From: Mesorhizobium sp. 1M-11 | GTDB lineage: Bacteria > Pseudomonadota > Alphaproteobacteria > Rhizobiales > Rhizobiaceae | Length of the DNA stretch: 64,000 nt | NCBI RefSeq assembly: GCF_001303895.1 | Contig: NZ_LJSD01000058.1 | Location: 1-64,000, forward strand | Direction: 5' to 3' | Shown here: piece after piece, positions 1 to 64,000 of the stretch | Layout of the letters: every line of letters starts with the position of its first letter | How positions within the stretch are numbered: position 1 is the first letter of the stretch | Notes under the pieces: generated by a model | What the model was told of the DNA's origin: nothing | Seen by the model: only the letters and a program-made list of their open reading frames with translations | Database searches by the model: none | Position numbers and translations under genes: made by a program

Positions 1-1
1 C

Positions 2-541
2 CAGCCGCCGCACGGCGGCGCCGGCTTCGACTATCCCGCCTGGCTGCGGGCGGTCTTCGACGTGCGCGCCGTCAAGGTGGTCACAGACTGGATCGGCCGC
101 GGCTCGGTCGGCGTCATCGTGGCCATGAAGGACGGCGAGACCGGACGGGAGCCGACCGCGGACGAGGTCGCGGAAATGCTCGCCTATCTCGGCGCGCCGG
201 GCTCATCGTCGGGCGTGCGTCCGGTGACCGCCAATGTGGTGGTGGTTGCGGCCGAGCCGGAAGAAGTCGCCATCTCCGTGCGGCTCCGGCCGGACAGCGT
301 TGCCATCCGGGCTGGCGTCACCGAGGCGTTCGCACGCTACATCGCGACGCTGGGAGACGCCGACGACGACCAGAACGACAGCCCGATCGGCGCCGTCATC
401 GAACCCTCGCGGATCTCCGAGGCGATCTCCGCAGCTTCGGGCGAATACGCGCATGACCTGACAGTGCCGGCGGCCCGCTACACGCTCGACACGAAGCAGT
501 ATCCGGTCGTTGGCGCCATCACCTTCCTGGCGCCGTTATGA
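2..541 (+). CDS. Phage baseplate assembly protein J (gp47-like), C-terminal part
   Basis: The reading frame is open from the window edge, so the start is missing; about 179 residues are seen. The sequence fits the C-terminal half of baseplate J/gp47 proteins: a conserved Trp-Leu-Arg segment followed by VKVVTDWIGRGSVGV, an 'RPVTANVVVV' strand and a Val-rich module ending in a TLDTKQYPVVGAITF-like tail. In contractile-tail phages this protein forms part of the baseplate wedge. It overlaps the next gene by ATGA at 538-541, indicating translational coupling. The family call is fairly firm; the specific phage type comes from the neighbours. Confidence 0.8.
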   Translation, partial: QPPHGGAGFDYPAWLRAVFDVRAVKVVTDWIGRGSVGVIVAMKDGETGREPTADEVAEMLAYLGAPGSSSGVRPVTANVVVVAAEPEEVAISVRLRPDSVAIRAGVTEAFARYIATLGDADDDQNDSPIGAVIEPSRISEAISAASGEYAHDLTVPAARYTLDTKQYPVVGAITFLAPL

Positions 542-1305
542 GGACGGCCCCCTCCATCCTGGCCAGCCTCGTGGCCAAGCTGCCTCCCGGCTGGGTGCTT
601 GCCCAGCGCCGCGGCGTCCTCGACGCGCTGCTGGAAGGCATCGCCGGCCGCCTCGGCGAGGCGGAAGCCGATGCCGAAATCCTCATGGACGAGGTCGACC
701 CGCGCCAGTCCGTGCGCCTGCTGCCGGATTTCGAGCGGGTGCTGGGACCGGACCCGTGCGGCCGCGATCTCGGGGAACGTACGCTCGAGCAGCGCCAGCG
801 CCAGGCGCATCAGCGCTGGACCGCGCGCGGCGGCCAGAGCATCCCTTACTTCATCGACCTGGCTGCGCGGCTGGGTGTCGAGATCCGGATCGAGGAATAC
901 TGGCCGAGCCAGGCCGGCGTGCTCGTCGCCGGCACGCCGTTGATCGCCGAGGGGGAGCAGTTCACTTGGGTGGTGGCCCTGACGCTGATCGACGAATGGT
1001 GGTTCCGGGCCGGCCAGAACGTCGCCGGCGATCCGCTCGGCGGTCTGACGCTCTCGGATATCGAGTGCGAGCTGCGGCGCCTGAAGCCCGCGCATACGCA
1101 GCTGGTCTTCTCCTATCGCGAGAGCCTCGAGGACGAAATCCCCGGCGCCTTCACCCTGCTCGGCGACGAGGACGGTTTCGCCTTCGACTTCACCGACGGC
1201 AGCTATGCCGGCCGAACGACCGTCGGCGCTGAAAGGTTGCTCGCCGAGGATATCGGCTTCGCCATCGACCTGACGGACGGCTCTTTCGCAATGAGGCCAT
1301 CATGA
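538..1305 (+). CDS. DUF2313 (YmfQ/gp48-like) phage tail protein
   Basis: This 255-residue protein has the DUF2313 hallmarks: an N-terminal LASLVAKLPPGWVL stretch, a 'LLPDFERVLG' motif near residues 60-70 and a conserved Arg/Gln-rich helix followed by GVEIRIEEYWP. In Mu-type phages the equivalent protein (gp48) joins the baseplate after gp47. It is longer than the roughly 200-residue family norm: after the core it carries a C-terminal extension with two copies of a FA(F/I)D(F/L)TDGS(Y/F)A motif starting at residues 214 and 241. The ATG overlaps the upstream stop, and its own stop overlaps the next ATG at 1302-1305. Confidence 0.8.
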   Translation: MRTAPSILASLVAKLPPGWVLAQRRGVLDALLEGIAGRLGEAEADAEILMDEVDPRQSVRLLPDFERVLGPDPCGRDLGERTLEQRQRQAHQRWTARGGQSIPYFIDLAARLGVEIRIEEYWPSQAGVLVAGTPLIAEGEQFTWVVALTLIDEWWFRAGQNVAGDPLGGLTLSDIECELRRLKPAHTQLVFSYRESLEDEIPGAFTLLGDEDGFAFDFTDGSYAGRTTVGAERLLAEDIGFAIDLTDGSFAMRPS

Positions 1306-2459
1306 CCCTGATCGTCGGTGACGCGGTCGACTACCTGTCGCTCGTCCGGCCGAGCGGCGCCGCCTGTTTCGATGCAGACGGCCTGTTGCAGATCGCGGCG
1401 CCGAACGTGCTGCGCTTCGATCATGACCCGGTGACGAAAGCGGTGCGGGGCGCGCTGCTTGAGGACACGGCGACCAACCTGTTCGACGCGAGTGACTGGA
1501 CGGATGCCGCGACGACCTACGGGACCGTCATGCCGGCCCAGGCGGCCGGTCCTGACGGAACCGACACGCTGGCCCTCATCACATCCACCGCTCTGAACGG
1601 CGGCGTGGCGAAGACGGTGAGTGTCCCGGCCGGCGACGGGCTGACACGTACCGCCTCGCTGCATTTTCGGAAGGGCACGGCCGACACCCACCGGCTCGAC
1701 ATCGGCTACTTCGGTGGCCCGGCCCCGTATCGATCGGCATCCACCTACTTCGATGGCGCGACCGGCGAGGTCTCGGGCGACGGTGGCGTCATCGACTGCG
1801 GCGGCGGCCTCTATCGTCTTTGGGTGGCGCTCGACAACGAGGTGGCCGACGAGCACAACGTCTGCCAGATCGTTTCCAACGTCATCGGAGCCAGCGGCAG
1901 CACCGCCTATACGGGCGATCTCCAGATCGAGCTCGGCTCCTATCCGACCAGCTGTGTGAAGACGACGGACGGCGCCGCGACCCGCGCCGCTGACGTGGCC
2001 AGCCTGTCGGTTGCGGGAATGTCGCTCGACAAGGGCTTCATCGCTTTCGAGGCGCTGGCGGCGCCCGGTTCGTCTGTTCTGATGATGGCGAACCTGGATG
2101 GCGGGTCGATCAACGAAAACGGCGCGTTCCGCTTCTCCGTCGATGGCGAGGGCGAGTATTTCTACACGGCGACGCCGGAGGGCACGGAGAAGTCGTTGAG
2201 GCGGCTGGGCGCCGGCCTCGATCTGACCGCGCCTGTCCGGGCAGCGTTCACATGGGACGGCGACACGATCTGGTCGACGGTGAACGGCCTGGAGCCGGTC
2301 AGCGACACGATCTCCACAGCGGCCGGCAGCTTCGACTTTGCCCGGCTTCTGCTCGGCCGAGGCTCGTGGGTCACCAATTCGGCCTGCTGGATGAAGCGCG
2401 TGCTGTTGCTGCCGCGTCGTGCCACCACTGACGAAATGAAGGCGGTCTTCGCATCATGA
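1302..2459 (+). CDS. Phage tail/head fibre-type protein, lectin-like
   Basis: This is a 385-residue protein starting at an ATGA overlap with the DUF2313 gene. The N-terminus contains 'GALLEDTATNLF', a motif seen in phage spike/fibre proteins that precedes a jelly-roll domain, and the rest is rich in Gly, Thr, Ser and beta-strand patterns typical of concanavalin-like carbohydrate-binding folds. There is no signal peptide or membrane segment. Its place after gp48 is where Mu-type phages encode host-recognition fibres, so a receptor-binding role is likely. The fold call rests on composition and motif, not on an alignment. Confidence 0.6.
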   Translation: MTLIVGDAVDYLSLVRPSGAACFDADGLLQIAAPNVLRFDHDPVTKAVRGALLEDTATNLFDASDWTDAATTYGTVMPAQAAGPDGTDTLALITSTALNGGVAKTVSVPAGDGLTRTASLHFRKGTADTHRLDIGYFGGPAPYRSASTYFDGATGEVSGDGGVIDCGGGLYRLWVALDNEVADEHNVCQIVSNVIGASGSTAYTGDLQIELGSYPTSCVKTTDGAATRAADVASLSVAGMSLDKGFIAFEALAAPGSSVLMMANLDGGSINENGAFRFSVDGEGEYFYTATPEGTEKSLRRLGAGLDLTAPVRAAFTWDGDTIWSTVNGLEPVSDTISTAAGSFDFARLLLGRGSWVTNSACWMKRVLLLPRRATTDEMKAVFAS

Positions 2460-2761
2460 TCACCCTTTATCTGCGCGCCGACACCGAGGCCGACATGATC
2501 GCGGCCCTGCCATGGGCGCGGGCGATCGCACCCGCCGGCGATGGCGTCTGGAACCGTTCGACCGAAAGCTACGCGCTCGACCTGGTCGGCGCCGTCGTGA
2601 CGGCGCCAGGCGTCTATGGCGAAGACCACGCGGTCATCACACAACCGACGCTCGACGATCGCTTTCACGCCAACCTGCGCTGCACGGCCGAGATCGCCGC
2701 CCAGGTGACGGCCAATATCATCATCGACGCGCCCGCCACGCCGGCTCGCGTCTGGTTCTAG
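2456..2761 (+). CDS. Small conserved phage protein of unknown function
   Basis: A 101-residue protein whose ATG overlaps the previous stop (2456-2459). I do not recognise the family. It has no membrane segment or signal peptide; the middle 'VGAVVTAPGVYGEDHAVI' is beta-like. Lying between two fibre-type genes in a tightly packed tail operon, it is probably a structural accessory or fibre-associated protein. The coupling to its neighbours is the best evidence that it is expressed. Confidence 0.55.
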   Translation: MITLYLRADTEADMIAALPWARAIAPAGDGVWNRSTESYALDLVGAVVTAPGVYGEDHAVITQPTLDDRFHANLRCTAEIAAQVTANIIIDAPATPARVWF

Positions 2762-2770
2762 GAGGACAGG

Positions 2771-4132
2771 ATGGATCGCGTAAACGGTCAGGACTATGTC
2801 GACATCGGCGGCGGGCGTCGCGGCTTCCGCAGCCAGAACAAGCTCGCCGGCGTCGCCGGCACGGAGGTGACGGACACCTTCCTCAACAACATCCAGGAGG
2901 AAATCCTCAAGGTCATCGAGGCGGCCGGCATCGTCCCTTCGGCGGCCGACATGACGCAGCTCTGGCAGGCCCTGAACCTGATGGTCCTTCCGGGCTTCGC
3001 CGGCAGGCTCGCATGGATGCCGGTGCTGTCGGTCACCACGACCGATCCGCCCGGCGGTGCGGCCATCGGGGACGCTTATATCGTTCCCGACGCAGCGGGC
3101 GGCGACTGGGCCGGCCAGGCGCAGAAGCTGGCCATCTGGGTCGGCGGTTCGTGGGCGCTCGTTGCTACGAAAGACGGCCATGGCGTCGGCCTGCCGGACG
3201 GCCGGCTGTTTGTGCGCATCGGCGGCATCTATGTCGAGTATCTGGCGACCGATGTGCGCGCCGGGCTGGTCAAGACGGCCACGACGCAGGAGGTGAAGGA
3301 TGCCACGGGCACCGGTGCGGTGCGCGCCCAGGACCTTGTGAGCTACATCCTGCGGCCGGATGAGGACGAGATCACGCTCTACATCCGGCCTGACGGCGAC
3401 GACATCAACGACGGCAGCGCCAACGACGCCGGCCATGCTTTCAAGACCATTGCGGCGGCAATCGATCGCATCCAGAACCGCTATGCCTTCGCCGGCCGCA
3501 AGGCGATCCTGAAGCTTGGCACTCCCGGGACCTACGATACGTGCATCATCCGCAGCGTTGCGGGCAGCCTTGAGATTGTCGGCGACAAGGACAACCGCGC
3601 CGACTATGTGCTGACCGGCGCTCGTGGCATGACCATATCGTCGGCGGCCGTCACCTTGTCCGGCCTGACGCTGACGTACGGCAACGGGGCGATCCAGCAC
3701 AATTTGCAGGTCGGAAATTCCGGCGTAGCCACCATCGACGGCGTCATCTTCAATTGTGCGGTATCGCAGTCGACCTGGTCGCATATCTTCTCGACGGACG
3801 GTGGCAGCGTCATTCTGCAGTCGGGGTTCTCGGCGACCATCGGCGGTGACGCCTACGCGGCTCTGTATGCCGCGACGGGCGGCACGATCGCCGCCTCGAC
3901 GGCAGCGGAAATGCTGATCACGCCCAACAATCCGACCTTTTCGGACGCGACTGTCGTTGCGCGCTCCGGAGGCGTGGTCGAGATTGCCGCTCTCACCTTC
4001 CATCCAGGCGGCGGTATTGGCCGGCGCTATCACGCCGCGTTGAACGGCGTCATCAACACCAATGGCGGCGGTGCGAACTTCATCCCCGGCAATTCGGCCG
4101 GGCTGACCGAGACGGGAGGCCAATATGCGTAG
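2771..4132 (+). CDS. Phage tail fibre/spike with DUF2793-like and beta-helix regions
   Basis: A 453-residue protein preceded by a strong AGGAGG site at 2761-2766. Residues about 75-150 match the DUF2793 pattern (GDAYIVPDAAGGDWAGQA, then AIWVGGSWALV). From about residue 200 it begins 'LYIRPDGDDINDGSANDA' and continues as a run of short Gly/Val/Ile repeats typical of right-handed parallel beta-helix or pectate-lyase-like spikes. These are usual in phage proteins that bind or cut surface polysaccharide, and an alphaproteobacterial capsule or LPS would be the substrate. No catalytic residues can be assigned. The stop overlaps the next gene by 8 bp. Confidence 0.65.
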   Translation: MDRVNGQDYVDIGGGRRGFRSQNKLAGVAGTEVTDTFLNNIQEEILKVIEAAGIVPSAADMTQLWQALNLMVLPGFAGRLAWMPVLSVTTTDPPGGAAIGDAYIVPDAAGGDWAGQAQKLAIWVGGSWALVATKDGHGVGLPDGRLFVRIGGIYVEYLATDVRAGLVKTATTQEVKDATGTGAVRAQDLVSYILRPDEDEITLYIRPDGDDINDGSANDAGHAFKTIAAAIDRIQNRYAFAGRKAILKLGTPGTYDTCIIRSVAGSLEIVGDKDNRADYVLTGARGMTISSAAVTLSGLTLTYGNGAIQHNLQVGNSGVATIDGVIFNCAVSQSTWSHIFSTDGGSVILQSGFSATIGGDAYAALYAATGGTIAASTAAEMLITPNNPTFSDATVVARSGGVVEIAALTFHPGGGIGRRYHAALNGVINTNGGGANFIPGNSAGLTETGGQYA

Positions 4133-4691
4133 CTACGATCCGCGAGACTGGTACTGGCTGGCCGATGACGGCCGGCTCTACGGCTCTGCCCGGCAGGCGC
4201 TCGTTGCCGACGCCGAGACGGACGGCGACTATGCGGCCTGGGTGGACGGCGACGGCCATGCGACGCGCTGGCCGGCCGACGATGCCGGCGAGCAGACTGA
4301 AGCCGCTCTGGCGGCCGTCCTGGCGCCCTACGGCCTGACGCTGTGGCCCATCCCGCTCAAGGTGCAGCTCACGGCCTATGCGGCGGACAAGCGCTGGCAG
4401 GTGGAAACAGGCGGCATCACGGTCGGCGGCGCGACGATCGACACCAGCCGCGAGAGCCAGGCCATGATCACCGGCGCCTATGCCTATTCGCAGGCCAACC
4501 CGACAGAGACGATCAGCTACAAGGCGGCGTCGGGCTGGGTGAGCATGGACGCCGCCACGCTGGCGGCGATCGCCACGGCCGTCGGCGCGCATGTGCAGGC
4601 GTGCTTTGCGGCGGAGGCGGCCATGGCCGCCGAGATCGAGGCCGGCACGATCACCACGACAGCGGAGATCGACGCGGCCGACTGGCCGTAG
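4125..4691 (+). CDS. DUF4376-like phage tail protein
   Basis: A 188-residue protein overlapping the fibre gene by 8 bp. The N-terminal third (WYWLADDGRLYGSARQALV) looks like a fibre-assembly adaptor, and the C-terminal two thirds contain 'VQLTAYAADKRWQVETGGI', characteristic of DUF4376, found at the end of tail-fibre operons in many proteobacterial phages. It may help fold or attach the preceding fibre. No enzyme motif is visible. Confidence 0.65.
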   Translation: MRSYDPRDWYWLADDGRLYGSARQALVADAETDGDYAAWVDGDGHATRWPADDAGEQTEAALAAVLAPYGLTLWPIPLKVQLTAYAADKRWQVETGGITVGGATIDTSRESQAMITGAYAYSQANPTETISYKAASGWVSMDAATLAAIATAVGAHVQACFAAEAAMAAEIEAGTITTTAEIDAADWP

Positions 4692-4703
4692 GAGCGCAGA
4701 CGC

Positions 4704-4719
4704 CCGGAGCAAGCTCCGG
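4704..4719 (+). terminator. Short hairpin after the tail operon
   Basis: A 7-bp perfect stem (CCGGAGC/GCTCCGG) with a 2-nt loop lies 13 bp after the DUF4376 stop, but there is no following T-run. It could end or attenuate the late tail transcript before the methyltransferase gene. Confidence 0.3.
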
Positions 4720-4830
4720 ATGGCGGGCCTAGATTGGCGTCCTGTCCCGCCAGACAGCCCCAACGGATAACTGTCGCGCCTGCGGCCCTTTCGGGCAGGC
4801 AGACCGTGACTGATCCTCCAAGGCCTTTAA

Positions 4831-5631
4831 ATGCCCCTTCAACCGTCATTCACAGCCGTAGATCCGATCCGCCCGCCGGCGGGATACATCGGCGGCAAGC
4901 GCCGCCTGGCGGCGCAACTGGTCGTCGCCATCGAGGCGACGCCGCACCGGACCTATGCAGAGGCTTTCGTCGGCATGGGCGGTGTGTTCTTCCGGCGCCG
5001 GCAGCGGCCGCCGGCCGAGGTCATCAACGACCGCAACGGCGATGTGGCGAACCTCTTCCGGATCCTGCAGCGCCACTATCCGCAGTTCCTCGACACGCTG
5101 CGGTTCCAGCTCACCGGCCGGCGCGAGTTCGAGCGGCTGAAGAAGAGCGATCCAACGACCCTGACCGATCTGGAGCGGGCCGGCCGCTTCCTCTACCTCC
5201 AGCGGACGGCCTTCGGCGGCAAGGTCGCCGGCCAGAACTTCGGTGTCGATCCGGCGAGCGCAGCCGGTTTCAATCTGACCAGGCTGGAGCCGCTACTCGC
5301 AGATATCCATGAACGCCTCGCCGGCGTCGTCGTCGAGAACCTCGACTGGCTGGCCTTCATCGACCGCTACGACCGGCCGGAGACGCTGTTCTACCTCGAT
5401 CCGCCGTACTACGGTTCGGAGGGTGACTACGGCCGCGAGCTGTTCGACCGGGCGCAGTTCGCCGTCATGGCCGAGCGCCTGCACCGGATGAAAGGTCGGT
5501 TTATCCTGTCCATCAACGACGTGCCGGAGATCCGGGAGACGTTCGCAGGCTTCGACATGCAGCCGGTAGATCTGCTCTACACCGTCTCCGGTCCGCCCCG
5601 GCCGGCAAAGGAGCTGATCATTCATGGGTGA
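4831..5631 (+). CDS. D12-class (Dam-like) DNA N6-adenine methyltransferase
   Basis: A 266-residue protein with the alpha-group N6-adenine methyltransferase layout: 'PPAGYIGGKRRLA' near residues 15-27, the SAM-binding AFVGMGGVF at 45-53, and the catalytic DPPY at 190-193 followed by YGSEGDYG. The family usually methylates adenine within GATC or a related short site. It sits at the right end of the prophage, the position at which Mu carries its mom modification gene, so protection of phage DNA from host restriction is a reasonable guess. No restriction endonuclease partner is seen. The upstream ribosome site is weak. Confidence 0.85.
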   Translation: MPLQPSFTAVDPIRPPAGYIGGKRRLAAQLVVAIEATPHRTYAEAFVGMGGVFFRRRQRPPAEVINDRNGDVANLFRILQRHYPQFLDTLRFQLTGRREFERLKKSDPTTLTDLERAGRFLYLQRTAFGGKVAGQNFGVDPASAAGFNLTRLEPLLADIHERLAGVVVENLDWLAFIDRYDRPETLFYLDPPYYGSEGDYGRELFDRAQFAVMAERLHRMKGRFILSINDVPEIRETFAGFDMQPVDLLYTVSGPPRPAKELIIHG

Positions 5632-5722
5632 GGCGGCGTCGTTGATGTTGGGATACCTGCCGCTAGTCGTGTTTTGCGGCCTGGTCATCTGGCTCGCGCT
5701 CGCTCGGTTCAAGCGGCGTTAG
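5624..5722 (+). CDS. Tiny membrane protein at the prophage right end
   Basis: A 32-residue reading frame starts with ATG 8 bp before the end of the methyltransferase gene and ends at TAG 5720-5722. The product is one hydrophobic helix (about residues 8-26, with 'YLPLVVFCGLVIWLALA') followed by a basic tail (RFKRR), the pattern of a small single-pass membrane protein with the C-terminus inside. Overlap with the upstream gene and the good membrane pattern argue that it is real. A lysis, superinfection or regulatory role is possible but cannot be decided. Confidence 0.5.
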   Translation: MGEAASLMLGYLPLVVFCGLVIWLALARFKRR

Positions 5723-6105
5723 AGTGACCCTAAAAGAGGCTTTGAAGCTTGGCCGAGTGCTCTAAAACCGCGCGTCAAAAACTCAAAACCGCGCGACCGG
5801 CTACAACGCGCTTTCATCGGCTTGCCGGTGCGTTTGTAGGTACCGGTGTAGGTGCCGATACCGAGGATGGTCGACCCGCCGTCGACCAGCCTTTCCAACG
5901 TAAAGGTATAGCCCTCCCACTCGTCGCCGATGCGCTTGAACACGCCTTCAATGATGGCGACAGTGCCGACATAGGTGCCGGCATAGGGAAAGCCGGCCAT
6001 CTCGGTCCAGGCCGTGCGGTCGGTGATCGGCGCCATCATCGCCGCCAGGTCCTTGTTGTCGGAGCCGGCGTAATGCGCCTTGATCGCTTCGTAGTTCTTG
6101 CTCAT
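5719..6105 (-). pseudogene. SnoaL/NTF2-like protein gene, 3' end replaced by phage insertion
   Basis: From ATG at 6105 the protein begins MSKNYEAIKAHYAGSD and continues with 'WTEMAGFPYAGTYVG', 'VFKRIGDEWEGYTF' and 'GIGTYTGTYKRTGKPM', all typical of SnoaL-like/NTF2-like proteins of about 125-135 residues. After 'MKAR' (codon ending at 5806) the next 28 residues are Arg/Ser/Gly/Leu-rich and unlike the family, which should continue with a beta-strand and a C-terminal helix. The change coincides with the proposed phage terminus. A TTG at 6123 would add six residues overlapping moaF but ATG is preferred. The gene is the third in a leftward SDR-MoaF-SnoaL operon. Confidence 0.7.
5764..5795. repeat. 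Two direct repeats, likely transposase-binding sites at the phage right end
   Basis: The 11-mer AAAACCGCGCG occurs at 5764-5774 and again at 5785-5795, exactly 21 bp apart and in the same orientation, 10 bp inside the proposed terminus at 5805. Mu ends carry tandem 22-bp MuA-binding sites in this arrangement. A weaker CTAAAA-containing copy may lie near 5730. The repeats are seen directly; the transposase link is inference. Confidence 0.55.
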
Positions 6106-6119
6106 GGTTTTGCCCGCGC

Positions 6120-6914
6120 TCAAACCGGCGCCGGTCCCTTTCCGTAGTCGGTTGTCGATTTCTTGGTGATGAATGCGCCAGCTGGCTTGTTTTCGATGGC
6201 GCCGGTCGAGATCACGCCGAGGAACTTGCCCGTCGAGCGCATGTCATCCCAATTGTAGAAGAACAGAGATGCCACCGGGATGATGAATTCGCGGAAACCG
6301 AAGACATACTGGCCGTCAGCAAACTTCCAGGTCGTGGCAAGGTCGACATCGCCATGGCCACGCTGCACGCCGACAAGGTTCTGCCAGGCATAACGCTGCG
6401 ACGACAGGTAGATATGCTCGTAGACGTGGTTGGGACTGTATTCGTAGTGCGCGGTGAGCCCGACGAGGTCGCGCGACGGAGCAGGTTCGATACCGCCTGG
6501 CGCAACTGAAGGATCGCCGAGCACGCCCGCCAGCCATGTCTGCGCGACACGCGGCTCACCCGGCGCTTCACCGGCTTCCCTCACCCGTTCGCGCACCGAA
6601 AGGACACGCCGTGTGCGAGTGTTGACGATCAAGGCTTCATCTTCGGTCGGACGTGCGGCGAACGTCATATTGATGAAGACGGTGTCGGCGGCGACTTCCA
6701 GCGCCTCATACCAATCGACGCCGGCATCCTTGCCCTCGCCCCACGCGACGGTATCCGCCGACGTGAAAGCCAGATCAATCTGGCGTCCGCCGTTCAGCGT
6801 GATCTTGAAGGTCTGGCCAGCCAGGGCCTTGGTCGTCGGCAGCCGGTTGGTGGCAATCCCGGCGGCGAAGTCATCGAAATGCTTCCAGTCGGCCGGTCTG
6901 TTCACGTCATTCAT
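6120..6914 (-). CDS. MoaF-family protein
   Basis: A 264-residue cytosolic protein with the two-part MoaF layout: an N-terminal lipocalin-like half (residues about 20-110, 'TFKITLNGGRQIDLAFTS') and a C-terminal half from about residue 150 with 'HVYEHIYLSSQRYAWQNL'. MoaF proteins were named from molybdopterin-linked amine operons but occur widely in aromatic and amine catabolic clusters; their activity is not settled. The ATG has a GAGGACC ribosome site 7 nt upstream. It lies 18 bp after the SDR gene and 14 bp before the SnoaL gene on the same strand, so the three are probably co-transcribed. Confidence 0.75.
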   Translation of the reverse strand: MNDVNRPADWKHFDDFAAGIATNRLPTTKALAGQTFKITLNGGRQIDLAFTSADTVAWGEGKDAGVDWYEALEVAADTVFINMTFAARPTEDEALIVNTRTRRVLSVRERVREAGEAPGEPRVAQTWLAGVLGDPSVAPGGIEPAPSRDLVGLTAHYEYSPNHVYEHIYLSSQRYAWQNLVGVQRGHGDVDLATTWKFADGQYVFGFREFIIPVASLFFYNWDDMRSTGKFLGVISTGAIENKPAGAFITKKSTTDYGKGPAPV

Positions 6915-6932
6915 CGCAAGGTCCTCGAACGC

Positions 6933-7721
6933 TCAATCAACAAAGGCTAGGGTCGGCAGGTCGACCACGGTGGCACCACCATCGACGGTCAGGATCGAAC
7001 CATTCATCATCGCGGCCTCTTCGGAGGCGACAAAGCAGATGACGTTGGAAACTTCTTCCGGCGTGGCGGGACGGCCGAGCGGCACATCCTTGGTGACCAG
7101 CCTGTAGGCCTCGTCGACGGTTGCCAGACCGTGCTTCCCGACGATGACCTGCATCTGCTCGTCGGCCATCGCGGTCGCCACCCAGCCCGGGCAGATGGTG
7201 TTGGTGCGCACACCGCGGCGGCCGTAGTCGCGCGCCAGCGATTTACCGAGCCCGACACAGGCATGTTTCATGGTCACATAGCCCGCAGCCGCCGGACCGG
7301 CAAAAAGTCCGGCGATCGAGGCAACGACCACGATGTTGCCGCGCTTTGAGATCAGGTCGGGCAGGATCTCGCGGGCACAGACGAAAGTGGTGTCGAGATT
7401 GGTCCGCGTCGCCAGCGCCCAGGTCTCGTCGCTCATCGAAATGGTGGGGCCGACACCGTGGCCGCCAGCATTCGCGATCAGGATATCGACGAGGCCGAAC
7501 CTGGCGTGCACTTCCTTCAGAGCGGCACGCACTGCATCGGCATCGGCGGCATCACCCTGAACGATCAGTGCGTTGGTGTCGTTCGCCACGGCCTCGAGCG
7601 GTTCGCGGCGGCGCCCCATCAGAACGATATTGGCACCTTCCCTGGCCATGCGTCTGGCGACGGCAGCGCCGATGCCGGTGCCTCCGCCGGTTATGAATGC
7701 TGTCTTTCCGGAAAATCTCAT
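6933..7721 (-). CDS. Short-chain dehydrogenase/reductase
   Basis: The 262-residue protein shows the classical SDR pattern: the cofactor-binding TGGGTGIG near residues 10-17, an 'ANAGG' motif in mid-protein and the catalytic Tyr148-x3-Lys152 in 'GYVTMKHA', followed by NTICPGWV. The 'GRRREP' after the second strand suggests NADP(H). The start at 7721 gives the usual N-terminus (MRFSGKTAFITGG); longer upstream frames would run into the divergent aldehyde dehydrogenase gene. It heads the leftward operon with MoaF and SnoaL, opposite the ALDH-GMC operon, so it probably oxidises or reduces a hydroxyl/keto intermediate of the same pathway. Confidence 0.88.
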   Translation of the reverse strand: MRFSGKTAFITGGGTGIGAAVARRMAREGANIVLMGRRREPLEAVANDTNALIVQGDAADADAVRAALKEVHARFGLVDILIANAGGHGVGPTISMSDETWALATRTNLDTTFVCAREILPDLISKRGNIVVVASIAGLFAGPAAAGYVTMKHACVGLGKSLARDYGRRGVRTNTICPGWVATAMADEQMQVIVGKHGLATVDEAYRLVTKDVPLGRPATPEEVSNVICFVASEEAAMMNGSILTVDGGATVVDLPTLAFVD

Positions 7722-7761
7722 CGTCGCCCCGTGTTGGCGGACCGCCTGCTCCGGCCCGTTT

Positions 7762-7837
7762 ACGTGCACCGATAGTGCGACGCTGCCGGGCGCAACGTCT
7801 TGTCCGAGCGGGAACTTTGTTTTGACTGAACGTGCAC
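7762..7837. promoter_or_regulatory. Direct repeats in divergent catabolic promoter region
   Basis: The 8-mer ACGTGCAC occurs twice between the divergent SDR and ALDH genes, at 7762-7769 and 7830-7837, the second just after a TTGACT that could be a -35 box (7822-7827). The core GTGCAC is itself palindromic. This could be a regulator site, though a chance repeat is possible. Confidence 0.3.
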
Positions 7838-7882
7838 TTGGCCGGTCTTTGCCTTGAAGCGCGCGAGCAGCCTTCTTACCCC

Positions 7883-7896
7883 TGACCGCACGGTCA
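7883..7896. promoter_or_regulatory. Operator-like inverted repeat upstream of the ALDH gene
   Basis: The arms TGACCG and CGGTCA are perfectly inverted around two bases, 22 bp before the ALDH start and 10 bp before its AGGAGG site. Such TGACCG/CGGTCA dyads are typical TetR-family operators. No TetR gene is in the window, so the regulator would be elsewhere. Confidence 0.45.
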
Positions 7897-7917
7897 AATG
7901 GCCGGCAGGAGGATTTG

Positions 7918-9420
7918 ATGAACGAGAGAGTTGCTCCCCCGATCAGCGCCGCGGCATCGGCGTTTCTTGCCCGTACGCATCGCCCTTTCATCGGGGGGCG
8001 CTTTGTCGATATCGACCAAGGCGGGGCATTGCCGGTCGATGACTCGGCGACAGGTGAAATTGTTGCTCGCGTGCCCGAAAGCGGTCCCGAAATCGTCGAC
8101 CAGGCCGTAAAGGCAGCGCGTGCGGCACTGGAAGGTCCCTGGGGTTCGATGCCACCGGTCGAGCGCGAGCGGCTGATGTTGAGACTCGCCGATGCCGTCG
8201 AAGCGGATATGGATCTGCTCGCCGAAATCGAAAGCATCGAGAACGGCAAGTCGCTCGGCGTCGCCAAGATGCTGTCGGCCGGCGGTTCGGTAAACTGGCT
8301 GCGCTACTATGCCGGCTGGGCGACCAAGATCGAAGGCACGACGATCAACGTCTCCATTCCGGTGCCACCCGGCGCCAAGCATCATGCCATGACGGTCATG
8401 GAGCCGGTCGGCGTGGTCGGTGCCATCGTGCCGTGGAATTTCCCGCTGATGATCGGCGTGTGGAAGATCGCGCCAGCACTCGCCGCCGGCTGTACCGTTG
8501 TCATCAAGCCGCCACAGGAGACACCGCTCGGCCTGCTCAGGCTCGCCGAACTGATCGAGGCGGTCGGCTTCCCAGCCGGCGTGGTCAATGTCGTCACCGG
8601 CTCAGGCTCGGTGACCGGCGAAGCGCTGATCAAACATCCCGGCATCGACAAACTGACCTTTACGGGCTCGACCGAAGTCGGCAAGCGCGTGGGCCATGCC
8701 GCGGTGGATCGTGTCGCCCGCTTCACGCTGGAGCTGGGTTCGAAGTCGCCGATGATCCTGCTGTCGGACATGGAACACGGCATCGAGCCCCTGCTCGCAG
8801 GCCTCGGCATGTTCTTCAACCAGGGTCAGGTCTGCACATCGGCGGCACGCATCCTGATCGAAAAGTCGATCTATGACCGCACGCTGGCAAGGCTGGCTGA
8901 AATCGCCGATGGCATGACGCTGGGCGCAGGGCGGGACGAAGGCGCGCAGATCAACCCCGTTGTCTCAGCCAAGCACAAGCAGAGCGTGCTCGGTTATCTC
9001 GATCGCGCACTGGCGGCCGGCGGTGAACGCGTCAGCGGTCATCGCGCTGTGCCGACCAAGGGCCACTACATCGCACCGACCATCCTGCACAATGTTAAGC
9101 TCGACGCCGAAATCGTGCGCGAAGAGGTCTTCGGACCGGTCGTCGCCGCGATGCCCGTCGCAGATCTCGACGAGGCGATCCGGCTTGCCAACGACACCCG
9201 CTACGGCCTTTCCGCATCGGTCTGGACGCGCGATCTCGGCAAGGCGATGAAGGCGGCACACGGCCTCAAGGCCGGCACGGTGTGGGTGAATTCGCACAAC
9301 ACGCTGGACCCCGCCGCCCCGTTTGGCGGTTTCAAACAGTCCGGTATCGGCCGCGAACATGGGAAGGCAGCGCTGGACAGCTATCTGGAAACCAAGACCG
9401 TCATCATGCGGTACGCCTGA
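7918..9420 (+). CDS. NAD(P)-dependent aldehyde dehydrogenase
   Basis: A 500-residue member of the classical ALDH superfamily. The general base Glu272 sits in FTLELGSKSP and the nucleophile Cys306 in 'NQGQVCTSAAR'; the conserved 'PWNFPLM' and 'FTGSTEVGK' cofactor motifs precede them and the C-terminal PFGGFKQSGIGRE is complete. It is closest in look to betaine/phenylacetaldehyde dehydrogenases, but the substrate cannot be read from sequence. ATG 7918 has AGGAGG at 7907-7912 and is preferred to the TTG just before it. The GMC oxidoreductase starts 4 bp after its stop, suggesting a two-step oxidation of an alcohol to an acid. Confidence 0.9.
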   Translation: MNERVAPPISAAASAFLARTHRPFIGGRFVDIDQGGALPVDDSATGEIVARVPESGPEIVDQAVKAARAALEGPWGSMPPVERERLMLRLADAVEADMDLLAEIESIENGKSLGVAKMLSAGGSVNWLRYYAGWATKIEGTTINVSIPVPPGAKHHAMTVMEPVGVVGAIVPWNFPLMIGVWKIAPALAAGCTVVIKPPQETPLGLLRLAELIEAVGFPAGVVNVVTGSGSVTGEALIKHPGIDKLTFTGSTEVGKRVGHAAVDRVARFTLELGSKSPMILLSDMEHGIEPLLAGLGMFFNQGQVCTSAARILIEKSIYDRTLARLAEIADGMTLGAGRDEGAQINPVVSAKHKQSVLGYLDRALAAGGERVSGHRAVPTKGHYIAPTILHNVKLDAEIVREEVFGPVVAAMPVADLDEAIRLANDTRYGLSASVWTRDLGKAMKAAHGLKAGTVWVNSHNTLDPAAPFGGFKQSGIGREHGKAALDSYLETKTVIMRYA

Positions 9421-9424
9421 GCCG

Positions 9425-11014
9425 ATGACGGAAATCTTCGACTACATCGTCGCCGGCGCGGGATCGGCTGGCTGCACCATTGCCAACCGGCTGGTGACGG
9501 CCGGCAAGCGCGTCCTGCTGCTGGAAGCAGGGCCGCGCGACAACGACAAATTCATCCATATGCCGGCGACCTTTGCCAAGGTCATCGGCACCAACCGCAG
9601 CTTCATCTACGAGTCCGAACCGGAGACTAATGTCGGTGGGCGGCAGCTGCCGATCCCGCAAGGACGTACTCTGGGCGGTGGCTCGTCGATCAACGCGATG
9701 CTCTACATCCGTGGCCAGCACGAGGATTATGATACCTGGCGCGACCTCGGTTGCCTTGGCTGGGGCTGGGACGATGTGCTGCCGGTTTTCAAGCGGCTGG
9801 AGCGCAACGAGCGGCTGGATGGCACCTATCACGGCACTCGCGGCCCCTTGCCTGTATCGGATGCACGCCACAGGCACCCGCTTTCACTTGCTTATGTAAA
9901 AGCCGCGCAACAGGCCGGTTACCGCTACAATGACGACTTCAACGGCGAACGCCAGGAAGGCGTCGGCTTCTATCAGCTGACCACGCTTGATGGTGTCCGC
10001 CAATCGGCGGCAACGGTGTTCCTGAAACCGCTCGCCAGCGATCCGAACCTCACTGTCGTCACCGATGCCCAGGTCAGTGCGCTGACGCTGGAGAATGGCG
10101 CGGCGAGCGGACTTTCCTATACAATCGCCAACGGCCGCATCGTGCAGGCTTCCGCGAAGGAAGAAGTGATCCTGGCCGCCGGCGCGCTGGCGACGCCAAA
10201 AATCATGATGCTGTCGGGGTTGGGTCCTGCAGCGCACCTGGCGGAATTGGGGATTCCGGTCGTCCGCGATATGCCGGGCGTCGGCAAGGATCTGCAGGAT
10301 CATGTCGCGACGCCGGTCTACGCCGCAACGCGTGAGCCAATTTCGCTGCTCGGCCAGGACAAAGGGCTGAAGGCGCTTCGTCATGGGCTGCAATATATGC
10401 TCTTCGGCACCGGCCTGCTTACCTCGAACGTCGTGGAGAGCGGTGGCTTCTTCGACACCGACGGCGACGGTCGGCCGGATATCCAATTCCACGTGCTGCC
10501 GGTGATGATCGAGAACGCCGTGCATGGCTCGGTGGCTGAACACGGCATGGAACTGAACCCCTGCGTGCTGCGCCCCAAGTCGCGCGGCAAGGTGGAGTTG
10601 CGCTCGCGTGACCTGAACGATCCGATCCGTTTCACCACCGGCTTCCTGTCGAACCCGGATGACTTGAAGCTGCTCGTTGAAGGCGTGAAAGTGGCGCGCA
10701 ACATCCTGCGCCAGCCGGCGCTGCAGGCGGTGATCCGGGAGGAGCTGAGGCCTGGCGGAGCGACGGATCTGTCGGAGGACAAGATCGTCGACCACATCAT
10801 GCAGACAGCCAAGACCGTCTACCACCCGGTCGGCACTTGCCGGATGGGCACGGATGAGGCGGCGGTTGTCGACACGCAGCTTCGCGTGCGAGGGGTACCG
10901 CGCTTGCGCATTTGCGATGCTTCGATCATGCCACGCCTGGTCAGCGGCAATACCAATGCGCCGACGATCATGATCGCGGACCGGTGTGCCGACTTCATCC
11001 TCGCGACGGCCTGA
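9425..11014 (+). CDS. GMC-family FAD-dependent alcohol/choline dehydrogenase-like oxidoreductase
   Basis: A 529-residue flavoprotein of the choline dehydrogenase (BetA-like) group of the GMC family. The FAD-binding motif 'YIVAGAGSAGCTIANRL' opens the protein, the GMC signature 'GGGSSINAMLYIRG' is near residue 80, and the C-terminal catalytic His of 'YHPVGTCRMG' and Asn of 'SGNTNAPTIMIA' are present. It oxidises a primary alcohol to an aldehyde, which the adjacent aldehyde dehydrogenase would then oxidise. No signal peptide, so cytoplasmic. The start at ATG 9425 is set by homology to the FAD motif. The BetA role itself is not claimed because no betaine regulator or transporter is next to it. 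Confidence 0.88.
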   Translation: MTEIFDYIVAGAGSAGCTIANRLVTAGKRVLLLEAGPRDNDKFIHMPATFAKVIGTNRSFIYESEPETNVGGRQLPIPQGRTLGGGSSINAMLYIRGQHEDYDTWRDLGCLGWGWDDVLPVFKRLERNERLDGTYHGTRGPLPVSDARHRHPLSLAYVKAAQQAGYRYNDDFNGERQEGVGFYQLTTLDGVRQSAATVFLKPLASDPNLTVVTDAQVSALTLENGAASGLSYTIANGRIVQASAKEEVILAAGALATPKIMMLSGLGPAAHLAELGIPVVRDMPGVGKDLQDHVATPVYAATREPISLLGQDKGLKALRHGLQYMLFGTGLLTSNVVESGGFFDTDGDGRPDIQFHVLPVMIENAVHGSVAEHGMELNPCVLRPKSRGKVELRSRDLNDPIRFTTGFLSNPDDLKLLVEGVKVARNILRQPALQAVIREELRPGGATDLSEDKIVDHIMQTAKTVYHPVGTCRMGTDEAAVVDTQLRVRGVPRLRICDASIMPRLVSGNTNAPTIMIADRCADFILATA

Positions 11015-11017
11015 CGA

Positions 11018-11084
11018 TTGGACGAGCGCCAACCTTCCGTATCGGCAGCTATGACGCCGTCAAAAGCTGTTGACGCTCGTCCAA
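11018..11084. promoter_or_regulatory. 11-bp inverted repeat before the second ALDH gene
   Basis: TTGGACGAGCG at 11018-11028 and its exact complement CGCTCGTCCAA at 11074-11084 flank a 45-nt spacer. The right arm overlaps a TTGACG that could serve as a -35 box at 11070-11075. It may be a pair of operator sites or a stem that ends the ALDH-GMC transcript. Confidence 0.4.
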
Positions 11085-11192
11085 ATCGGGCGTTCCATTC
11101 CCGTATGCGTACAGTGCATTCTAGTGCGCGAGCGTGCTTTTTGCGTTTTCAATGCCTTATGGCGAAACGATCAAGCAGGGGTGGAGCTGACC

Positions 11193-12614
11193 ATGCTGCA
11201 TGTCAAACCCGATTTGCTGCGCGAGCGCTTCGACATGCAACGACGCGCCTTCGCAGCGGAACCGTTTCCTTCCCTTGCCGTCCGCAAGGATCGCCTGAAA
11301 CGCCTGCAGGCGCTGACCGAAAATCACGAGCAAGCGATTTGCGAGGCCATCGACGCCGATTTCGGCAGCCGTTCGGCACATGAAACGCGTTTTGCCGAAC
11401 TGTTCGTGGTGCGTGCTGGCATCAACCACGCGCTCTCGCATGTCGGTTCCTGGATGCGTGCCCGCAGCGTTGCCACCAGCCTGCCGTTCCTGCCGGGGAA
11501 GAACCGCCTCGTGCCGCAGCCTCTTGGCGTGGTTGGCGTCGTCTCGCCGTGGAACTATCCGTTCCAGCTCGCCGTTGCCCCGGCGACGGCGGCGCTCGCG
11601 GCCGGCAACCGGGTGTTGATGAAGCCTTCGGAACTGACCCCGAGCTTTTCGGCCTTGCTCGCCGATCTCGTTGCCGAACATTTCGCCCCGGAAGAAGTCG
11701 ATGTCATTACAGGTGACGCCGAGACCGGCAAGGCGTTCGTGTCGTTACCCTTCGATCACCTGATCTTCACCGGTTCGACTTCTGTTGGCCGTCAGGTGGC
11801 GCTTGCAGCCGCTGCCAACCTGACGCCGGTGACGCTGGAATTGGGCGGCAAGTCACCAGCGATCCTCGATCCATCCTGTGACATGGATGCAGCCGTGCGC
11901 AGCATTGTCTTCGGCAAGCTGCTCAATGCCGGGCAGACCTGCATCGCTCCGGACTATATCATGGTGCCGCAAGGCCAGGCTTCAGCTTTGACGAAGAGGT
12001 TCGCCGAGACCGTCAGGACGCTCTACCCGACCTTGAAAGCCAACACCGACTACAGCTCGATCGTCTCCGACCGTCACTACCAGCGGCTGAAAAGTCTGGT
12101 CGAGGAAGCGGTTGCGGGCGGCGCGATTGTGACCGAGGTCAACCCGACCAACGAGACGCTTCCTGCTGAGGGCCGCAAGTTCGCTCCGACCTTGGTGCAG
12201 AATGCACCGGAAAACAGCCGCTTGATGCAGGAGGAAATCTTCGGTCCGGTGTTGCCGATCCTCGAATACGCTTCGCTGGATGATGCGATCGGCTATGTGA
12301 ACCAACGCGATAGACCGCTTGCCCTCTATTGGTTCGGAACCGATTCCGCGGCACGCGAACGCGTGTTGCACGAGACCGTGGCCGGCGGTGTCACGATCAA
12401 CGATTGCCTGCTGCATATAGCACAGGAACGTCAGCCCTTCGGTGGTGTCGGCGCCAGCGGCACCGGTGCCTATCATGGCGAATGGGGATTCCGTACCTTC
12501 AGCAAGGAAAAGCCGGTCTTCCTGCAATCGCGTTTCAACGGCGGAGCGCTTCTGCATCCTCCTTACGGCGCAATGTTCGAGCGTGTGCTGAAAATGCTCA
12601 GGCTGGTGACCTGA
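11193..12614 (+). CDS. Coniferyl-aldehyde-type dehydrogenase
   Basis: A 473-residue ALDH of the short class-3-like group that includes coniferyl aldehyde dehydrogenase CalB: catalytic Glu216 in 'VTLELGGKSP', Cys250 in 'NAGQTCIAPDY' and the C-terminal 'QPFGGVGASGTGAYHG' with a 'SKEKPVFLQ' tail. ATG 11193 with GGAG upstream gives the usual family length. It follows the ALDH-GMC pair after a 178-bp gap containing an inverted repeat, so it may have its own promoter. An aromatic or long-chain aldehyde is a likely substrate, but sequence alone cannot separate coniferyl from fatty aldehydes. Confidence 0.82.
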   Translation: MLHVKPDLLRERFDMQRRAFAAEPFPSLAVRKDRLKRLQALTENHEQAICEAIDADFGSRSAHETRFAELFVVRAGINHALSHVGSWMRARSVATSLPFLPGKNRLVPQPLGVVGVVSPWNYPFQLAVAPATAALAAGNRVLMKPSELTPSFSALLADLVAEHFAPEEVDVITGDAETGKAFVSLPFDHLIFTGSTSVGRQVALAAAANLTPVTLELGGKSPAILDPSCDMDAAVRSIVFGKLLNAGQTCIAPDYIMVPQGQASALTKRFAETVRTLYPTLKANTDYSSIVSDRHYQRLKSLVEEAVAGGAIVTEVNPTNETLPAEGRKFAPTLVQNAPENSRLMQEEIFGPVLPILEYASLDDAIGYVNQRDRPLALYWFGTDSAARERVLHETVAGGVTINDCLLHIAQERQPFGGVGASGTGAYHGEWGFRTFSKEKPVFLQSRFNGGALLHPPYGAMFERVLKMLRLVT

Positions 12615-12631
12615 ACATAAGCGCGGCAACG

Positions 12632-13528
12632 TCAGTTATTGGTTCGGTTGTCTTGGCCGATCACCCGCATGAACTCGGTCTCGGCGGCGGTGGCATAGCG
12701 CTCTTTGTGGCGCAGCATGAAAAATTTGCGGCGCGGCACCGGATAGTCGACCGCGATCAAATTGCCGGCGGCGAGCGCATTGGCCGCAACGAGGCGAGAC
12801 ATCACCGTCACTCCAGCTCCAGCCGCAACGGCTGTCCGCACTGCCTCATTGGTGGGCAACACCAGGCCAATGTCGATATCGGTTTCCGAGATACCTTCCT
12901 GGCGCAGCATGGCAGCAAGGGTCGAGCGCGTTCCGGAACCGCTTTCGCGCAGGATCCAGCTTGCCGTTGCAAGCAAGGGTTTGGCGTCTTTGCCGAGCTT
13001 CCCCCAGGGATGATCGGGCGGCGCCAGCAGCACCATCTCGTCTTCTGCCACCGTGCTGACGGAAAGGGTCGGCTCATCGACCTCACCCTCTACAAAGCCA
13101 AGATTGGCCTCACCTTCCCGCACCTGCGCTGCCACCGTCTCGGTGTTGCCCATGGTGAGCGAAACGGCAATGCCGGCATGTTGCGAACGAAAAGCATGGA
13201 TGAAAGGCGGCAGCCAGTAATTGCCGACCGTCTGGCTGGCAGCGAGGCCCAGCGAGCCGACCTTCAATCCGGCAAGATCCGCAAGCACCAGTTCGGCAGC
13301 CGTCGCGCGTGCCAGCACCGCTTTCGCCTCAGCCAGGAAGAGCCGCCCAGCATCGGTGAGCGCAATGCGTCGGCCGACACGATCGAACAGCTTCGTCGCG
13401 TAGCGAGCCTCGAGCGCGGCCACCGCCGCGCTCGTCGCCGATTGCGTCAGATTGAGATCACGCGCAGCGTTGGTGACGTGCTCGCGTTCGGCGACAGCAA
13501 CAAAAATGCGCAATTGCTCCAGCGTCAT
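12632..13528 (-). CDS. LysR-family transcriptional regulator (YeiE-like)
   Basis: A 298-residue LysR protein: N-terminal winged helix-turn-helix (residues 1-60, MTLEQLRIFVAVAEREH then NLTQSATSAAVAALE) and a CysB/CbbR-type effector domain with 'LGLAASQTVGNYWLPP' near residue 95. It is transcribed in the same direction as the yeiH-type exporter gene, which lies 107 bp upstream on the same strand with a palindromic repeat between. The lysR-yeiH pairing is the same as yeiE-yeiH in enterobacteria, where YeiE links to sulfite response, so sulfur-linked control is plausible but inferred. Confidence 0.85.
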   Translation of the reverse strand: MTLEQLRIFVAVAEREHVTNAARDLNLTQSATSAAVAALEARYATKLFDRVGRRIALTDAGRLFLAEAKAVLARATAAELVLADLAGLKVGSLGLAASQTVGNYWLPPFIHAFRSQHAGIAVSLTMGNTETVAAQVREGEANLGFVEGEVDEPTLSVSTVAEDEMVLLAPPDHPWGKLGKDAKPLLATASWILRESGSGTRSTLAAMLRQEGISETDIDIGLVLPTNEAVRTAVAAGAGVTVMSRLVAANALAAGNLIAVDYPVPRRKFFMLRHKERYATAAETEFMRVIGQDNRTNN

Positions 13529-13539
13529 GCGGGCTCCTC

Positions 13540-13638
13540 AGAGCGCCGCGCATCCATTGGACGCGGGGCACTCCAAAACTCTAAATCTGCGCATCGTGCT
13601 TGCCGAAAATCGAACCCGATTTTCGGGCCGATGCACTA
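13540..13638 (-). repeat. Palindromic intergenic repeat, family B copy 2
   Basis: About 99 bp between yeiH and lysR, an inverted copy of the element at 38220-38321. Shared pieces read, on the minus strand, GTGCATCGGCCCGAAAATCG, then AGCACGATGCGCAG, then GGATGCGCGGCGCTCT. It contains a stem formed by CCGAAAATCG and CGATTTTCGG. The first bases of the element form the TAG stop of the yeiH-type gene. Confidence 0.7.
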
Positions 13639-14727
13639 GCCCACCAGTTTGACCAGAAGCAGGCTGAAGCAAGCGATAAAGACAAACGCCGAAAGCGCAA
13701 GCAGCAATGGGCGAAGCCCCCGCGAGCGTATCTTGCCGATATGCGTCTGCAGGCCCATTGCTGCCAGGCCGACCGACAACATGAAGGTGGTTGCGAAAAC
13801 GATGAGGGACTTGGCTTCGGCCGGCACTTCGACTGCGCTGTTCAACGCGACAACGGCGACAAAGGCGAAAACAAACCAAGGCATGGGTGGCTTTGCGGCC
13901 TTTTCAGAGGCCCTGCCCCGCGCAGCCATGACGCCAAGCGCTATCACCATGGGCGCCAGCAGCGCCACCCGTGCCAGCTTGGCGATGGTGCTGATTTCGC
14001 CGGCTTGCGGGCCAACCTGGAAGCCGGCGCCGATGACTTGCGCGATCTCATGGATGGAGGCACCTGCCCACAGGCCAAAGCCATGCTGATCGAGCCCCGT
14101 CGCGACGGCCAGCAGCGGGTATCCGAGCATCGCGATGGTGCCGAACAGCGTGACTGAGGCGACGGCATAGGCAACATCCTCGTCGCCTGCGTTGGTCACG
14201 GCATTGGTCGCAACAATGGCCGAGGCGCCACAAATCGAGGTTCCAGCGGCGATCAATTCCGTGAGCTTGCGGTCAACACCGAGAAGCCGGCCAAGGCCGA
14301 GGGTGAAACAGAACGTGGCCAGCAGCGACAGCGCGACAACGCCGACACCGGCTGCACCGATCGCTGCAAGTTGCGTCACCGTCAGCTGGAAGCCGAGCAG
14401 CACGATCGCGAGGCGCAACAGGGTGCGCTGGCAAAAGGCGATACCGGCGCGCGTGTTGGACGGCAAGCCGACCAAGTTGGCGAAGACGATGCCGACGATG
14501 ACGGCAAGGATCATCGGGCTGAAAATGCCGAGCCCTGGTAATTCGCGGATCGAAAAAGCCGACGCAGCCACAATCGCCGCCAGCACGATGCCGGGCCAGA
14601 TTGTGGTTTTGTTGACGGCGGCCGGCTCGCCAATCTTGACGGGCGGGGCAACCGGGCGATCAAACGATACGGCAGACACTGCATTCTCCAATTCCAAGCA
14701 GAATTGGAATGCCATTCTCCTTCTCAT
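13636..14727 (-). CDS. yeiH: YeiH-family putative sulfate/sulfite exporter
   Basis: A 363-residue integral membrane protein with about ten hydrophobic helices, matching the UPF0324/YeiH family: '[19 protein letters not shown]', '[19 protein letters not shown]', '[17 protein letters not shown]' and '[16 protein letters not shown]'. The [10 protein letters not shown] segment is the family signature. Function as a sulfate or sulfonate exporter is proposed from related genes. ATG 14727 is given, but a GTG at 14679 with GGAG 6 nt upstream is a strong alternative; then the inverted repeat at 14688-14707 would lie in the leader. The TAG stop lies in a palindromic repeat. Confidence 0.82.
14688..14707. 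promoter_or_regulatory. Inverted repeat near yeiH start
   Basis: CCAATTC and GAATTGG are perfectly inverted around a 6-nt spacer. It lies just upstream of the GTG start candidate of yeiH, so it may be the site for the neighbouring LysR regulator or a leader hairpin. If ATG 14727 is used it is inside the coding region. Confidence 0.35.
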
Positions 14728-14823
14728 CAATCCAACGCATTGTCCGTGTCAAATCATTCGATTCAAACGAACGATCACTGCAGGCGGCAGGACGCGTTGG
14801 ATGTCACCCGCGCGTTCGCCACG

Positions 14824-14920
14824 CTAGAGCAATTCCAGGAAAAGTGTCTAACGGTTTTCCGTCCGGAATTGCGTAGAAACAAAGAATTAGAGCGTTTCCG
14901 TGAAAACGGGAATGCTCTAG
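14824..14920 (+). repeat. Palindromic intergenic repeat, family A copy 1
   Basis: A 97-bp element starting CTAGAGCAATTCCAGGAAAA and ending GGGAATGCTCTAG, so its outer ends are inverted copies of CTAGAGC. It contains two internal stems, one around GGTTTTCCGTCC and one around CGTTTCCGTGAAAACGGGAA. It ends 8 bp after the stop of the D-lyxose isomerase gene. Copies 2, 3 and 4 of this family are at 46232, 57646 and 16571. Confidence 0.8.
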
Positions 14921-14927
14921 CGAGGGA

Positions 14928-15614
14928 TCAGCCGACCCAGCGTTCGTAGTCGGATACCAGGAGGTGGAGCGGTGCCTCATCCTCTTCGATGTCGGAGAAG
15001 CGACCGATCGGCTCGCGGAAGATGTTGTCGGTGAGATCGTCGTTGACGGTCGAGACTTCGCCGATCAACACGTCCTTGCCCTCTGCCCAGAAGGCGTGCC
15101 AGACACCCGGCAGCAGCGTGACGCTTTCGCCCGGATCAAGCTTGAGCAGGCCGCCTGCCGGCAACTTGCGAATGGTGCCGTCGACCGGAACGGAGACTTC
15201 CGCCGTGGGATCGATGCCGCCATCCGCATCGGGCATGAACAGTTCCAGCACCAGCTTGCCGCCACCGCGGTTGATGATGTCTTCCGCCTTGATCACGTGC
15301 CGGTGCATCGGCGAAAGCTGGTCCTTGCGCGTGATCATGATCTTCTCAGCATAAAGCATGCCCGCGCCCTTCTTCATGTCCTCGAAACGGCCATTGCGCA
15401 CCGTGAACAGGAAAAGGCCGAGTTCGTCGAACTTGCCCTGGCCATAGTCGGTGATGTCCCAGCCAAGCCGGGAGTCGAACACGCCCGCGGAGGTGTCGCG
15501 ACGCGCCTTCATGTCCTCCGGTGTCCAATAGGCGAAAGGCGGCATGACGTAGCCGAATGAACGGATGAAGGCATCGCCCTCGCGAATGATGGCGTTGACG
15601 GTCGAACGTTTCAT
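14928..15614 (-). CDS. D-lyxose ketol-isomerase family protein
   Basis: A 228-residue cupin-type sugar isomerase of the D-lyxose/D-mannose isomerase family. Recognisable segments are 'FGYVMPPFAYWTPEDM' near the N-terminus, the metal-binding HRH in 'QLSPMHRHVIKAEDI' with the following Glu in 'KLVLELF', and the second His of 'LLPGVWHAFWAEG'. It interconverts D-lyxose and D-xylulose (or mannose and fructose) in the cytoplasm. ATG 15614 with AGGA upstream is the clear start. No sugar transporter is adjacent, so it stands alone, with a family A repeat at its 3' end. Confidence 0.85.
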   Translation of the reverse strand: MKRSTVNAIIREGDAFIRSFGYVMPPFAYWTPEDMKARRDTSAGVFDSRLGWDITDYGQGKFDELGLFLFTVRNGRFEDMKKGAGMLYAEKIMITRKDQLSPMHRHVIKAEDIINRGGGKLVLELFMPDADGGIDPTAEVSVPVDGTIRKLPAGGLLKLDPGESVTLLPGVWHAFWAEGKDVLIGEVSTVNDDLTDNIFREPIGRFSDIEEDEAPLHLLVSDYERWVG

Positions 15615-15748
15615 GAGGACGATCCTGTGAAAGCAGTTACCCTTTGGCAGGTTCTCGTCGCAAAACCGCGGGACACTTTTGCGGAACCTGCTTGGGAATT
15701 TCGCATAGCGCAACGCCCGCCGGCTGTCGATGTGCAGCGAGGGCGGCG

Positions 15749-16504
15749 TCAGGCGTCGGCGCGACGCGCCGCCATGCGGCGCATCGCTATGACACGGCGG
15801 CGATGGATTTCGGTGCGCATCGCAATCAGATGCAATGCAAAAAACAGAACCGTGAAACCGATGGCCATTACCAGAAGCGGCCACAAAAGACTGGGATCGA
15901 TCGTCGGTCCGTCCAGCCGGAATACCGACGCCGGCTGGTGCAGCGTGTTCCACCATTCGACCGAAAACTTGATGATGGGAATGTTGATGAAGCCGACCAG
16001 CGTGATGATGGCGGCGGCCCAGGCTGCACGCGCGGCATCGTCCAATGCACGGGTCAGCGCGATAATGCCGAGATACATCAGGAACAGAACAAAGACCGAG
16101 GTCAGGCGAGCGTCCCACACCCACCAGGTTCCCCACATCGGCTTGCCCCAGATCGAGCCCGTGATCAGCGCCAATGCGGTGAACACCGCGCCGATGGGCG
16201 CTGCGGCCTTCAGCGAGACGTCGGCCAGTGGGTGGCGCCATACCAGCGTGCCCAACGCCGAAAGGGCCATCACCGTGTAGCACATCATGGAAAGCCAGGC
16301 GAAGGGCACATGGATGTACATGATGCGTACGGTGATGCCCTGCTGGAAATCCTCAGGCGCGGTGAAGCTCATATAGAGACCGGCCGCGAGCACGACCATC
16401 GCGATGCCAGTCAGCCAAGGCACCAGCCTATCGGCCAGAGCCATGAAACGGGTCGGGTTAGCCAGGTCTGCCCAACTCGAGGGGCGTGTGCTCATTTCGC
16501 TCAT
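15749..16504 (-). CDS. ccmC: Haem exporter membrane protein CcmC
   Basis: A 251-residue inner-membrane protein with six predicted helices and the CcmC tryptophan-rich WWD segment 'WGTWWVWDARLTSVF', plus conserved His residues in 'YIHVPFAWLSMM' and 'WWNTLHQPAS' that bind haem on the periplasmic side. CcmC loads haem onto the chaperone CcmE for cytochrome c maturation. The usual neighbours ccmA, ccmB, ccmD and ccmG are absent: on the left is the lyxose isomerase gene and on the right a repeat and ndvA. So ccmC seems isolated in this genome. Confidence 0.92.
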   Translation of the reverse strand: MSEMSTRPSSWADLANPTRFMALADRLVPWLTGIAMVVLAAGLYMSFTAPEDFQQGITVRIMYIHVPFAWLSMMCYTVMALSALGTLVWRHPLADVSLKAAAPIGAVFTALALITGSIWGKPMWGTWWVWDARLTSVFVLFLMYLGIIALTRALDDAARAAWAAAIITLVGFINIPIIKFSVEWWNTLHQPASVFRLDGPTIDPSLLWPLLVMAIGFTVLFFALHLIAMRTEIHRRRVIAMRRMAARRADA

Positions 16505-16570
16505 GAGGTGTTCTTAGAACCTTTCGGTCGACGTTTGAAGCCATGCCGAAAGGACAACACCGCGCACCTC

Positions 16571-16662
16571 GGAGCGTTTTTCACGGACCCGTGGAAACGC
16601 TCCAACTCTTTGTGGTTGCGCAATTTCGGCAAAACCGCTGCGCGCTTTTGCCGAAATTGCTC
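16571..16662 (-). repeat. Palindromic intergenic repeat, diverged family A copy
   Basis: The element begins GAGCGTTTTTCACGGAC, has an internal ACTCTTTGTGGTTGCGCAA and ends TTGCCGAAATTGCTC, the same modular plan as the element at 46232-46336 but with several changes. It lies between ndvA and ccmC, both leftward. Confidence 0.55.
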
Positions 16663-16719
16663 AGGGAGTACGCGGTGTCAATTTCTGTCACCCGTGGCCG
16701 AGGCCGGATGATCCGACGA

Positions 16720-18495
16720 TCAGGCGGCCTCGCCGGTCACCGACACGATGCTGAGCCGGCGGACATCCTCTTCGGCGAGCAGCCCCCCGGCGCGCAACAG
16801 CGCAGCGAAGCGGCCATTGCGCATCGACAACTCCTGGAAGCCGCCCATCTCGACGACGCTACCCTTGTCCATGAAGATGACGAGGTCGGCGTCGCGAACC
16901 GTGGTCAGGCGATGGGCGATGACAAAGGTGGTGCGGTCGCGACGCAGGTCGTCGAGCGCTTCCTTGACACGGCCCTCGGTTTCGACGTCGAGCGCGCTCG
17001 TCGCCTCATCGAGGACGAGGATCGGCGCGTCCTTCAGCACGGCGCGGGCAATAGCGATGCGCTGGCGCTCGCCACCCGACAGCTGGCCGCCGCGTTCGCC
17101 GACGACAGTATCGTAGCCATCGCTCTTGGCCAGGATGAAATCCTGCGCCACGGCAGCCTCGGCCGCGGCATGGACTTCCTCATTGGTCGCCTCGTCACGG
17201 CCGACGCGGATGTTGTCCTCGATCGACCGATTGAGCAGACCGGCATCCTGGAACACGGTGGCAATCGAGTGGCGCAGCGACTTACGAGTCACCGTGCGGG
17301 TGTCGATGCCGTCGATGAGGATACGGCCTTCGCTCGGCGTGTGGACACGCTGCAGGAGATTGATGAGCGTGGTCTTGCCCGCACCCGTCGGACCAACGAT
17401 CGCAACCGTCTGCCCAGCCTTCACCTCAAAGGAAACGTCCTCGACGCCCTGTGTGGAGTTGGCGAAGTTGAAGCTGACGTTCTCGAACTGGATGTGGCCG
17501 GTGACCTTGCCGAGATCACGCAGATCTTCCGGCTCGGCAGCTTCGGCAGAGTCTTCCTCGAGCTTGTAGAATTCCTCAAGCTTGGCCCGTGCTTCCGAAA
17601 TCTGCGTCACAAAGTTCGACACCAGGTCGAGACGACCAATCAGCAGCGTGGCAAAGCCGGTGAAGGCAACGACGTCGCTGATGCGCAATTCACCGTGCAT
17701 GACCAGATAGGAACCGATCATCAGCACAACCATCATCGAAACAGTCGAAGACAGGCGGTTCATGGCGCTGGCCAGGGCCCACCAATCCAGAACCGGGTTC
17801 TGGGCGTTGAGCAGATCCTTGACGTATCGCTTCAGCGTCTCAGCCTCATGGCCGATGCGGTTGTAGCTCTGCAGAACGGCAACGTTGCTGACAGAATCCG
17901 TCACGTGGGCGAAAACGGTGTGATAGTGACGCTCGACGTTGGCCTGGCCCTGCTTGGTCTTGCGCATGACAAGACGACCGATGGCGAAGTAGAACACGCC
18001 AAGCACCAGGAGAACGGCAGACATACGGGCATCGAGGCTCAGCGCCGTCGGCACGAGGAACGCCAGCGCGACAACGGTCGACAGATGCTGGCGCATGAAT
18101 TCAAGCCACAGCGTGAACAGCGACTCGACCGCGCGCAGCAATGTCTGCAGCGAGTTGGATGTACCGCGCTGCTGGTGCCAGGCGAGCGGCATGGTGACGA
18201 CGCGTTCGAAGGACTCGCACAGCACTTCCGAGCGACGCTTGTGAGCGAAGCGGTCAGCGCCGCGAGCAACAAGAACGACAGCGATGATGTTGAAGGCGCC
18301 GAGGCCTGCCCACATGACCAGCTCGGTGAACGGATTGGTGCGTTCGGCGATTGCGCCGATGACCTTACCCAACAGCATCGGTTCGTAAACCGCGACCATC
18401 GCAAGCATGACGTTCGCCATGCAGATCAGGATGAGACGCTTCTTATCGGCGGTAAGATAGCCGAGCGCTCTCCAGTAGATTTGCAGCAGGGACAA
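16720..18495 (-). CDS. ndvA: Cyclic beta-1,2-glucan ABC exporter (ATP-binding/permease)
   Basis: A single-chain ABC exporter of about 591 residues: six membrane helices over the first 300 residues, then the nucleotide-binding domain with Walker A GPTGAGKTT, signature LSGGERQRIAIA and Walker B ILVLDEATS. It closely resembles NdvA/ChvA, e.g. 'MPLAWHQQRGTSNSLQTLL' and 'FMRQHLSTVVALAFLVPTA'. It exports cyclic beta-1,2-glucan to the periplasm for osmo-adaptation and host interaction. Start: TTG 18495 with GGGAG 8 nt upstream reproduces the known NdvA N-terminus; ATG 18522 is possible but lacks a ribosome site. ndvB lies upstream on the same strand. Confidence 0.93.
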   Translation of the reverse strand: MSLLQIYWRALGYLTADKKRLILICMANVMLAMVAVYEPMLLGKVIGAIAERTNPFTELVMWAGLGAFNIIAVVLVARGADRFAHKRRSEVLCESFERVVTMPLAWHQQRGTSNSLQTLLRAVESLFTLWLEFMRQHLSTVVALAFLVPTALSLDARMSAVLLVLGVFYFAIGRLVMRKTKQGQANVERHYHTVFAHVTDSVSNVAVLQSYNRIGHEAETLKRYVKDLLNAQNPVLDWWALASAMNRLSSTVSMMVVLMIGSYLVMHGELRISDVVAFTGFATLLIGRLDLVSNFVTQISEARAKLEEFYKLEEDSAEAAEPEDLRDLGKVTGHIQFENVSFNFANSTQGVEDVSFEVKAGQTVAIVGPTGAGKTTLINLLQRVHTPSEGRILIDGIDTRTVTRKSLRHSIATVFQDAGLLNRSIEDNIRVGRDEATNEEVHAAAEAAVAQDFILAKSDGYDTVVGERGGQLSGGERQRIAIARAVLKDAPILVLDEATSALDVETEGRVKEALDDLRRDRTTFVIAHRLTTVRDADLVIFMDKGSVVEMGGFQELSMRNGRFAALLRAGGLLAEEDVRRLSIVSVTGEAA

Positions 18496-18729
18496 CTCAA
18501 TTACTCCCGCGTAACGATCCATAGTGCGCCGCATTATTGCGGTGAACACCTAGCCCTAGATGGGTGGCAAAACAATGCCCGCCTATGCCTTCTGCTCCGT
18601 TCCGACGAACAAAACATGACAACGGGCAGAAATCTGCCGTGATCGCGTAACGGTTTGAGATAAAAGGTGAAATCCCAACCCTGCGGCAAAATTACGGCAG
18701 ATACCCATTGCTGCCGCATTTTTGTGCAA

Positions 18730-18755
18730 CCGGAGACCCGCCGATGGGCCTCCGG
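18730..18755 (-). terminator. Hairpin between ndvB and ndvA
   Basis: CCGGAGACCC and GGGCCTCCGG form a 10-bp stem with one G-T pair and a 6-nt loop, 17 bp after the ndvB stop. There is no clear T-run, so it may stabilise the ndvB message or act as a partial terminator before ndvA. Confidence 0.4.
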
Positions 18756-18772
18756 AACCATTTCTGCCCTTA

Positions 18773-21700
18773 TCAGGCTGGAATCTTGACGATAATCTCG
18801 CTGGAACCGCCCTCCTTGAGGTCGAAAGCGTTGCCTTTCACCTTGGCTCCGTCGACTTCCAGCGAGATGGTCTTGGTGGCCTTGGCACGCACGACACGGA
18901 CCGAATGTTCAGTGCCGGCGATCTTGAGCTTTGCCGAATAACCGTCCCAATCCCTGGGCAGCTTGGGCGTGATTTCAATGCGGTTGCCGCGTCGCTCAAT
19001 GCCGAGGATACCCTCCACGGCGGCGCGGTAGAGCCATCCAGCCGAGCCGGTGTACCAGGTCCAGCCGCCACGGCCGCCCTTCCCTTCACCGGCATAGATG
19101 TCGGCGGCCACCACGTAAGGCTCGACCCGGTAGTGTTCAGCTGCCGCGTTGTCCAAAGCATGGTTGACCGGGTTCAGCATCGAGAAACAACGATAGGCTT
19201 CATCGGTCCGGCCCATCTCGGCCAGCGCAATCACAAACCAGGTTGCGGCATGGGTATATTGGCCGCCATTCTCCCGCACGCCCGGCGGATAGCTCTTGAT
19301 GTAACCGGGATCCTTCTCCGTCCTGGAGAAAGGCGGCGTGAACAACTTCACGATCTTGAGCTCGTCATCGACAAGATGCTTGACGGCCTGATCCATGGCG
19401 GTCTGTGAACGGGCGGGGTCGCCATCGCCCGACAGTACGCTCCACGATTGCGCGATCGAGTCGATCTTGCATTCATCGGATCTGCGCGAGCCGAGTGGCG
19501 AGCCGTCATCGAAACTGCCACGGCGATACCACTCGCCGTCCCAGGCGGCATTCTCCAGCGCCCTTTTGAGGCTGGCCGCATGTGCTTCCCAGGCCTTGGC
19601 GCGCTTGGTGTCGCTTTGTGTCTTGGCCACCGGCGCAAAATCCGTGAGCGTCTTCAGCAGGAACCAGCCCAGCCAGACGCTTTCGCCCTTGCCGCCGATG
19701 CCGACGCGGTTCATGCCATCGTTCCAATCACCGCCGAGGATCAAAGGCAGGCCATCGGCGCCGGTTCTCTGAATGGCAAGATCCAACGCCCGCGCGCAGT
19801 GCTCGTAAAGTGGCACATTTGTCTTCGAGATTTGAGGTTCGAAGAAGGAATCGTGCTCGCCCTCGGCCAGCGGCTTGCCCTCGATGAAAGGCAGCGCTTC
19901 CTTCAGGATTGCCTTGTCCCCGGTCACCAGAACGTAGCGCGATACCGCATGGGCCAGCCAGACGACATCGTCCGAGATCATGGTGCGCACGCCGGCGCCG
20001 CTACGTGGCAGCCACCAGTGCTGCACGTCACCCTCCGGGAATTGCCGCTGGGCTGCGTTGAGGATCTGCTCGCGCGCCAATGCAGGGTCGTGGGCCAGCA
20101 AGGCCAGCGTATCCTGCAATTGATCCCGGAAGCCGAAAGCGCCGCTGGCCTGATAGAATGCCGAGCGCGCACGGATACGGCAGGCCAGCGCCTGATAAGG
20201 CAGCCAATGATTGACCATGGCATTCAGCGCCTTGTCAGGCGTCTCGACCTGGATGGTATCGAGGAAACCACGCCAGTTGCGTTCGTTCTCGGCCAACCTT
20301 TCGTCGAAATCCTTGGCACGATGCGTCTTGACCAAGGCACTCGCCTCCTTGGCGGAACCTGCATCCCCCATCAGCCAAAGCAAGGTGACGTCGCCACCGG
20401 CTGGAATCTCGACATCACGCGCCAGCGCAGCACATGGATCGTCGCCCGCCTCGACACGGCCGGACAAGGCCGAGCCCGCAAGGACGGACTGCGGCGTTGC
20501 GGTGTTGCCGTCGCGGCCGAGAAATTCCTGCCGGTCAGCCGTGAACGACTGTGGCTCGCGATCACTGGCCAGGAACGCCACGCGGTCGCTGAAGTCGAGC
20601 CCGTACGGGTTCTGCGCCAACAGAGCGCCGGTGGCCTCGTCGCGCTGTGAGAGGATGGTGGCAGCAGTTTTCGAGCGATGGCTGCCAAGCACCCATTCGG
20701 CATAGGCGTAGACACGCAATCTGACAGGTGCCAATCCTGCGTTCTGGATGCGCAGACGCGAAATACGGACCGGGTCGACTGGATCGACGACATGAGTCAG
20801 ATCCATCGACACCGCACCACGTCTGGAGCGGAAGGTGGAGAAGCCCTGTCCATGCCAGGCTTCGTAGACCATAGCTGGATCGCGCAGCACCGCAGCCGTC
20901 GGTGAATAGGCCTCACCGCTGCCGAGATCGTGGATGTAGATGCCCTCGCCCGGACGGTTCGTGACCGGGTCATTCGACCATGGCGTCAGCTGATAGTCGC
21001 GGCTGTTGCGGCTCCAGGTGAAGCCGGCTCCCTCGGCTGACGTATGGAAACCGAATACCTCATTGGAGACCACGTTGATCCATGGTTGCGGCGTCGAACG
21101 GCTGCCCGTCAGGCGGACTACGTAGTGGCGGCCGTCACTGTCGAATCCACCATAGCCGTTCCAGTAGTCGAGCCCGGTGCCGTCGGCAGGGATTCCGCCT
21201 TCGCCCTTCTTCGCCGGCTTGCGTGGCGCAGGCGCCGTGGTGTCACGCGACACCGCGGCCCCACCTGGGTGCAAGGCGTCGCGGGCCTGGATCGCCGCGG
21301 TCTCGGCGCGTTCGATCTGATCGAAGATCGTACCGTTGCGGGTGTGCAATACCACCCGCGCCACAGCGAGCAGTGTCTTGTAGGTGGTTTCATCCATCAG
21401 ATCGCGGCGCACCGCGAAGATGTGCTGGCGCGAACCGAATTCATTGCCGCGCAGCCGACTGTTTTCGCACAAGGCGTCGATCGCCTGCTGCAGATCCTGC
21501 ACATAGGACGATGCCTGCTCGTTGACGATGACGAGATCCGCCGTCATGCCGCGCGCACGCATGTATTCCTGGAATCGAAGCGCTTCGGCGACGATCTCGA
21601 GGTCGGCAACGTCGCCGATACGGACCGCGAAGATCGGGAAGTCACCCGAAATGCTGGTCGGCCAGAGACTGGACTGACGACCGAGGCCCGAAGCGACCGC

Positions 21701-24700
21701 GTCGGGCTGCAGACGCAGGAACGGATCCGGGTAGATCAGATACCGCGCCAGTTTCTGTACGTTGGAGGCATCCGTCAGGCTCAAGCCCATGTGGCGGGTC
21801 TGCACCTGCGAGCGGGTCCAGGCCAACATCGACTGACGCGCGAAACTCTCAGCGTGGTCAAGCCGCGCAATCGCCTCTTCCAGTTCCGTACGATTGGCGC
21901 CAGTGACGGTCCAGAAGGTAAGCGATATCTTCTTGTTCGCCGGCACCCGCACGCGCCGTCGCAGCGCGGCAATGGGATCAAGTGTGAACCCGGCGTGTCC
22001 TTCCAGTCGAGCATCGGGATCGAACGCGGCGGCATCGGCGATGGTTCGGCCGCGGCCGATGAAGGCACGACGATCGGTCTCGGCTTCGCCGTCACGGGCA
22101 AGTCCCGACGGATCGGTGACGAAATGCGCCGCAGTGATATCGGGATCGCCCTCGTCCCTCTTGCGACGCGTGGCAAAGATCGCATTGTTGTTCGGCGCGA
22201 TCTCCGTCTCGACAAACATCTTTGAGAAAGCGGGATGGGCATAGTCCGCGGCCTCCTGGCCGAGCACCAGTTCGGCGAACGATGTCACTTCGATATGCCG
22301 ATCCGTCGCGCCGTCATTGTAGAGCGTGACCCGCCTGCCCTCGCCATTGCCTTCCGAGATGACGATGCATTCCACCTCTGAGCGCAGCGAGTGCACGGTC
22401 TTGATGAAGGTCGCCTTGTCATCCGAGAACTGTGCCTGCGCGGTTTCACCAGGCGCGCGCTTCGGTTCGACAGTCGCCGACCACCAGTCGCCGGTGTCGG
22501 CATCGCGCAGGAAGATATAGGAGCCGAGCCGGTCCTCGACCGGATCCGGCTGCCAGCGCGTTACGGCGAAATCGCCCCAGCGCGAATAGCCCGAACCGGT
22601 CGCCGTCACCATCACGGAATAGCGGCCGTTCGACATCAAATTGGTTGCGCGCAGTGCCCATGCAGGGTCGAGCACCACACGCATATCGGGGGTCTGCGCC
22701 TCGGTCTCGTCGGCAACGGCCTGCTCTTCGGCATCGGTGCGCACCGTGTCGGCCGGAATCTCGCGTGGCGCCTTCTCCTGAAGCAGCAATTCGGCGGATT
22801 CGATCACCGGATCGCTGTGGAAGCGGTCGCGCAGGCGTCCTTCGAAAACAGCATCGGCGATGGCCGCGATCGACATGCCCGAATGGTGAGCGAAGTAGTT
22901 CTGCACCACGGCACAGGTCGCGCCTTCCGGCACGCGTTGCGGTGTGAAATCGACCGCGTCGTAGTAACCGTGTCGACCGAGCGCACCGATCTCCTTCAGG
23001 CGTTTCAGATTGGCAACGGCCTCACGCGGCAAGAATTGCGCGCTGAGGATGGTGGCATACGGCGCAATCACCGTATTCTGGCCGAGACCACGCTTGAGGC
23101 CGAGACCGGGCACACCAAAGTTGGTGTACTGATAGTTCATCTCGCGGTCGCGGGCATTGTAGGCGGCTTCGGAAATCCCCCACGGCACACTCTTCGAGCG
23201 ACCGTACTGGATCTGCCTCTTGATGATGAGCTGGCTGGTTTGGTTGAGGATTGAGCCCTGGGGCTCCTTCATCACCAGCGGCGGCATCAGATATTCGAAC
23301 ATCGAGCCGGACCAGGACATCAAGGCTCCCCGGAATCCGATCTCGACGATCGGCCGACCCAGGCGGAACCAATGCTCGGTCGGCAGGTCGCCCTTGGCGA
23401 TGGCGAACAGGCTGGTCAGCCGGCATTCGGAGGCGAGCAGATCGTAGCAGGCCTCATCAAGTTGACGCTCCTCGACACGGTAGCCGATCGACAGCAGCTT
23501 GCGGTCCTGACGCAGCAGGAAGCCGAATTCCATCTCGAAGGCGTAGCGCCGGGTGCGCTCATGCAATTCGAGCAATTTGGCGCGCATGGCCTGGACCGTC
23601 TTTTCATCGGCCTGAGCATCCTGCACATGGGCCTCGCAGGTGGCTTCCAACCGCGCGGCCCAATCGACGATGATGTCGCTGGCCGTCGACTTTGCTTCGG
23701 CATGTATGGCGGCCGCGAGCTTGCGGATCTCGCCGGCGAGGACGGTCAGGTTGACGGTGCGGGCCGAAGCCATTTCAGGCTGCGCCTTTATGGTACGCAC
23801 CGCACGCCGCATGCCGTCCAGCCGGTCGGCCAGACGTTGGCGCAATGGCCTGAGCTGACGCCGGTCGTCCGGCAGTTCGTCCAGGCTCTCGTTCAGGATC
23901 GCGACGGTGTCCAGCACGCCTTCGACATCGCCATGCAGGTGCACGGAAGGAGCCTCCGCCCATTCGGTGCAGGTCGCAGCGACCGTCACCAGATGGCCGG
24001 CCAGATTGCCGCTGTCGACTGCGGAGATGTAGGTTGGACGCAGCGGGTTGAGCGTCGTCGTCTCATACCAGTTGTAGAGATGCCCCCGACTGCGCTCCAT
24101 GCGCTCGACGGTCGACATGGTGGCGTCGATACGTGCGATGGCCTCCGAAAGACTGATCCAGCCGAAGTCTCGCGCCGAAACGACCGACAGCAGGTAGACG
24201 CCGATGTTGGTCGGCGACGTGCGTGTCGCAATGATCGGCTTCGGGTTCTCCTGGAAATTGTCGGGCGGCAGATGGTTTTGTTCGGCCGTGACAAAGTTCT
24301 CGAAGTAATGCCAGGTGCGGCGTGCTGCGATACGCAGCGCGTGCACATCCTGCGGCAGCAGGTGCAGGCGATCCTCCGTTTCCGCGGAGCGGCTGACCAG
24401 CCAGGCGAATGCCGGCGATCCGATCCAGAACACCGCAAAGGCGAAAGCGACGAAGGCTCCGGTTGAATCGTCGAGAACCGGAATGGCGAGGCCGACGGCG
24501 CCGATGATCACGGCGCCGTACATCATGGAATAATAGGAGCCGATGTCGTTGCCGCTGCCCTGATGCGCCTGCGAAGCGGTACGCCACTCGAGCAGGTCCT
24601 TGCGGCTGACGAACAGACGATAGAGCGTGCGAATAATGGCATCGCCCATCATCCAGGCCTGATGCGCCATCAGCACGATCTTCAGCGCCACCATCGCCGT

Positions 24701-27349
24701 GCCGAAGGCTATGTCGTGCACAAGTGCCGAGAAATGACCGCGCGGAGTGGCATCGCTGTTCTTCGGGATGATCGCGTTGACGATGTCGAAGGTGGGCGCC
24801 ATGAACAACGTCAGGATAAGCAGGCCTTGCCATTGGGCGGCTTGGGTGAAGGGCAGCAAGGTCCAACCGGCTATCGCAGCCATCACCCAGAAGATCGGGG
24901 TAATTGAGCGACGCAGATTGTCGATCATCTTCCAGCGGGACAGTGCCGGGACGCCCGAGCGCGGATCGAAGATGAAGCTCAGGAGCTGCCAATCGCCGCG
25001 AGCCCAGCGATGGTTGCGCGAAGCGTCAACCCAGTATCGCGTCGGATAATCCTCGACCAGTTCGACGTCGGTGACGAGTGCCGAACGCGCCAGGGCACCC
25101 TCGAGCAAATCGTGGCTGAGGACGGTGTTGTCTTCTATGCGCCCCTTGAGCGAGGCTTCGAAGGCGTCGATATGGTAAAGGCCCTTGCCCGTGAAGGAAC
25201 CGTCGCCGAACACGTCCTGATAGAGATCAGAGACGGCAAAGACGTAAGGATCGAGGCCGCGATTGGCAGAGAATACGCGCTGGAAGAATGACGCCTCATC
25301 GCCGGTGGTGAGCGAAGGCGTGATGCGCGGCTGCATGATCGCGTAGCCGGCGGTAACCCGGCGCTTCTCCGCATCGTAATGCGGCTTGTTCATCGGGTGG
25401 CACATCTTGCCGATCAGCTTCGATACGGCATCGCGCGTCGTGCGGGTGTCCGCGTCAAGCGTCATGACATGCACGACGTTGTCGGGCAGCGGCGTTTCCA
25501 ACGGCAGGAAGGTGGTGTCCTTGTCGCCGCGCAGCAGCAGGTTCAGTTCATGCAGCTTGCCGCGCTTGCGCTCCCAGCCCATCCAGCGCCCCTGCGCCGG
25601 ATTGTAGAGACGGCGGCGGTGCAGGAGGTAGAAGCGAGGTGCGCCTTCGTTCGGGTAACGCTGGTTGAGTTCCGCGATCTGATCGCGGGCAAATTCCAGG
25701 ATTTCCGTATCGTTGGCGCTGATTTCCGATTTGCTGTCCGGCCAATCCGAGAGCAACGCGAAATGAAGCTCACCCGACATATTGGCGAGATGGTGCACTT
25801 CGATGTTGCGGACATTTTCCTCGACATCGTCGCGCGAGCCAATCAGCGACGGCACAACGACAAGGGTCCGTGCCTCAGCCGGGATTCCGTCCTTGTACTC
25901 ATAGCCGACAAGGCGCGTGGGTTTCAGGAACAACAGGATGACGGTGTTGAAAAAGGCCAGAGCGCCTTCGCTCGCAGGCACCGCGAACAGCACCAGCATC
26001 AACGTTATGCCCCAGAGCGGCAGCCCCAGTGCGGCCAGCGCATTGCCGGACAACCAAAGCAGAAGCGCGGTGAGCAGAAAGACGGGCAACACGATGCCAA
26101 GCCAACCGGTCCTGCGGAAACCACGCAGAAGACGGCGCGCCAGGCTTGGCGAATAACCGATCGCTTTTTCGAGTTCGGGACGGCGTGAACCGACAAGGAA
26201 GAAGCCGATATCGGTGGCATCGGCAGCATCCGTCGCTTCGCCCGTCGCCTGTCTCGCCGCATCCGCCATATCGGTCGCTTGCTCGGCGACATGGTATTCG
26301 GACTGCTTCGAACGTTTGGCCAGATCCTCGATCTCGGTGCGATACTGATCCCTGGATGGAAAATCGAGCTCGCTGAAATTGGTGCGTTCGCGCAGCAGCG
26401 CATCGATGCGGCTGACGCCCTCGAACCAGATCGTCCAGTCGACGTCGTTGATGAGGCGTAAACCGCGAATGATGTTGCCGGTGGTCACGTTGCCGCTCGA
26501 CAAAGTCTGATGCTCGGCAATGGTGATCTTTTCGGCGTCAGTGCCGGACTTCTCCAGCTCGGTTTCCAGCCACTCGAGCGCCCTGCCCGCATTTTGCGAA
26601 CCGTCGCGCAAGCGATAGAGGAGCTGCGTGGCAAATGAGGTGTCGGCAGCCTGGGCCTGATATTTGTCCAGGATTGCCTGCCGATCGGCACTGTCGCCGG
26701 CCGCCAGGACCCGGTCGGCCACGTCGTTGGCGATGAGGCGCATATCCCTCGACCGGTTGACCCGAACGGCAAGCCGGCGAAGGTTCTCGATAAGCACGAA
26801 GCGCAGCAGCGACGGCAGCGCCCAGATTTCGCCGATCTTCATGGGTTCGACCGACTGGAAACCCTCGACGATCGCCTTGAACATCTGAGCCGAGACGGAG
26901 CTGTCCGAATGCGCGACGTAAGCCCAGGCCAATGCCAGAGCGCGCGGCACGCTGGTGCCGTCGGAGAGTTTCAGCGTGGGCAGTTGTCTGTAAAAACGGC
27001 GCGGCAGATCGCGCTTGATCTGGTAGATCGTTTCTTCGACCAGATAATTATTGTCGAGCAGCCATTGAGCGGCTGGCGTCACCGTCTCGCCCCGGGCCTG
27101 GGCGACATTGGTCAGCTTGTAGACCTCAAGGATCTTCTTGGCACTTTCGCGGATGCGCTTCTGGAAATCGAAAGGCTGCAGCCCGGCAAGATCGGAGATG
27201 TCGCCTCTGGCGAGGCTTTCACCCAGCGCCCGCAACCTGTCTTCAGGCAGAAACTGTGACCGGATAGGCTCTTCCGCTGTCTCAGGGAACCGCGCAGTGG
27301 CGGTCCGGATCTCGGCGGGGCTGGTTTGAATATTCATCAAGCAATCCAT
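18773..27349 (-). CDS. ndvB: Cyclic beta-1,2-glucan synthase
   Basis: A giant 2858-residue inner-membrane protein with the domain plan of NdvB/ChvB/Cgs. Membrane helices occur near residues 405-475 and 820-1000. Between them is the GT84 domain with the sugar-nucleotide DAD motif in 'MTLDADTRT' (about 625) and 'HRWARGDWQL' (about 780). The C-terminal 1000 residues carry a GH94 phosphorylase-like domain, including 'GFRDQLQDTLAL' and the GGDWNDGMNRV catalytic region near residue 2540, which controls ring size. It makes, elongates and cyclises the glucan from UDP-glucose. The start may also be Met5 (27337). No frameshift is seen over 8.5 kb. Confidence 0.95.
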   Translation of the reverse strand: MDCLMNIQTSPAEIRTATARFPETAEEPIRSQFLPEDRLRALGESLARGDISDLAGLQPFDFQKRIRESAKKILEVYKLTNVAQARGETVTPAAQWLLDNNYLVEETIYQIKRDLPRRFYRQLPTLKLSDGTSVPRALALAWAYVAHSDSSVSAQMFKAIVEGFQSVEPMKIGEIWALPSLLRFVLIENLRRLAVRVNRSRDMRLIANDVADRVLAAGDSADRQAILDKYQAQAADTSFATQLLYRLRDGSQNAGRALEWLETELEKSGTDAEKITIAEHQTLSSGNVTTGNIIRGLRLINDVDWTIWFEGVSRIDALLRERTNFSELDFPSRDQYRTEIEDLAKRSKQSEYHVAEQATDMADAARQATGEATDAADATDIGFFLVGSRRPELEKAIGYSPSLARRLLRGFRRTGWLGIVLPVFLLTALLLWLSGNALAALGLPLWGITLMLVLFAVPASEGALAFFNTVILLFLKPTRLVGYEYKDGIPAEARTLVVVPSLIGSRDDVEENVRNIEVHHLANMSGELHFALLSDWPDSKSEISANDTEILEFARDQIAELNQRYPNEGAPRFYLLHRRRLYNPAQGRWMGWERKRGKLHELNLLLRGDKDTTFLPLETPLPDNVVHVMTLDADTRTTRDAVSKLIGKMCHPMNKPHYDAEKRRVTAGYAIMQPRITPSLTTGDEASFFQRVFSANRGLDPYVFAVSDLYQDVFGDGSFTGKGLYHIDAFEASLKGRIEDNTVLSHDLLEGALARSALVTDVELVEDYPTRYWVDASRNHRWARGDWQLLSFIFDPRSGVPALSRWKMIDNLRRSITPIFWVMAAIAGWTLLPFTQAAQWQGLLILTLFMAPTFDIVNAIIPKNSDATPRGHFSALVHDIAFGTAMVALKIVLMAHQAWMMGDAIIRTLYRLFVSRKDLLEWRTASQAHQGSGNDIGSYYSMMYGAVIIGAVGLAIPVLDDSTGAFVAFAFAVFWIGSPAFAWLVSRSAETEDRLHLLPQDVHALRIAARRTWHYFENFVTAEQNHLPPDNFQENPKPIIATRTSPTNIGVYLLSVVSARDFGWISLSEAIARIDATMSTVERMERSRGHLYNWYETTTLNPLRPTYISAVDSGNLAGHLVTVAATCTEWAEAPSVHLHGDVEGVLDTVAILNESLDELPDDRRQLRPLRQRLADRLDGMRRAVRTIKAQPEMASARTVNLTVLAGEIRKLAAAIHAEAKSTASDIIVDWAARLEATCEAHVQDAQADEKTVQAMRAKLLELHERTRRYAFEMEFGFLLRQDRKLLSIGYRVEERQLDEACYDLLASECRLTSLFAIAKGDLPTEHWFRLGRPIVEIGFRGALMSWSGSMFEYLMPPLVMKEPQGSILNQTSQLIIKRQIQYGRSKSVPWGISEAAYNARDREMNYQYTNFGVPGLGLKRGLGQNTVIAPYATILSAQFLPREAVANLKRLKEIGALGRHGYYDAVDFTPQRVPEGATCAVVQNYFAHHSGMSIAAIADAVFEGRLRDRFHSDPVIESAELLLQEKAPREIPADTVRTDAEEQAVADETEAQTPDMRVVLDPAWALRATNLMSNGRYSVMVTATGSGYSRWGDFAVTRWQPDPVEDRLGSYIFLRDADTGDWWSATVEPKRAPGETAQAQFSDDKATFIKTVHSLRSEVECIVISEGNGEGRRVTLYNDGATDRHIEVTSFAELVLGQEAADYAHPAFSKMFVETEIAPNNNAIFATRRKRDEGDPDITAAHFVTDPSGLARDGEAETDRRAFIGRGRTIADAAAFDPDARLEGHAGFTLDPIAALRRRVRVPANKKISLTFWTVTGANRTELEEAIARLDHAESFARQSMLAWTRSQVQTRHMGLSLTDASNVQKLARYLIYPDPFLRLQPDAVASGLGRQSSLWPTSISGDFPIFAVRIGDVADLEIVAEALRFQEYMRARGMTADLVIVNEQASSYVQDLQQAIDALCENSRLRGNEFGSRQHIFAVRRDLMDETTYKTLLAVARVVLHTRNGTIFDQIERAETAAIQARDALHPGGAAVSRDTTAPAPRKPAKKGEGGIPADGTGLDYWNGYGGFDSDGRHYVVRLTGSRSTPQPWINVVSNEVFGFHTSAEGAGFTWSRNSRDYQLTPWSNDPVTNRPGEGIYIHDLGSGEAYSPTAAVLRDPAMVYEAWHGQGFSTFRSRRGAVSMDLTHVVDPVDPVRISRLRIQNAGLAPVRLRVYAYAEWVLGSHRSKTAATILSQRDEATGALLAQNPYGLDFSDRVAFLASDREPQSFTADRQEFLGRDGNTATPQSVLAGSALSGRVEAGDDPCAALARDVEIPAGGDVTLLWLMGDAGSAKEASALVKTHRAKDFDERLAENERNWRGFLDTIQVETPDKALNAMVNHWLPYQALACRIRARSAFYQASGAFGFRDQLQDTLALLAHDPALAREQILNAAQRQFPEGDVQHWWLPRSGAGVRTMISDDVVWLAHAVSRYVLVTGDKAILKEALPFIEGKPLAEGEHDSFFEPQISKTNVPLYEHCARALDLAIQRTGADGLPLILGGDWNDGMNRVGIGGKGESVWLGWFLLKTLTDFAPVAKTQSDTKRAKAWEAHAASLKRALENAAWDGEWYRRGSFDDGSPLGSRRSDECKIDSIAQSWSVLSGDGDPARSQTAMDQAVKHLVDDELKIVKLFTPPFSRTEKDPGYIKSYPPGVRENGGQYTHAATWFVIALAEMGRTDEAYRCFSMLNPVNHALDNAAAEHYRVEPYVVAADIYAGEGKGGRGGWTWYTGSAGWLYRAAVEGILGIERRGNRIEITPKLPRDWDGYSAKLKIAGTEHSVRVVRAKATKTISLEVDGAKVKGNAFDLKEGGSSEIIVKIPA

Positions 27350-27569
27350 GCGGTGGGGACCGGTCGCGGCGCAACCGCCTCGTCCCCGGTGTTTAATATC
27401 GATTTACAGGTGATTGATTGCATAGCAAAGCGGGTCGGACGAGCTTGTTCTGTCTTCCCGTCAAGATTAGCGGCCGTGGCGTTGCCGACAACTGTGATAC
27501 TTGCACTCATGCTCACAACGGAAAGGAGCGAATGGCAAGGATTCCGGCAATTTCGTGATGGCGCAACCG

Positions 27570-27590
27570 CCCGGCCCGATATTTCGGGTC
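27570..27590 (-). terminator. Weak hairpin after hutD
   Basis: CCCGA and TCGGG form a short stem around TATT about 30 bp downstream of the hutD stop on the minus strand. There is no strong T-run. It may mark the end of the hut transcript before the ndvB promoter region. Confidence 0.25.
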
Positions 27591-27617
27591 AGGTTCGATA
27601 ACGCTTGGAAACAACCT

Positions 27618-28193
27618 TTAATCGTTTTGGATGGCGATCAGGAAAACGACCGCGTGCGGCTGCGGCCGGAGCCGGAACGTCTGTCCCGCCTCGTCGAGCC
27701 ACAACGTATCACGAGCATTAAGCGCAACTGTCGGCGATTCGCCGATCTGAATGCCGCCCTCATGGCAGAACACAAGCGTAGCGGTCGCTTCGGCGATGAA
27801 ATCAAGTGGCTCGGAGAGCGATACGCGGCGCACGGTATGGCGCGCGCGGGCACGGCGGGTCATCACATTGAGATCGGTGATGGGCCCCGCCGCCAAAGTT
27901 GCCTCGGTCTCGGCGTCCGCGGGAAAGAACAAGGGCTCACTGGCCCGTGTCAGGTCTACAGAATCATAACCAGCGATAGAGAGCCGCATGCCTTCGCCTT
28001 CAAGGATCGAAAGCGTGCGGTCGATGCCAGCGAAGACGGAAAATGGCCCTCCAGCCTCGACCCGCGCCATCGAGATGCGCCAGTCGAAGTCATCCAGCCC
28101 AGCGCCCGCCGGCGAGACAACGATCTCGGTCGTCGTCCCGCCACCGTTCTTCCACGGCATGGAGCGATAGTCGCTGGCGCGAAGGATGCGCAT
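27618..28193 (-). CDS. hutD: HutD family protein
   Basis: A 191-residue bicupin starting MRILRASDYRSMPWKNGGG, the family hallmark, followed by 'TTTEIVVSPAGAGLDDFDWR' and 'DLNVMTRRARARHTV'. HutD occurs in hut operons; in Pseudomonas it is proposed to bind formylglutamate and set an upper limit on hut activity. ATG 28193 lies 4 bp after the hutU stop, so it is the last gene of the leftward hutIHGUD operon. Longer frames overlapping hutU were not accepted. Confidence 0.9.
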   Translation of the reverse strand: MRILRASDYRSMPWKNGGGTTTEIVVSPAGAGLDDFDWRISMARVEAGGPFSVFAGIDRTLSILEGEGMRLSIAGYDSVDLTRASEPLFFPADAETEATLAAGPITDLNVMTRRARARHTVRRVSLSEPLDFIAEATATLVFCHEGGIQIGESPTVALNARDTLWLDEAGQTFRLRPQPHAVVFLIAIQND

Positions 28194-28197
28194 CGGC

Positions 28198-29874
28198 TTA
28201 GCCGAGAATGCCCGGCAGGTTGAGCTGATGCTCCTTTGCGCAGTCGATGGCGATGTCGTAGCCGGCGTCGGCATGACGCATGACGCCAGTTGCCGGGTCG
28301 TTCCACAACACACGCTCGAGACGGCGCGCTGCATCCTCGGTACCGTCGCAGACGATGACCATTCCGGAATGCTGCGAGAAGCCCATGCCGACGCCGCCGC
28401 CATGGTGCAGCGACACCCAGGTCGCACCCGAGGCCGTGTTGAGCAGCGCGTTGAGCAGCGGCCAGTCGGACACAGCGTCCGACCCATCCTTCATCGCTTC
28501 CGTTTCGCGGTTTGGCGAAGCGACCGAACCGGAATCGAGATGGTCGCGACCGATGACGACGGGCGCCTTCAGTTCTCCCCTGGCAACCATTTCGTTGAAC
28601 GCCAGGCCGAGGCGGTGGCGATCGCCGAGGCCGACCCAGCAGATGCGTGCCGGCAATCCCTGGAACTTGATGCGCTTCTGCGCCATGTCGAGCCAATTGT
28701 GCAGGTGCTTGTTGTCAGGCAGCAACTCCTTCACTTTGGCATCGGTCTTGTAGATGTCTTCCGGGTCGCCCGAAAGTGCCGCCCAACGGAACGGACCGAT
28801 GCCGCGGCAGAACAGCGGGCGGATATAGGCCGGGACGAAGCCGGGGAAATCGAAGGCGTTCTCGACACCCTCTTCCAGTGCCATCTGGCGAATGTTGTTG
28901 CCGTAGTCGACGGTCGGGATGCCCATCTTGTGGAAGTCGAGCATCGCCTTGACGTGAACTGCCATCGACTTCTTCGCTTCCTTGGCGACGGTCTTGGGAT
29001 CGCGCTCGCGCTTCTCTTCCCATTCTGCAACCGTCCAGCCCTGCGGCAGGTAACCGTTGACCGGGTCGTGGGCAGAAGTCTGGTCGGTGACCGCGTCCGG
29101 CTTCACGCCACGGCGAACCAGTTCCGGGAAGATGTCGGCAGCATTGCCAAGCAACGCAACCGATATTGCCTTCTTTTCCTTGCCGGCCTTGTCAAGAATG
29201 GCCAGCGCATCGTCGAGATCCTTGGCCTGCACGTCGACATAGCCGGTCTTCAGGCGCATTTCGATGCGCGAAGCCTGGCATTCGACAGCAAGGCAGGATG
29301 CTCCCGCCATCGTCGCGGCCAGGGGTTGAGCACCACCCATGCCGCCCAGGCCAGCGGTCAGGATCCATCTGCCGGAGAGATCGCCATTGTAATGCTGCCG
29401 GCCCAACTCGACAAAGGTCTCGTAGGTACCCTGAACGATGCCCTGCGAGCCGATATAGATCCAGGAGCCGGCCGTCATCTGGCCGTACATCATGAGGCCC
29501 TTTTTATCGAGGGCGTTGAAATGATCCCAGGTTGCCCAATGCGGCACAAGGTTGGAGTTGGCGAGCAGGACGCGCGGCGCATCCTTGTGCGTCTTGAAGA
29601 CGCCGACCGGCTTGCCCGACTGCACCAGCAACGTTTCGTCGGCTTCCAGATTGCGCAGCGCACCGACGATACGGTCGAAGCTCTGCCAGTCGCGCGCGGC
29701 ACGGCCGATGCCACCATAGACCACCAGCTCACCCGGCTTTTCGGCGACGATCGGGTCGAGATTGTTCATCAGCATGCGCAGTGGCGCTTCGGTGAGCCAG
29801 CTCTTGGCGGTCAGCTCGGTGCCGGTGGCGGCGCGGATGGTGCGGGAATTGTCGATACGGGTGTGTTGGGTCAT
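28198..29874 (-). CDS. hutU: Urocanate hydratase
   Basis: A 558-residue urocanase, full length for the family. The NAD-binding '[19 protein letters not shown]' is near residue 180, and the conserved Cys of '[18 protein letters not shown]' lies near residue 360-365 in the active site. It converts urocanate to imidazolonepropionate, the second step of histidine breakdown, in the cytoplasm. It follows hutG by 19 bp and precedes hutD by 4 bp, all leftward. Confidence 0.97.
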
Positions 29875-29893
29875 GCGAATGTTCCCTCGAAAA

Positions 29894-30712
29894 TCAGGCC
29901 TTCGCCCAGTTGAGTGCGGTCGTCAGGATTTCGGTCAGCGTCTTGCGCATCGGCGCGGCAAAGTCGGGATCGTAGCGGCTCGGCCAATTCGCCTGATCGA
30001 CCTTGCCCTCCGGCTCCAGCATGTAGCCTCGGCACGAAAGCTCCATCTGCAAGGCGTGGACGCCATCTTCCGGCCGACCGTGATGACGGGTGATCCAGCC
30101 GCCCTTGAAGCGGCCATTGAGCACCCAAGGTCTTCCTGTCGCGGCCATGATGTCCGCGATTTGCCTTTCAAGGACAGGATCCGTGCTCTTGCCGGAATTG
30201 GTACCGAGGTTGAACAGCGGCAGCTTGCCTTCGAACAGCCGGGGAATGACCGAGCGGATCGAATGGCAGTCATAGAGCACGATCTTGCCGTGCAGGCCGC
30301 GCAGCCTCGATATCTCGGCGTCGAGCGCGGCGTGATACGGCTCGAAATAGCTTTTCCGGCGATCGGCGACAGCATCGGCGTCGGGCTCCTGACCTGCCTT
30401 GTACAGCGGCTCGCCATCAAAAGTCGTCGTCGGGCAAAGCTCGGTCGTCGCTTGTCCCGGATACAACGAAACACCCGACGGATCACGGTTCACGTCGATG
30501 ACGGAACGCGAGATGCCTGTGCGCACCACGGTCGCACCGAGATCGGTTGCGAAATCATAGAGCTTCTCGATCCACCAATCGGCGTCGCGACGGGCCAGCC
30601 AGGGCGAAACGAAACGATCGTCGAGCCCGGCCAGGTCGATACCGGTGTGCGGGATACTGACCAGTAGCGGCGCCTCGCCGCGCTGGACGTCGAGCCATGA
30701 AGATTGGGTCAC
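29894..30712 (-). CDS. hutG: N-formylglutamate amidohydrolase
   Basis: A 272-residue N-formylglutamate deformylase with '[11 protein letters not shown]' near the start, '[13 protein letters not shown]' and '[10 protein letters not shown]' carrying probable metal ligands, and a late '[10 protein letters not shown]'. It releases formate and glutamate from formylglutamate, the last step of the HutF branch. Its GTG start overlaps the hutH stop by four bases (GTGA at 30709-30712), which implies coupled translation. Confidence 0.92.
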
Positions 30713-32253
30713 GCGGCGGCTCCACTGACGGCCGGAAGCGTGACTGCTCCAGCAGCCTTCGCGAGCGCGCCTTCACGCACCAGGGCAATCGCCTTTTCCA
30801 TGTCGGGATGGAAATGACGGTCGTCATCGAGGTACGGCACCTGCGCCCGCAGCACCTTGCGCACAGCCTCGAGTGGCTGGCTGGACGCAAGCGGCTGATG
30901 GAAGTCGCAACCCTGCGCCGCCGCGAGCAGTTCGATGCCGATGACGGCGGTGGCGTTCTCGATCATGCCGATAAGCCGACGCGCACCATGGGCGGCCATC
31001 GAGACATGGTCTTCCTGGTTGGCAGAAGTCGGAATGGAATCGACTGATGCGGGATAGGCCTTCTGCTTGTTTTCCGAAACAAGCGCTGCTGCCGTCACCT
31101 GCGGGATCATAAAGCCCGAATTGAGCCCCGGCTTTGGCGTGAGGAAGGCTGGCATGCCCGACAGTGCGGGATCGACCAACATGGCGATGCGTCGTTCCGA
31201 CAGCGAGCCGATCTCGCAGACTGCGAGCGCGATCATGTCGGCGGCGAATGCCACCGGTTCTGCATGGAAGTTGCCACCCGACAGTGCTGTATCGTCCTCG
31301 GCGAAGATCAACGGATTGTCGGTGACGCCGTTGGCTTCGGTCTCGAGCGTGTCGGCTGCCTTGCGCAGCACGTCCAGCGCCGCACCCATCACCTGCGGCT
31401 GGCAGCGCAGGCAGTAAGGGTCCTGAACGCGTTCGTCGCCGACACGATGGGATTCACGGATAGCGCTGCCGACCATCAGGTTGCGCAGCGCATCGGCCGT
31501 TTCGATCTGGCCGCGATGTTTGCGCAGAAGATGGATGCGCGGATCGAACGGTGCATCGGAGCCCTTGGCGGCGTCGGTCGACAAGGCACCGGCGACCAAC
31601 GCCGACTGATAAAGCACTTCGGCTTCGAACAGGCCGGCCAATGCATAGGCGGTCGAGAATTGTGTGCCGTTGAGCAGCGCCAGACCTTCCTTGGCGCCCA
31701 GCGTCACCGGCTCCAGCCCGTGCGACGCAAAAGCGACCCTGGCCGGCACCCGGCCGTGCGGGGTGAAGCATTCGCCGACGCCGATCATAACCGCCGTCAT
31801 ATGCGAAAGCGGGGCAAGATCGCCGGACGCACCGACCGAACCCTGGGCAGGCACGACCGGAATGACGTCGTTTGCCAGCATCTTCTGCAGAAGATCGATG
31901 GTTTGCTGCCGGACGCCCGAAGCCCCCTGTGCCAGGCTTGCCATCTTGAGCGCCATCATCAGGCGTGCCACCGCAACCGGCATCGGCTCGCCGACACCGG
32001 CGGCGTGCGAAAGCACGATGTTGCGCTGGAGCGTTTCGAGATCGGCTGCAGGAATGCGCACGCTGGCGAGCTTGCCGAAACCGGTGTTGATGCCGTAGAC
32101 CGGCTCACCCTTGGCGACGATGCGCTCAACCGCCTTGGCGCTGGCTTCGATTGCCGCCTTGCAGGCGGGATCGAGCGTCGGGATGGCGCCGCGATAGATG
32201 GCGCGCCAGTCGGCCAGCGTGGCGTTGCCAGGCTTCAATACGAGTTCTGTCAT
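30709..32253 (-). CDS. hutH: Histidine ammonia-lyase
   Basis: A 514-residue HAL. The Ala142-Ser143-Gly144 triad in '[14 protein letters not shown]' cyclises to the MIO electrophile, and the active-site '[10 protein letters not shown]' is near residue 53. It removes ammonia from L-histidine to give urocanate. ATG 32253 has GGAGGGG upstream and overlaps the hutI stop (ATGA, 32250-32253). Longer upstream frames would read through hutI and were rejected. Confidence 0.97.
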
Positions 32254-33482
32254 TGTCCCCTCCAGATACGGGCATGGAGCGGATTGAAGCCCATGCGATA
32301 AACGAGTTCTGCCGGCCGCTCGATGTCCCAGATGGCAAGGTCGGCCCATTTCCCGGTTTCCAGCGTCCCGGTCTCGCCAAGCAGGCCGAGCGCGCGCGCT
32401 GCTTCGCGTGTCGTGCCGGCTATGCACTCCTGCACGGTCATGGCGAACAGCGTCGCGGCCATGTTCATGGTCAACAGCAACGAAGTCAGCGGCGATGTGC
32501 CGGGATTGTTGTCGGTGGCCACCGCCATCTTCACGCCATGCTGGCGAAACAGCGCGATCGGCGGCTTTCTGGTCTCACGGATGAAATAGTAGGCGCCGGG
32601 CAGGATACCGGCGACGGTCCCCGCCTTGGCCATCGCTACGGCACCGGCTTCATCGGTATATTCGAGATGATCGGTCGACAACGCGCCATAGCCTGCTGCC
32701 AACGCGGCACCATTCAGATTGGAGAGCTGGTCGGCGTGGAGTTTCACCGGCAGGCCGGCGGCCTTCGCCGCATCGAAGACGCGGGCGATCTGCTCTGGCG
32801 AGAAAGCAATGCCTTCGCAGAAACCGTCAACGGCATCGGCCAGCCCTTCAGCGGCGATCGCTGGTAGCATCGCCTTCGCCACAAGGTCGATATAGGCGTC
32901 CTTGTCGCCATTGGCTTCAGGAGGCAAGGCATGAGCGCCGAGGAATGTCGTGCGAACGGTCACCGGGCGCTCGACGCCAAGGCGGCGGGCCGCCTTCAAG
33001 GACTTTTTCTCATTGTCGAGATCGAGCCCATAGCCGGATTTCACCTCGACCGTGGTGACGCCTTCAGCCATCAGGGCATCGAGACGCGGCAGCGTCTGGG
33101 CAACAAGCTCATCCTCGCTCGCTGCGCGCAGCGCTTTGACCGAGGAGACGATACCACCGCCGGCGCGGGCCACCTCTTCATAGGTAGCACCGGCCAACCG
33201 CATCTCGAACTCGTTGGCACGATTGCCAGCATGGATGAGATGTGTGTGGCAGTCGATCAGGCCGGGTGTGATCCAGCGCCCTTCACAGTCGATGATCTCG
33301 GCCCCGGCCGGAACCGCCGGCATGTCCTTCTCGGAGCCGGCATAGACGATACGACCACCGCCCGCCATGATGGCGCCATGCTCGACTTCACCAAGACCGG
33401 CGGCATTCTCGGACAGCGTCGCCAGGCGCGCATTGCGCCAGACACGGCTTGCCCCTACCCGGCCATTCTCCTCCTCAGCCAT
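32250..33482 (-). CDS. hutI: Imidazolonepropionase
   Basis: A 410-residue amidohydrolase with the metal-binding HxH of '[14 protein letters not shown]' near residue 75, the 'VKSGYGLDL' segment, and the late metal Asp in '[12 protein letters not shown]'. It opens the imidazolone ring to N-formimino-L-glutamate. ATG 33482 is the first gene after the divergent promoter region and heads the leftward operon. Upstream in-frame codons to 33545 would cover the operator palindrome, so the shorter start is taken. Confidence 0.96.
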
Positions 33483-33511
33483 AGTCTTTTTCCACTTCAC
33501 TCCGTCGAAAT

Positions 33512-33525
33512 TATGTATATACATA
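33512..33525. promoter_or_regulatory. Candidate HutC operator between hutI and hutF
   Basis: TATGTATATACATA is a perfect 14-bp palindrome in the 101-bp gap between divergent hutI and hutF. It resembles the GTATxTAC core of HutC sites known from Pseudomonas, and hutC itself is the second gene of the rightward operon. HutC bound here would block both operons until urocanate is present. Confidence 0.65.
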
Positions 33526-33583
33526 TTAGGGCGCGACGCAAGCATTATTGTCGCGCAGGTTACGGCAAGCGGAGGACGAAGGC

Positions 33584-34939
33584 GTGACGGCGATCTTTGC
33601 GGAACAGGCTTTTCTGAGCGGCGGCTGGCGCAAGAATGTGCGCCTCGTGGTTTCCGAGGGCGCTTTGATTACCATCGAAGCCGACGCCGTGATTCAAGCC
33701 GGCGACGAGCGGCACGCCATCGTTGTTCCCGGGATGCCGAACCTGCACAGCCACGCCTTCCAGCGCGGCATGGCTGGCCTTGCCGAAACGCGCGGTCCGG
33801 GTGCCGATTCATTCTGGAGCTGGCGCGAGGTGATGTATCGCTTCGCGCTGTCGATGACGCCTGACGATGTCGAGGCGGTCGCCGCCCAGCTCTATGTCGA
33901 GATGGTGGAGGCAGGCTTTTCGCGGGTCGGCGAGTTCCATTATCTGCATCACGATCGCGACGGCAGCCCTTACGCCAACATCGCCGAAATGGCCGAGCGC
34001 ATCGCGGCAGCGGCCAAGGCAACCGGCATCGGGCTCACGCTGCTGCCGGTCTTCTATGCGCATTCGGGTTTCGGCGGCAGTGCCCCGAACGAGGGACAGC
34101 GCCGTTTTATCAATGATCTGAGCAGCTTTTCCAAGCTTCTCGAAAAATCGAAGGAAGCAGTAAGGGGACTTGATCGTGCAGTCGTCGGCGTCGCGCCGCA
34201 CAGCTTGCGCGCGGCCACACCGGAAGAGTTGTCGGTTGTCGCCAAGATGGAACCACGAGCGCCGATCCACATCCATATCTCCGAACAGGTCAAGGAAGTT
34301 GAGGATTGCGTTGCGTGGTCGGGCAAGCGCCCCGTCGAATGGCTGCTCGAAAACCAGGCCGTCGACAGTCGCTGGTGCCTGATCCACGCCACCCACATGA
34401 CGGATGACGAGACAACCACCATGGCAAAGTCCGGCGCGATTGCCGGTCTGTGCCCGATCACCGAGGCGAATCTAGGGGATGGCACCTTTTCTGCGCCTTT
34501 GTTCTCAAGTCACGGTGGCCGCTATGGGGTCGGTTCCGATTCGAACGTGCTGATCGGGGTTGGAGACGAATTGCGCCAGCTCGAATATTCCCAGCGCATT
34601 TTCCACCGTGCCCGCAATGTGCTGGCAGCGCCCGGCCAATCCAACGGCGAAAATCTGTTCGCACAGGCCCTGATCGGCGGAAACGTGGCTCTCGGCGCTG
34701 CAACAACTGGTCTTGAAACCGGCGCACCGGCCGATTTCGTTTCGCTCGATGCCAACCATCCTTCGTTGGCCGGCAAATCCGGCAATGCGATCCTCGACAC
34801 CTGGATCTTCGCAGGTGCCACGCGCATCGACTGTGCATGGGTGCATGGTCGGAAGCTGGTCGAGAACGGTCGGCATTTCGCACGCGAGGCCATTGCCGAA
34901 CGCTTCCGGAATGTGATGATGCGGTTGTCGGCTGACTAA
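33584..34939 (+). CDS. hutF: Formimidoylglutamate deiminase
   Basis: A 451-residue amidohydrolase. Metal-binding motifs are HSH in '[14 protein letters not shown]', the His pair in 'IHIHISEQ', the later 'IHATHM', and Asp in '[11 protein letters not shown]'. It converts formiminoglutamate to formylglutamate, which HutG then cleaves, so this organism uses the five-step route rather than direct formiminoglutamate hydrolysis. GTG 33584 is chosen because GGAGG stands 8 nt upstream and the N-terminus then matches the family. Confidence 0.94.
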
Positions 34940-34977
34940 ATGCCGCGGGGATTCGAAGAGCGGGGAACGACAGGCTG

Positions 34978-35703
34978 ATGACCATGACAGCGGAACCGGG
35001 ATCCCTGCATCAGCGCATCCTGTCCGACATCAGCGAGAAGATCCTGTCCGGCGTCTGGGCACCCGGCCACCGCATTCCCTTCGAGCACGAATTGACCGCC
35101 GAGTACAATTGCTCGCGCATGACGGTGAACAAGGCGCTGTCGCAACTTGCCAAGGCGGGCCTGATCGAGCGGCGCCGGCGTTCCGGCAGTTTCGTGCGCC
35201 GGCCGCATTCGCAGGCTGCGATCCTTGAGATCCACGATATTCGTACCGAGGTGGAGGCGACCGGCCTGCCCTATCACTTCGAGCGCGTCTCGCGCCACAA
35301 ACGTCGCTCCAGCGCAGAGGACCGTGAACTACTCGGCCTTGATGCGACGGGATCGGTGCTGGCGGTGGAATGCAGGCACTTCGCCGGAAAACGGCCATTC
35401 TGCCAGGAAAAGCGGCTCATCAACCTGAGCGCCGTTCCGGAGGCCGAGGAGGAGGAATTCCTGGAGATCAGCCCGAATCCCTGGTTGGTCGGGCATGTGC
35501 CCTGGAATGCGGCCGAGCACCGCATCCGCGCCATGGCGGCCGATGAGGATGTTGCCTCGGCGCTCGATATCGGGGTCGGTTCGCCTTGCCTTGTCGTGGA
35601 GCGACGAACCTGGAATGCTGAACGCCCGGTCACGCAGGTGCGCTTCGTCTATGCTGCAGAAAGCCACGAGCTGGTCGCGCGTTTTGCGCCGTCGCAGGGT
35701 TGA
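34978..35703 (+). CDS. hutC: Histidine utilisation repressor HutC (GntR family)
   Basis: A 241-residue GntR/HutC regulator: N-terminal winged helix (residues 10-75, with 'FEHELTAEYNCSRMTVNKAL') and a C-terminal UTRA effector domain ending in 'ERRTWNAERPVTQVRFVY'. HutC proteins bind urocanate and release hut promoters. It lies 38 bp after hutF and probably shares its transcript, so it controls its own synthesis. It is convergent with the GNAT gene with only 3 bp between the stops. Confidence 0.93.
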   Translation: MTMTAEPGSLHQRILSDISEKILSGVWAPGHRIPFEHELTAEYNCSRMTVNKALSQLAKAGLIERRRRSGSFVRRPHSQAAILEIHDIRTEVEATGLPYHFERVSRHKRRSSAEDRELLGLDATGSVLAVECRHFAGKRPFCQEKRLINLSAVPEAEEEEFLEISPNPWLVGHVPWNAAEHRIRAMAADEDVASALDIGVGSPCLVVERRTWNAERPVTQVRFVYAAESHELVARFAPSQG

Positions 35704-35706
35704 GCG

Positions 35707-36165
35707 TCAGCTCTCCAACCTGACCTGCTGCTGCCACAGATAGAGGATGTCGGGCTCGCGTTCTTCATTGTCGCGACCGTCTGTCTCCTGGATGGCCGTG
35801 AAGCCATGCTTCTCATAGAAGTGGCGCGCGGCCATGTTTTTCTGGAACGTCCAAAGCTGCAATGTCGGCCAGGCCGCCTTCGCCACACCGAGCAGTGCCG
35901 CACCGACGCCTCGCTTCTGATGGCCCGGCAGCACATAGAGCTGATCCACCCATCCTTCCCGGAAAGCGATGAAGCCGACGATTTCACCGTCGACGGCGCC
36001 CCAGATCTCGCAGTTGGCATAGACATGATTTTCGAAGAAACGCCGGTCCTCTTGTGGCGTGTGGATTCCCGCCAGCCACGGCAGCCGTTCGTCAAACGCC
36101 TGCCGCAAAACGACAGCGACACGAGCCATGTCTTGCAAACCCAGCCGGCACAGGGAAACGGTCAT
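35707..36165 (-). CDS. GNAT-family N-acetyltransferase
   Basis: A 152-residue GCN5-type acetyltransferase. The acetyl-CoA motif 'QLYVLPGHQKRGVGAALL' (Q/RxxGxG/A form) is near residues 75-92, and the final 'ARHFYEKHGFTAIQET' is the typical motif B. The acceptor molecule cannot be inferred. It is a single gene between convergent hutC and a hairpin that terminates the helicase gene upstream. Confidence 0.85.
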   Translation of the reverse strand: MTVSLCRLGLQDMARVAVVLRQAFDERLPWLAGIHTPQEDRRFFENHVYANCEIWGAVDGEIVGFIAFREGWVDQLYVLPGHQKRGVGAALLGVAKAAWPTLQLWTFQKNMAARHFYEKHGFTAIQETDGRDNEEREPDILYLWQQQVRLES

Positions 36166-36212
36166 GGATTAGACGGTGCCTGGCAATGGAGTGGGGCCGG
36201 GACAATAAGAGA

Positions 36213-36242
36213 ATGGGGCCGGTCCCAGCCGGACGGCCCCAT
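36213..36242 (-). terminator. Terminator after the DEAD-box helicase
   Basis: ATGGGGCC and GGCCCCAT pair as an 8-bp outer stem, and GTCC/GGAC form an inner stem. It begins 9 bp beyond the helicase stop on the minus strand and is followed by TCTCTTATT, a plausible release run. Confidence 0.6.
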
Positions 36243-36251
36243 TTCTGTTGG

Positions 36252-37793
36252 TCACGCAGCGCGCGCCGCAGGCTTACGGTTGAAGCGGCGCTTGTTGCGG
36301 AATGGCTTGCCGCCCTCGGGCTTGCGCTCGCCATGCGGCTTGTCACCAAACGGGCGGTCGCCGCCCTTGGGCTTGCCATGGAAATGCCGCTCGCCGCTGG
36401 GCTTGCCTTTGAACGGACGGTCCCCACCCTGGCTGCGTTCGCCCTGAGCGTTGGGTTCACCATCCGACTTGCCGGAGAACGGACGTCCGCCCTGCGGCTT
36501 GCCGCCAAAACGCTTCTTGCCGAAGCCGTCATTGCGCGCCCTGCCGTCACGGCGCTGTCCGCGGTCTTCACGCGCGCCATCGTTTGCCGGGGCAAAATTA
36601 CGCTCACCCTGCGGACGCGGTTCACGGGCCGGATCAGGCTGGCCGAGATGGTCGGCGAGCACCGGCAGCTTCATGCGGATGATGCGTTCGACCTGGCGCA
36701 GCTTGCCGTTCTCGGACGGATCGACCAGCGTGATGGCAATGCCGTCGCGGCCGTTGCGGCCGGTGCGACCAATGCGGTGGACATAGCTTTCGGCTTCGTC
36801 CGGCAGGTCGAAGTTGACGACATGGCTGATGCCTGGCACGTCGATGCCGCGTGCAGCGATGTCGGTAGCGACCAGAATGCGCACCGAGCCGTCGCGGAAA
36901 CCGTTCAACGCCTTCTGGCGGGCATTCTGGCTCTTGTTGCCATGGATGACGGCGGCTTCGAAACCGTCGCGCTCAAGATCCTTGGTAACGCGGTCGGCGC
37001 CGTGCTTGGTGCGCGCGAACACGATGACCGAGCTCATGGCGTCGTCGGCCAGCATGTCGGACAGAACCTTGCGCTTCTGCTTGGTGCGGGCGAGCACGAC
37101 GCTCTGAACGATCTCGGCGGCAGTAGTGCCTTGCGGCGCGACTTCCACGCGCACCGGCTCGCGCAGCAGGCTCTGCGTCAGCTGTTCGATCTCAGCCGGC
37201 ATGGTGGCCGAGAACAGCGCAGTCTGCCTGGCAGGATGCGTGGCCTTGGCGATACGCTTGACGTCGTTGATGAAGCCCATGTCGAGCATGCGGTCGGCTT
37301 CGTCGAGCACCAGCCAGGTGGTCTCCGACAGGATGACGTCCTTCTCGCGCACAAGATCCATCAGGCGGCCGGGCGTCGCGATCAGGAAATCCACGCCAGG
37401 ACCGATCTTCTTGACCTGGCTGAAGCGCGAAACGCCGCCCAGAACCAGCGCCGTGGAGATATGCGCGCCCTTGGCGAGGACCTTGATCGTCTCCTCGATC
37501 TGGACAGCCAGTTCGCGGGTCGGCGCCAGGATCAGGGCGCGTGCTGTCTTCGGTCGGCGTTTGGTGCCGAGGGCGATGATCTTGGACAGGATAGGCAGCG
37601 CGAAAGCGGCCGTCTTGCCGGAACCGGTCTGGGCAATGCCCAGGATGTCGCGGCCGGCCAGCTGTGCGGGAATGGCCTGCTCCTGGATAGGCTTCGGCTC
37701 CGTGAAGCCTGCCGTGTTGGTGGCTTTCAGGAGTTGGCCGGAAATTCCGAGTTTGGCGAAGCCGTTCAGCTCCGCATTGATTTCAGTAGTCAA
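36252..37793 (-). CDS. DEAD-box ATP-dependent RNA helicase (RhlE-like)
   Basis: A 513-residue helicase with all core motifs: Q motif 'FTEPKPIQEQAIP', Walker A 'AQTGSGKTAAF', DEAD in 'VLDEADRMLDMGF', SAT in 'ALFSATMP', and motif VI 'YVHRIGRTGRNG'. The last 130 residues are a basic, disordered tail with repeated (G)KPxGxRPF/HF units, common in RhlE-type helicases and thought to aid RNA binding. It probably acts in cold adaptation or ribosome assembly. A 550-bp gap upstream leaves room for a long leader. Confidence 0.9.
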   Translation of the reverse strand: MTTEINAELNGFAKLGISGQLLKATNTAGFTEPKPIQEQAIPAQLAGRDILGIAQTGSGKTAAFALPILSKIIALGTKRRPKTARALILAPTRELAVQIEETIKVLAKGAHISTALVLGGVSRFSQVKKIGPGVDFLIATPGRLMDLVREKDVILSETTWLVLDEADRMLDMGFINDVKRIAKATHPARQTALFSATMPAEIEQLTQSLLREPVRVEVAPQGTTAAEIVQSVVLARTKQKRKVLSDMLADDAMSSVIVFARTKHGADRVTKDLERDGFEAAVIHGNKSQNARQKALNGFRDGSVRILVATDIAARGIDVPGISHVVNFDLPDEAESYVHRIGRTGRNGRDGIAITLVDPSENGKLRQVERIIRMKLPVLADHLGQPDPAREPRPQGERNFAPANDGAREDRGQRRDGRARNDGFGKKRFGGKPQGGRPFSGKSDGEPNAQGERSQGGDRPFKGKPSGERHFHGKPKGGDRPFGDKPHGERKPEGGKPFRNKRRFNRKPAARAA

Positions 37794-38072
37794 AATAATC
37801 TTCTTTCATGCGGCGTTGCCGCAAACAGCGATGGCGGCGGGGCGCAACCCGCCGTCAAAAACAGGAATGGGACGACAAGGCGGGCGGGCAAAAAAGCCCG
37901 CTCGGCTGCGCTGTCGTGCCCGCCGGCCTCTTGCCGCGGGACTTACACCGCCTTGCCCGAAGCAAGGGGAACAGACGCAACCAGTCTCAATCAGGGAGAA
38001 AGCCGGAAAAGACCCGGCCCGAGCGCCTATGGGCCGCATATGGAGGAGTTCGCAGAGAAATGCAAGAGCATC

Positions 38073-38089
38073 ATGCTGCAATGCAGCAT
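38073..38089. promoter_or_regulatory. Candidate PhaR/AniA site upstream of pccB
   Basis: ATGCTGCA-A-TGCAGCAT is a perfect 17-bp palindrome containing CTGC-N3-GCAG, the form reported for the PHB regulator PhaR/AniA in alphaproteobacteria. It lies about 255 bp before the pccB start, so a direct effect on pccB would need an upstream promoter. Confidence 0.4.
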
Positions 38090-38219
38090 CGCGGCATTAC
38101 CCGACCTGCTGATGCCAGTTGCCGATGGTTCGCGATCGAAGGAGCGAAAGGCGGGTTTGCATCATGAAACCAAAGCCCTGCTTGCGCTCCCCGCCCCGCG
38201 CCGATACCAAAAGCGGACC

Positions 38220-38321
38220 AGCGCATCGGCCCGAAAATCGGAATCGATCTTCGGAAAGCACGATGCGCAGTTTCTAAGGGCTGGAGCGCCCTTTGCGTCC
38301 GAACGGATGCGCGGCGCTCTA
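38220..38321 (+). repeat. Palindromic intergenic repeat, family B copy 1
   Basis: Starts AGCGCATCGGCCCGAAAATC, continues through AGCACGATGCGCAG and ends GATGCGCGGCGCTCTAA; the second copy is inverted at 13540-13638. A stem forms between CCGAAAATCGG and CGATCTTCGG. It immediately precedes the ribosome site region of pccB. Confidence 0.7.
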
Positions 38322-38343
38322 AGCATCTGAGGGAGGTCGCCCA

Positions 38344-39876
38344 ATGAAGGAAGTGCTGAAGGAACTCGAACGCCGGCGCGACATCGCCCGTTCGGGCGGC
38401 GGTCAGGTCCGCATCGACGCTCAGCACGCCAAGGGGAAGTTGACCGCGCGCGAGCGCATCGAAATCTTTCTCGACGAAGGGTCATTCGAGGAATTCGACA
38501 TGTATGTCGAACATCGCTCGACCGACTTCGGCATGGAAAAGTCGAAGATCGCCGGCGACGGCGTCGTCACCGGCTGGGGCACGGTCAACGGCCGTCCCGT
38601 CTATCTGTTCGCCAAGGACTTCACCGTGTTCGGCGGCTCGCTTTCGGAAGCGCATGCCGAGAAGGTGATGAAGGTGCAGGACATGGCGCTGCGCAACCGC
38701 GCACCGATCATCGGGCTCTATGATGCCGGCGGCGCCCGCATCCAGGAAGGCGTGGCGGCACTGGGCGGTTATGCCGAAATCTTCCAGCGCAACGTGCTGG
38801 CTTCCGGCGTCATCCCCCAGATATCGCTGATCATGGGCCCTTGCGCCGGCGGCGACGTCTATTCGCCTGCCATGACCGACTTCATCTTCATGGTCCGCGA
38901 CACCTCCTATATGTTCGTCACGGGTCCGGATGTCGTGAAGACGGTGACCAACGAGACGGTCACGGCCGAACAGCTCGGTGGCGCTTCCGTGCACACGACC
39001 AAATCCTCGATCGCAGACGGCGCCTACGACAACGATGTCGAGGCGTTGCTGCAGATGCGGCGGCTGGTCGATCTCCTGCCGGCCTCCAACACCGCCGAGA
39101 TCCCGGAAGTCGAATGCTACCAGTCGGTGACCGAGCACGACATGTCGCTCGACCGGCTGATCCCTGACAATGCCAACAAGCCATACGACATCAAGGAACT
39201 GATCCTGAAGACGGCGGACGAAGGCGACTTCTTCGAGATACAGTCGTCCTTCGCCAAAAACATCGTCACCGGCCTCGGCCGCGTCGAGGGTCGCACAGTG
39301 GGCTTCGTCGCAAACCAGCCGATGGTGTTGGCCGGCGTGCTGGACAGCGATGCGAGCCGCAAGGCGGCACGCTTCGTGCGCTTCTGCGACTGTTTCAACA
39401 TCCCGCTCGTCACCTTCGTCGACGTGCCCGGTTTCCTGCCCGGCACAGCACAGGAATATGGCGGACTGATCAAGCATGGCGCCAAGCTTTTGTTCGCCTA
39501 TGCCGAGGCGACTGTACCGAAGGTGACGGTGATCACCCGCAAGGCCTTCGGTGGCGCGTATGATGTCATGGCGTCAAAGCACCTGCGTGGCGACATGAAT
39601 TATGCCTGGCCGACAGCGCAGATCGCGGTGATGGGCGCCAAGGGTGCGGTCGAGATCATCTATCGCAAGGATATCGGCGATGCCGAGAAGATCGCCGCCC
39701 ATACGAAGCGCTACGAAGACCGTTTCCTGTCACCCTTCGTGGCGGCCGAACGCGGTTATGTCGACGAGGTGATCATGCCACATTCGACAAGGCGGCGCGT
39801 GGCGCGGGCTCTCAGGATGCTGCGCAACAAGGACCTGCAGAACCCCTGGAAGAAACACGACAACATTCCGCTGTGA
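38344..39876 (+). CDS. pccB: Propionyl-CoA carboxylase beta chain
   Basis: A 510-residue carboxyltransferase subunit, normal family length, with two crotonase-like halves. '[19 protein letters not shown]' with '[16 protein letters not shown]' in the N-half and '[15 protein letters not shown]' with '[16 protein letters not shown]' in the C-half supply the oxyanion holes. It transfers carboxyl from biotin to propionyl-CoA, giving methylmalonyl-CoA. The biotin-carrying alpha chain gene (pccA) is not within the window on this side: convergent hydrolase genes follow at once. Start ATG has GGGAGG upstream. Confidence 0.95.
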
Positions 39877-39936
39877 GGGTGGAACGGCGACGCTTAATGG
39901 CCGCCATATCACGGCAGGCAGGAGCAAGTCGGATCG

Positions 39937-40944
39937 TCAAACGATTGGCGTGTTGGCTCGCACCGCTTCGGAAAAGACCTTTGCGATCTTTTTAGCACCG
40001 GATTCGTTCGGATGGATTTCGTCGCGATGCCAGTCGCGCACGGTCATGACAGGCCTCATATCGTTGTAGACGACATGCGCCGTACCCTGCGCGAAGGACT
40101 GCAAGGCGATGTTGAACAGCTCCACCATGCGAGCAACGATCGCCCGGCACAGCGGCGCATGGTCGACAGGATCGAAGCCGAGCGCATCCAGAGGATCACC
40201 CAGATAGTGCCCACCTTTCTTCGGGATGGCGTTGGCATAGCCGTGTACATAAAGCACAACACGGCCGCCGGTGGCGTCGCGCGCATCGTTGGCCAGCGTG
40301 CGGTAAAAGCCCATCATCTGGCTGATCTTCTGCGAAAAAGTAGCCTTGATGTAGTCGGCGGCGTGCGCGGGATCGGTATCACCCGCCTTGCGCGGCTTCA
40401 CATAGGTCGGAATGGAGCCCAGAACATCGTTGCCTCCGCCTGAGAACAGGAAATGGCCGAACAAACCGGAACGCAGCGGCTGGCGGTACTGCTTCGCCCT
40501 GACCATGGCCTCCAGTTCGTCGCCCCAGAGGGCTATGTTGCTGACATTGAAGTCATAGTCGCTGCCAAGAAAATCGATCGCAGTCTTGGGATAGATATAG
40601 TCGGGCAGATTGAACCAGGAATCGCCTTCGGCGAGCAGCTTGGTGCGTGCCGCCTTGCGAAGCGTCTGCGTGAGCTGGCGTGGCTTCTTCGGGAGTGGCG
40701 CTTGCGCTCGTGTTGCCTCGGCGTAGAGTCTGGAGATTGCCTCAGGGCTTGGCCTGGCGCGGCCGACATCCACGAGCGCTTCGTTGAATTTCAAGGCCGG
40801 CGCGAAGGGCTTGCTGTGTTCTTCGTCGGCCAGGAAATAGTCGGTGAGTTCTTGCTCACTCAGCGACGCTTCCTTGCAGCGTTTGCGCAGTTCGGCAAGC
40901 TTGATCGGCGGGCTTTGCGTTTTCTTCGAGATCATCAAATTCAT
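39937..40944 (-). CDS. SGNH/GDSL-type hydrolase-like protein
   Basis: A 335-residue protein without signal peptide. The SGNH blocks are visible: the nucleophile Ser in 'LLAEGDSWFNL' (residue about 109), the Gly-Asn pair in 'FSGGGNDVLG' and the catalytic Asp/His in 'DWHRDEIHPNESG' near the C-terminus. The first 95 residues form a separate charged helical region. Members hydrolyse esters or remove acyl groups; the substrate is unknown. The start overlaps the alpha/beta hydrolase stop by ATGA (40941-40944), so the two are coupled. I do not recognise this exact gene. Confidence 0.7.
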   Translation of the reverse strand: MNLMISKKTQSPPIKLAELRKRCKEASLSEQELTDYFLADEEHSKPFAPALKFNEALVDVGRARPSPEAISRLYAEATRAQAPLPKKPRQLTQTLRKAARTKLLAEGDSWFNLPDYIYPKTAIDFLGSDYDFNVSNIALWGDELEAMVRAKQYRQPLRSGLFGHFLFSGGGNDVLGSIPTYVKPRKAGDTDPAHAADYIKATFSQKISQMMGFYRTLANDARDATGGRVVLYVHGYANAIPKKGGHYLGDPLDALGFDPVDHAPLCRAIVARMVELFNIALQSFAQGTAHVVYNDMRPVMTVRDWHRDEIHPNESGAKKIAKVFSEAVRANTPIV

Positions 40945-41951
40945 CCCGCCCAGCCGGCAATGATTTTGGCCGTGTCCTGGTTCATCAGGTATCCGTAGAG
41001 ATCGTGCGGATTGGAGACAAGCTGACCGCCTGAAGCGTCTCGATAGTGCCAGCAGTTGTAGATCTTCTTGTCGGTAATCGAACGGCAGTAATGTTTGCTG
41101 CGCATGCTTGAAAAGGCCGTGCGCATGCTTTGCGCATGCGCGATGAAATCATCCTCGGCATGGACATTGATCCAGTCGAGGAACTGGTTGCGCGGATATT
41201 TCTCCTCCTCCAGCGCAACGGCGTCGAGCAGGTTGCGCCGAATGCCGATTTCGCCGAGCGGACAGCCTAATGTGAGCCACAGCTTGACGGGGTTCGCGCC
41301 GTCCTCGCGTCTGTCTTCGTATTCGGACCGGAACGAGTATTTCCAGAACACGTCATAGGCGACCATGCAGCCCATGCTGTGGGTGACGAGACAGACGTCA
41401 TCACCCTCTGCCAGGGCTTGCTTCAGCACATCCTGCAGCCGCGCGCGGATATCAGAGCCGACACGCTGCGATGTAAGATAGACGGCGAGATCCCATTTGA
41501 TCGATACTTCGACCAGCGAGTTGACGAGGCCGAAAGTGAGCAGTTCGCCGAACATGGAGGCTGCGTGTATCGCCTCGTCGAGAAAACGCCAGTCCTCGGC
41601 AATGTCGAGCACATGCCGATAGGTTGCCTTGTTGAAGGTACGCAGCGCGTCGGTCAAGGCAAAGGCAGCGTCCAGCGCGCCGGCGGGAAAGCATGGTTTG
41701 AAATCGTAGATCGGCTCGTTCTGCGCGGTCAGCAGGGCGGCGGTTTTGGCATCGTAGGAAGCCTCGATACGGTTGGTGATGTCACCGTAGTAAGCACTTG
41801 TGAATTTGACAGCACCGCTTTCGATGCTGTCCGCTATGTCGACTCGTCCCGTCCGCTGCAATCCCCTGACGATGGCGCGCTTGGCCAGATTGGCCAGTGC
41901 CGAGCCGGCTGGCTTGATATCCCTGCCGTGAACGAGAATGAGATGTTTCAC
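40941..41951 (-). CDS. Alpha/beta hydrolase-like protein, partner of the SGNH gene
   Basis: About 336 residues. The start 'VKHLILVHGRDIKP' gives a typical beta-strand plus oxyanion HG motif, and 'CLVTHSMGCMVAYD' near residue 190 is a nucleophile elbow with Thr in place of the first Gly (THSMG). A late 'NVHAEDDFIAH' could provide acid and His. GTG 41951 is preferred, with a G-rich upstream stretch; the open frame reaches 42050. The region between has no clear membrane helix. It is the middle gene of a three-gene operon and its function is unknown. Confidence 0.65.
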   Translation of the reverse strand: MKHLILVHGRDIKPAGSALANLAKRAIVRGLQRTGRVDIADSIESGAVKFTSAYYGDITNRIEASYDAKTAALLTAQNEPIYDFKPCFPAGALDAAFALTDALRTFNKATYRHVLDIAEDWRFLDEAIHAASMFGELLTFGLVNSLVEVSIKWDLAVYLTSQRVGSDIRARLQDVLKQALAEGDDVCLVTHSMGCMVAYDVFWKYSFRSEYEDRREDGANPVKLWLTLGCPLGEIGIRRNLLDAVALEEEKYPRNQFLDWINVHAEDDFIAHAQSMRTAFSSMRSKHYCRSITDKKIYNCWHYRDASGGQLVSNPHDLYGYLMNQDTAKIIAGWAG

Positions 41952-42052
41952 GCCGCGAGCCCCCGCTGGATGGACTACGGTAGCATGATCCCATGCGGCG
42001 ATCGGCAGATCATCCGGCGTACGCCAAACGGCGTACGCAACATAGAGCAACC

Positions 42053-42229
42053 TCAGGCTGCTCTTACCAGATCGTTGTATTCATCCAGATCGACATAGAA
42101 GACGCGGGTGATCTCGGTAATGATCTCGTCCTCGTCATAACCCTGCGATTTCAGGATGTTGATCGCAGTCAGGATATCGACGCGCTCCACGAGGCGCCGT
42201 TTCTGGTAGTCTTCGAAAAACGTCTCCAC
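42053..42229 (-). CDS. Small helical protein of unknown function (58 aa)
   Basis: GTG at 42229 has AAGGGA 9 nt upstream. The product 'VETFFEDYQKRRLVERVDIL' and following 'INILKSQGYDEDEIITEITR' is acidic, helical and without membrane segments; the last helix is 'VDLDEYNDLVRAA'. Repeated helix-turn features could suggest a small adaptor. It is the first gene of the leftward operon with two hydrolases, and similar small proteins seem widely conserved in rhizobia. Confidence 0.6.
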   Translation of the reverse strand: METFFEDYQKRRLVERVDILTAINILKSQGYDEDEIITEITRVFYVDLDEYNDLVRAA

Positions 42230-42546
42230 CGGCCCGTCCCTTGCCCGATGCGCCCAGTAACGCCCAGATCTCGGAAGAAAGACTATAGTGGATCGCTTGC
42301 GCGGAACTTGCCCGCGCCGACGAGGTCTTCCTCGATCTGCCCCCAAATCAAGTTTGACGCGGAAAATATGGCCGACTCACCAAGGCCGACCGAAGGATAC
42401 CATGGCTCGGCCAAAGCGTAGCAATATTAGCAGTCATCAATATATGATTTGAACGGTGGACTTTGCGCAAGAGCCAACATTCGGCGATGTTGCGGCATTG
42501 TCGAAAAAATGGTGCAAGCATGCGCTAGCCGCATTCGGATTGGTCG
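42230..42546. other. 317-bp divergent intergenic region
   Basis: Lies between the leftward 58-residue gene and the rightward secreted protein. No gene was accepted. An AT-rich tract at about 42424-42448 (TCATCAATATATGA) may be a promoter. No repeats of the A or B families are present. Confidence 0.5.
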
Positions 42547-42942
42547 ATGACGCGTTACCTCTATGTACTTTCGCTCTTGGCTGCGGGGCTTTTGACCGGC
42601 GGGGCGCACGCCGCCATAGCCGACGGCACGCTTCCCGACGGCAGCTATCATTGCGAGGTCTATCTGCTCGGCGCTTTCCTCAGCCTCGGCGACATCACCA
42701 TCAAGGGACGCGTCTACAGCGGTCCAAGCTATGGGCCGGTGATGCAGGGGTATAATTACGAGATGGACAAAAATGGCGAGATCAGCTGGCTCGGCCCCCT
42801 CGGCGGCTTCACCGCCGGCGGCAATGGCATATCGGTGACCCAGGTGACAGCCGACGAGCCGGCCGATGCGTCCTTCGACATCGTCATGCGTCAGCCGGAC
42901 GGTGCTTTCAGTGCGGCAACCTGCACGATCCGCAAGCCTTGA
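42547..42942 (+). CDS. Secreted protein of unknown function
   Basis: A 131-residue protein with a clear Sec signal peptide (MTRYLYVLSLLAAGLLTGG, cleavage likely after 'GAHA' near residue 22). The mature part is beta-rich with 'DGSYHCEVYLLGAFLSLGD' and two Cys (about 36 and 126) that could form a disulfide. No family recognised. It is a single gene, convergent with the GMC operon, from which it is separated by a hairpin. Confidence 0.7.
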   Translation: MTRYLYVLSLLAAGLLTGGAHAAIADGTLPDGSYHCEVYLLGAFLSLGDITIKGRVYSGPSYGPVMQGYNYEMDKNGEISWLGPLGGFTAGGNGISVTQVTADEPADASFDIVMRQPDGAFSAATCTIRKP

Positions 42943-42984
42943 AGGCCGGAGAGTCCGCTATCCTTCCGATATTCTCGAAAAAGA

Positions 42985-43011
42985 GCGCGGAACACTCAGA
43001 GTGCCCCGCGC
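42985..43011 (-). terminator. Terminator after the GMC operon
   Basis: GCGCGG/CCGCGC form the base and CACTC/GAGTG the top of a stem. On the minus strand it is followed by TCTTTTTCG, so it should stop the leftward gluconate-dehydrogenase-like transcript, 14 bp after the stop. Confidence 0.6.
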
Positions 43012-43025
43012 GAGCTCGGGAGTTT

Positions 43026-44597
43026 TCAGATCGTCTTTGCGGCCATCTGTTTGGCGATGTAGTCGGCCTGCCGGATCGCAAGCGTGACGATGGTCAGCGT
43101 CGGATTCTCGGCACCGCCGGTGGTGAACTGGCTGCCGTCGGACACGAACAGGTTCTTGATGTCGTGTGTCTGGCCATGCTTGTTGACGACCCCATCCTCC
43201 GGTTTCTCGCTCATGCGATTGGTGCCGAGATTGTGTGTGGAAGGATAAGGCGGCGTCGGGAAGACCCGAGTCGCGCCCACTGCATCATAGATCGCCCTGC
43301 CTTGCTTGTAGGCATGATCGCGCATTGCGGTGTCATTAGGATGATCGTCGAAATGGACGTTAGCGACCGCCATGCCGTGGGCATCCTTCTCGGAAGCATG
43401 CAGCGTCACCCGGTTTTCGGCACGCGGCATATCCTCGCCGACGATCCAAAGACCCGCCATGTGATCATAGTGGTCGAGTGCCGTGGTGAAGGAACGCCCC
43501 CAACCACCCGGGTCGAGGAAAGCGGCCATGAACGGCAGCCCGAGCGCCAGCGTCTCCAGTTCGTAGCCGCCGACGAAGCCACGCGATGGATCGTTGCGCG
43601 CCTCGTCGCGCACGATGCCGGCCATGGTGGTACCGCGATACATATGCACCGGCTTGTCGAAGATGGCGTAGACTGAGCCGGTGGTGTGCCGCATGTAGTT
43701 GCGGCCCACCTGCCCCGAGGAATTGGCGAGTCCATGCGGGAACTTTGACGATTCCGAATTGAGCAGCAGACGCGGGCTTTCGATCGAATTGCCGGCAACA
43801 GCAACGATGCGCGCCTTCTGTTCCTGCAGCTTGCCGTCCTTGTCGGCATAGACGACGCCGGTTGCCTTGCCCGACGCATCATGGTTGATCTTGATGACCA
43901 TGGCATTCGGCCGTACCTCCAGATGGCCCGTCGCCTCCCCCTTGGGGATTTCGGTGTACAGCGTCGACCACTTGGCGCCCCATTTGCAGCCCTGGAAACA
44001 GAATCCGGTCTGCTGGCAGGAATTGCGGTCATCGCGCGGCTGCGAATTGATGGCCATGCGGCCGGTGTGACATTCCTTGTAGCCAAGCTTGTCGGCACCG
44101 GCTTTCAACACCCTGAAATTGTTGTTGCCGGGTAGACCTGGAATGTCGTTCGTGCGCGTCACCCCCATCTTGTCCTCGGCCTTGGCGTAATATGGCTCGA
44201 GCTCGGCCAAGGTGACGGGCCAATCGAGCAGATTGGCGCCTTCGATTTTACCGTAAGTGGTGAGCGTCTTGAATTCGTGTTCCTGGAGCCGCAGCGAAGC
44301 ACCAGCCCAATGCGTGGTGGTGCCGCCAACTGCCTTGACGATCCAGGCCGGCAAATTGGGAAAGTCCTTCGCCACGCGCCAATCGCCTGAAGTTGTGCGC
44401 ATATCCTTCCAGGCGAGTTGAGCGAAGCTGTCCCATTCATCGTTGATGAAGTCGTCATATTCATAGCGGCCGCCGGCCTCCAGGATGACGACGTCGATAC
44501 CCTTCTGTGCGAGCTCGTTGCCGAGCGTGCCGCCGCCGGCACCCGAGCCGATGATGACGACCACGTCATCATTCTTCAGGTCAAATGGTGCTGCCAT
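43026..44597 (-). CDS. GMC oxidoreductase, gluconate 2-dehydrogenase large-subunit-like
   Basis: A 523-residue flavoprotein. The FAD motif 'VVIIGSGAGGGTLGNELA' is near residue 12, and C-terminal His and Asn are in 'STHNLGTNRMSE' and 'TTGGAENPTLTIV'. 'CQQTGFCFQGCKWGAKWS' is a Cys-rich patch typical of the membrane-bound gluconate/sorbitol dehydrogenase group. The next gene upstream encodes the small Tat-exported subunit, so this large subunit should be carried with it to the periplasm and oxidise a sugar acid or alcohol. No cytochrome c subunit is seen nearby. ATG 44597 has GGGAGG upstream. Confidence 0.87.
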   Translation of the reverse strand: MAAPFDLKNDDVVVIIGSGAGGGTLGNELAQKGIDVVILEAGGRYEYDDFINDEWDSFAQLAWKDMRTTSGDWRVAKDFPNLPAWIVKAVGGTTTHWAGASLRLQEHEFKTLTTYGKIEGANLLDWPVTLAELEPYYAKAEDKMGVTRTNDIPGLPGNNNFRVLKAGADKLGYKECHTGRMAINSQPRDDRNSCQQTGFCFQGCKWGAKWSTLYTEIPKGEATGHLEVRPNAMVIKINHDASGKATGVVYADKDGKLQEQKARIVAVAGNSIESPRLLLNSESSKFPHGLANSSGQVGRNYMRHTTGSVYAIFDKPVHMYRGTTMAGIVRDEARNDPSRGFVGGYELETLALGLPFMAAFLDPGGWGRSFTTALDHYDHMAGLWIVGEDMPRAENRVTLHASEKDAHGMAVANVHFDDHPNDTAMRDHAYKQGRAIYDAVGATRVFPTPPYPSTHNLGTNRMSEKPEDGVVNKHGQTHDIKNLFVSDGSQFTTGGAENPTLTIVTLAIRQADYIAKQMAAKTI

Positions 44598-44638
44598 GGT
44601 TTCCTCCCATGTTTCGTGCTGGTGTCGTACGGCGTGGC

Positions 44639-45169
44639 TTAGAGCCACTCAATGTCATCGAAGCCACGGCTGATGTAGCCGCCCTTCGAGTAGGACTCGC
44701 CCTCGTAGCCAAACACCGGCCAGATCTCTTTCTGGTTATAGAGGCTGACGACAAGCCCACCGCGCACCGCCTGGAAGAACGGCGTCGTCTCGATGGCCCT
44801 GAGCACAGCGACCCGCTCTTCCTCCCATCCGAGGCCGCGGTAGCCACTCGTGCCTGCACGCTTGTCGAGATCGGCGATACCGGCCTCGATCAGCTCCTTG
44901 TGCTTGCTATCCTTGCCGGCCTGCTCGTCATGGCCCTTCACGGCGATCGCATAGAACCTGTCGGCCAGTTGATCGTGCGGATAGATATCGCGCGCCATCT
45001 GGATGAGTGTCGCCATGGTTTCGGGCTTCAGCGTCGCAGTTTCCAGGCCCCAGGCGTTCTCGGGGCTGATGACGGCGTTGCCGGCAACAACCAGCAGCGC
45101 GCCGATACCGCCGCGCTTCAGAAGCTCGCGGCGTGACAAGCCAGGCTTGCCCTCATAGATCGTGACCAT
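44639..45169 (-). CDS. Gluconate 2-dehydrogenase subunit 3-family protein (Tat-exported)
   Basis: A 176-residue protein with a twin-arginine signal, 'SRRELLKRGGIGALLVVAG', and the subunit-3 core, 'IQMARDIYPHDQLADRFYA' then 'FFQAVRGGLVVSLYNQKEIW'. Such subunits partner the GMC flavoprotein and carry it across the inner membrane folded. It lies 41 bp upstream of the GMC gene in the same direction and has a GGGAGG ribosome site. The glyoxalase gene further upstream may be part of the transcript. Confidence 0.88.
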   Translation of the reverse strand: MVTIYEGKPGLSRRELLKRGGIGALLVVAGNAVISPENAWGLETATLKPETMATLIQMARDIYPHDQLADRFYAIAVKGHDEQAGKDSKHKELIEAGIADLDKRAGTSGYRGLGWEEERVAVLRAIETTPFFQAVRGGLVVSLYNQKEIWPVFGYEGESYSKGGYISRGFDDIEWL

Positions 45170-45252
45170 TTTTTCCTCCCGTGCTTGCTATGTGCGCCTC
45201 CCGGCGCTGTGGCTGGCGTCGCACCCCTCCCTGGATGCGACGGCTTTTCCTC

Positions 45253-45648
45253 CTATTTGAAGCGGCCGTGGCGCTGCAGGACCTCGATCTTGTAACCGTC
45301 GGGGTCCTCGACGAAGAAGAAGCGGGCCAAAAGCGTGCCGTCTCGATTGAATTCGACGATCTTCTTCGGATTGAGACTGAGCGCGCCGAAACGATCGTGT
45401 TCGGCATCGAGATCGGCAACAGACACGGCGAAATGACCATAGCCGTCGCCAAGCGCATAGGGTTCCACCCTGCCCTTGTTGACGGTCAGTTCCACTTCGA
45501 AATCGCTTTCCGGGTTGGCGAGATAAACGAGCGTGAACGTCTCGAAATCCAGCCGTTCAGCAACGTCTAGACCAAAGGCCTCCTTGTAGAATTTGACAGA
45601 GCGGGCCTCGTCGAGAACCCGGATCATGGTGTGGATTGCCTTGGCCAA
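45253..45648 (-). CDS. Glyoxalase/lactoylglutathione lyase-like protein
   Basis: A 131-residue VOC-fold protein starting 'LAKAIHTMIRVLDEARSV' and continuing 'NPESDFEVELTVNKGR', 'GYGHFAVSVADLDA' and 'FFVEDPDGYKIEVLQRH', so the metal residues His, Glu, His and Glu of glyoxalase I are placed. TTG 45648 is chosen since GGAG lies 7 nt upstream and the N-terminus then fits. It may detoxify methylglyoxal with glutathione. It precedes the Tat subunit gene by 83 bp. Confidence 0.83.
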   Translation of the reverse strand: MAKAIHTMIRVLDEARSVKFYKEAFGLDVAERLDFETFTLVYLANPESDFEVELTVNKGRVEPYALGDGYGHFAVSVADLDAEHDRFGALSLNPKKIVEFNRDGTLLARFFFVEDPDGYKIEVLQRHGRFK

Positions 45649-45882
45649 GAAAAGCTCCGTTCGCGTCGTGACTGGCAAGAATTATGCGCCCGGCGAAAAG
45701 AGTTTGGTGGCAGCCCGTTACCACGCGCAAATCCATGCTCTCGCCTATGGTTTTGACGATTCTGGTGTTGCGTCGCGGCCTAAAGTCCGATTGCCGGCTT
45801 GGTGTTTTCGGCGGAAGATGGTTCGAAAGCCCTGCAGCGCGACGCGCTTCAATGGGTAACAAGAACAGACGGGAGGTTTTCG

Positions 45883-46188
45883 ATGTGCAGGGTGTTTGCC
45901 GGGCAGGACCCGGAAGGGTATCGCCAGATCAATCGGTCGATCCGCATCGCCGGTCATTCGACCAGCATTCAACTCGAGGCCACCTTTTGGGAATTGCTGG
46001 ACGAGATTGCCGATAGCCAAGGCTTGACGACGCCGAAATTCATCTCGAAACTCTACGACGAAGCCATTGAGATCAATGGTGAAATCCCGAACTTCGCCTC
46101 GATGCTGCGCACGACCTGTGCGCTTTATCTGCGCGGCCACCGCCCTTGCGCGGAAGATCTCGAAGCGCTGCGCCGCCAGGCGGCCTGA
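45883..46188 (+). CDS. Ribbon-helix-helix domain protein
   Basis: A 101-residue protein with a RHH_4-type domain: 'RSIRIAGHSTSIQLEATFW' (strand) then 'LLDEIADSQGLTTPKFIS' (helices). The start ATG 45883 follows a GGGAGG site. RHH proteins are usually DNA-binding; the target is unknown. It is followed by a palindromic repeat and the convergent cckA gene. Confidence 0.75.
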   Translation: MCRVFAGQDPEGYRQINRSIRIAGHSTSIQLEATFWELLDEIADSQGLTTPKFISKLYDEAIEINGEIPNFASMLRTTCALYLRGHRPCAEDLEALRRQAA

Positions 46189-46231
46189 GGTTTCGGAAAA
46201 GCCGCCTGTTCCATCCGGCCGGGCGGCGGCC

Positions 46232-46336
46232 CTAGAGCGTTTCCGTCTTTCGCGGAAACGCGGGAACGCTCTAATTCTTTGTTTTTACGCAATTCCGGAC
46301 GGAAAACCGTTACACGCTTTTCCTGGAATTGCTCTA
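46232..46336 (-). repeat. Palindromic intergenic repeat, family A copy 2
   Basis: About 105 bp, inverted relative to copies at 14824 and 57646. Read on plus it begins CTAGAGCGTTTCCGTCTTTC and ends TCCTGGAATTGCTCTA. Bases 46334-46336 are the TAG stop of cckA. Two stems flank a T-rich centre (CTTTGTTTTTACG). Confidence 0.8.
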
Positions 46337-49018
46337 AGACTTACCCTCGAGAACGTCCTTCACCACGGTGGCGAGTTGTTTCAGTGAGAACGGCTTCGGC
46401 AAGAAGCCGAACTGGGCGTCAGCCGGCAGGTTCTTGGCGAAGGCGTCCTCGGCATAACCCGACACGAAAACGAACTTGATGCTCGGCTGGCGCTTTCGCA
46501 ATTCGCCGAGCAGCGTCGGTCCGTCCATTTCGGGCATGACGACATCCGAGACGACGATGTCCACCTTGCCTTCGAGTTCCTCGAACACCTCCAGTGCCTC
46601 GACGCCCGATGTCGCCTCGTGCACGGTATAGCCGCGCGACTTGAGCGCACGCACACCGCCCATGCGCACGGCGTCCTCGTCTTCGACCAGCAGCACGATG
46701 GCCGAGCCGGAGAGGTCCTTGGCATCGCCGGCCTTGGCTGCGTCGCCATTCTTGGCGGGTTCGGCCGCAACAGAGCCGTCTGCCGCGACCTTGGTATCGC
46801 CCGGCTTGCCCTCGACCGGTTGCTTTGCAGCCTCGGCGACATGGCGCGGCAAGAAAATCCGGAAGGTCGTGCCCTTGCCGACTTCGGAATCGCAGAAGAT
46901 GAAACCACCGGTCTGCTTGATGATGCCGTAGACCATCGACAAACCGAGACCCGTGCCTTTGCCCACTTCCTTGGTGGTGAAGAAGGGTTCGAAAATCTTC
47001 TTCAGCACATCCGGTGCAATGCCCGAGCCGCTGTCCTCGACCTCGACGACGACATAATCGGCGGCAGGCAGTTCGCGATACGAAAAGGCGGCGCATTCGT
47101 TGGCCGTGATGTTCTTGGTGCGCACGGCGAGATCACCACCCGAAGGCATGGCATCGCGGGCGTTGACGGCAAGGTTGACCACCACCTGCTCGAACTGGCC
47201 GATATCGACCTTGACCGGCCAGAGATCGCGGCCGTGATCAACCTTGAGCTTGATGTTGTTGCCGACGAGACGGGCAAGCAGCATGCGCAGGTCGGCCAGC
47301 ACATCGGTGAGGTTGAGCACCTCCGGCCGCAATGTCTGCTTGCGCGAGAAGGCCAGAAGCTGACGCACCAGCGATGCCGCCCGGTTGGCATTCTGCTTGA
47401 TGTTCATGATGTCCGGGAAAGACGGGTCCGACGGACGGTGGTTCGCCAGCAGCAGGTCGGATGCCATGATGATGGCAGTCAGCACGTTGTTGAAGTCATG
47501 CGCGATGCCACCGGCGAGCTGGCCCACGGCCTGCATCTTCTGGCTCTGCGCCATCTGGCCTTCCAGCGCCTTCTGCTCGGTGGTCTCCACGGCATAGACG
47601 ATGGCCGCCTCTTCGGCGCCGTCGCCGTCGGTGCCATCAGCCACGGCGTTGACGTAGAAGCGGACATGGCGCTCCTCGTTGTCGGGCAGGACCGTGTCGA
47701 TCGGCGCGATCTCAGCCTGACGCTGATGTGCCTTTTCAAGCGCGGCGGCAAAGGCCGGCCTGTCACGTTCATGGATGACCGTGTCGAGTCGCACCTTGCG
47801 GTCGAGCGCATCGCGATCGACCGCGGGCGAGAACAGCGACAGGAACGGCGCATTGGTGCGCAGGATGCGGCCGTCATGATCGACGCCGGCGATTGCCATC
47901 GGCGTCGAATTGAAGAAACGGGTGAAGCGGATTTCAGAAGCCCGCAATTGGGCGGAAGCATCCTCACCCTGAGTACGGTTGAGCACGATGGTACGGCTGG
48001 GACCGTTCAGCCCCTCGCGGCTCGCCGAAACGCGATGCATGAAGCGCACCGGCAGCGCCTTGCCGGCCATGGTGGTGAGGTCGAGATCGATCACGGCGTT
48101 GCGCGTGGTGCCGGGATCGGCGCGCACCGAGCGGATCAGCGCCATCCCATCGCCGGCGACGATATCCGAAAGCGCAATCACGCCCGGGGTGAAGGATGCC
48201 AGATCGATGCCCAGCCATTCGGCCAAGGTGGCATTGATATAGGTAACGCGGCCATCCTGGTCGGCGGCGAAGAATCCCGCTGGCGCGTGATCGAGATGGT
48301 CGATCGCCTGCTGGAGATCGAGAAAGAAACGCTCCTGCTCGGCGCGTTCGACCGAAATATCGGCGAGCTGCCACGCCGACAGGGGCTGGCGCAGGCCCGG
48401 TACCGAGAACGTGCGCGCCCGCGTGCGATACCAGCGGGCGCCGGGTTCGGCACCCGGGCGGACCGATTGCGCCAGGCGAAATTCACCGTCACCAGCCTGT
48501 CCGTCGCGCAAGCCGGCGGAAAGCCGGTAAATGGTGCTGGTTGCTTCGGGAATATCGGAAAGCAGCCCTTCCACGGTCTTGATGTCGGCGGCGGAGGTCG
48601 CGCCTGTCATGTCGGCATAGGCACGGTTGGCGTAGATGACGCGATCCTTGGCATCGGTCACCAAAAGTCCCTGCGACATGGAATCGACGAAGGCCTTCGA
48701 GAGCTCGTCGCTGGTCGAGCGCGGCGCGATCTGCACGAAACCGATCGCCGTCGCGAACAGGAAACCGACGCCAATCATCGCCAGCACGCCCAGCATGCCA
48801 AGCAAAAACGGATCGCCGAAACGTTCGCGGAAAATGCCGAAGACGACGGCAGCTACAGCCAGAACCACCATGAAGATGATAAGCCGCGTGACTGCGCCCG
48901 GCCGTGTACCCTGGTCGACGATCGGCATGGGATAAAACTCGCCGCCCGTTTCCTTGGCCATATGCCCCCTGCTCACCAATTCCAGCCACCGGCGCCCCGA
49001 CTCGCCCGGTTGAATCAT
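46334..49018 (-). CDS. cckA: Cell-cycle hybrid sensor histidine kinase CckA
   Basis: An 894-residue hybrid kinase: two membrane helices near 45-63 and 70-95, PAS regions from about 110 to 480, the phosphoacceptor His507 in '[13 protein letters not shown]', ATPase boxes '[14 protein letters not shown]', 'DSGSGI' and '[10 protein letters not shown]', and a C-terminal receiver with Asp825 in '[12 protein letters not shown]'. CckA starts the phosphorelay through ChpT to CtrA that controls replication and division in alphaproteobacteria. ATG 49018 has AGGGAG upstream; ATG 48961 is an alternative. The stop lies in a palindromic repeat. FliO is divergent. Confidence 0.93.
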
Positions 49019-49199
49019 ATTCTCCCTGCCCGGAAAAGACCCTGCTGGCAAATGTACGCCAAAAACGACGCCATCACGGCGCTAACCCGAAGACGTTCCG
49101 CTGCACCCTGTTCACAAAGCGCGAAACGCGCCTTGCGACAACCGAACACCGCCTTTAGTGTCGCCGACGCTGGGGGCCGGATCATTTTTGGGGACATCT

Positions 49200-49925
49200 A
49201 TGCTGAGTTGGCTGGAAAGCATGGCAGGGCCGAACTACGCGCCTGCCATTCTGTGGACCTTCGCGGCCCTGGTCCTGCTCGTCATCCTGCTGGTCATCGT
49301 CAGGCTGATACGCGGTCTGACCTTCGGCACCTACGTCGCCGGCGGAAAGAACCGGAAGACGCGCCTGGCCGTCATGGACGCCACCGCCGTCGACAGCCAC
49401 CGCCGCCTTGTCCTTGTGCGCCGCGACGACATCGAACATCTGATCCTTATCGGCGGACCGACGGACGTCGTGGTCGAGCGCGACATCCGCATGGTGCCGT
49501 CGCGCCGCCCGGTTTTGACCGGTGATGCCCCGCCACAGCAGGCAGCAGCGCGGGCGTCTGGTGAGCAGCGCCAGCCGCAACCGGCACCTGCGCCAGCGCG
49601 CCGCCCTGAACCGCCGCGCCAGCAGGTCGCGTCCAGCACACCCACACCACATCGCGAACCAACCTTGCCATTGTCTTCGCCGCCGAAGGTTCAGCAGCCC
49701 GCCGCGCAAGCCGCGGCACGCCAGGAGCCCGTCCGTGCCGAACCGCCATTTCGCGCCCCGCCGGAGCCGGTGGAAGATCCGCTCGACGACGCGCTGATGC
49801 ACGAACTCGAAGTTTCGCTGGAAGAGGACGACGTGCCGCCGGTGAAAACGAATGCGAAGGCGCAGCCATCGCTGGACGACGAGATGGCGAAACTGCTCGG
49901 CGAGCTTTCCAGCCATAAGCGGTGA
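49200..49925 (+). CDS. fliO: Flagellar biosynthesis protein FliO-like
   Basis: A 241-residue protein with one membrane helix near residues 15-35 ('AILWTFAALVLLVILLVIV') and a short conserved cytoplasmic domain ('RLAVMDATAVDSHRRLVLV', 'DIEHLILIGGPTDVVVE') typical of FliO, then a Pro/Ala/Gln-rich disordered tail to residue 241. FliO assists assembly of the flagellar export gate. The fliP and other flagellar genes are not nearby, consistent with the cckA-fliO arrangement of rhizobia. ATG 49200 follows a GGGGA site. Confidence 0.7.
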   Translation: MLSWLESMAGPNYAPAILWTFAALVLLVILLVIVRLIRGLTFGTYVAGGKNRKTRLAVMDATAVDSHRRLVLVRRDDIEHLILIGGPTDVVVERDIRMVPSRRPVLTGDAPPQQAAARASGEQRQPQPAPAPARRPEPPRQQVASSTPTPHREPTLPLSSPPKVQQPAAQAAARQEPVRAEPPFRAPPEPVEDPLDDALMHELEVSLEEDDVPPVKTNAKAQPSLDDEMAKLLGELSSHKR

Positions 49926-49954
49926 TCGGCGCAGTCGCCCGCCGCCAAAGAAAA

Positions 49955-49973
49955 TGGCCGGCTAAGCCGGCCA
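49955..49973 (-). terminator. Hairpin between fliO and dksA
   Basis: TGGCCGGC and GCCGGCCA form a perfect 8-bp stem with a 3-nt loop between the convergent genes. On the minus strand TTTTCTTT follows, so it should terminate dksA transcripts; it may also act on fliO. Confidence 0.65.
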
Positions 49974-50007
49974 AATCTCCGAAGACAAAATAGTACGCAA
50001 ATAGGCA

Positions 50008-50424
50008 TCAATCGTCGCGGTAGACCTTTTCGCGGCGCTCGTGGCGTTCTTGCGCTTCGATCGACAACGTAGCGATCGGGCGGGCATCGAGGCGCTTCAG
50101 TGAGATAGGCTCACCTGTTTCCTCGCAGTAGCCGTAAGTGCCTTCATCGATACGCTGCAAAGCGGAGTCGATCTTGGAGATCAGCTTGCGCTGACGGTCA
50201 CGGGCCCTCAGTTCGATCGCCCGGTCCGTTTCCGACGATGCTCGGTCGGCGAGGTCCGGGTGGTTGGCGTTTTCTTGCTGAAGGATTTCGAGAGTTTCGC
50301 GCGCCTCGCGCAGAATATCATTCTTCCAGGTAATCAACTTATGCCGAAAGTATGATTTTTGCCGTTCATTCATGAACGGCTCGTCTTCGGAGGGTACGTA
50401 ATCGGAAGCTACTATTTCGCTCAT
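50008..50424 (-). CDS. dksA: DksA-family transcription factor, zinc-poor form
   Basis: A 138-residue DksA-like protein with the long coiled-coil (residues 25-95) and globular C-terminus 'GTYGYCEETGEPISLKRLDA'. DksA binds the RNA polymerase secondary channel and strengthens ppGpp effects. Of the four zinc Cys of the E. coli protein only Cys100 remains; the others are Thr103, Ser121 and Ala124, so the zinc site is lost, as in zinc-independent DksA forms. ATG 50424 is chosen; a GTG at 50433 would add three residues. Confidence 0.9.
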   Translation of the reverse strand: MSEIVASDYVPSEDEPFMNERQKSYFRHKLITWKNDILREARETLEILQQENANHPDLADRASSETDRAIELRARDRQRKLISKIDSALQRIDEGTYGYCEETGEPISLKRLDARPIATLSIEAQERHERREKVYRDD

Positions 50425-50674
50425 TCGACTCACCCGACTGCCCCAAATTTGGCGCCTATATATTCGCGACGCAATTGCTTAACAAGCGCAATCCGTCGTG
50501 CCGTCACGCATTTGTTAATACAAGCCCTGCCCCACACCGCCATGTTGGCGGTCAACCTCAGGTCGTACCGTTCTTGGCATATCTGCCAACAGGCCAGCCG
50601 TTGCGTCGAGGCTTCCGGCTGGCTAATTCTTAACCGTAGGATCGGCGGACGGCGCCGGTTGGAAAGGGATCTGC

Positions 50675-51178
50675 GTGGCGAAACTTTATCTTCTCAGGCA
50701 CGCCAAGGCTGGATGGGCAGCGCCCGGTACACGCGATTTCGACCGGGCGCTCGACCCTTCCGGCGTTACCGATGCCGAGATGATAGGAACCGCCATGCGC
50801 GCTCATGGCTATGTCCCGGACCTGACGCTATGTTCCGGCGCACTCAGAGCCCGCGAGACCCTCGGCGGCATCGCCAGCCACACCGATACCGGCCGCGTGC
50901 TCTATTTCGACAAACTCTACAGCGAGGACGCCGCCGGCTACCTGGAGATCATACGGGACCACGGCGGCTACGGTTCTCTCCTGGTCATCGGTCACAATCC
51001 GATGATGGAAGACCTTGCCATGGCTGTATCCAGCGACGGTGACGAAGGCGCGCGCGCAACACTGGAACACGGCTTCCCGACCTCAGGGCTTGCGGTTGTC
51101 CGTTTCGATGGCAGCTTGACGAACGCAGCGCCGGGCAAGGGTTATCTGGAAGCGTTTCTGACGCCCGTTACGGTCTGA
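50675..51178 (+). CDS. SixA-like histidine phosphatase
   Basis: A 167-residue small phosphatase of the histidine phosphatase superfamily, with the RH motif in 'YLLRHAKAGWAAPG' at the N-terminus and the second His in 'LLVIGHNPMMEDLA'. SixA removes phosphate from phosphohistidine in HPt-type proteins or the nitrogen PTS. GTG 50675 has AAGGGAT upstream. It precedes ycjX by 63 bp in the same direction. Confidence 0.85.
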   Translation: MAKLYLLRHAKAGWAAPGTRDFDRALDPSGVTDAEMIGTAMRAHGYVPDLTLCSGALRARETLGGIASHTDTGRVLYFDKLYSEDAAGYLEIIRDHGGYGSLLVIGHNPMMEDLAMAVSSDGDEGARATLEHGFPTSGLAVVRFDGSLTNAAPGKGYLEAFLTPVTV

Positions 51179-51241
51179 CGACGCGACAGCCATTCAAAAG
51201 CCGTCCGCCGCAGCCTATATCGGGGTTCCCGCATAGCGCGG

Positions 51242-52750
51242 GTGACAGGACGAGCGGAGCGCGAGAGACACCGATTGGCTTCATCGCTGACCACCATTTC
51301 CGATGAGGCCCGCATCGCGCTGGACACCGTGACCGGCCGTGCTGCGGGTCTGTTACAGCCTTCGATCAGGCTCGGTGTCACCGGACTTTCCCGCGCAGGC
51401 AAGACGGTTTTCATCTCGGCCCTTGTCCACAACCTAGTGCATGGTGGACGCCTGCCGCTATTCGACGCGCAAAAGTCCGGGCGTATCGCGCGCGCCTTCC
51501 TGGAAGAACAGCCGGACGACGCGGTCCCTCGCTTCCAGTACGAGGACCATATCGCTGCGCTGGTCGATCAGCGCATATGGCCAGACTCCACACGCGCCAT
51601 TTCGGAACTGAGACTGACCATCGAATTCGAATCGGCCTCCGGCTGGAACCGGATGTTTTCGGCTGGGAAACTTTCGGTCGACATCGTCGACTATCCAGGC
51701 GAATGGCTGCTGGACCTGCCGCTGCTCGGCAAATCCTTCGCCGATTTCTCCAACGAAGCGTTCGAACTGGCTGCGCTGCCGGTTCGCGCCGACCTCGCCC
51801 GTGAATGGCGCGCGCTTTCGGCGACCGCAGTGCCTGACGCGGATGCCGACGAACTGACGGCGCGGCGGCTGGCTGAAAGCTTTTCGGCCTATCTCAAGGC
51901 GTGCAAACTCGATGAGCGCGCGCTTTCCACCTTGCCGCCCGGTCGTTTCCTGATGCCCGGCGACCTCGAAGGCTCTCCGGCACTGACCTTTGCGCCACTG
52001 CCCGGAATCGCAGGAAAGCGGGCGAGACCCGGTTCGCTTCATGCCATGATGGAGCGTCGTTACGAGGCCTACAAGACGCATGTGGTAAAGCCGTTTTTCC
52101 GCGAGCATATCGCCCGTCTCGACCGCCAGATCGTGCTGATCGATGCCATGCAGGCGCTGAACGCCGGGCCTGCCGCGATGGCCGATCTCGAACGCGCCGT
52201 TACGGAGATTCTCGCCTGCTTCCGTCCGGGGCGCGGCAACTTTTTGACCGACTGGTTCGCCCGTCGCATCGATCGCATCCTGATCGCGGCGACCAAGGCT
52301 GACCATCTGCACCATGAAAGCCATGATCGCCTGCAGGCGATCGTGCGGCGTCTCGCCGATCGCGCCATAGCCAAGGCAAGTTTCACCGGCGCTGCCGTCG
52401 ATGTCGTTGCGATGGCAGCTGTTCGCGCCACCCGTGAAGGTACGGTCAAGCAAGGTGGCGAGACCTTGCCGGTAATCATCGGCACACCGTTGGAAGGCGA
52501 ACGGATCGGTGACGAGACTTTCAATGGACACACCGAAACAGCTATATTTCCCGGTGACTTACCAAGAAGTGTTGACGCCGTTTTCGAGGAACTCGCCACG
52601 GACCAGGCCGGCGAGCCTGATCCCGCCATCCGCTTCGTGCGCTTCCGGCCACCGAAACTCGAGCGCACCGCCGAGGGCGTGACATTGTCGCTGCCCCACA
52701 TCCGTCTTGACCGTGCCCTGCAGTTCCTGATCGGAGACCGCCTCGCATGA
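51242..52750 (+). CDS. ycjX: YcjX-family P-loop NTPase
   Basis: A 502-residue cytosolic protein with Walker A 'VTGLSRAGKTVFISALVHNL' near residue 45-60, 'DIVDYPGEWLLDLPLL' near 150 and 'ATKADHL' near 360, matching the DUF463/YcjX family. It is part of the ycjX-ycjF pair linked to phage-shock or stress response. The start is GTG 51242; TTG 51275 is possible. The stop overlaps the next ATG by ATGA. Confidence 0.88.
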   Translation: MTGRAERERHRLASSLTTISDEARIALDTVTGRAAGLLQPSIRLGVTGLSRAGKTVFISALVHNLVHGGRLPLFDAQKSGRIARAFLEEQPDDAVPRFQYEDHIAALVDQRIWPDSTRAISELRLTIEFESASGWNRMFSAGKLSVDIVDYPGEWLLDLPLLGKSFADFSNEAFELAALPVRADLAREWRALSATAVPDADADELTARRLAESFSAYLKACKLDERALSTLPPGRFLMPGDLEGSPALTFAPLPGIAGKRARPGSLHAMMERRYEAYKTHVVKPFFREHIARLDRQIVLIDAMQALNAGPAAMADLERAVTEILACFRPGRGNFLTDWFARRIDRILIAATKADHLHHESHDRLQAIVRRLADRAIAKASFTGAAVDVVAMAAVRATREGTVKQGGETLPVIIGTPLEGERIGDETFNGHTETAIFPGDLPRSVDAVFEELATDQAGEPDPAIRFVRFRPPKLERTAEGVTLSLPHIRLDRALQFLIGDRLA

Positions 52751-53817
52751 CCACGTCCCGCAAGCCGGCGGCGTTCCGCATCGAGCCGGAAGCCGCGCCG
52801 AAGCCCATCGGGAAGTCGATGGAAGCAACGCGCAAACCGCGTGCGATGAAAGCCGAAGCCGTCGTCGTGCCTGATGCAGTCGACGTTTTCGACGAGCCGG
52901 ACCTGGTCGCCGCCGAACCGCCCCCTGCGCCGGCACCGCGCAAACGTTCGCTTCTTGCCAATCTTTTCTTTGGCGCCATCGGCATCCTGGTATCGCTTGC
53001 CATAGGCCTATGGACGGACCGGCTGATCCGTGACCTATTCACGCGTGCCGACTGGCTGGGCTGGTTGGCCGCCGGCGTGGCGATGGTTGCTCTGCTGGCG
53101 TTGTTGGTCATCCTGGCCCGCGAATTCCTTGCGATTGCGCGACTTGCCAAGGTGGAAAAGCTGCAAAGCCGCGCTCTGGATGCCATTGCCCGCGACGATC
53201 CCAACGCGGCACGCGCGGTGGTCGACGAACTGTCCGCCTTCGTCGCGGCCCGACCTCAGACTGCAGCCGGCCGCCGCGCACTGGCCGAACTGCGCGGCGA
53301 GATCATTGACGGCGGCGATCTCGTCCGACTGGCTGAAACCGAAATCCTCGGCCCTCTCGACGCTCAGGCGAAGACGATGATTCTGGACGCGGCCAAGCGC
53401 GTGTCGCTGGTAACCGCAGTCAGCCCACGCGCGTTGGTCGATGTCGCCTATGTCGTGTTCGAGGCCGGACGGCTGATCCGACGCCTTTCGGAGCTTTATG
53501 GGGGCCGTCCAGGCACGCTGGGCTTTTTCCGGCTTGCCCGCAGCGTGCTTGCGCATCTCGCCGTTACCGGCTCGATCGCCGTCGGCGACAGCTTTGTCCA
53601 GCAGATCGTCGGTCACGGCCTGGCTGCCCGGCTGTCGGCAAAACTGGGTGAAGGTGTGGTCAACGGCATGATGACGGCACGAATCGGTATTGCCGCCATG
53701 GAAACCGCCCGCCCCTTGCCTTTCACCGCCGTCAAACGGCCCGGCATGAGCGATTTCCTTACCGCGCTGACCTCCTTCGCCGGTGGAAAGGACCGCGGTA
53801 GCGGCGCCAATTCCTAG
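52747..53817 (+). CDS. YcjF-family (DUF697/TIGR01620) membrane protein
   Basis: A 356-residue inner-membrane protein. After a Lys/Pro/Glu-rich N-terminal 65 residues come two helices ('NLFFGAIGILVSLAIGLW' and 'WLAAGVAMVALLALLVILA'), and residues 180-330 form the DUF697 domain with 'AKTMILDAAKRVSLVTAVSP'. It is the usual partner of YcjX, with which its ATG overlaps; the two probably act together at the membrane. Confidence 0.87.
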   Translation: MTTSRKPAAFRIEPEAAPKPIGKSMEATRKPRAMKAEAVVVPDAVDVFDEPDLVAAEPPPAPAPRKRSLLANLFFGAIGILVSLAIGLWTDRLIRDLFTRADWLGWLAAGVAMVALLALLVILAREFLAIARLAKVEKLQSRALDAIARDDPNAARAVVDELSAFVAARPQTAAGRRALAELRGEIIDGGDLVRLAETEILGPLDAQAKTMILDAAKRVSLVTAVSPRALVDVAYVVFEAGRLIRRLSELYGGRPGTLGFFRLARSVLAHLAVTGSIAVGDSFVQQIVGHGLAARLSAKLGEGVVNGMMTARIGIAAMETARPLPFTAVKRPGMSDFLTALTSFAGGKDRGSGANS

Positions 53818-53918
53818 GTTTTCCGCCCTTCAGGCGCGAGCAGGTGACGAAGCATTAACCAATCTTCTTCATGGTTGGCCTGGTTTCAACACAGCGTCCT
53901 CGTTGCCGGGTGTCATCC

Positions 53919-54476
53919 ATGAAAAGCATGCTCTTGTCTGCCGCCATGCCCTTCACGCTCGCGGCTGTTGCCTCGATTGCCGGGGCCACCTCGGCATCCA
54001 GTGCCGACCGCGACAAGCAGTTCTTCCAATCGGTCGAGGGACAGTGGGTCGGACCGGGTGAAATCGTTGCCGGCAAATACAAGGGAACCAAGTTTACCTG
54101 CAATTTCAAAGGTTCCACACCCGAGGGCAGCAAGATTGGCATGTCGCTGGATGGCGATTGCCGCGTCGGCGTCTTCTCTCAGAAGATGGGCGCCACGGTC
54201 GAGCGCAAGGGGCGCGAAGGCTATAAGGGCTCCTTCATGGGCGGTTCATCGGGCTCGGGGCTCGACATCATTTCCGGCAATGTCGTCGATAATCGCAAGG
54301 TGGTCTTCGCCATCAACCGCAATCAGCTCCGCGGCGTCATGCAGGCCCGCGTGCCCAACGACAATTCGATGATCGTCACCGTATCGGTGAAGGTCGACCA
54401 ACAGATGGTTCCGGTGATCGGCATGAACCTGAAGCGCGTCGATGGAGTGGCCGTGGGCGCAATCGCCCGCAACTGA
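53919..54476 (+). CDS. Secreted protein of unknown function
   Basis: A 185-residue protein with a signal peptide (MKSMLLSAAMPFTLAAVASI, cleavage near residue 26) and a beta-rich mature domain with 'VEGQWVGPGEIVAGKYKGT' and 'FTCNFKGSTPEGSK', containing two Cys. It resembles conserved hypothetical rhizobial periplasmic proteins. ATG 53919 is the start. It ends before a strong bidirectional hairpin. Confidence 0.75.
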   Translation: MKSMLLSAAMPFTLAAVASIAGATSASSADRDKQFFQSVEGQWVGPGEIVAGKYKGTKFTCNFKGSTPEGSKIGMSLDGDCRVGVFSQKMGATVERKGREGYKGSFMGGSSGSGLDIISGNVVDNRKVVFAINRNQLRGVMQARVPNDNSMIVTVSVKVDQQMVPVIGMNLKRVDGVAVGAIARN

Positions 54477-54490
54477 CGCCCCCCAAAAAA

Positions 54491-54520
54491 AACGGCGGCC
54501 ATGGCCGCCGTTTTCGTTTT
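54491..54520. terminator. Strong bidirectional terminator
   Basis: AACGGCGGCC and GGCCGCCGTT pair as a 10-bp stem around AT. On plus it is followed by TTCGTTTT, and on minus by TTTTTTGGGG. It serves both the secreted protein gene and the convergent lipoprotein gene. Confidence 0.85.
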
Positions 54521-54549
54521 CACCGTGCACAAGGTGCAAGAATGAGCAA

Positions 54550-54819
54550 TCAGCCCTTCTTCACTTCGGCGATGATTTCGTCATAGGCCTTGCAAGCGTC
54601 GGCCTGGTTGTTCGAACCCGAATATTTGGTGGCGATTTCCTGGACCTTGGCCGCCCATTCCGAAGCCTTGGCCGGGTTCTTGGTCACAGATTCCTGGACT
54701 GCGGTCGTCAATTCCTGGGTCTTTTTGCCGATGACCTCGGCGGTGCATTCGGGCGCCTTCGAGCAGGCTGAAAGACCGAGCGCCGCCACGCCGACAACAG
54801 CCAGCACAATCTTCTTCAT
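54550..54819 (-). CDS. Small lipoprotein of unknown function
   Basis: An 89-residue protein starting MKKIVLAVVGVAALGLSAC, with a lipobox LSAC at residues 16-19. The mature part is helical and charged with 'ECTAEVIGKKTQELTTAVQ' and two more Cys. It should be anchored in an envelope membrane. ATG 54819 has AGAGGA upstream. It ends 30 bp before the strong terminator. Confidence 0.8.
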   Translation of the reverse strand: MKKIVLAVVGVAALGLSACSKAPECTAEVIGKKTQELTTAVQESVTKNPAKASEWAAKVQEIATKYSGSNNQADACKAYDEIIAEVKKG

Positions 54820-55176
54820 GGTAGTCCTCTCCATAGTGGCGACGATCCCGTCCGCCCTGCGTTTATAGCCCCAGCCCTCGTCGTCCATAGCGCGCCACTG
54901 AGGCCTGCTGCAACTCACCAACGTACAGCCCTTGGAAATATTGGATTTACCGGCCGCGACCCGCCCATCGGCGCGGACTGAAGGACGCTGATTCGGGGCT
55001 GTTCGCGGCGCGACGAAGTCGCCAGCGCGGAATGCGATCAGCAGAGATGGCGTTCCGCTCCAGCTCTTGTTTGTCGCATGATCCTTGTCCGAAAAGTCTG
55101 CAACTTTTCGGGATCATGCTCTATCCTGACCACGGGACTCCTCCCTCCAACGGCACAGCAAAAAACAGGAACAGCG
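54820..55176. other. 357-bp divergent intergenic region
   Basis: Between the leftward lipoprotein and the rightward antiporter gene. No gene accepted. It holds a 44-bp hairpin element at 55076-55119 and presumably both promoters. Confidence 0.5.
55076..55119. repeat. Hairpin repeat unit, family C
   Basis: GCATGATCC at 55076-55084 pairs with GGATCATGC at 55111-55119, and inside, CCGAAAAGT pairs with ACTTTTCGG-like bases. Such GCATGATCC-ended hairpins are common in rhizobial intergenic DNA. It may be in the leader of the antiporter gene, 57 bp before its ATG. Confidence 0.55.
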
Positions 55177-57021
55177 ATGGCGGTCGAGGCTTCAAGCAGC
55201 GAATTGGTGAACGTGGTCGCGCTTCTCGGCGCCGGGGTCATCGCCGTACCCATCTTCAAGCGCGTCGGCCTCGGCTCGATCCTTGGCTACCTGGCAGCAG
55301 GATTGGCCATCGGCCCGTTCGGCCTGCGCATCTTTTCCGACCCCGCTGCGATCTTGCATGTGGCGGAGCTTGGCGTGGTGATGTTCCTGTTCATTATCGG
55401 CCTCGAAATGCAACCGTCGCGGTTGTGGGGTCTGCGTCGTGACATATTCGGGCTGGGCGCGCTGCAGGTCGGATTGTGTGCGCTGCTGCTGACGGCGTGC
55501 GGACTTGCGGGTGGGTTCCCGGTCGCCCAGGCTTTTGTCGCCGGCGCGGGCTTCGTTCTGACCTCCACCGCCATCGTGATGCAATTGCTCGAGGAACAAG
55601 GCGAAATCGCCACCCCGAAGGGGCAGCGCATGGTCTCGATCCTGCTGCTCGAAGACCTGGCCATCGTGCCACTGCTGGCGCTGGTGGCCTTTCTGGCCCC
55701 GGGCGGCGCGGACACCACCTTGCAACAACGTTTCGCCGAGATCGGCATCGGCGTCGCCGCGATCGTCGGCCTGGTGGTCGCTGGCCGCTATCTGCTCAAT
55801 CCGTTGTTTCGCGTCCTGGCCGATGCGCGTGCTCGCGAGGTGATGACAGCCGCGGCCTTGCTGGTCGTGCTGGGATCGGCGCTTGTCATGCAGATGAGCG
55901 GCCTTTCCATGGCCATGGGCGCTTTCCTGGCCGGCGTGCTGTTGTCTGAATCGACCTTCCGCCATCAGCTCGAGGCCGATATCGAACCGTTTCGCGGCGT
56001 GTTGCTCGGCCTGTTCTTCCTGGCCGTTGGCATGTCGCTCAATCTCGCCGTCGTGGCTGAGAACTGGCAACTGGTTGCGATCTATGTCGTCGCCTACATG
56101 GTTGCCAAGGCGCTCGGCATCTACGCAGTGGCGCGATTGCTGAAGGCGTCGCACCGCGAGGCGGTCGAACGTGCCGCTGTGATGGCGCAGGGCGGGGAAT
56201 TCGCTTTCGTACTCTATTCTTCTGCCAGCCAGGCAGGCATCATCGACGGCCCGGCGAACGCGATCCTTACCGCCATCATCATCATCTCAATGGTGCTGAC
56301 GCCGTTGGTGATCATAGCGCTTCGCTATCTGTACCCACCGCGCGACGAGCCCTCGCTTGACGGTGTCGATGTTGCTGAAGGCCTGTCAGGCTCGGTGCTC
56401 ATCATCGGCTTCGGCCGGTTCGGCCAGATCGCCAGCCAGCCGCTCATCCTGCGCGGCGTCGACGTCTCGATCATCGACAACGATGTCGAGATGATCCAGG
56501 CCGCCGCGAATTTCGGCTTCAAGGTCTATTACGGCGACGGCACCAGGCTTGATATCCTGCACGCAGCAGGTGCCGGACGCGCCCGTGCGGTGCTGATCTG
56601 TGTCGACAAGCCGGAAACCGCCGTGCGCGTCGCTGAACTGGTCAAGGCCGAGTTCCCATTGGTGACGATTTTCGCCCGGGCCTTCGACCGCGGTACTTCG
56701 CTGCAACTGGTCAAAGCCGGTGTCGACTTTCAGCTGCGCGAGACCTTCGAATCGGCACTGGTCTTTGGCGGTTCGACGCTTGAAGCGTTGGGCGAAGATC
56801 CGGACGAAGTCGCGGAGGTCATCGAGGACGTGCGTCGGCGCGACGCGGCGCGCTTCGACCTGCAGCTCACCGGGGATATCCGCGATGGACGCAACTTCCT
56901 GAAGGGCAACCTGGCGACGCCAGCCCCAGCGCCTGTGACGCAGCCGCGCCGCCCGGCCCAGCCGCTCAGCGAGGAGACGGCAGAGGTCCTCAAAAACGCG
57001 AGTCCCGCTGCTTCGTCTTAG
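55177..57021 (+). CDS. CPA2-family cation:proton antiporter (KefB/KefC-type)
   Basis: A 614-residue membrane protein: 12-13 helices over residues 10-390, with 'LGYLAAGLAIGPFGLRIF' and 'FVLTSTAIVMQLLEEQG', then a RCK-N nucleotide-binding domain from about 405 ('SVLIIGFGRFGQIASQPLIL') and a Pro-rich tail. It is of the monovalent cation:proton antiporter-2 family that includes the glutathione-gated potassium effluxers KefB/KefC. The KefF/KefG ancillary protein is not nearby. ATG 55177 has CAGGAA upstream. Confidence 0.9.
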   Translation: MAVEASSSELVNVVALLGAGVIAVPIFKRVGLGSILGYLAAGLAIGPFGLRIFSDPAAILHVAELGVVMFLFIIGLEMQPSRLWGLRRDIFGLGALQVGLCALLLTACGLAGGFPVAQAFVAGAGFVLTSTAIVMQLLEEQGEIATPKGQRMVSILLLEDLAIVPLLALVAFLAPGGADTTLQQRFAEIGIGVAAIVGLVVAGRYLLNPLFRVLADARAREVMTAAALLVVLGSALVMQMSGLSMAMGAFLAGVLLSESTFRHQLEADIEPFRGVLLGLFFLAVGMSLNLAVVAENWQLVAIYVVAYMVAKALGIYAVARLLKASHREAVERAAVMAQGGEFAFVLYSSASQAGIIDGPANAILTAIIIISMVLTPLVIIALRYLYPPRDEPSLDGVDVAEGLSGSVLIIGFGRFGQIASQPLILRGVDVSIIDNDVEMIQAAANFGFKVYYGDGTRLDILHAAGAGRARAVLICVDKPETAVRVAELVKAEFPLVTIFARAFDRGTSLQLVKAGVDFQLRETFESALVFGGSTLEALGEDPDEVAEVIEDVRRRDAARFDLQLTGDIRDGRNFLKGNLATPAPAPVTQPRRPAQPLSEETAEVLKNASPAASS

Positions 57022-57075
57022 ACTCAAACTTTTCTAGACAATTTACTGAGATAACAGAGGAAATAGATAGCAACG

Positions 57076-57615
57076 ATGGACGAACGCGCGCTTGGCATCA
57101 CGGCCTTCTGGCGTAAAGCTGGCGCGGATGCGTGGTTCGTGAAAAACGAGACCTTCGACAGCGAGCTCCGCAACCGTTTCCTCGACTTGCATTATGCTGC
57201 GGCTCAGCGGGAACTAGACGGCTGGGTTGACCACGCTGAAAGTGCGCTGGCGCTGATGATCCTGCTCGATCAATTCCCGCGCAACTGCTTCCGCGGCACC
57301 GCGCACATGTTTGCTACCGATCCGCTCGCCCGCCATTTCGCGGCCAAAGCCGTGACAGCAGGGCACGACATGGCGGTCGACGTTGATGTACGAGTGTTCT
57401 TTTACCTGCCCTTCGAGCATTCCGAGAACCTGGATGACCAGCAGCGCAGCGTCGAGCTGACGGAAGCCAATGCGCCGGATTATCTCAAATATGCCATCGA
57501 ACACCGCGACATCATCGAGCGCTTCGGCCGCTTTCCACATCGCAATCCGCCACTCGGCCGCGAAACCACCGCGCAGGAAAAGGCATTTCTCGACGACGGC
57601 GGGTTTTCCGGTTGA
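57076..57615 (+). CDS. DUF924-family protein
   Basis: A 179-residue protein of the DUF924 family, with the characteristic 'LALMILLDQFPRNCFRGTAH' near residue 58-77, 'FFYLPFEHSEN' near 112 and 'ERFGRFPHRNPPLGRE' near the end. These proteins have a TPR-like helical fold and unknown function. It follows the antiporter by 54 bp and is followed by a palindromic repeat. Confidence 0.9.
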   Translation: MDERALGITAFWRKAGADAWFVKNETFDSELRNRFLDLHYAAAQRELDGWVDHAESALALMILLDQFPRNCFRGTAHMFATDPLARHFAAKAVTAGHDMAVDVDVRVFFYLPFEHSENLDDQQRSVELTEANAPDYLKYAIEHRDIIERFGRFPHRNPPLGRETTAQEKAFLDDGGFSG

Positions 57616-57645
57616 ATTGAAGGAACTCGGTGCTCGCCGGGGTTG

Positions 57646-57748
57646 GAGCAACTCCAGGAAAAGTGCGTAGCGGTTTTCCGTCCGGAATTGCCTAAAAACA
57701 AAGGGGCAGAGCGTTTCCACGTTTCCGTAAAAAACGGAAACGCTCTAG
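57646..57748 (+). repeat. Palindromic intergenic repeat, family A copy 3
   Basis: About 103 bp in the same orientation as the copy at 14824: begins GAGCAACTCCAGGAAAAGTG and ends ACGGAAACGCTCTAG. Bases 57745-57747 form the TAG stop of folK on the minus strand. It has two stems and a central AAAACAAAGG linker. Confidence 0.8.
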
Positions 57749-58257
57749 GCCTGCCACCAATCGCGGCCGGACGGCAGCTGTTCGATGCCCGTAATGTTCA
57801 TGGCCGCAAGCCGCTCTGAAACAGTCTTGCCGGCCAGAACGAGCTGCGGCGCGATTTCGGCCAACGGTACCATGACGAAGGCGCGCTCCAGCATACGTGG
57901 ATGCGGGACCGCCAATTCGGTTTCGTGAATGGCGCGGTTGCCGAAGACGAGGATGTCGATATCGATCAGGCGCGGACCCCAGCGCTCCTCGCGCACGCGC
58001 TTCAGCTTTCGCTCGGTTTCCAGACACAGTTCCAGGAGCACATGCGGCGTGAGGTCGGTCGTCAGCTCCGCGGCGATATTCAGGAAATCCGGCTGGTCTG
58101 TCTTGCCCCAAGGCGGCGTCCGGTAAAGCGAGGAAACCGTGAGCACGCGTGTCCCGGCATCTTCGTTCAACATGCGCAAGGCCGAGGCGATGGACTGGGC
58201 CGGATCGCCGAGATTGCCGCCGAGGCTGAGAAAAACGGTGTTATTGCGGCCAGACAA
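57745..58257 (-). CDS. folK: 6-hydroxymethyl-7,8-dihydropterin pyrophosphokinase
   Basis: A 170-residue HPPK. Motifs: 'VFLSLGGNLGDP' at the N-terminus, 'SSLYRTPPWGKTDQPDFLN', the signature 'RWGPRLIDIDILVFGN' and 'VPHPRMLERAFVMVPL'. It transfers pyrophosphate from ATP to the pterin before FolP. TTG 58257 is chosen because GAGG lies upstream within folB; folB and folK overlap by 17 bp. Its stop lies inside a palindromic repeat. Confidence 0.93.
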   Translation of the reverse strand: MSGRNNTVFLSLGGNLGDPAQSIASALRMLNEDAGTRVLTVSSLYRTPPWGKTDQPDFLNIAAELTTDLTPHVLLELCLETERKLKRVREERWGPRLIDIDILVFGNRAIHETELAVPHPRMLERAFVMVPLAEIAPQLVLAGKTVSERLAAMNITGIEQLPSGRDWWQA

Positions 58258-58600
58258 CGGTGACCTCAACGTAATCGAGCACGCCGGGCACCGGCGCATT
58301 GGGCTTGCGGACGGTGATTTCAGCCGTCTTGATCTGCGGGAAACGCTGGGTCAGCGCCTTGGCGACATCGAGCGCCAGCGCCTCGATGAGAAAACGCCGT
58401 TCGCCCGTGATGATCTTTTCGATGACGGTGAAGGCAATGCCGTAGTCGACGGTACCGTCAATGGCATCTTCATCCAGTTCCTTGACAGGGTCGACGGTCA
58501 ATACCGCATCGACATAGAAGCGCTGGCCGAGCCGCTCTTCCTCATCATGCACGCCGTGCCTGGCAAAGAAGGCGCAGTTCTTCATACGGATGACGTACAT
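58241..58600 (-). CDS. folB: Dihydroneopterin aldolase
   Basis: A 119-residue DHNA of normal length. It starts MYVIRMKNCAFFARHGVHDE, with the conserved Glu in 'HGVHDEEERLGQRF' and the later Lys of 'EITVRKPNAP'. It releases 6-hydroxymethyl-dihydropterin for FolK. The ATG overlaps the folP stop by one base (TAATG) and the 3' end overlaps folK, so folP-folB-folK form one compact operon. Confidence 0.94.
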   Translation of the reverse strand: MYVIRMKNCAFFARHGVHDEEERLGQRFYVDAVLTVDPVKELDEDAIDGTVDYGIAFTVIEKIITGERRFLIEALALDVAKALTQRFPQIKTAEITVRKPNAPVPGVLDYVEVTVVWPQ

Positions 58601-59451
58601 TAGCGAGGTTCCTGCCGGGTGTTGTTGCGGGCCAACATAGCATCCGCAACGGCCAACGCATCCACGTTGATTGCGACATCATGGACGCGAAAAAGATCGG
58701 CGCCCTTGAGCCGCAGAATGACACTGGTGGCCGCGGTGCCGGCCGCTCGATCTGCGGCATCCTTGCCCGTGACGGTGCCGACAAAGCGCTTTCGGGATGT
58801 CCCGACGATGAGCGGAAAACCAAGGTCGGACAATTCCTCGAAGCGCGCCATCAGATCGAGGTTTTCCTCAGCCGTCTCCTTGTTGAAGCCAAAGCCGGGG
58901 TCGAGCACGATCCGCTCGTCGCTGACACCGGCCTTTCGCGCGATCTCCAGCGACTTCTCCAGGAAGATGCGCTGATCAGCAATGACATCCTGCAGTTTTT
59001 CGCGGCCACGACCGGTATGCATGATGATCACGCCGGCCCCGGCCCGCGAAACCTCATCCGCGATTTCAGGTTCACGCTGCAACCCATGGACATCATTGAC
59101 AATATGGGCGCCATATTCAAGTGCCAGACGCGCGGTCTCGGCGCGGTAGGTGTCGACGGAGATCAAGGCCTCGCCGCGCTTTGCCAATTGCTCGATGACC
59201 GGCAGCACGCGCCGCTGCTCTTCCAGCGCCGTGACGGGCGCAGCGCCTGGCCGGGTCGACTCCCCGCCAACGTCGACGATGGCGGCCCCCTCATGCACCA
59301 TACGGGACGCCTGTTCGACCGCCAGCTCCAGCGCGTCGAACAGGCCGCCATCTGAGAATGAGTCAGGCGTCACGTTGAGGATGCCCATGACGACAGACCT
59401 CTCGCCAAGGTCGAGATGGCGTCCGTGCGCCAATTGCCATCGTCTGTTCAT
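58600..59451 (-). CDS. folP: Dihydropteroate synthase
   Basis: A 283-residue DHPS. The N-terminal loop 'MGILNVTPDSFSDGG' near residue 22, the substrate loop 'DVGGESTRPGAAPV' near 60, 'NDVHGLQ' near 115 and the final 'FRVHDVAINVDAL' are all present. It joins the pterin pyrophosphate to p-aminobenzoate and is the target of sulfonamides; the second loop 'GESTRPGA' is of the sensitive form. Start ATG 59451 gives the usual length. First gene of the operon. Confidence 0.95.
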   Translation of the reverse strand: MNRRWQLAHGRHLDLGERSVVMGILNVTPDSFSDGGLFDALELAVEQASRMVHEGAAIVDVGGESTRPGAAPVTALEEQRRVLPVIEQLAKRGEALISVDTYRAETARLALEYGAHIVNDVHGLQREPEIADEVSRAGAGVIIMHTGRGREKLQDVIADQRIFLEKSLEIARKAGVSDERIVLDPGFGFNKETAEENLDLMARFEELSDLGFPLIVGTSRKRFVGTVTGKDAADRAAGTAATSVILRLKGADLFRVHDVAINVDALAVADAMLARNNTRQEPR

Positions 59452-59535
59452 CTTTGCCCGCCAAGCTGTGCTGGCGATACGTATTTCGTTGCGCCGGCAA
59501 GGGCCGTAACGCAAGGTGGGGCAAGAGGCAATAAA

Positions 59536-60150
59536 ATGAATCGAACTCTGCTCACCGCGCTGCTTCTCCTTTTCGCCGTTTCGACGGCCGATGCGGCGAA
59601 TCTGGTGAAAACCTACAGCTATTTTTCCATCGGCGGGCGCTCGCTGGAGCAGATCCAATCCGAACTGTCGAAACGTGGACCGTCGGTGAAATCCACCGGC
59701 ATGCGCCATCCAGGGGCCACTCGCATGGCTTTCACCAGCCGCATCGGTTACGCTGAAGAGCCGGAGTCGTGCCGCATCGTTTCGGCCGTGGTGACGGTGA
59801 AGACCCATGTCATCCTGCCCAGATGGAAACCGCGCGGCAAGGTCGGTCCGGATGTACGACTGTTCTGGAACACGCTGGCAGCCGACATCAAGCGGCATGA
59901 GGACCGGCATGTCGAAATCGCCAAGGACTACGGGCGCCGCCTCGAAAGCGCGCTGAAAGGCATTGGTGACGAGGACAACTGCAAGATCGCTGCGGCGAAA
60001 GCCAAAGAAGTAACGGCAAAAATCCTCAATCAGCACGACCAGGCCCAGGTTGAATTCGACCGCGTCGAAATGGTTAATTTCGAAAGTCGTATCATCAGGC
60101 TGATGCGCTATCGCATCCAGCAGGTCGAGGCCGGCCGTCTGCCAGGCTGA
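59536..60150 (+). CDS. DUF922 zinc-protease-like secreted protein
   Basis: A 204-residue protein with a signal peptide (first 20 residues, cleavage after 'TADA') and the DUF922 core: 'RIVSAVVTVKTHVILPRW' then the metal motif HEDRH in 'DIKRHEDRHVEIAKDYG'. DUF922 proteins are predicted periplasmic metallopeptidases. ATG 59536 has AGAGGC upstream. Divergent from folP with an 84-bp gap. Confidence 0.85.
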   Translation: MNRTLLTALLLLFAVSTADAANLVKTYSYFSIGGRSLEQIQSELSKRGPSVKSTGMRHPGATRMAFTSRIGYAEEPESCRIVSAVVTVKTHVILPRWKPRGKVGPDVRLFWNTLAADIKRHEDRHVEIAKDYGRRLESALKGIGDEDNCKIAAAKAKEVTAKILNQHDQAQVEFDRVEMVNFESRIIRLMRYRIQQVEAGRLPG

Positions 60151-60208
60151 GCAGCAATCTCCGGGATTTTATTGGATTTTGCGAAACAGGATCAATGGAA
60201 GCAAGCCG

Positions 60209-60236
60209 TTGGTCCTTGAGACTCTCGGGCTATATA
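60209..60236 (+). promoter_or_regulatory. Possible promoter before the MFS gene
   Basis: TTGGTC at 60209-60214 and TATATA at 60231-60236 are 16 bp apart, a fair sigma-70-type match, about 190 bp before the MFS start. The remaining leader has no clear reading frame. Confidence 0.3.
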
Positions 60237-60426
60237 AGGAACGAGGTTGCTGACGGAGCGCATTCAGTGCGGCCGCGAGCAGGAAATTTCAGCCGTCTGT
60301 CGAAATGAGCACAGCCGAAGCGACATAAGTTCGGCCAATACACAATTCTCGACAAGAACGACGATCAAAGCCGCCACACCCTACGCGAAGCCATCGGATC
60401 CGCAGGCGTGCACGGCAGACAGGTGA

Positions 60427-61911
60427 ATGACCATGGACCAGACCGTTTCCAAGCCTGCAGCGGTTGAAGGCGGCACACTTTCGGAGCGCGAAAAGAACGC
60501 CATCATCGGCGGCGTGCTTCTGTCGATGCTGCTGGCAGCACTTGACCAGACCATCGTGGCACCGGCCATGCCGACCATCGCGGCGGCGCTCGGCCATGCG
60601 CAGTACCTCCCCTGGATCGTCACCGGCTATCTGCTCACCGCCACCGCCATGGCCCCGCTCTACGGCAAGATTTCCGACGTGCATGGCCGGCGGCCGACGC
60701 TTTATGCGGCGATCCTCATCTTCCTCACCGGCTCCTTGGTGGCGGCGCTTGCGCCCAACATGCTGGTGCTGATCATCGGTCGCGCCATCCAGGGGCTGGG
60801 TGGTGGCGGCCTGTTCGCCCTGGCGCAAACGGTGATCGGCGATCTGGTGCCGCCAAAAGAACGTGCCCGCTACGCAGCCTGGATTTCGGGAACCTGGGCT
60901 GTCGCCAGCATTGCCGGCCCCCTGCTCGGCGGCACTTTTGCAGAACATCTGCACTGGTCGCTGATCTTCTGGATCAACCTGCCGCTTGGGCTGCTGGCAA
61001 TGGCCATCATCAACAAGCCGCTGAAAAAGCTCCCGGTCGCCGCCCATCGCCACAGCATCGACTGGCTGGGGGCTGCGCTGCTTGTCATCGCCACCTCGCT
61101 GCTGCTTCTGGCATTGAATTGGGGAGGCGGTACCTACCCTTGGGATTCTCCGCAAATCCTCGGCTTGTTTGCCGCCTCGGCAATCGTCTGGGCCACCTTC
61201 GCACTCCGACTGGTCAAGGCAATCGAGCCGCTGATCTCGCTGGACGTGCTCGGTAATTCGATCGTCCTTGCCGGTACGCTGTCACTGTTCCTTCTGCAGG
61301 CCGCCAATGTCGGACTGTCTGTGTACCTGCCGGTCTATCTGCAGGCCCATCTCGGCCTGACCGCTTCGGAATCCGGCATCGCGATGCTCGGCATTCTGCT
61401 CGGTACCGTTGCTGGCGCCACCACCTCAGGACGCCTGATCCCGCGCTTTGTCCACTACAAGCGACTCGCACTGGTTGGCGTCTGTTTCGGCATCGTTACC
61501 CTGGCAGCGCTCGCAATCATTGCCGGCAGCACCTCGCTGATCTCGGTGATCGTGCTGACCACGTGCGTCGGCTATGGCGCAGGCACCACCTTCCCGGTGG
61601 CTACGATATCCGTGCAAAATGCGGTCGAGCATAATTATCTCGGCGTGGCGACGGGCGTCCTCACCTTCATGCGGTCTCTGGGCGGCGCGCTTGGTGTCGC
61701 GCTGCTGGGTGCGGTCGGCGTCGCCTATGGCCTGCCATTGATGGGCGAAGGCATCCAGACGCAGGCGCAGCTGTCGTCGGTAATTCCGTTTGCCGCGATC
61801 TTCTTCGTCAGCGCGGCGCTGCTTGTCGCCACGCTTGCCGCCCTCGCGATGATGCCGGAGAAGCCGCTACGCGGCCGCCGCGAAGCCGAAGCGCCGATGA
61901 TTGCGGAATAA
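60427..61911 (+). CDS. MFS multidrug efflux transporter (DHA2, 14 TMS)
   Basis: A 494-residue transporter with 14 predicted helices. DHA2 features: 'LDQTIVAPAMPTIAAALG' near residue 40, motif A 'YGKISDVHGRRP' near residue 80 and motif C-like 'GTWAVASIAGPLLGG' near 155. It should export drugs in exchange for protons. No regulator or periplasmic adaptor is adjacent. ATG 60427 (or ATG 60433) is the start. Confidence 0.88.
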   Translation: MTMDQTVSKPAAVEGGTLSEREKNAIIGGVLLSMLLAALDQTIVAPAMPTIAAALGHAQYLPWIVTGYLLTATAMAPLYGKISDVHGRRPTLYAAILIFLTGSLVAALAPNMLVLIIGRAIQGLGGGGLFALAQTVIGDLVPPKERARYAAWISGTWAVASIAGPLLGGTFAEHLHWSLIFWINLPLGLLAMAIINKPLKKLPVAAHRHSIDWLGAALLVIATSLLLLALNWGGGTYPWDSPQILGLFAASAIVWATFALRLVKAIEPLISLDVLGNSIVLAGTLSLFLLQAANVGLSVYLPVYLQAHLGLTASESGIAMLGILLGTVAGATTSGRLIPRFVHYKRLALVGVCFGIVTLAALAIIAGSTSLISVIVLTTCVGYGAGTTFPVATISVQNAVEHNYLGVATGVLTFMRSLGGALGVALLGAVGVAYGLPLMGEGIQTQAQLSSVIPFAAIFFVSAALLVATLAALAMMPEKPLRGRREAEAPMIAE

Positions 61912-61933
61912 GCCGTTTAGAAACAGAGCATTA

Positions 61934-61946
61934 CAGCTTTAAGCTG
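61934..61946. terminator. Short hairpin between MFS and ferredoxin genes
   Basis: CAGCTT and AAGCTG pair around one T in the 40-bp gap between convergent genes. The stem is short and without a T-run, so the call is weak. Confidence 0.25.
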
Positions 61947-61951
61947 AGGCA

Positions 61952-62272
61952 TCAGCCCTGGCGCGCGGGGATGCGCACCACCAGCCCGTCCAGTTCGTCG
62001 CGAACCTTGATCTGGCAGGACAGGCGCGAATTCGGCTGCACCTCATAGGCGAAGTCGAGCATGTCCTCCTCCATCGCCTCGGGCTCGCCGACCACGCCTG
62101 TCCAGGCCTCATCGACATAGACGTGGCAGGTTGCGCATGCGCAGGCACCGCCGCATTCGGCCTCGATACCCGGGACCGCGTTACGGATGGCGTTCTCCAT
62201 GACCGTCGAGCCATTTTCGGCATCGACGTCAAAATGCGTCCCGTCATGGGTGATGTAGGTCAGTTTTGTCAT
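61952..62272 (-). CDS. [2Fe-2S] ferredoxin (adrenodoxin-type)
   Basis: A 106-residue ferredoxin with the ISC/adrenodoxin cysteine layout: Cys at '[12 protein letters not shown]' (C-x5-C-x2-C pattern) and the fourth in 'SRLSCQIKV'. It carries electrons, for example to cytochrome P450 or Fe-S assembly. ATG 62272 is clear. No reductase gene is adjacent; the HPt gene upstream is on the same strand 143 bp away. Confidence 0.9.
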
Positions 62273-62415
62273 TTGGTCACCTGAGAAGTCACAGCCGAGA
62301 TAATCACTCGGCGGCGCAAGTCAACTGTCGCGCGAAACCGCCTCAAAGTGACGCTTTTGGGAAAACCGGGCTTCGGCCAGAAGACAGTGATCGTCCATCC
62401 AGCCGGCAGACCGCC

Positions 62416-62781
62416 CTATCGGCTGATCGCGGCGATGAAATCGCGAACATCCTCGACCAACGGGCCGAGTTTCTTCACAAGGCGATCGTCTTCCGGCTGG
62501 CGCTCGAATGCGGCCGCCCAATCGGCTATGGCCAAGGCACCGACCCCGCGCGCAGAGCCCTTCAGTGCGTGTGCCAAAAGGAGACGCTGACTTTTGTCCG
62601 CAGACGGCAGCCTCTCATCCACCGAGAGCGCCTGCTGCACAAACAGTGCCAGCACCTCACGCTCGAGATCTCGATCGCCCATGGTTTGTCGAGACAGATG
62701 TTCCATATCCACAGGCCTGTTTCCGGCCCGGCCCGATGCTTCTCCACCGGGCATCGAGAACGCCACGTTTACGCTACGCAT
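62416..62781 (-). CDS. HPt-domain protein
   Basis: A 121-residue protein with a phosphotransfer domain: His71 in 'LLAHALKGSARGVGA' lies in the HxLKG(S/G) signature. After it 'LVKKLGPLVEDVRDFIAA' completes the helix bundle. It would receive phosphate from a hybrid kinase. ATG 62781 is taken since GGAG lies 9 nt upstream; a longer frame to 62820 exists. It is divergent from the large coiled-coil protein gene. Confidence 0.8.
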   Translation of the reverse strand: MRSVNVAFSMPGGEASGRAGNRPVDMEHLSRQTMGDRDLEREVLALFVQQALSVDERLPSADKSQRLLLAHALKGSARGVGALAIADWAAAFERQPEDDRLVKKLGPLVEDVRDFIAAISR

Positions 62782-63061
62782 AACACTCAACTCCATTGTC
62801 GCAGCAGCCTGAGGCCGCACAAGCTAACGAATTCCGATGGATGGCGGGTTAACAAGGAGTTGTGAAAAATGTTTGGCAACGCGAGCCCGGCTCACGCTTC
62901 CGTTAACCTTATATTTAAAGTTTTACGTATGCCGCCGAATGCATGTTTTCTTTACCCCCCTGTGTCATTACGATACGAGGGACCAAAATCAGGCCTCGGC
63001 GCGGGACGAAAAAAGACAATAACGACCGCTCTCGCAGCAGCTAGTACAGGGTAGCGAAGGC

Positions 63062-64000
63062 ATGGCGAAGAAAACCAGCACGACGAAGAATCTCGATTCC
63101 GAGGTCGCGAAGGAGCTCGAACAGGCTCTTGATTTCGACCTCTCCGAACAGTCGGGAGACCTCGACATCGCTGCCTCCATGGAAGATCTGGAAGCCCAGA
63201 TATCACAGGCTGCAGACGAACTCGCGCGCGCCGGCCGCGCCGAAAAGGCAGCACCGGCAGAGGCCGCCCAGCCCGCCAAGGCCGCAACGACTGAAGCCAA
63301 GCCTGCCGAACTGCGGCCCGCCGAGCCGCGCAACGGCGCAGCCCAGCCAGCTGGATTTTCTCCCGCCAATGACGATCGCCAGAAGGACTATCGCTCCTTG
63401 CTGCACGGTCTCAATCGTCGCGCCTCTAATACCATCTATTGGGTGGTGGCTTTCGTCTCGATCGCCTGGATCGCCGGTGCCGCGGCACTCGCCAACCTCC
63501 TGTTCGGTCCCGACATCTGGAACATTCGCTCTCTCGCGCAGCTGCTGCAGCGACCGGAGTTGATCGGCATCGCCGTTGCGGCGATTGTTCCGATCGTCCT
63601 GTTCTGGGCTTTCGCCGCGATGGTCCGCCGCGCGCAGGACATGCGATTGGCCGCCCAATCGATGACGGAAGTAGCCTTCCGTCTCGCCGAGCCGGAGAAC
63701 ATCGCACAAGACCGCGTGATGATGATCGGCCAGGCCGTACGCCGCGAGGTCGCGGCCATGGGCGAAGGTATCGAACGCACGCTCGCGCGTGCCGTCGAAC
63801 TGGAAAGCCTGGTGCACAGCGAAGTCAGCCAGCTCGAACGCTCCTATACGGAAAACGAGAGCCGCATCCGCAACCTGGTCGACGGGTTGGGCAGCGAACG
63901 CGAGGCCGTCATCGGCCATGCCGAGCGTGTGCGGGCTTCGATCTCGGGCGCGCATGAGACCCTGCGCGATGAGATCAACTCGGCCAGCGACGTCATCCGC
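63062..64000 (+). CDS. N-terminal part of a large coiled-coil membrane protein (growth-pole ring/RgsE-like)
   Basis: The frame opens with ATG 63062 and runs off the window edge, giving 313 residues so far. The first 110 residues are acidic then Ala/Pro-rich; two hydrophobic helices follow ('IYWVVAFVSIAWIAGAAAL' and 'LIGIAVAAIVPIVLFWAFAA' near 127-190); then a long heptad-like coiled coil begins ('LARAVELESLVHSEVSQLE'). This plan matches the very large apolipoprotein-like membrane protein of Rhizobiales known as GPR (Agrobacterium) or RgsE (Sinorhizobium), which organises polar growth. Identity is inferred from layout and taxon and needs the missing C-terminal part. Next to it is a divergent HPt gene. 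Confidence 0.55.
   Translation, partial: MAKKTSTTKNLDSEVAKELEQALDFDLSEQSGDLDIAASMEDLEAQISQAADELARAGRAEKAAPAEAAQPAKAATTEAKPAELRPAEPRNGAAQPAGFSPANDDRQKDYRSLLHGLNRRASNTIYWVVAFVSIAWIAGAAALANLLFGPDIWNIRSLAQLLQRPELIGIAVAAIVPIVLFWAFAAMVRRAQDMRLAAQSMTEVAFRLAEPENIAQDRVMMIGQAVRREVAAMGEGIERTLARAVELESLVHSEVSQLERSYTENESRIRNLVDGLGSEREAVIGHAERVRASISGAHETLRDEINSASDVIR

Follow-up and report, generated by a model that had tools for sequence, protein, structure and literature searches.

Escherichia phage Mu has three transposase sites at each of its ends and a repressor of the c type, and its mom gene occupies the place that a D12-class DNA methyltransferase gene has in the prophage described here. The two elements have in common the MuA and MuB families, TG..CA ends, a 5-bp target duplication, Mu-type late genes and repeated end sites. 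The transposase of the present prophage is 35% identical to that of Mu over 75% of the query, its repressor is of the S24 type instead, and two sites per end are seen in place of Mu's three. Closer matches were found when the MuA protein was compared with 50,697 phage records: 127 contained a match, and the best were Ochrobactrum phage POA1180 (KX669658; 51.6%) and the Sinorhizobium phages Aussie (OR786373) and StopSmel (OR786374), all at 51-52% identity. The Aussie and StopSmel records list transposase A, transposase B, Mor and a DNA methyltransferase near the right end, and their ends start with TGT. Their head-tail annotation comprises a head-to-tail stopper, a tail terminator and a major tail protein, and names no sheath or baseplate gene. 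POA1180 resembles the present prophage in having a methylase before the right end together with sheath and baseplate genes; its ends read TGTAGCGTGACGCGCGG (right) and TGTAGTTTGACAC (left), and its record starts at the terminase and holds extra DNA between the ends. DNA similar to our methyltransferase gene is present in all three phages. The title of the announcement of Aussie and StopSmel, as cited in PMC12429752, uses the term "Mu-like", and neither "Mu-like" nor "transposable" occurs in the main text of the POA1180 paper (PMC5492332). Our literature search found no paper on Mu-like transposable prophages of Mesorhizobium or MuA prophages of Rhizobium, which does not exclude print elsewhere; judged by title and start of abstract, it found none on Mu-like transposable phages of Sinorhizobium that had a rhizobial phage as its subject, and nothing on Abaiavirus. 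The prophage belongs to a lineage already known from rhizobial phages and is ordinary in kind.

The window, by which we mean the whole stretch of 64,000 bases that was analysed, corresponds to positions 1-64000 of contig C7 in a 6.69-Mb draft assembly of 77 contigs (G000). An initial annotation had placed the right terminus of a Mu-like prophage at position 5805. We compared the window with the uninterrupted locus (L016) of genome G005, which was the closest (94% identical) of the genomes matched by the truncated SnoaL protein. The blastn alignment starts at window position 5806, equivalent to L016 8827, and proceeds at 88.5% identity over 5,209 bases. The predicted boundary therefore stands, with one amendment: SnoaL homology had been said to end at 5806, whereas it is the homology to the host locus that starts there. 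The other host flank, C2:162446-167264, aligns to L016 4014-8831 and ends at C2:167264. On the empty site the two flanks overlap by exactly 5 bases, L016 8827-8831, which read ACGCG and are carried by both junctions. The left copy, at C2:167260-167264, supplies the partner for the copy that the initial annotation had proposed as a target duplicate. That annotation had also expected the left end upstream of the window; because contig C7 begins at window base 1, it was sought on another contig, and it was found on C2 with the anticipated TG start, similar repeat and ACGCG flank. As read from these alignments, the prophage is fixed to the base at both ends in a split draft assembly.

The insertion explains a disrupted host gene. 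It replaces the last residues of a SnoaL-like protein by 28 residues encoded in phage DNA. A search of 61 genomes, including this one, with the SnoaL protein gave matches in nine, and in all eight of the others the match ended at query residue 107, where the phage-encoded residues begin; a SnoaL protein that naturally ends in the 28 residues, which would have spoken against an insertion, was thus not seen among them. When the host flanks are joined and only one ACGCG is kept, the SnoaL gene is again in frame throughout, with C-terminal residues as in G005. Since its last residues have been exchanged for phage-encoded ones, the gene is probably dead in this strain.

The features of the right arm and its junction are collected in Table 1. 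Their content agrees with the Mu-like right arm that had been predicted: the C-terminal part of gp47, gp48, tail and fibre proteins, and a D12 methyltransferase that is the last large gene before the right end. The N-terminal part of gp47 (PF04865 positions 2-114) closes contig C59. Read inward on the minus strand from 5805, the terminus starts TGTAGCCGGTCGCGCGG, which bears out the 5'-TG start noted earlier. A short open reading frame with a hydrophobic stretch lies beyond the methyltransferase gene; it was seen in none of the three plus-strand frames across the corresponding 216 bases in the related prophage G165a and is probably not a conserved gene.

Table 1. Features of the prophage right arm and host junction (window coordinates)
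Feature	Position	Strand	Evidence or remark
gp47 / baseplate J-like protein, C-terminal part	2..541	+	PF04865 positions 128-254
Mu gp48-like baseplate protein	538..1305	+	PF10076 2e-28, phrog_203
Tail protein	1302..2459	+	phrog_5939
Small protein, phage family phrog_18574	2456..2761	+	
Tail fibre protein	2771..4132	+	PF10983, phrog_1858
DUF4376 tail-fibre protein	4125..4691	+	PF14301, phrog_10508
D12-class adenine-N6 DNA methyltransferase	4831..5631	+	PF02086 1.9e-20, phrog_56 4.5e-75
32-residue ORF with hydrophobic stretch	5624..5722	+	
Prophage right terminal 150 bases	5656..5805	-	5'-TGTAGC at 5805
Host SnoaL-like gene cut by insertion	5719..6123	-	106 native residues (6123 down to 5806) + 28 phage-encoded residues
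R2, presumed MuA-binding site, 21 bp from R1	5761..5778	-	contains 11-mer at 5764-5774
R1, presumed MuA-binding site	5782..5799	-	contains 11-mer at 5785-5795
Target-site duplicate ACGCG, right copy	5806..5810	.	L016 8827-8831 common to both flanks

At the left end, C2:167265 is the first phage base and the sequence reads TGTAGTTTGACAC, so that TGTAG is found at both termini (TGTAG...CTACA). Moving inward on C2, an S24-type repressor gene on the minus strand comes first, followed by a LexA-type DNA-binding protein and then by MuA, MuB, the late activator, endolysin, terminase subunits and Mu portal. Further head genes, sheath, tube and tape measure lie on C49, the baseplate genes and the start of gp47 on C59, and the end of gp47, gp48, fibres and methyltransferase on C7. 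The Mu-type late genes thus include late activator, terminase, portal, protease, head, sheath, tube and baseplate. MuA (C2:171597-173732) and the MuB open frame directly after it (C2:173518-174819) overlap, their start codons being provisional; both had been predicted to lie near the left end. MuA matches PF02914 (2.9e-47, DDE_2), PF09039 (7.1e-27, HTH_Tnp_Mu_2) and PF09299 (4.2e-15, Mu-transpos_C), with PF02316 found only below the cut-off. Against the Mu transposase chain 4fcy, residues 141-640 could be aligned (500 residues, E 2.4e-93), and the blocks holding the Asp, Asp and Glu that we take, from Mu, to be catalytic are conserved in this alignment. MuB carries its C-terminal family PF09077 (2.6e-21) together with AAA_22. 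Apart from MuA, the one PF09299 gene reported for this genome lies on C11, in a TniA/TniB/TniQ-type transposon (L013, G000:C11, 2539-5824).

In the translation of the S24-type repressor an Ala-Gly pair precedes the Ser and Lys motifs, these being the motifs that we assume to matter, and no solved structure matched it at E 0.001. Because an S24-type repressor with a possible Ala-Gly cleavage site is present, its sequence suggests that the prophage may be induced on DNA damage. The repressor type is not new, since 239 phage records contain similar repressors (<60% identity); one of these is Pseudomonas phage H70, a transposable phage of the D3112 type. An early-region stretch of ~3.3 kb at G000:C2:176092-179434 corresponds to ~1.2 kb in the related prophage; one of its products carries a Trans_reg_C DNA-binding domain, and the stretch is possibly cargo.

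Phage DNA amounts to 20,139, 11,236, 3,441 and 5,805 bases on C2, C49, C59 and C7, respectively. These contigs are collinear, in that order, along one prophage (G165a) in G165, a genome of the same genus, from whose alignment we took both the contig order and the size of the gaps, estimated at ~1.5 kb in total. A tail stretch between C49 and C59, of an inferred ~1.4 kb, was not found in the small contigs searched. The G165a prophage is like the present one in its portal (78% identical), in the near-identical start of its left end and in the final 49 bases of its right end, which are 92% identical and end at the same base; it has its own 5-bp duplication, CCCGA, on both sides. It differs in being 37,332 bp long and ~2 kb shorter in each of two unaligned stretches, in the early region and the fibre region. 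A 19.3-kb IMG/VR contig (L137, IMGVR_UViG_2571042911_000004) encodes a MuA that is 100% identical and is probably the same prophage cut short.

We then asked how often such ends could be paired in relatives. A match to the portal is present in 11 of 146 genomes of the genus, this one included. Pairing in six further regions of relatives gave both ends in one, G165a, with a score of 40 (a region that also served as a reference and whose best chance pair scored 22). In G110, G165b, G096, G159 and G010, a search for TGTNG...CNACA ends with equal 5-mers returned low-scoring pairs only (best 19-21 of 40), none convincing. Left ends were sought, with at most two mismatches, in 46 of 54 MuA-carrying loci, eight short loci being excluded; hits were obtained in 17, two of which (L119 and L142, identical in sequence) are not end-like. 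Right ends were sought near methyltransferase genes in 14 of 18 genomes found via MuA. Ten of the 14 had a methyltransferase match, and pairing was attempted in five of these ten, a set that did not include L123, which has a left-end hit and a weak methyltransferase match. Three gave paired ends: Tianweitania sediminis (CCGGC), Rhizobiales bacterium AFS011520 (TAAAG) and Rhizobium sp. C1 (CGAAG); in L121 and L122, no ACA terminus within the locus surrounding the methyltransferase had an equal 5-mer next to it. Of the 11 other regions, four thus yielded paired ends, and in every one of these the 5-bp duplication was perfect and had a sequence of its own; counting this one, the five prophages have five different 5-mers (ACGCG, CCCGA, CCGGC, TAAAG and CGAAG). 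For two of the four (L172 and L177), a second chance match of ACA plus 5-mer lies further out and is unlike a terminus, and the pair was picked by likeness to other termini. In the Hyphomicrobiales MAG MCMED-G12 (L133), a single MuA gene has two left-end-like sequences upstream of it, at 3870 and 6279 (2.4 kb apart), a picture that would fit one insertion near or inside the end of another.

The initial annotation had leaned on two identical 11-mers within 42 bp of the terminus. The 11-mer AAAACCGCGCG is indeed present at 5764 and 5785, 21 bp from start to start and both inside the last 42 bases, but its weight had been over-read. The repeat alone is modest evidence for a phage end, because the 64-kb window holds three close exact 11-mer repeats, counting this pair, and because at the other right ends that we compared the two copies resemble each other without being identical. 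The exact identity is partly luck, and what is conserved is a family of sites. The 11-mers form the cores of two putative MuA-binding sites. From the R1 and R2 sites of five right ends we made a matrix, with which eight left ends and eight right ends were scanned. An R1-type site lies at 7-24 from the end in six of eight right ends (five of these six also built the matrix), an R2-type site at 28-45 in five of eight (the same five that built it), and a position-7 site in six of eight left ends, none of which had entered the training. For background, 30,939 interior bases gave 10 hits above 8 bits on both strands. At the left end of the present prophage, this right-end-only matrix found sites at position 7 (16.7 bits) and 124 (23.9 bits), the second of which has 17 bases identical with R2. 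G165a likewise has a second left site of the same orientation, at 112, as do L120 (at 242) and L131 (at 171) with weaker scores; the matrix gave none in L128 or POA1180. Since the second left site varies or is absent in other prophages, the matrix may miss sites. POA1180 has one site per end above threshold, R1 being present and R2 not, and the right ends of Aussie and StopSmel keep TGTAGC, but in these phages neither L1 nor R1/R2 rises above threshold. We tentatively raise the possibility, itself rather doubtful, that rhizobial Mu-like phages have an end code of their own, in which the left terminus (TGTWGTTTGACAC...) is conserved, the right terminus carries two transposase sites spaced by 21 bp, and each end has two sites. 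If true, such a code would imply a four-site transpososome, simpler than that of Mu.

Positions 1-5805 of the window almost certainly represent the right arm of a Mu-like transposable prophage, complete or nearly so, of ~42 kb. The prophage is spread over four contigs and would have been put into the host gene by a MuA-type DDE transposase. From the sites described above we infer that MuA would bind L1 and L2 on the left and, spaced by 21 bp, R1 and R2 on the right. It would then pair the ends, cut at the TG/CA termini and join them to target DNA at positions 5 bp apart, with MuB assisting in the choice of target. A site-specific temperate phage with a tyrosine or serine integrase might share the Mu tail genes, with the 5-bp repeat serving as a short attachment core. 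Mu-type tail genes do occur outside transposable phages, and relatives of gp48 include the records of SfV and SfI, which we take to use an integrase. However, MuA and MuB are encoded close to the left end, no two of the five prophages with paired ends share a duplicated 5-mer, and PHROGs scans of 48 phage ORFs and alternative frames on the four contigs (some short ORFs and the ~1.5 kb of gaps falling outside the scan) returned no integrase family. ARAGORN found no tRNA in the window, and on both counts the initial annotation was right. We rejected an integrase-type prophage as extremely improbable, given MuA, MuB and the five different 5-mers.

It is no more credible that the terminal repeat arose by chance and that the boundary reflects a join made in assembly. 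Exact 11-mer repeats at such short distance are not very rare in the window, yet the last 49 bases are 92% identical to the terminus of an independent prophage and stop at the same base, and the same terminus is found at other loci with other flanks; this recurrence led us to reject a chance repeat. A decayed remnant, that is, an inserted Mu-like phage no longer able to transpose, deserves somewhat more weight but is still unlikely. The assembly is broken at three places within the prophage, and the missing tail stretch would fit decay. Against this, the ends and the duplication are perfect, the reading frames of MuA, MuB, terminase and head genes are open, and no stop interrupts that of the portal up to the contig end. 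The end sequences of the prophage offer probes for such prophages in fragmented rhizobial genomes.

The same ends bear on a published claim. Position 27283 is the last base of the right end in the record of POA1180; after it come 753 bases, an inverted right-end copy from 28037 (83 bases, 98.8% identity) and the left end at 28445. Fragments of chrA and chrB are contained in 27284-28444, between the two inverted right-end copies and next to the left end. A 721-base query from between the right ends matched 235 records of a plasmid collection, with a query coverage of at least 80% in 15 and an identity of 80% in the best; the annotated top matches are chrB-chrA loci. ORF31 and ORF32, published as possible phage chromate resistance (PMC5492332), fall in this stretch between the ends, and ORF31 starts at most 4 bases from the right end. 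Head-to-head neighbouring insertions would account for the arrangement as well, but on the simplest reading the chromate genes appear to be host sequence that flanked a transposable phage at its right end and was joined to it in assembly. This host-DNA reading suggests that the claim of phage-borne chromate resistance would rest on host sequence beside a Mu-like end.
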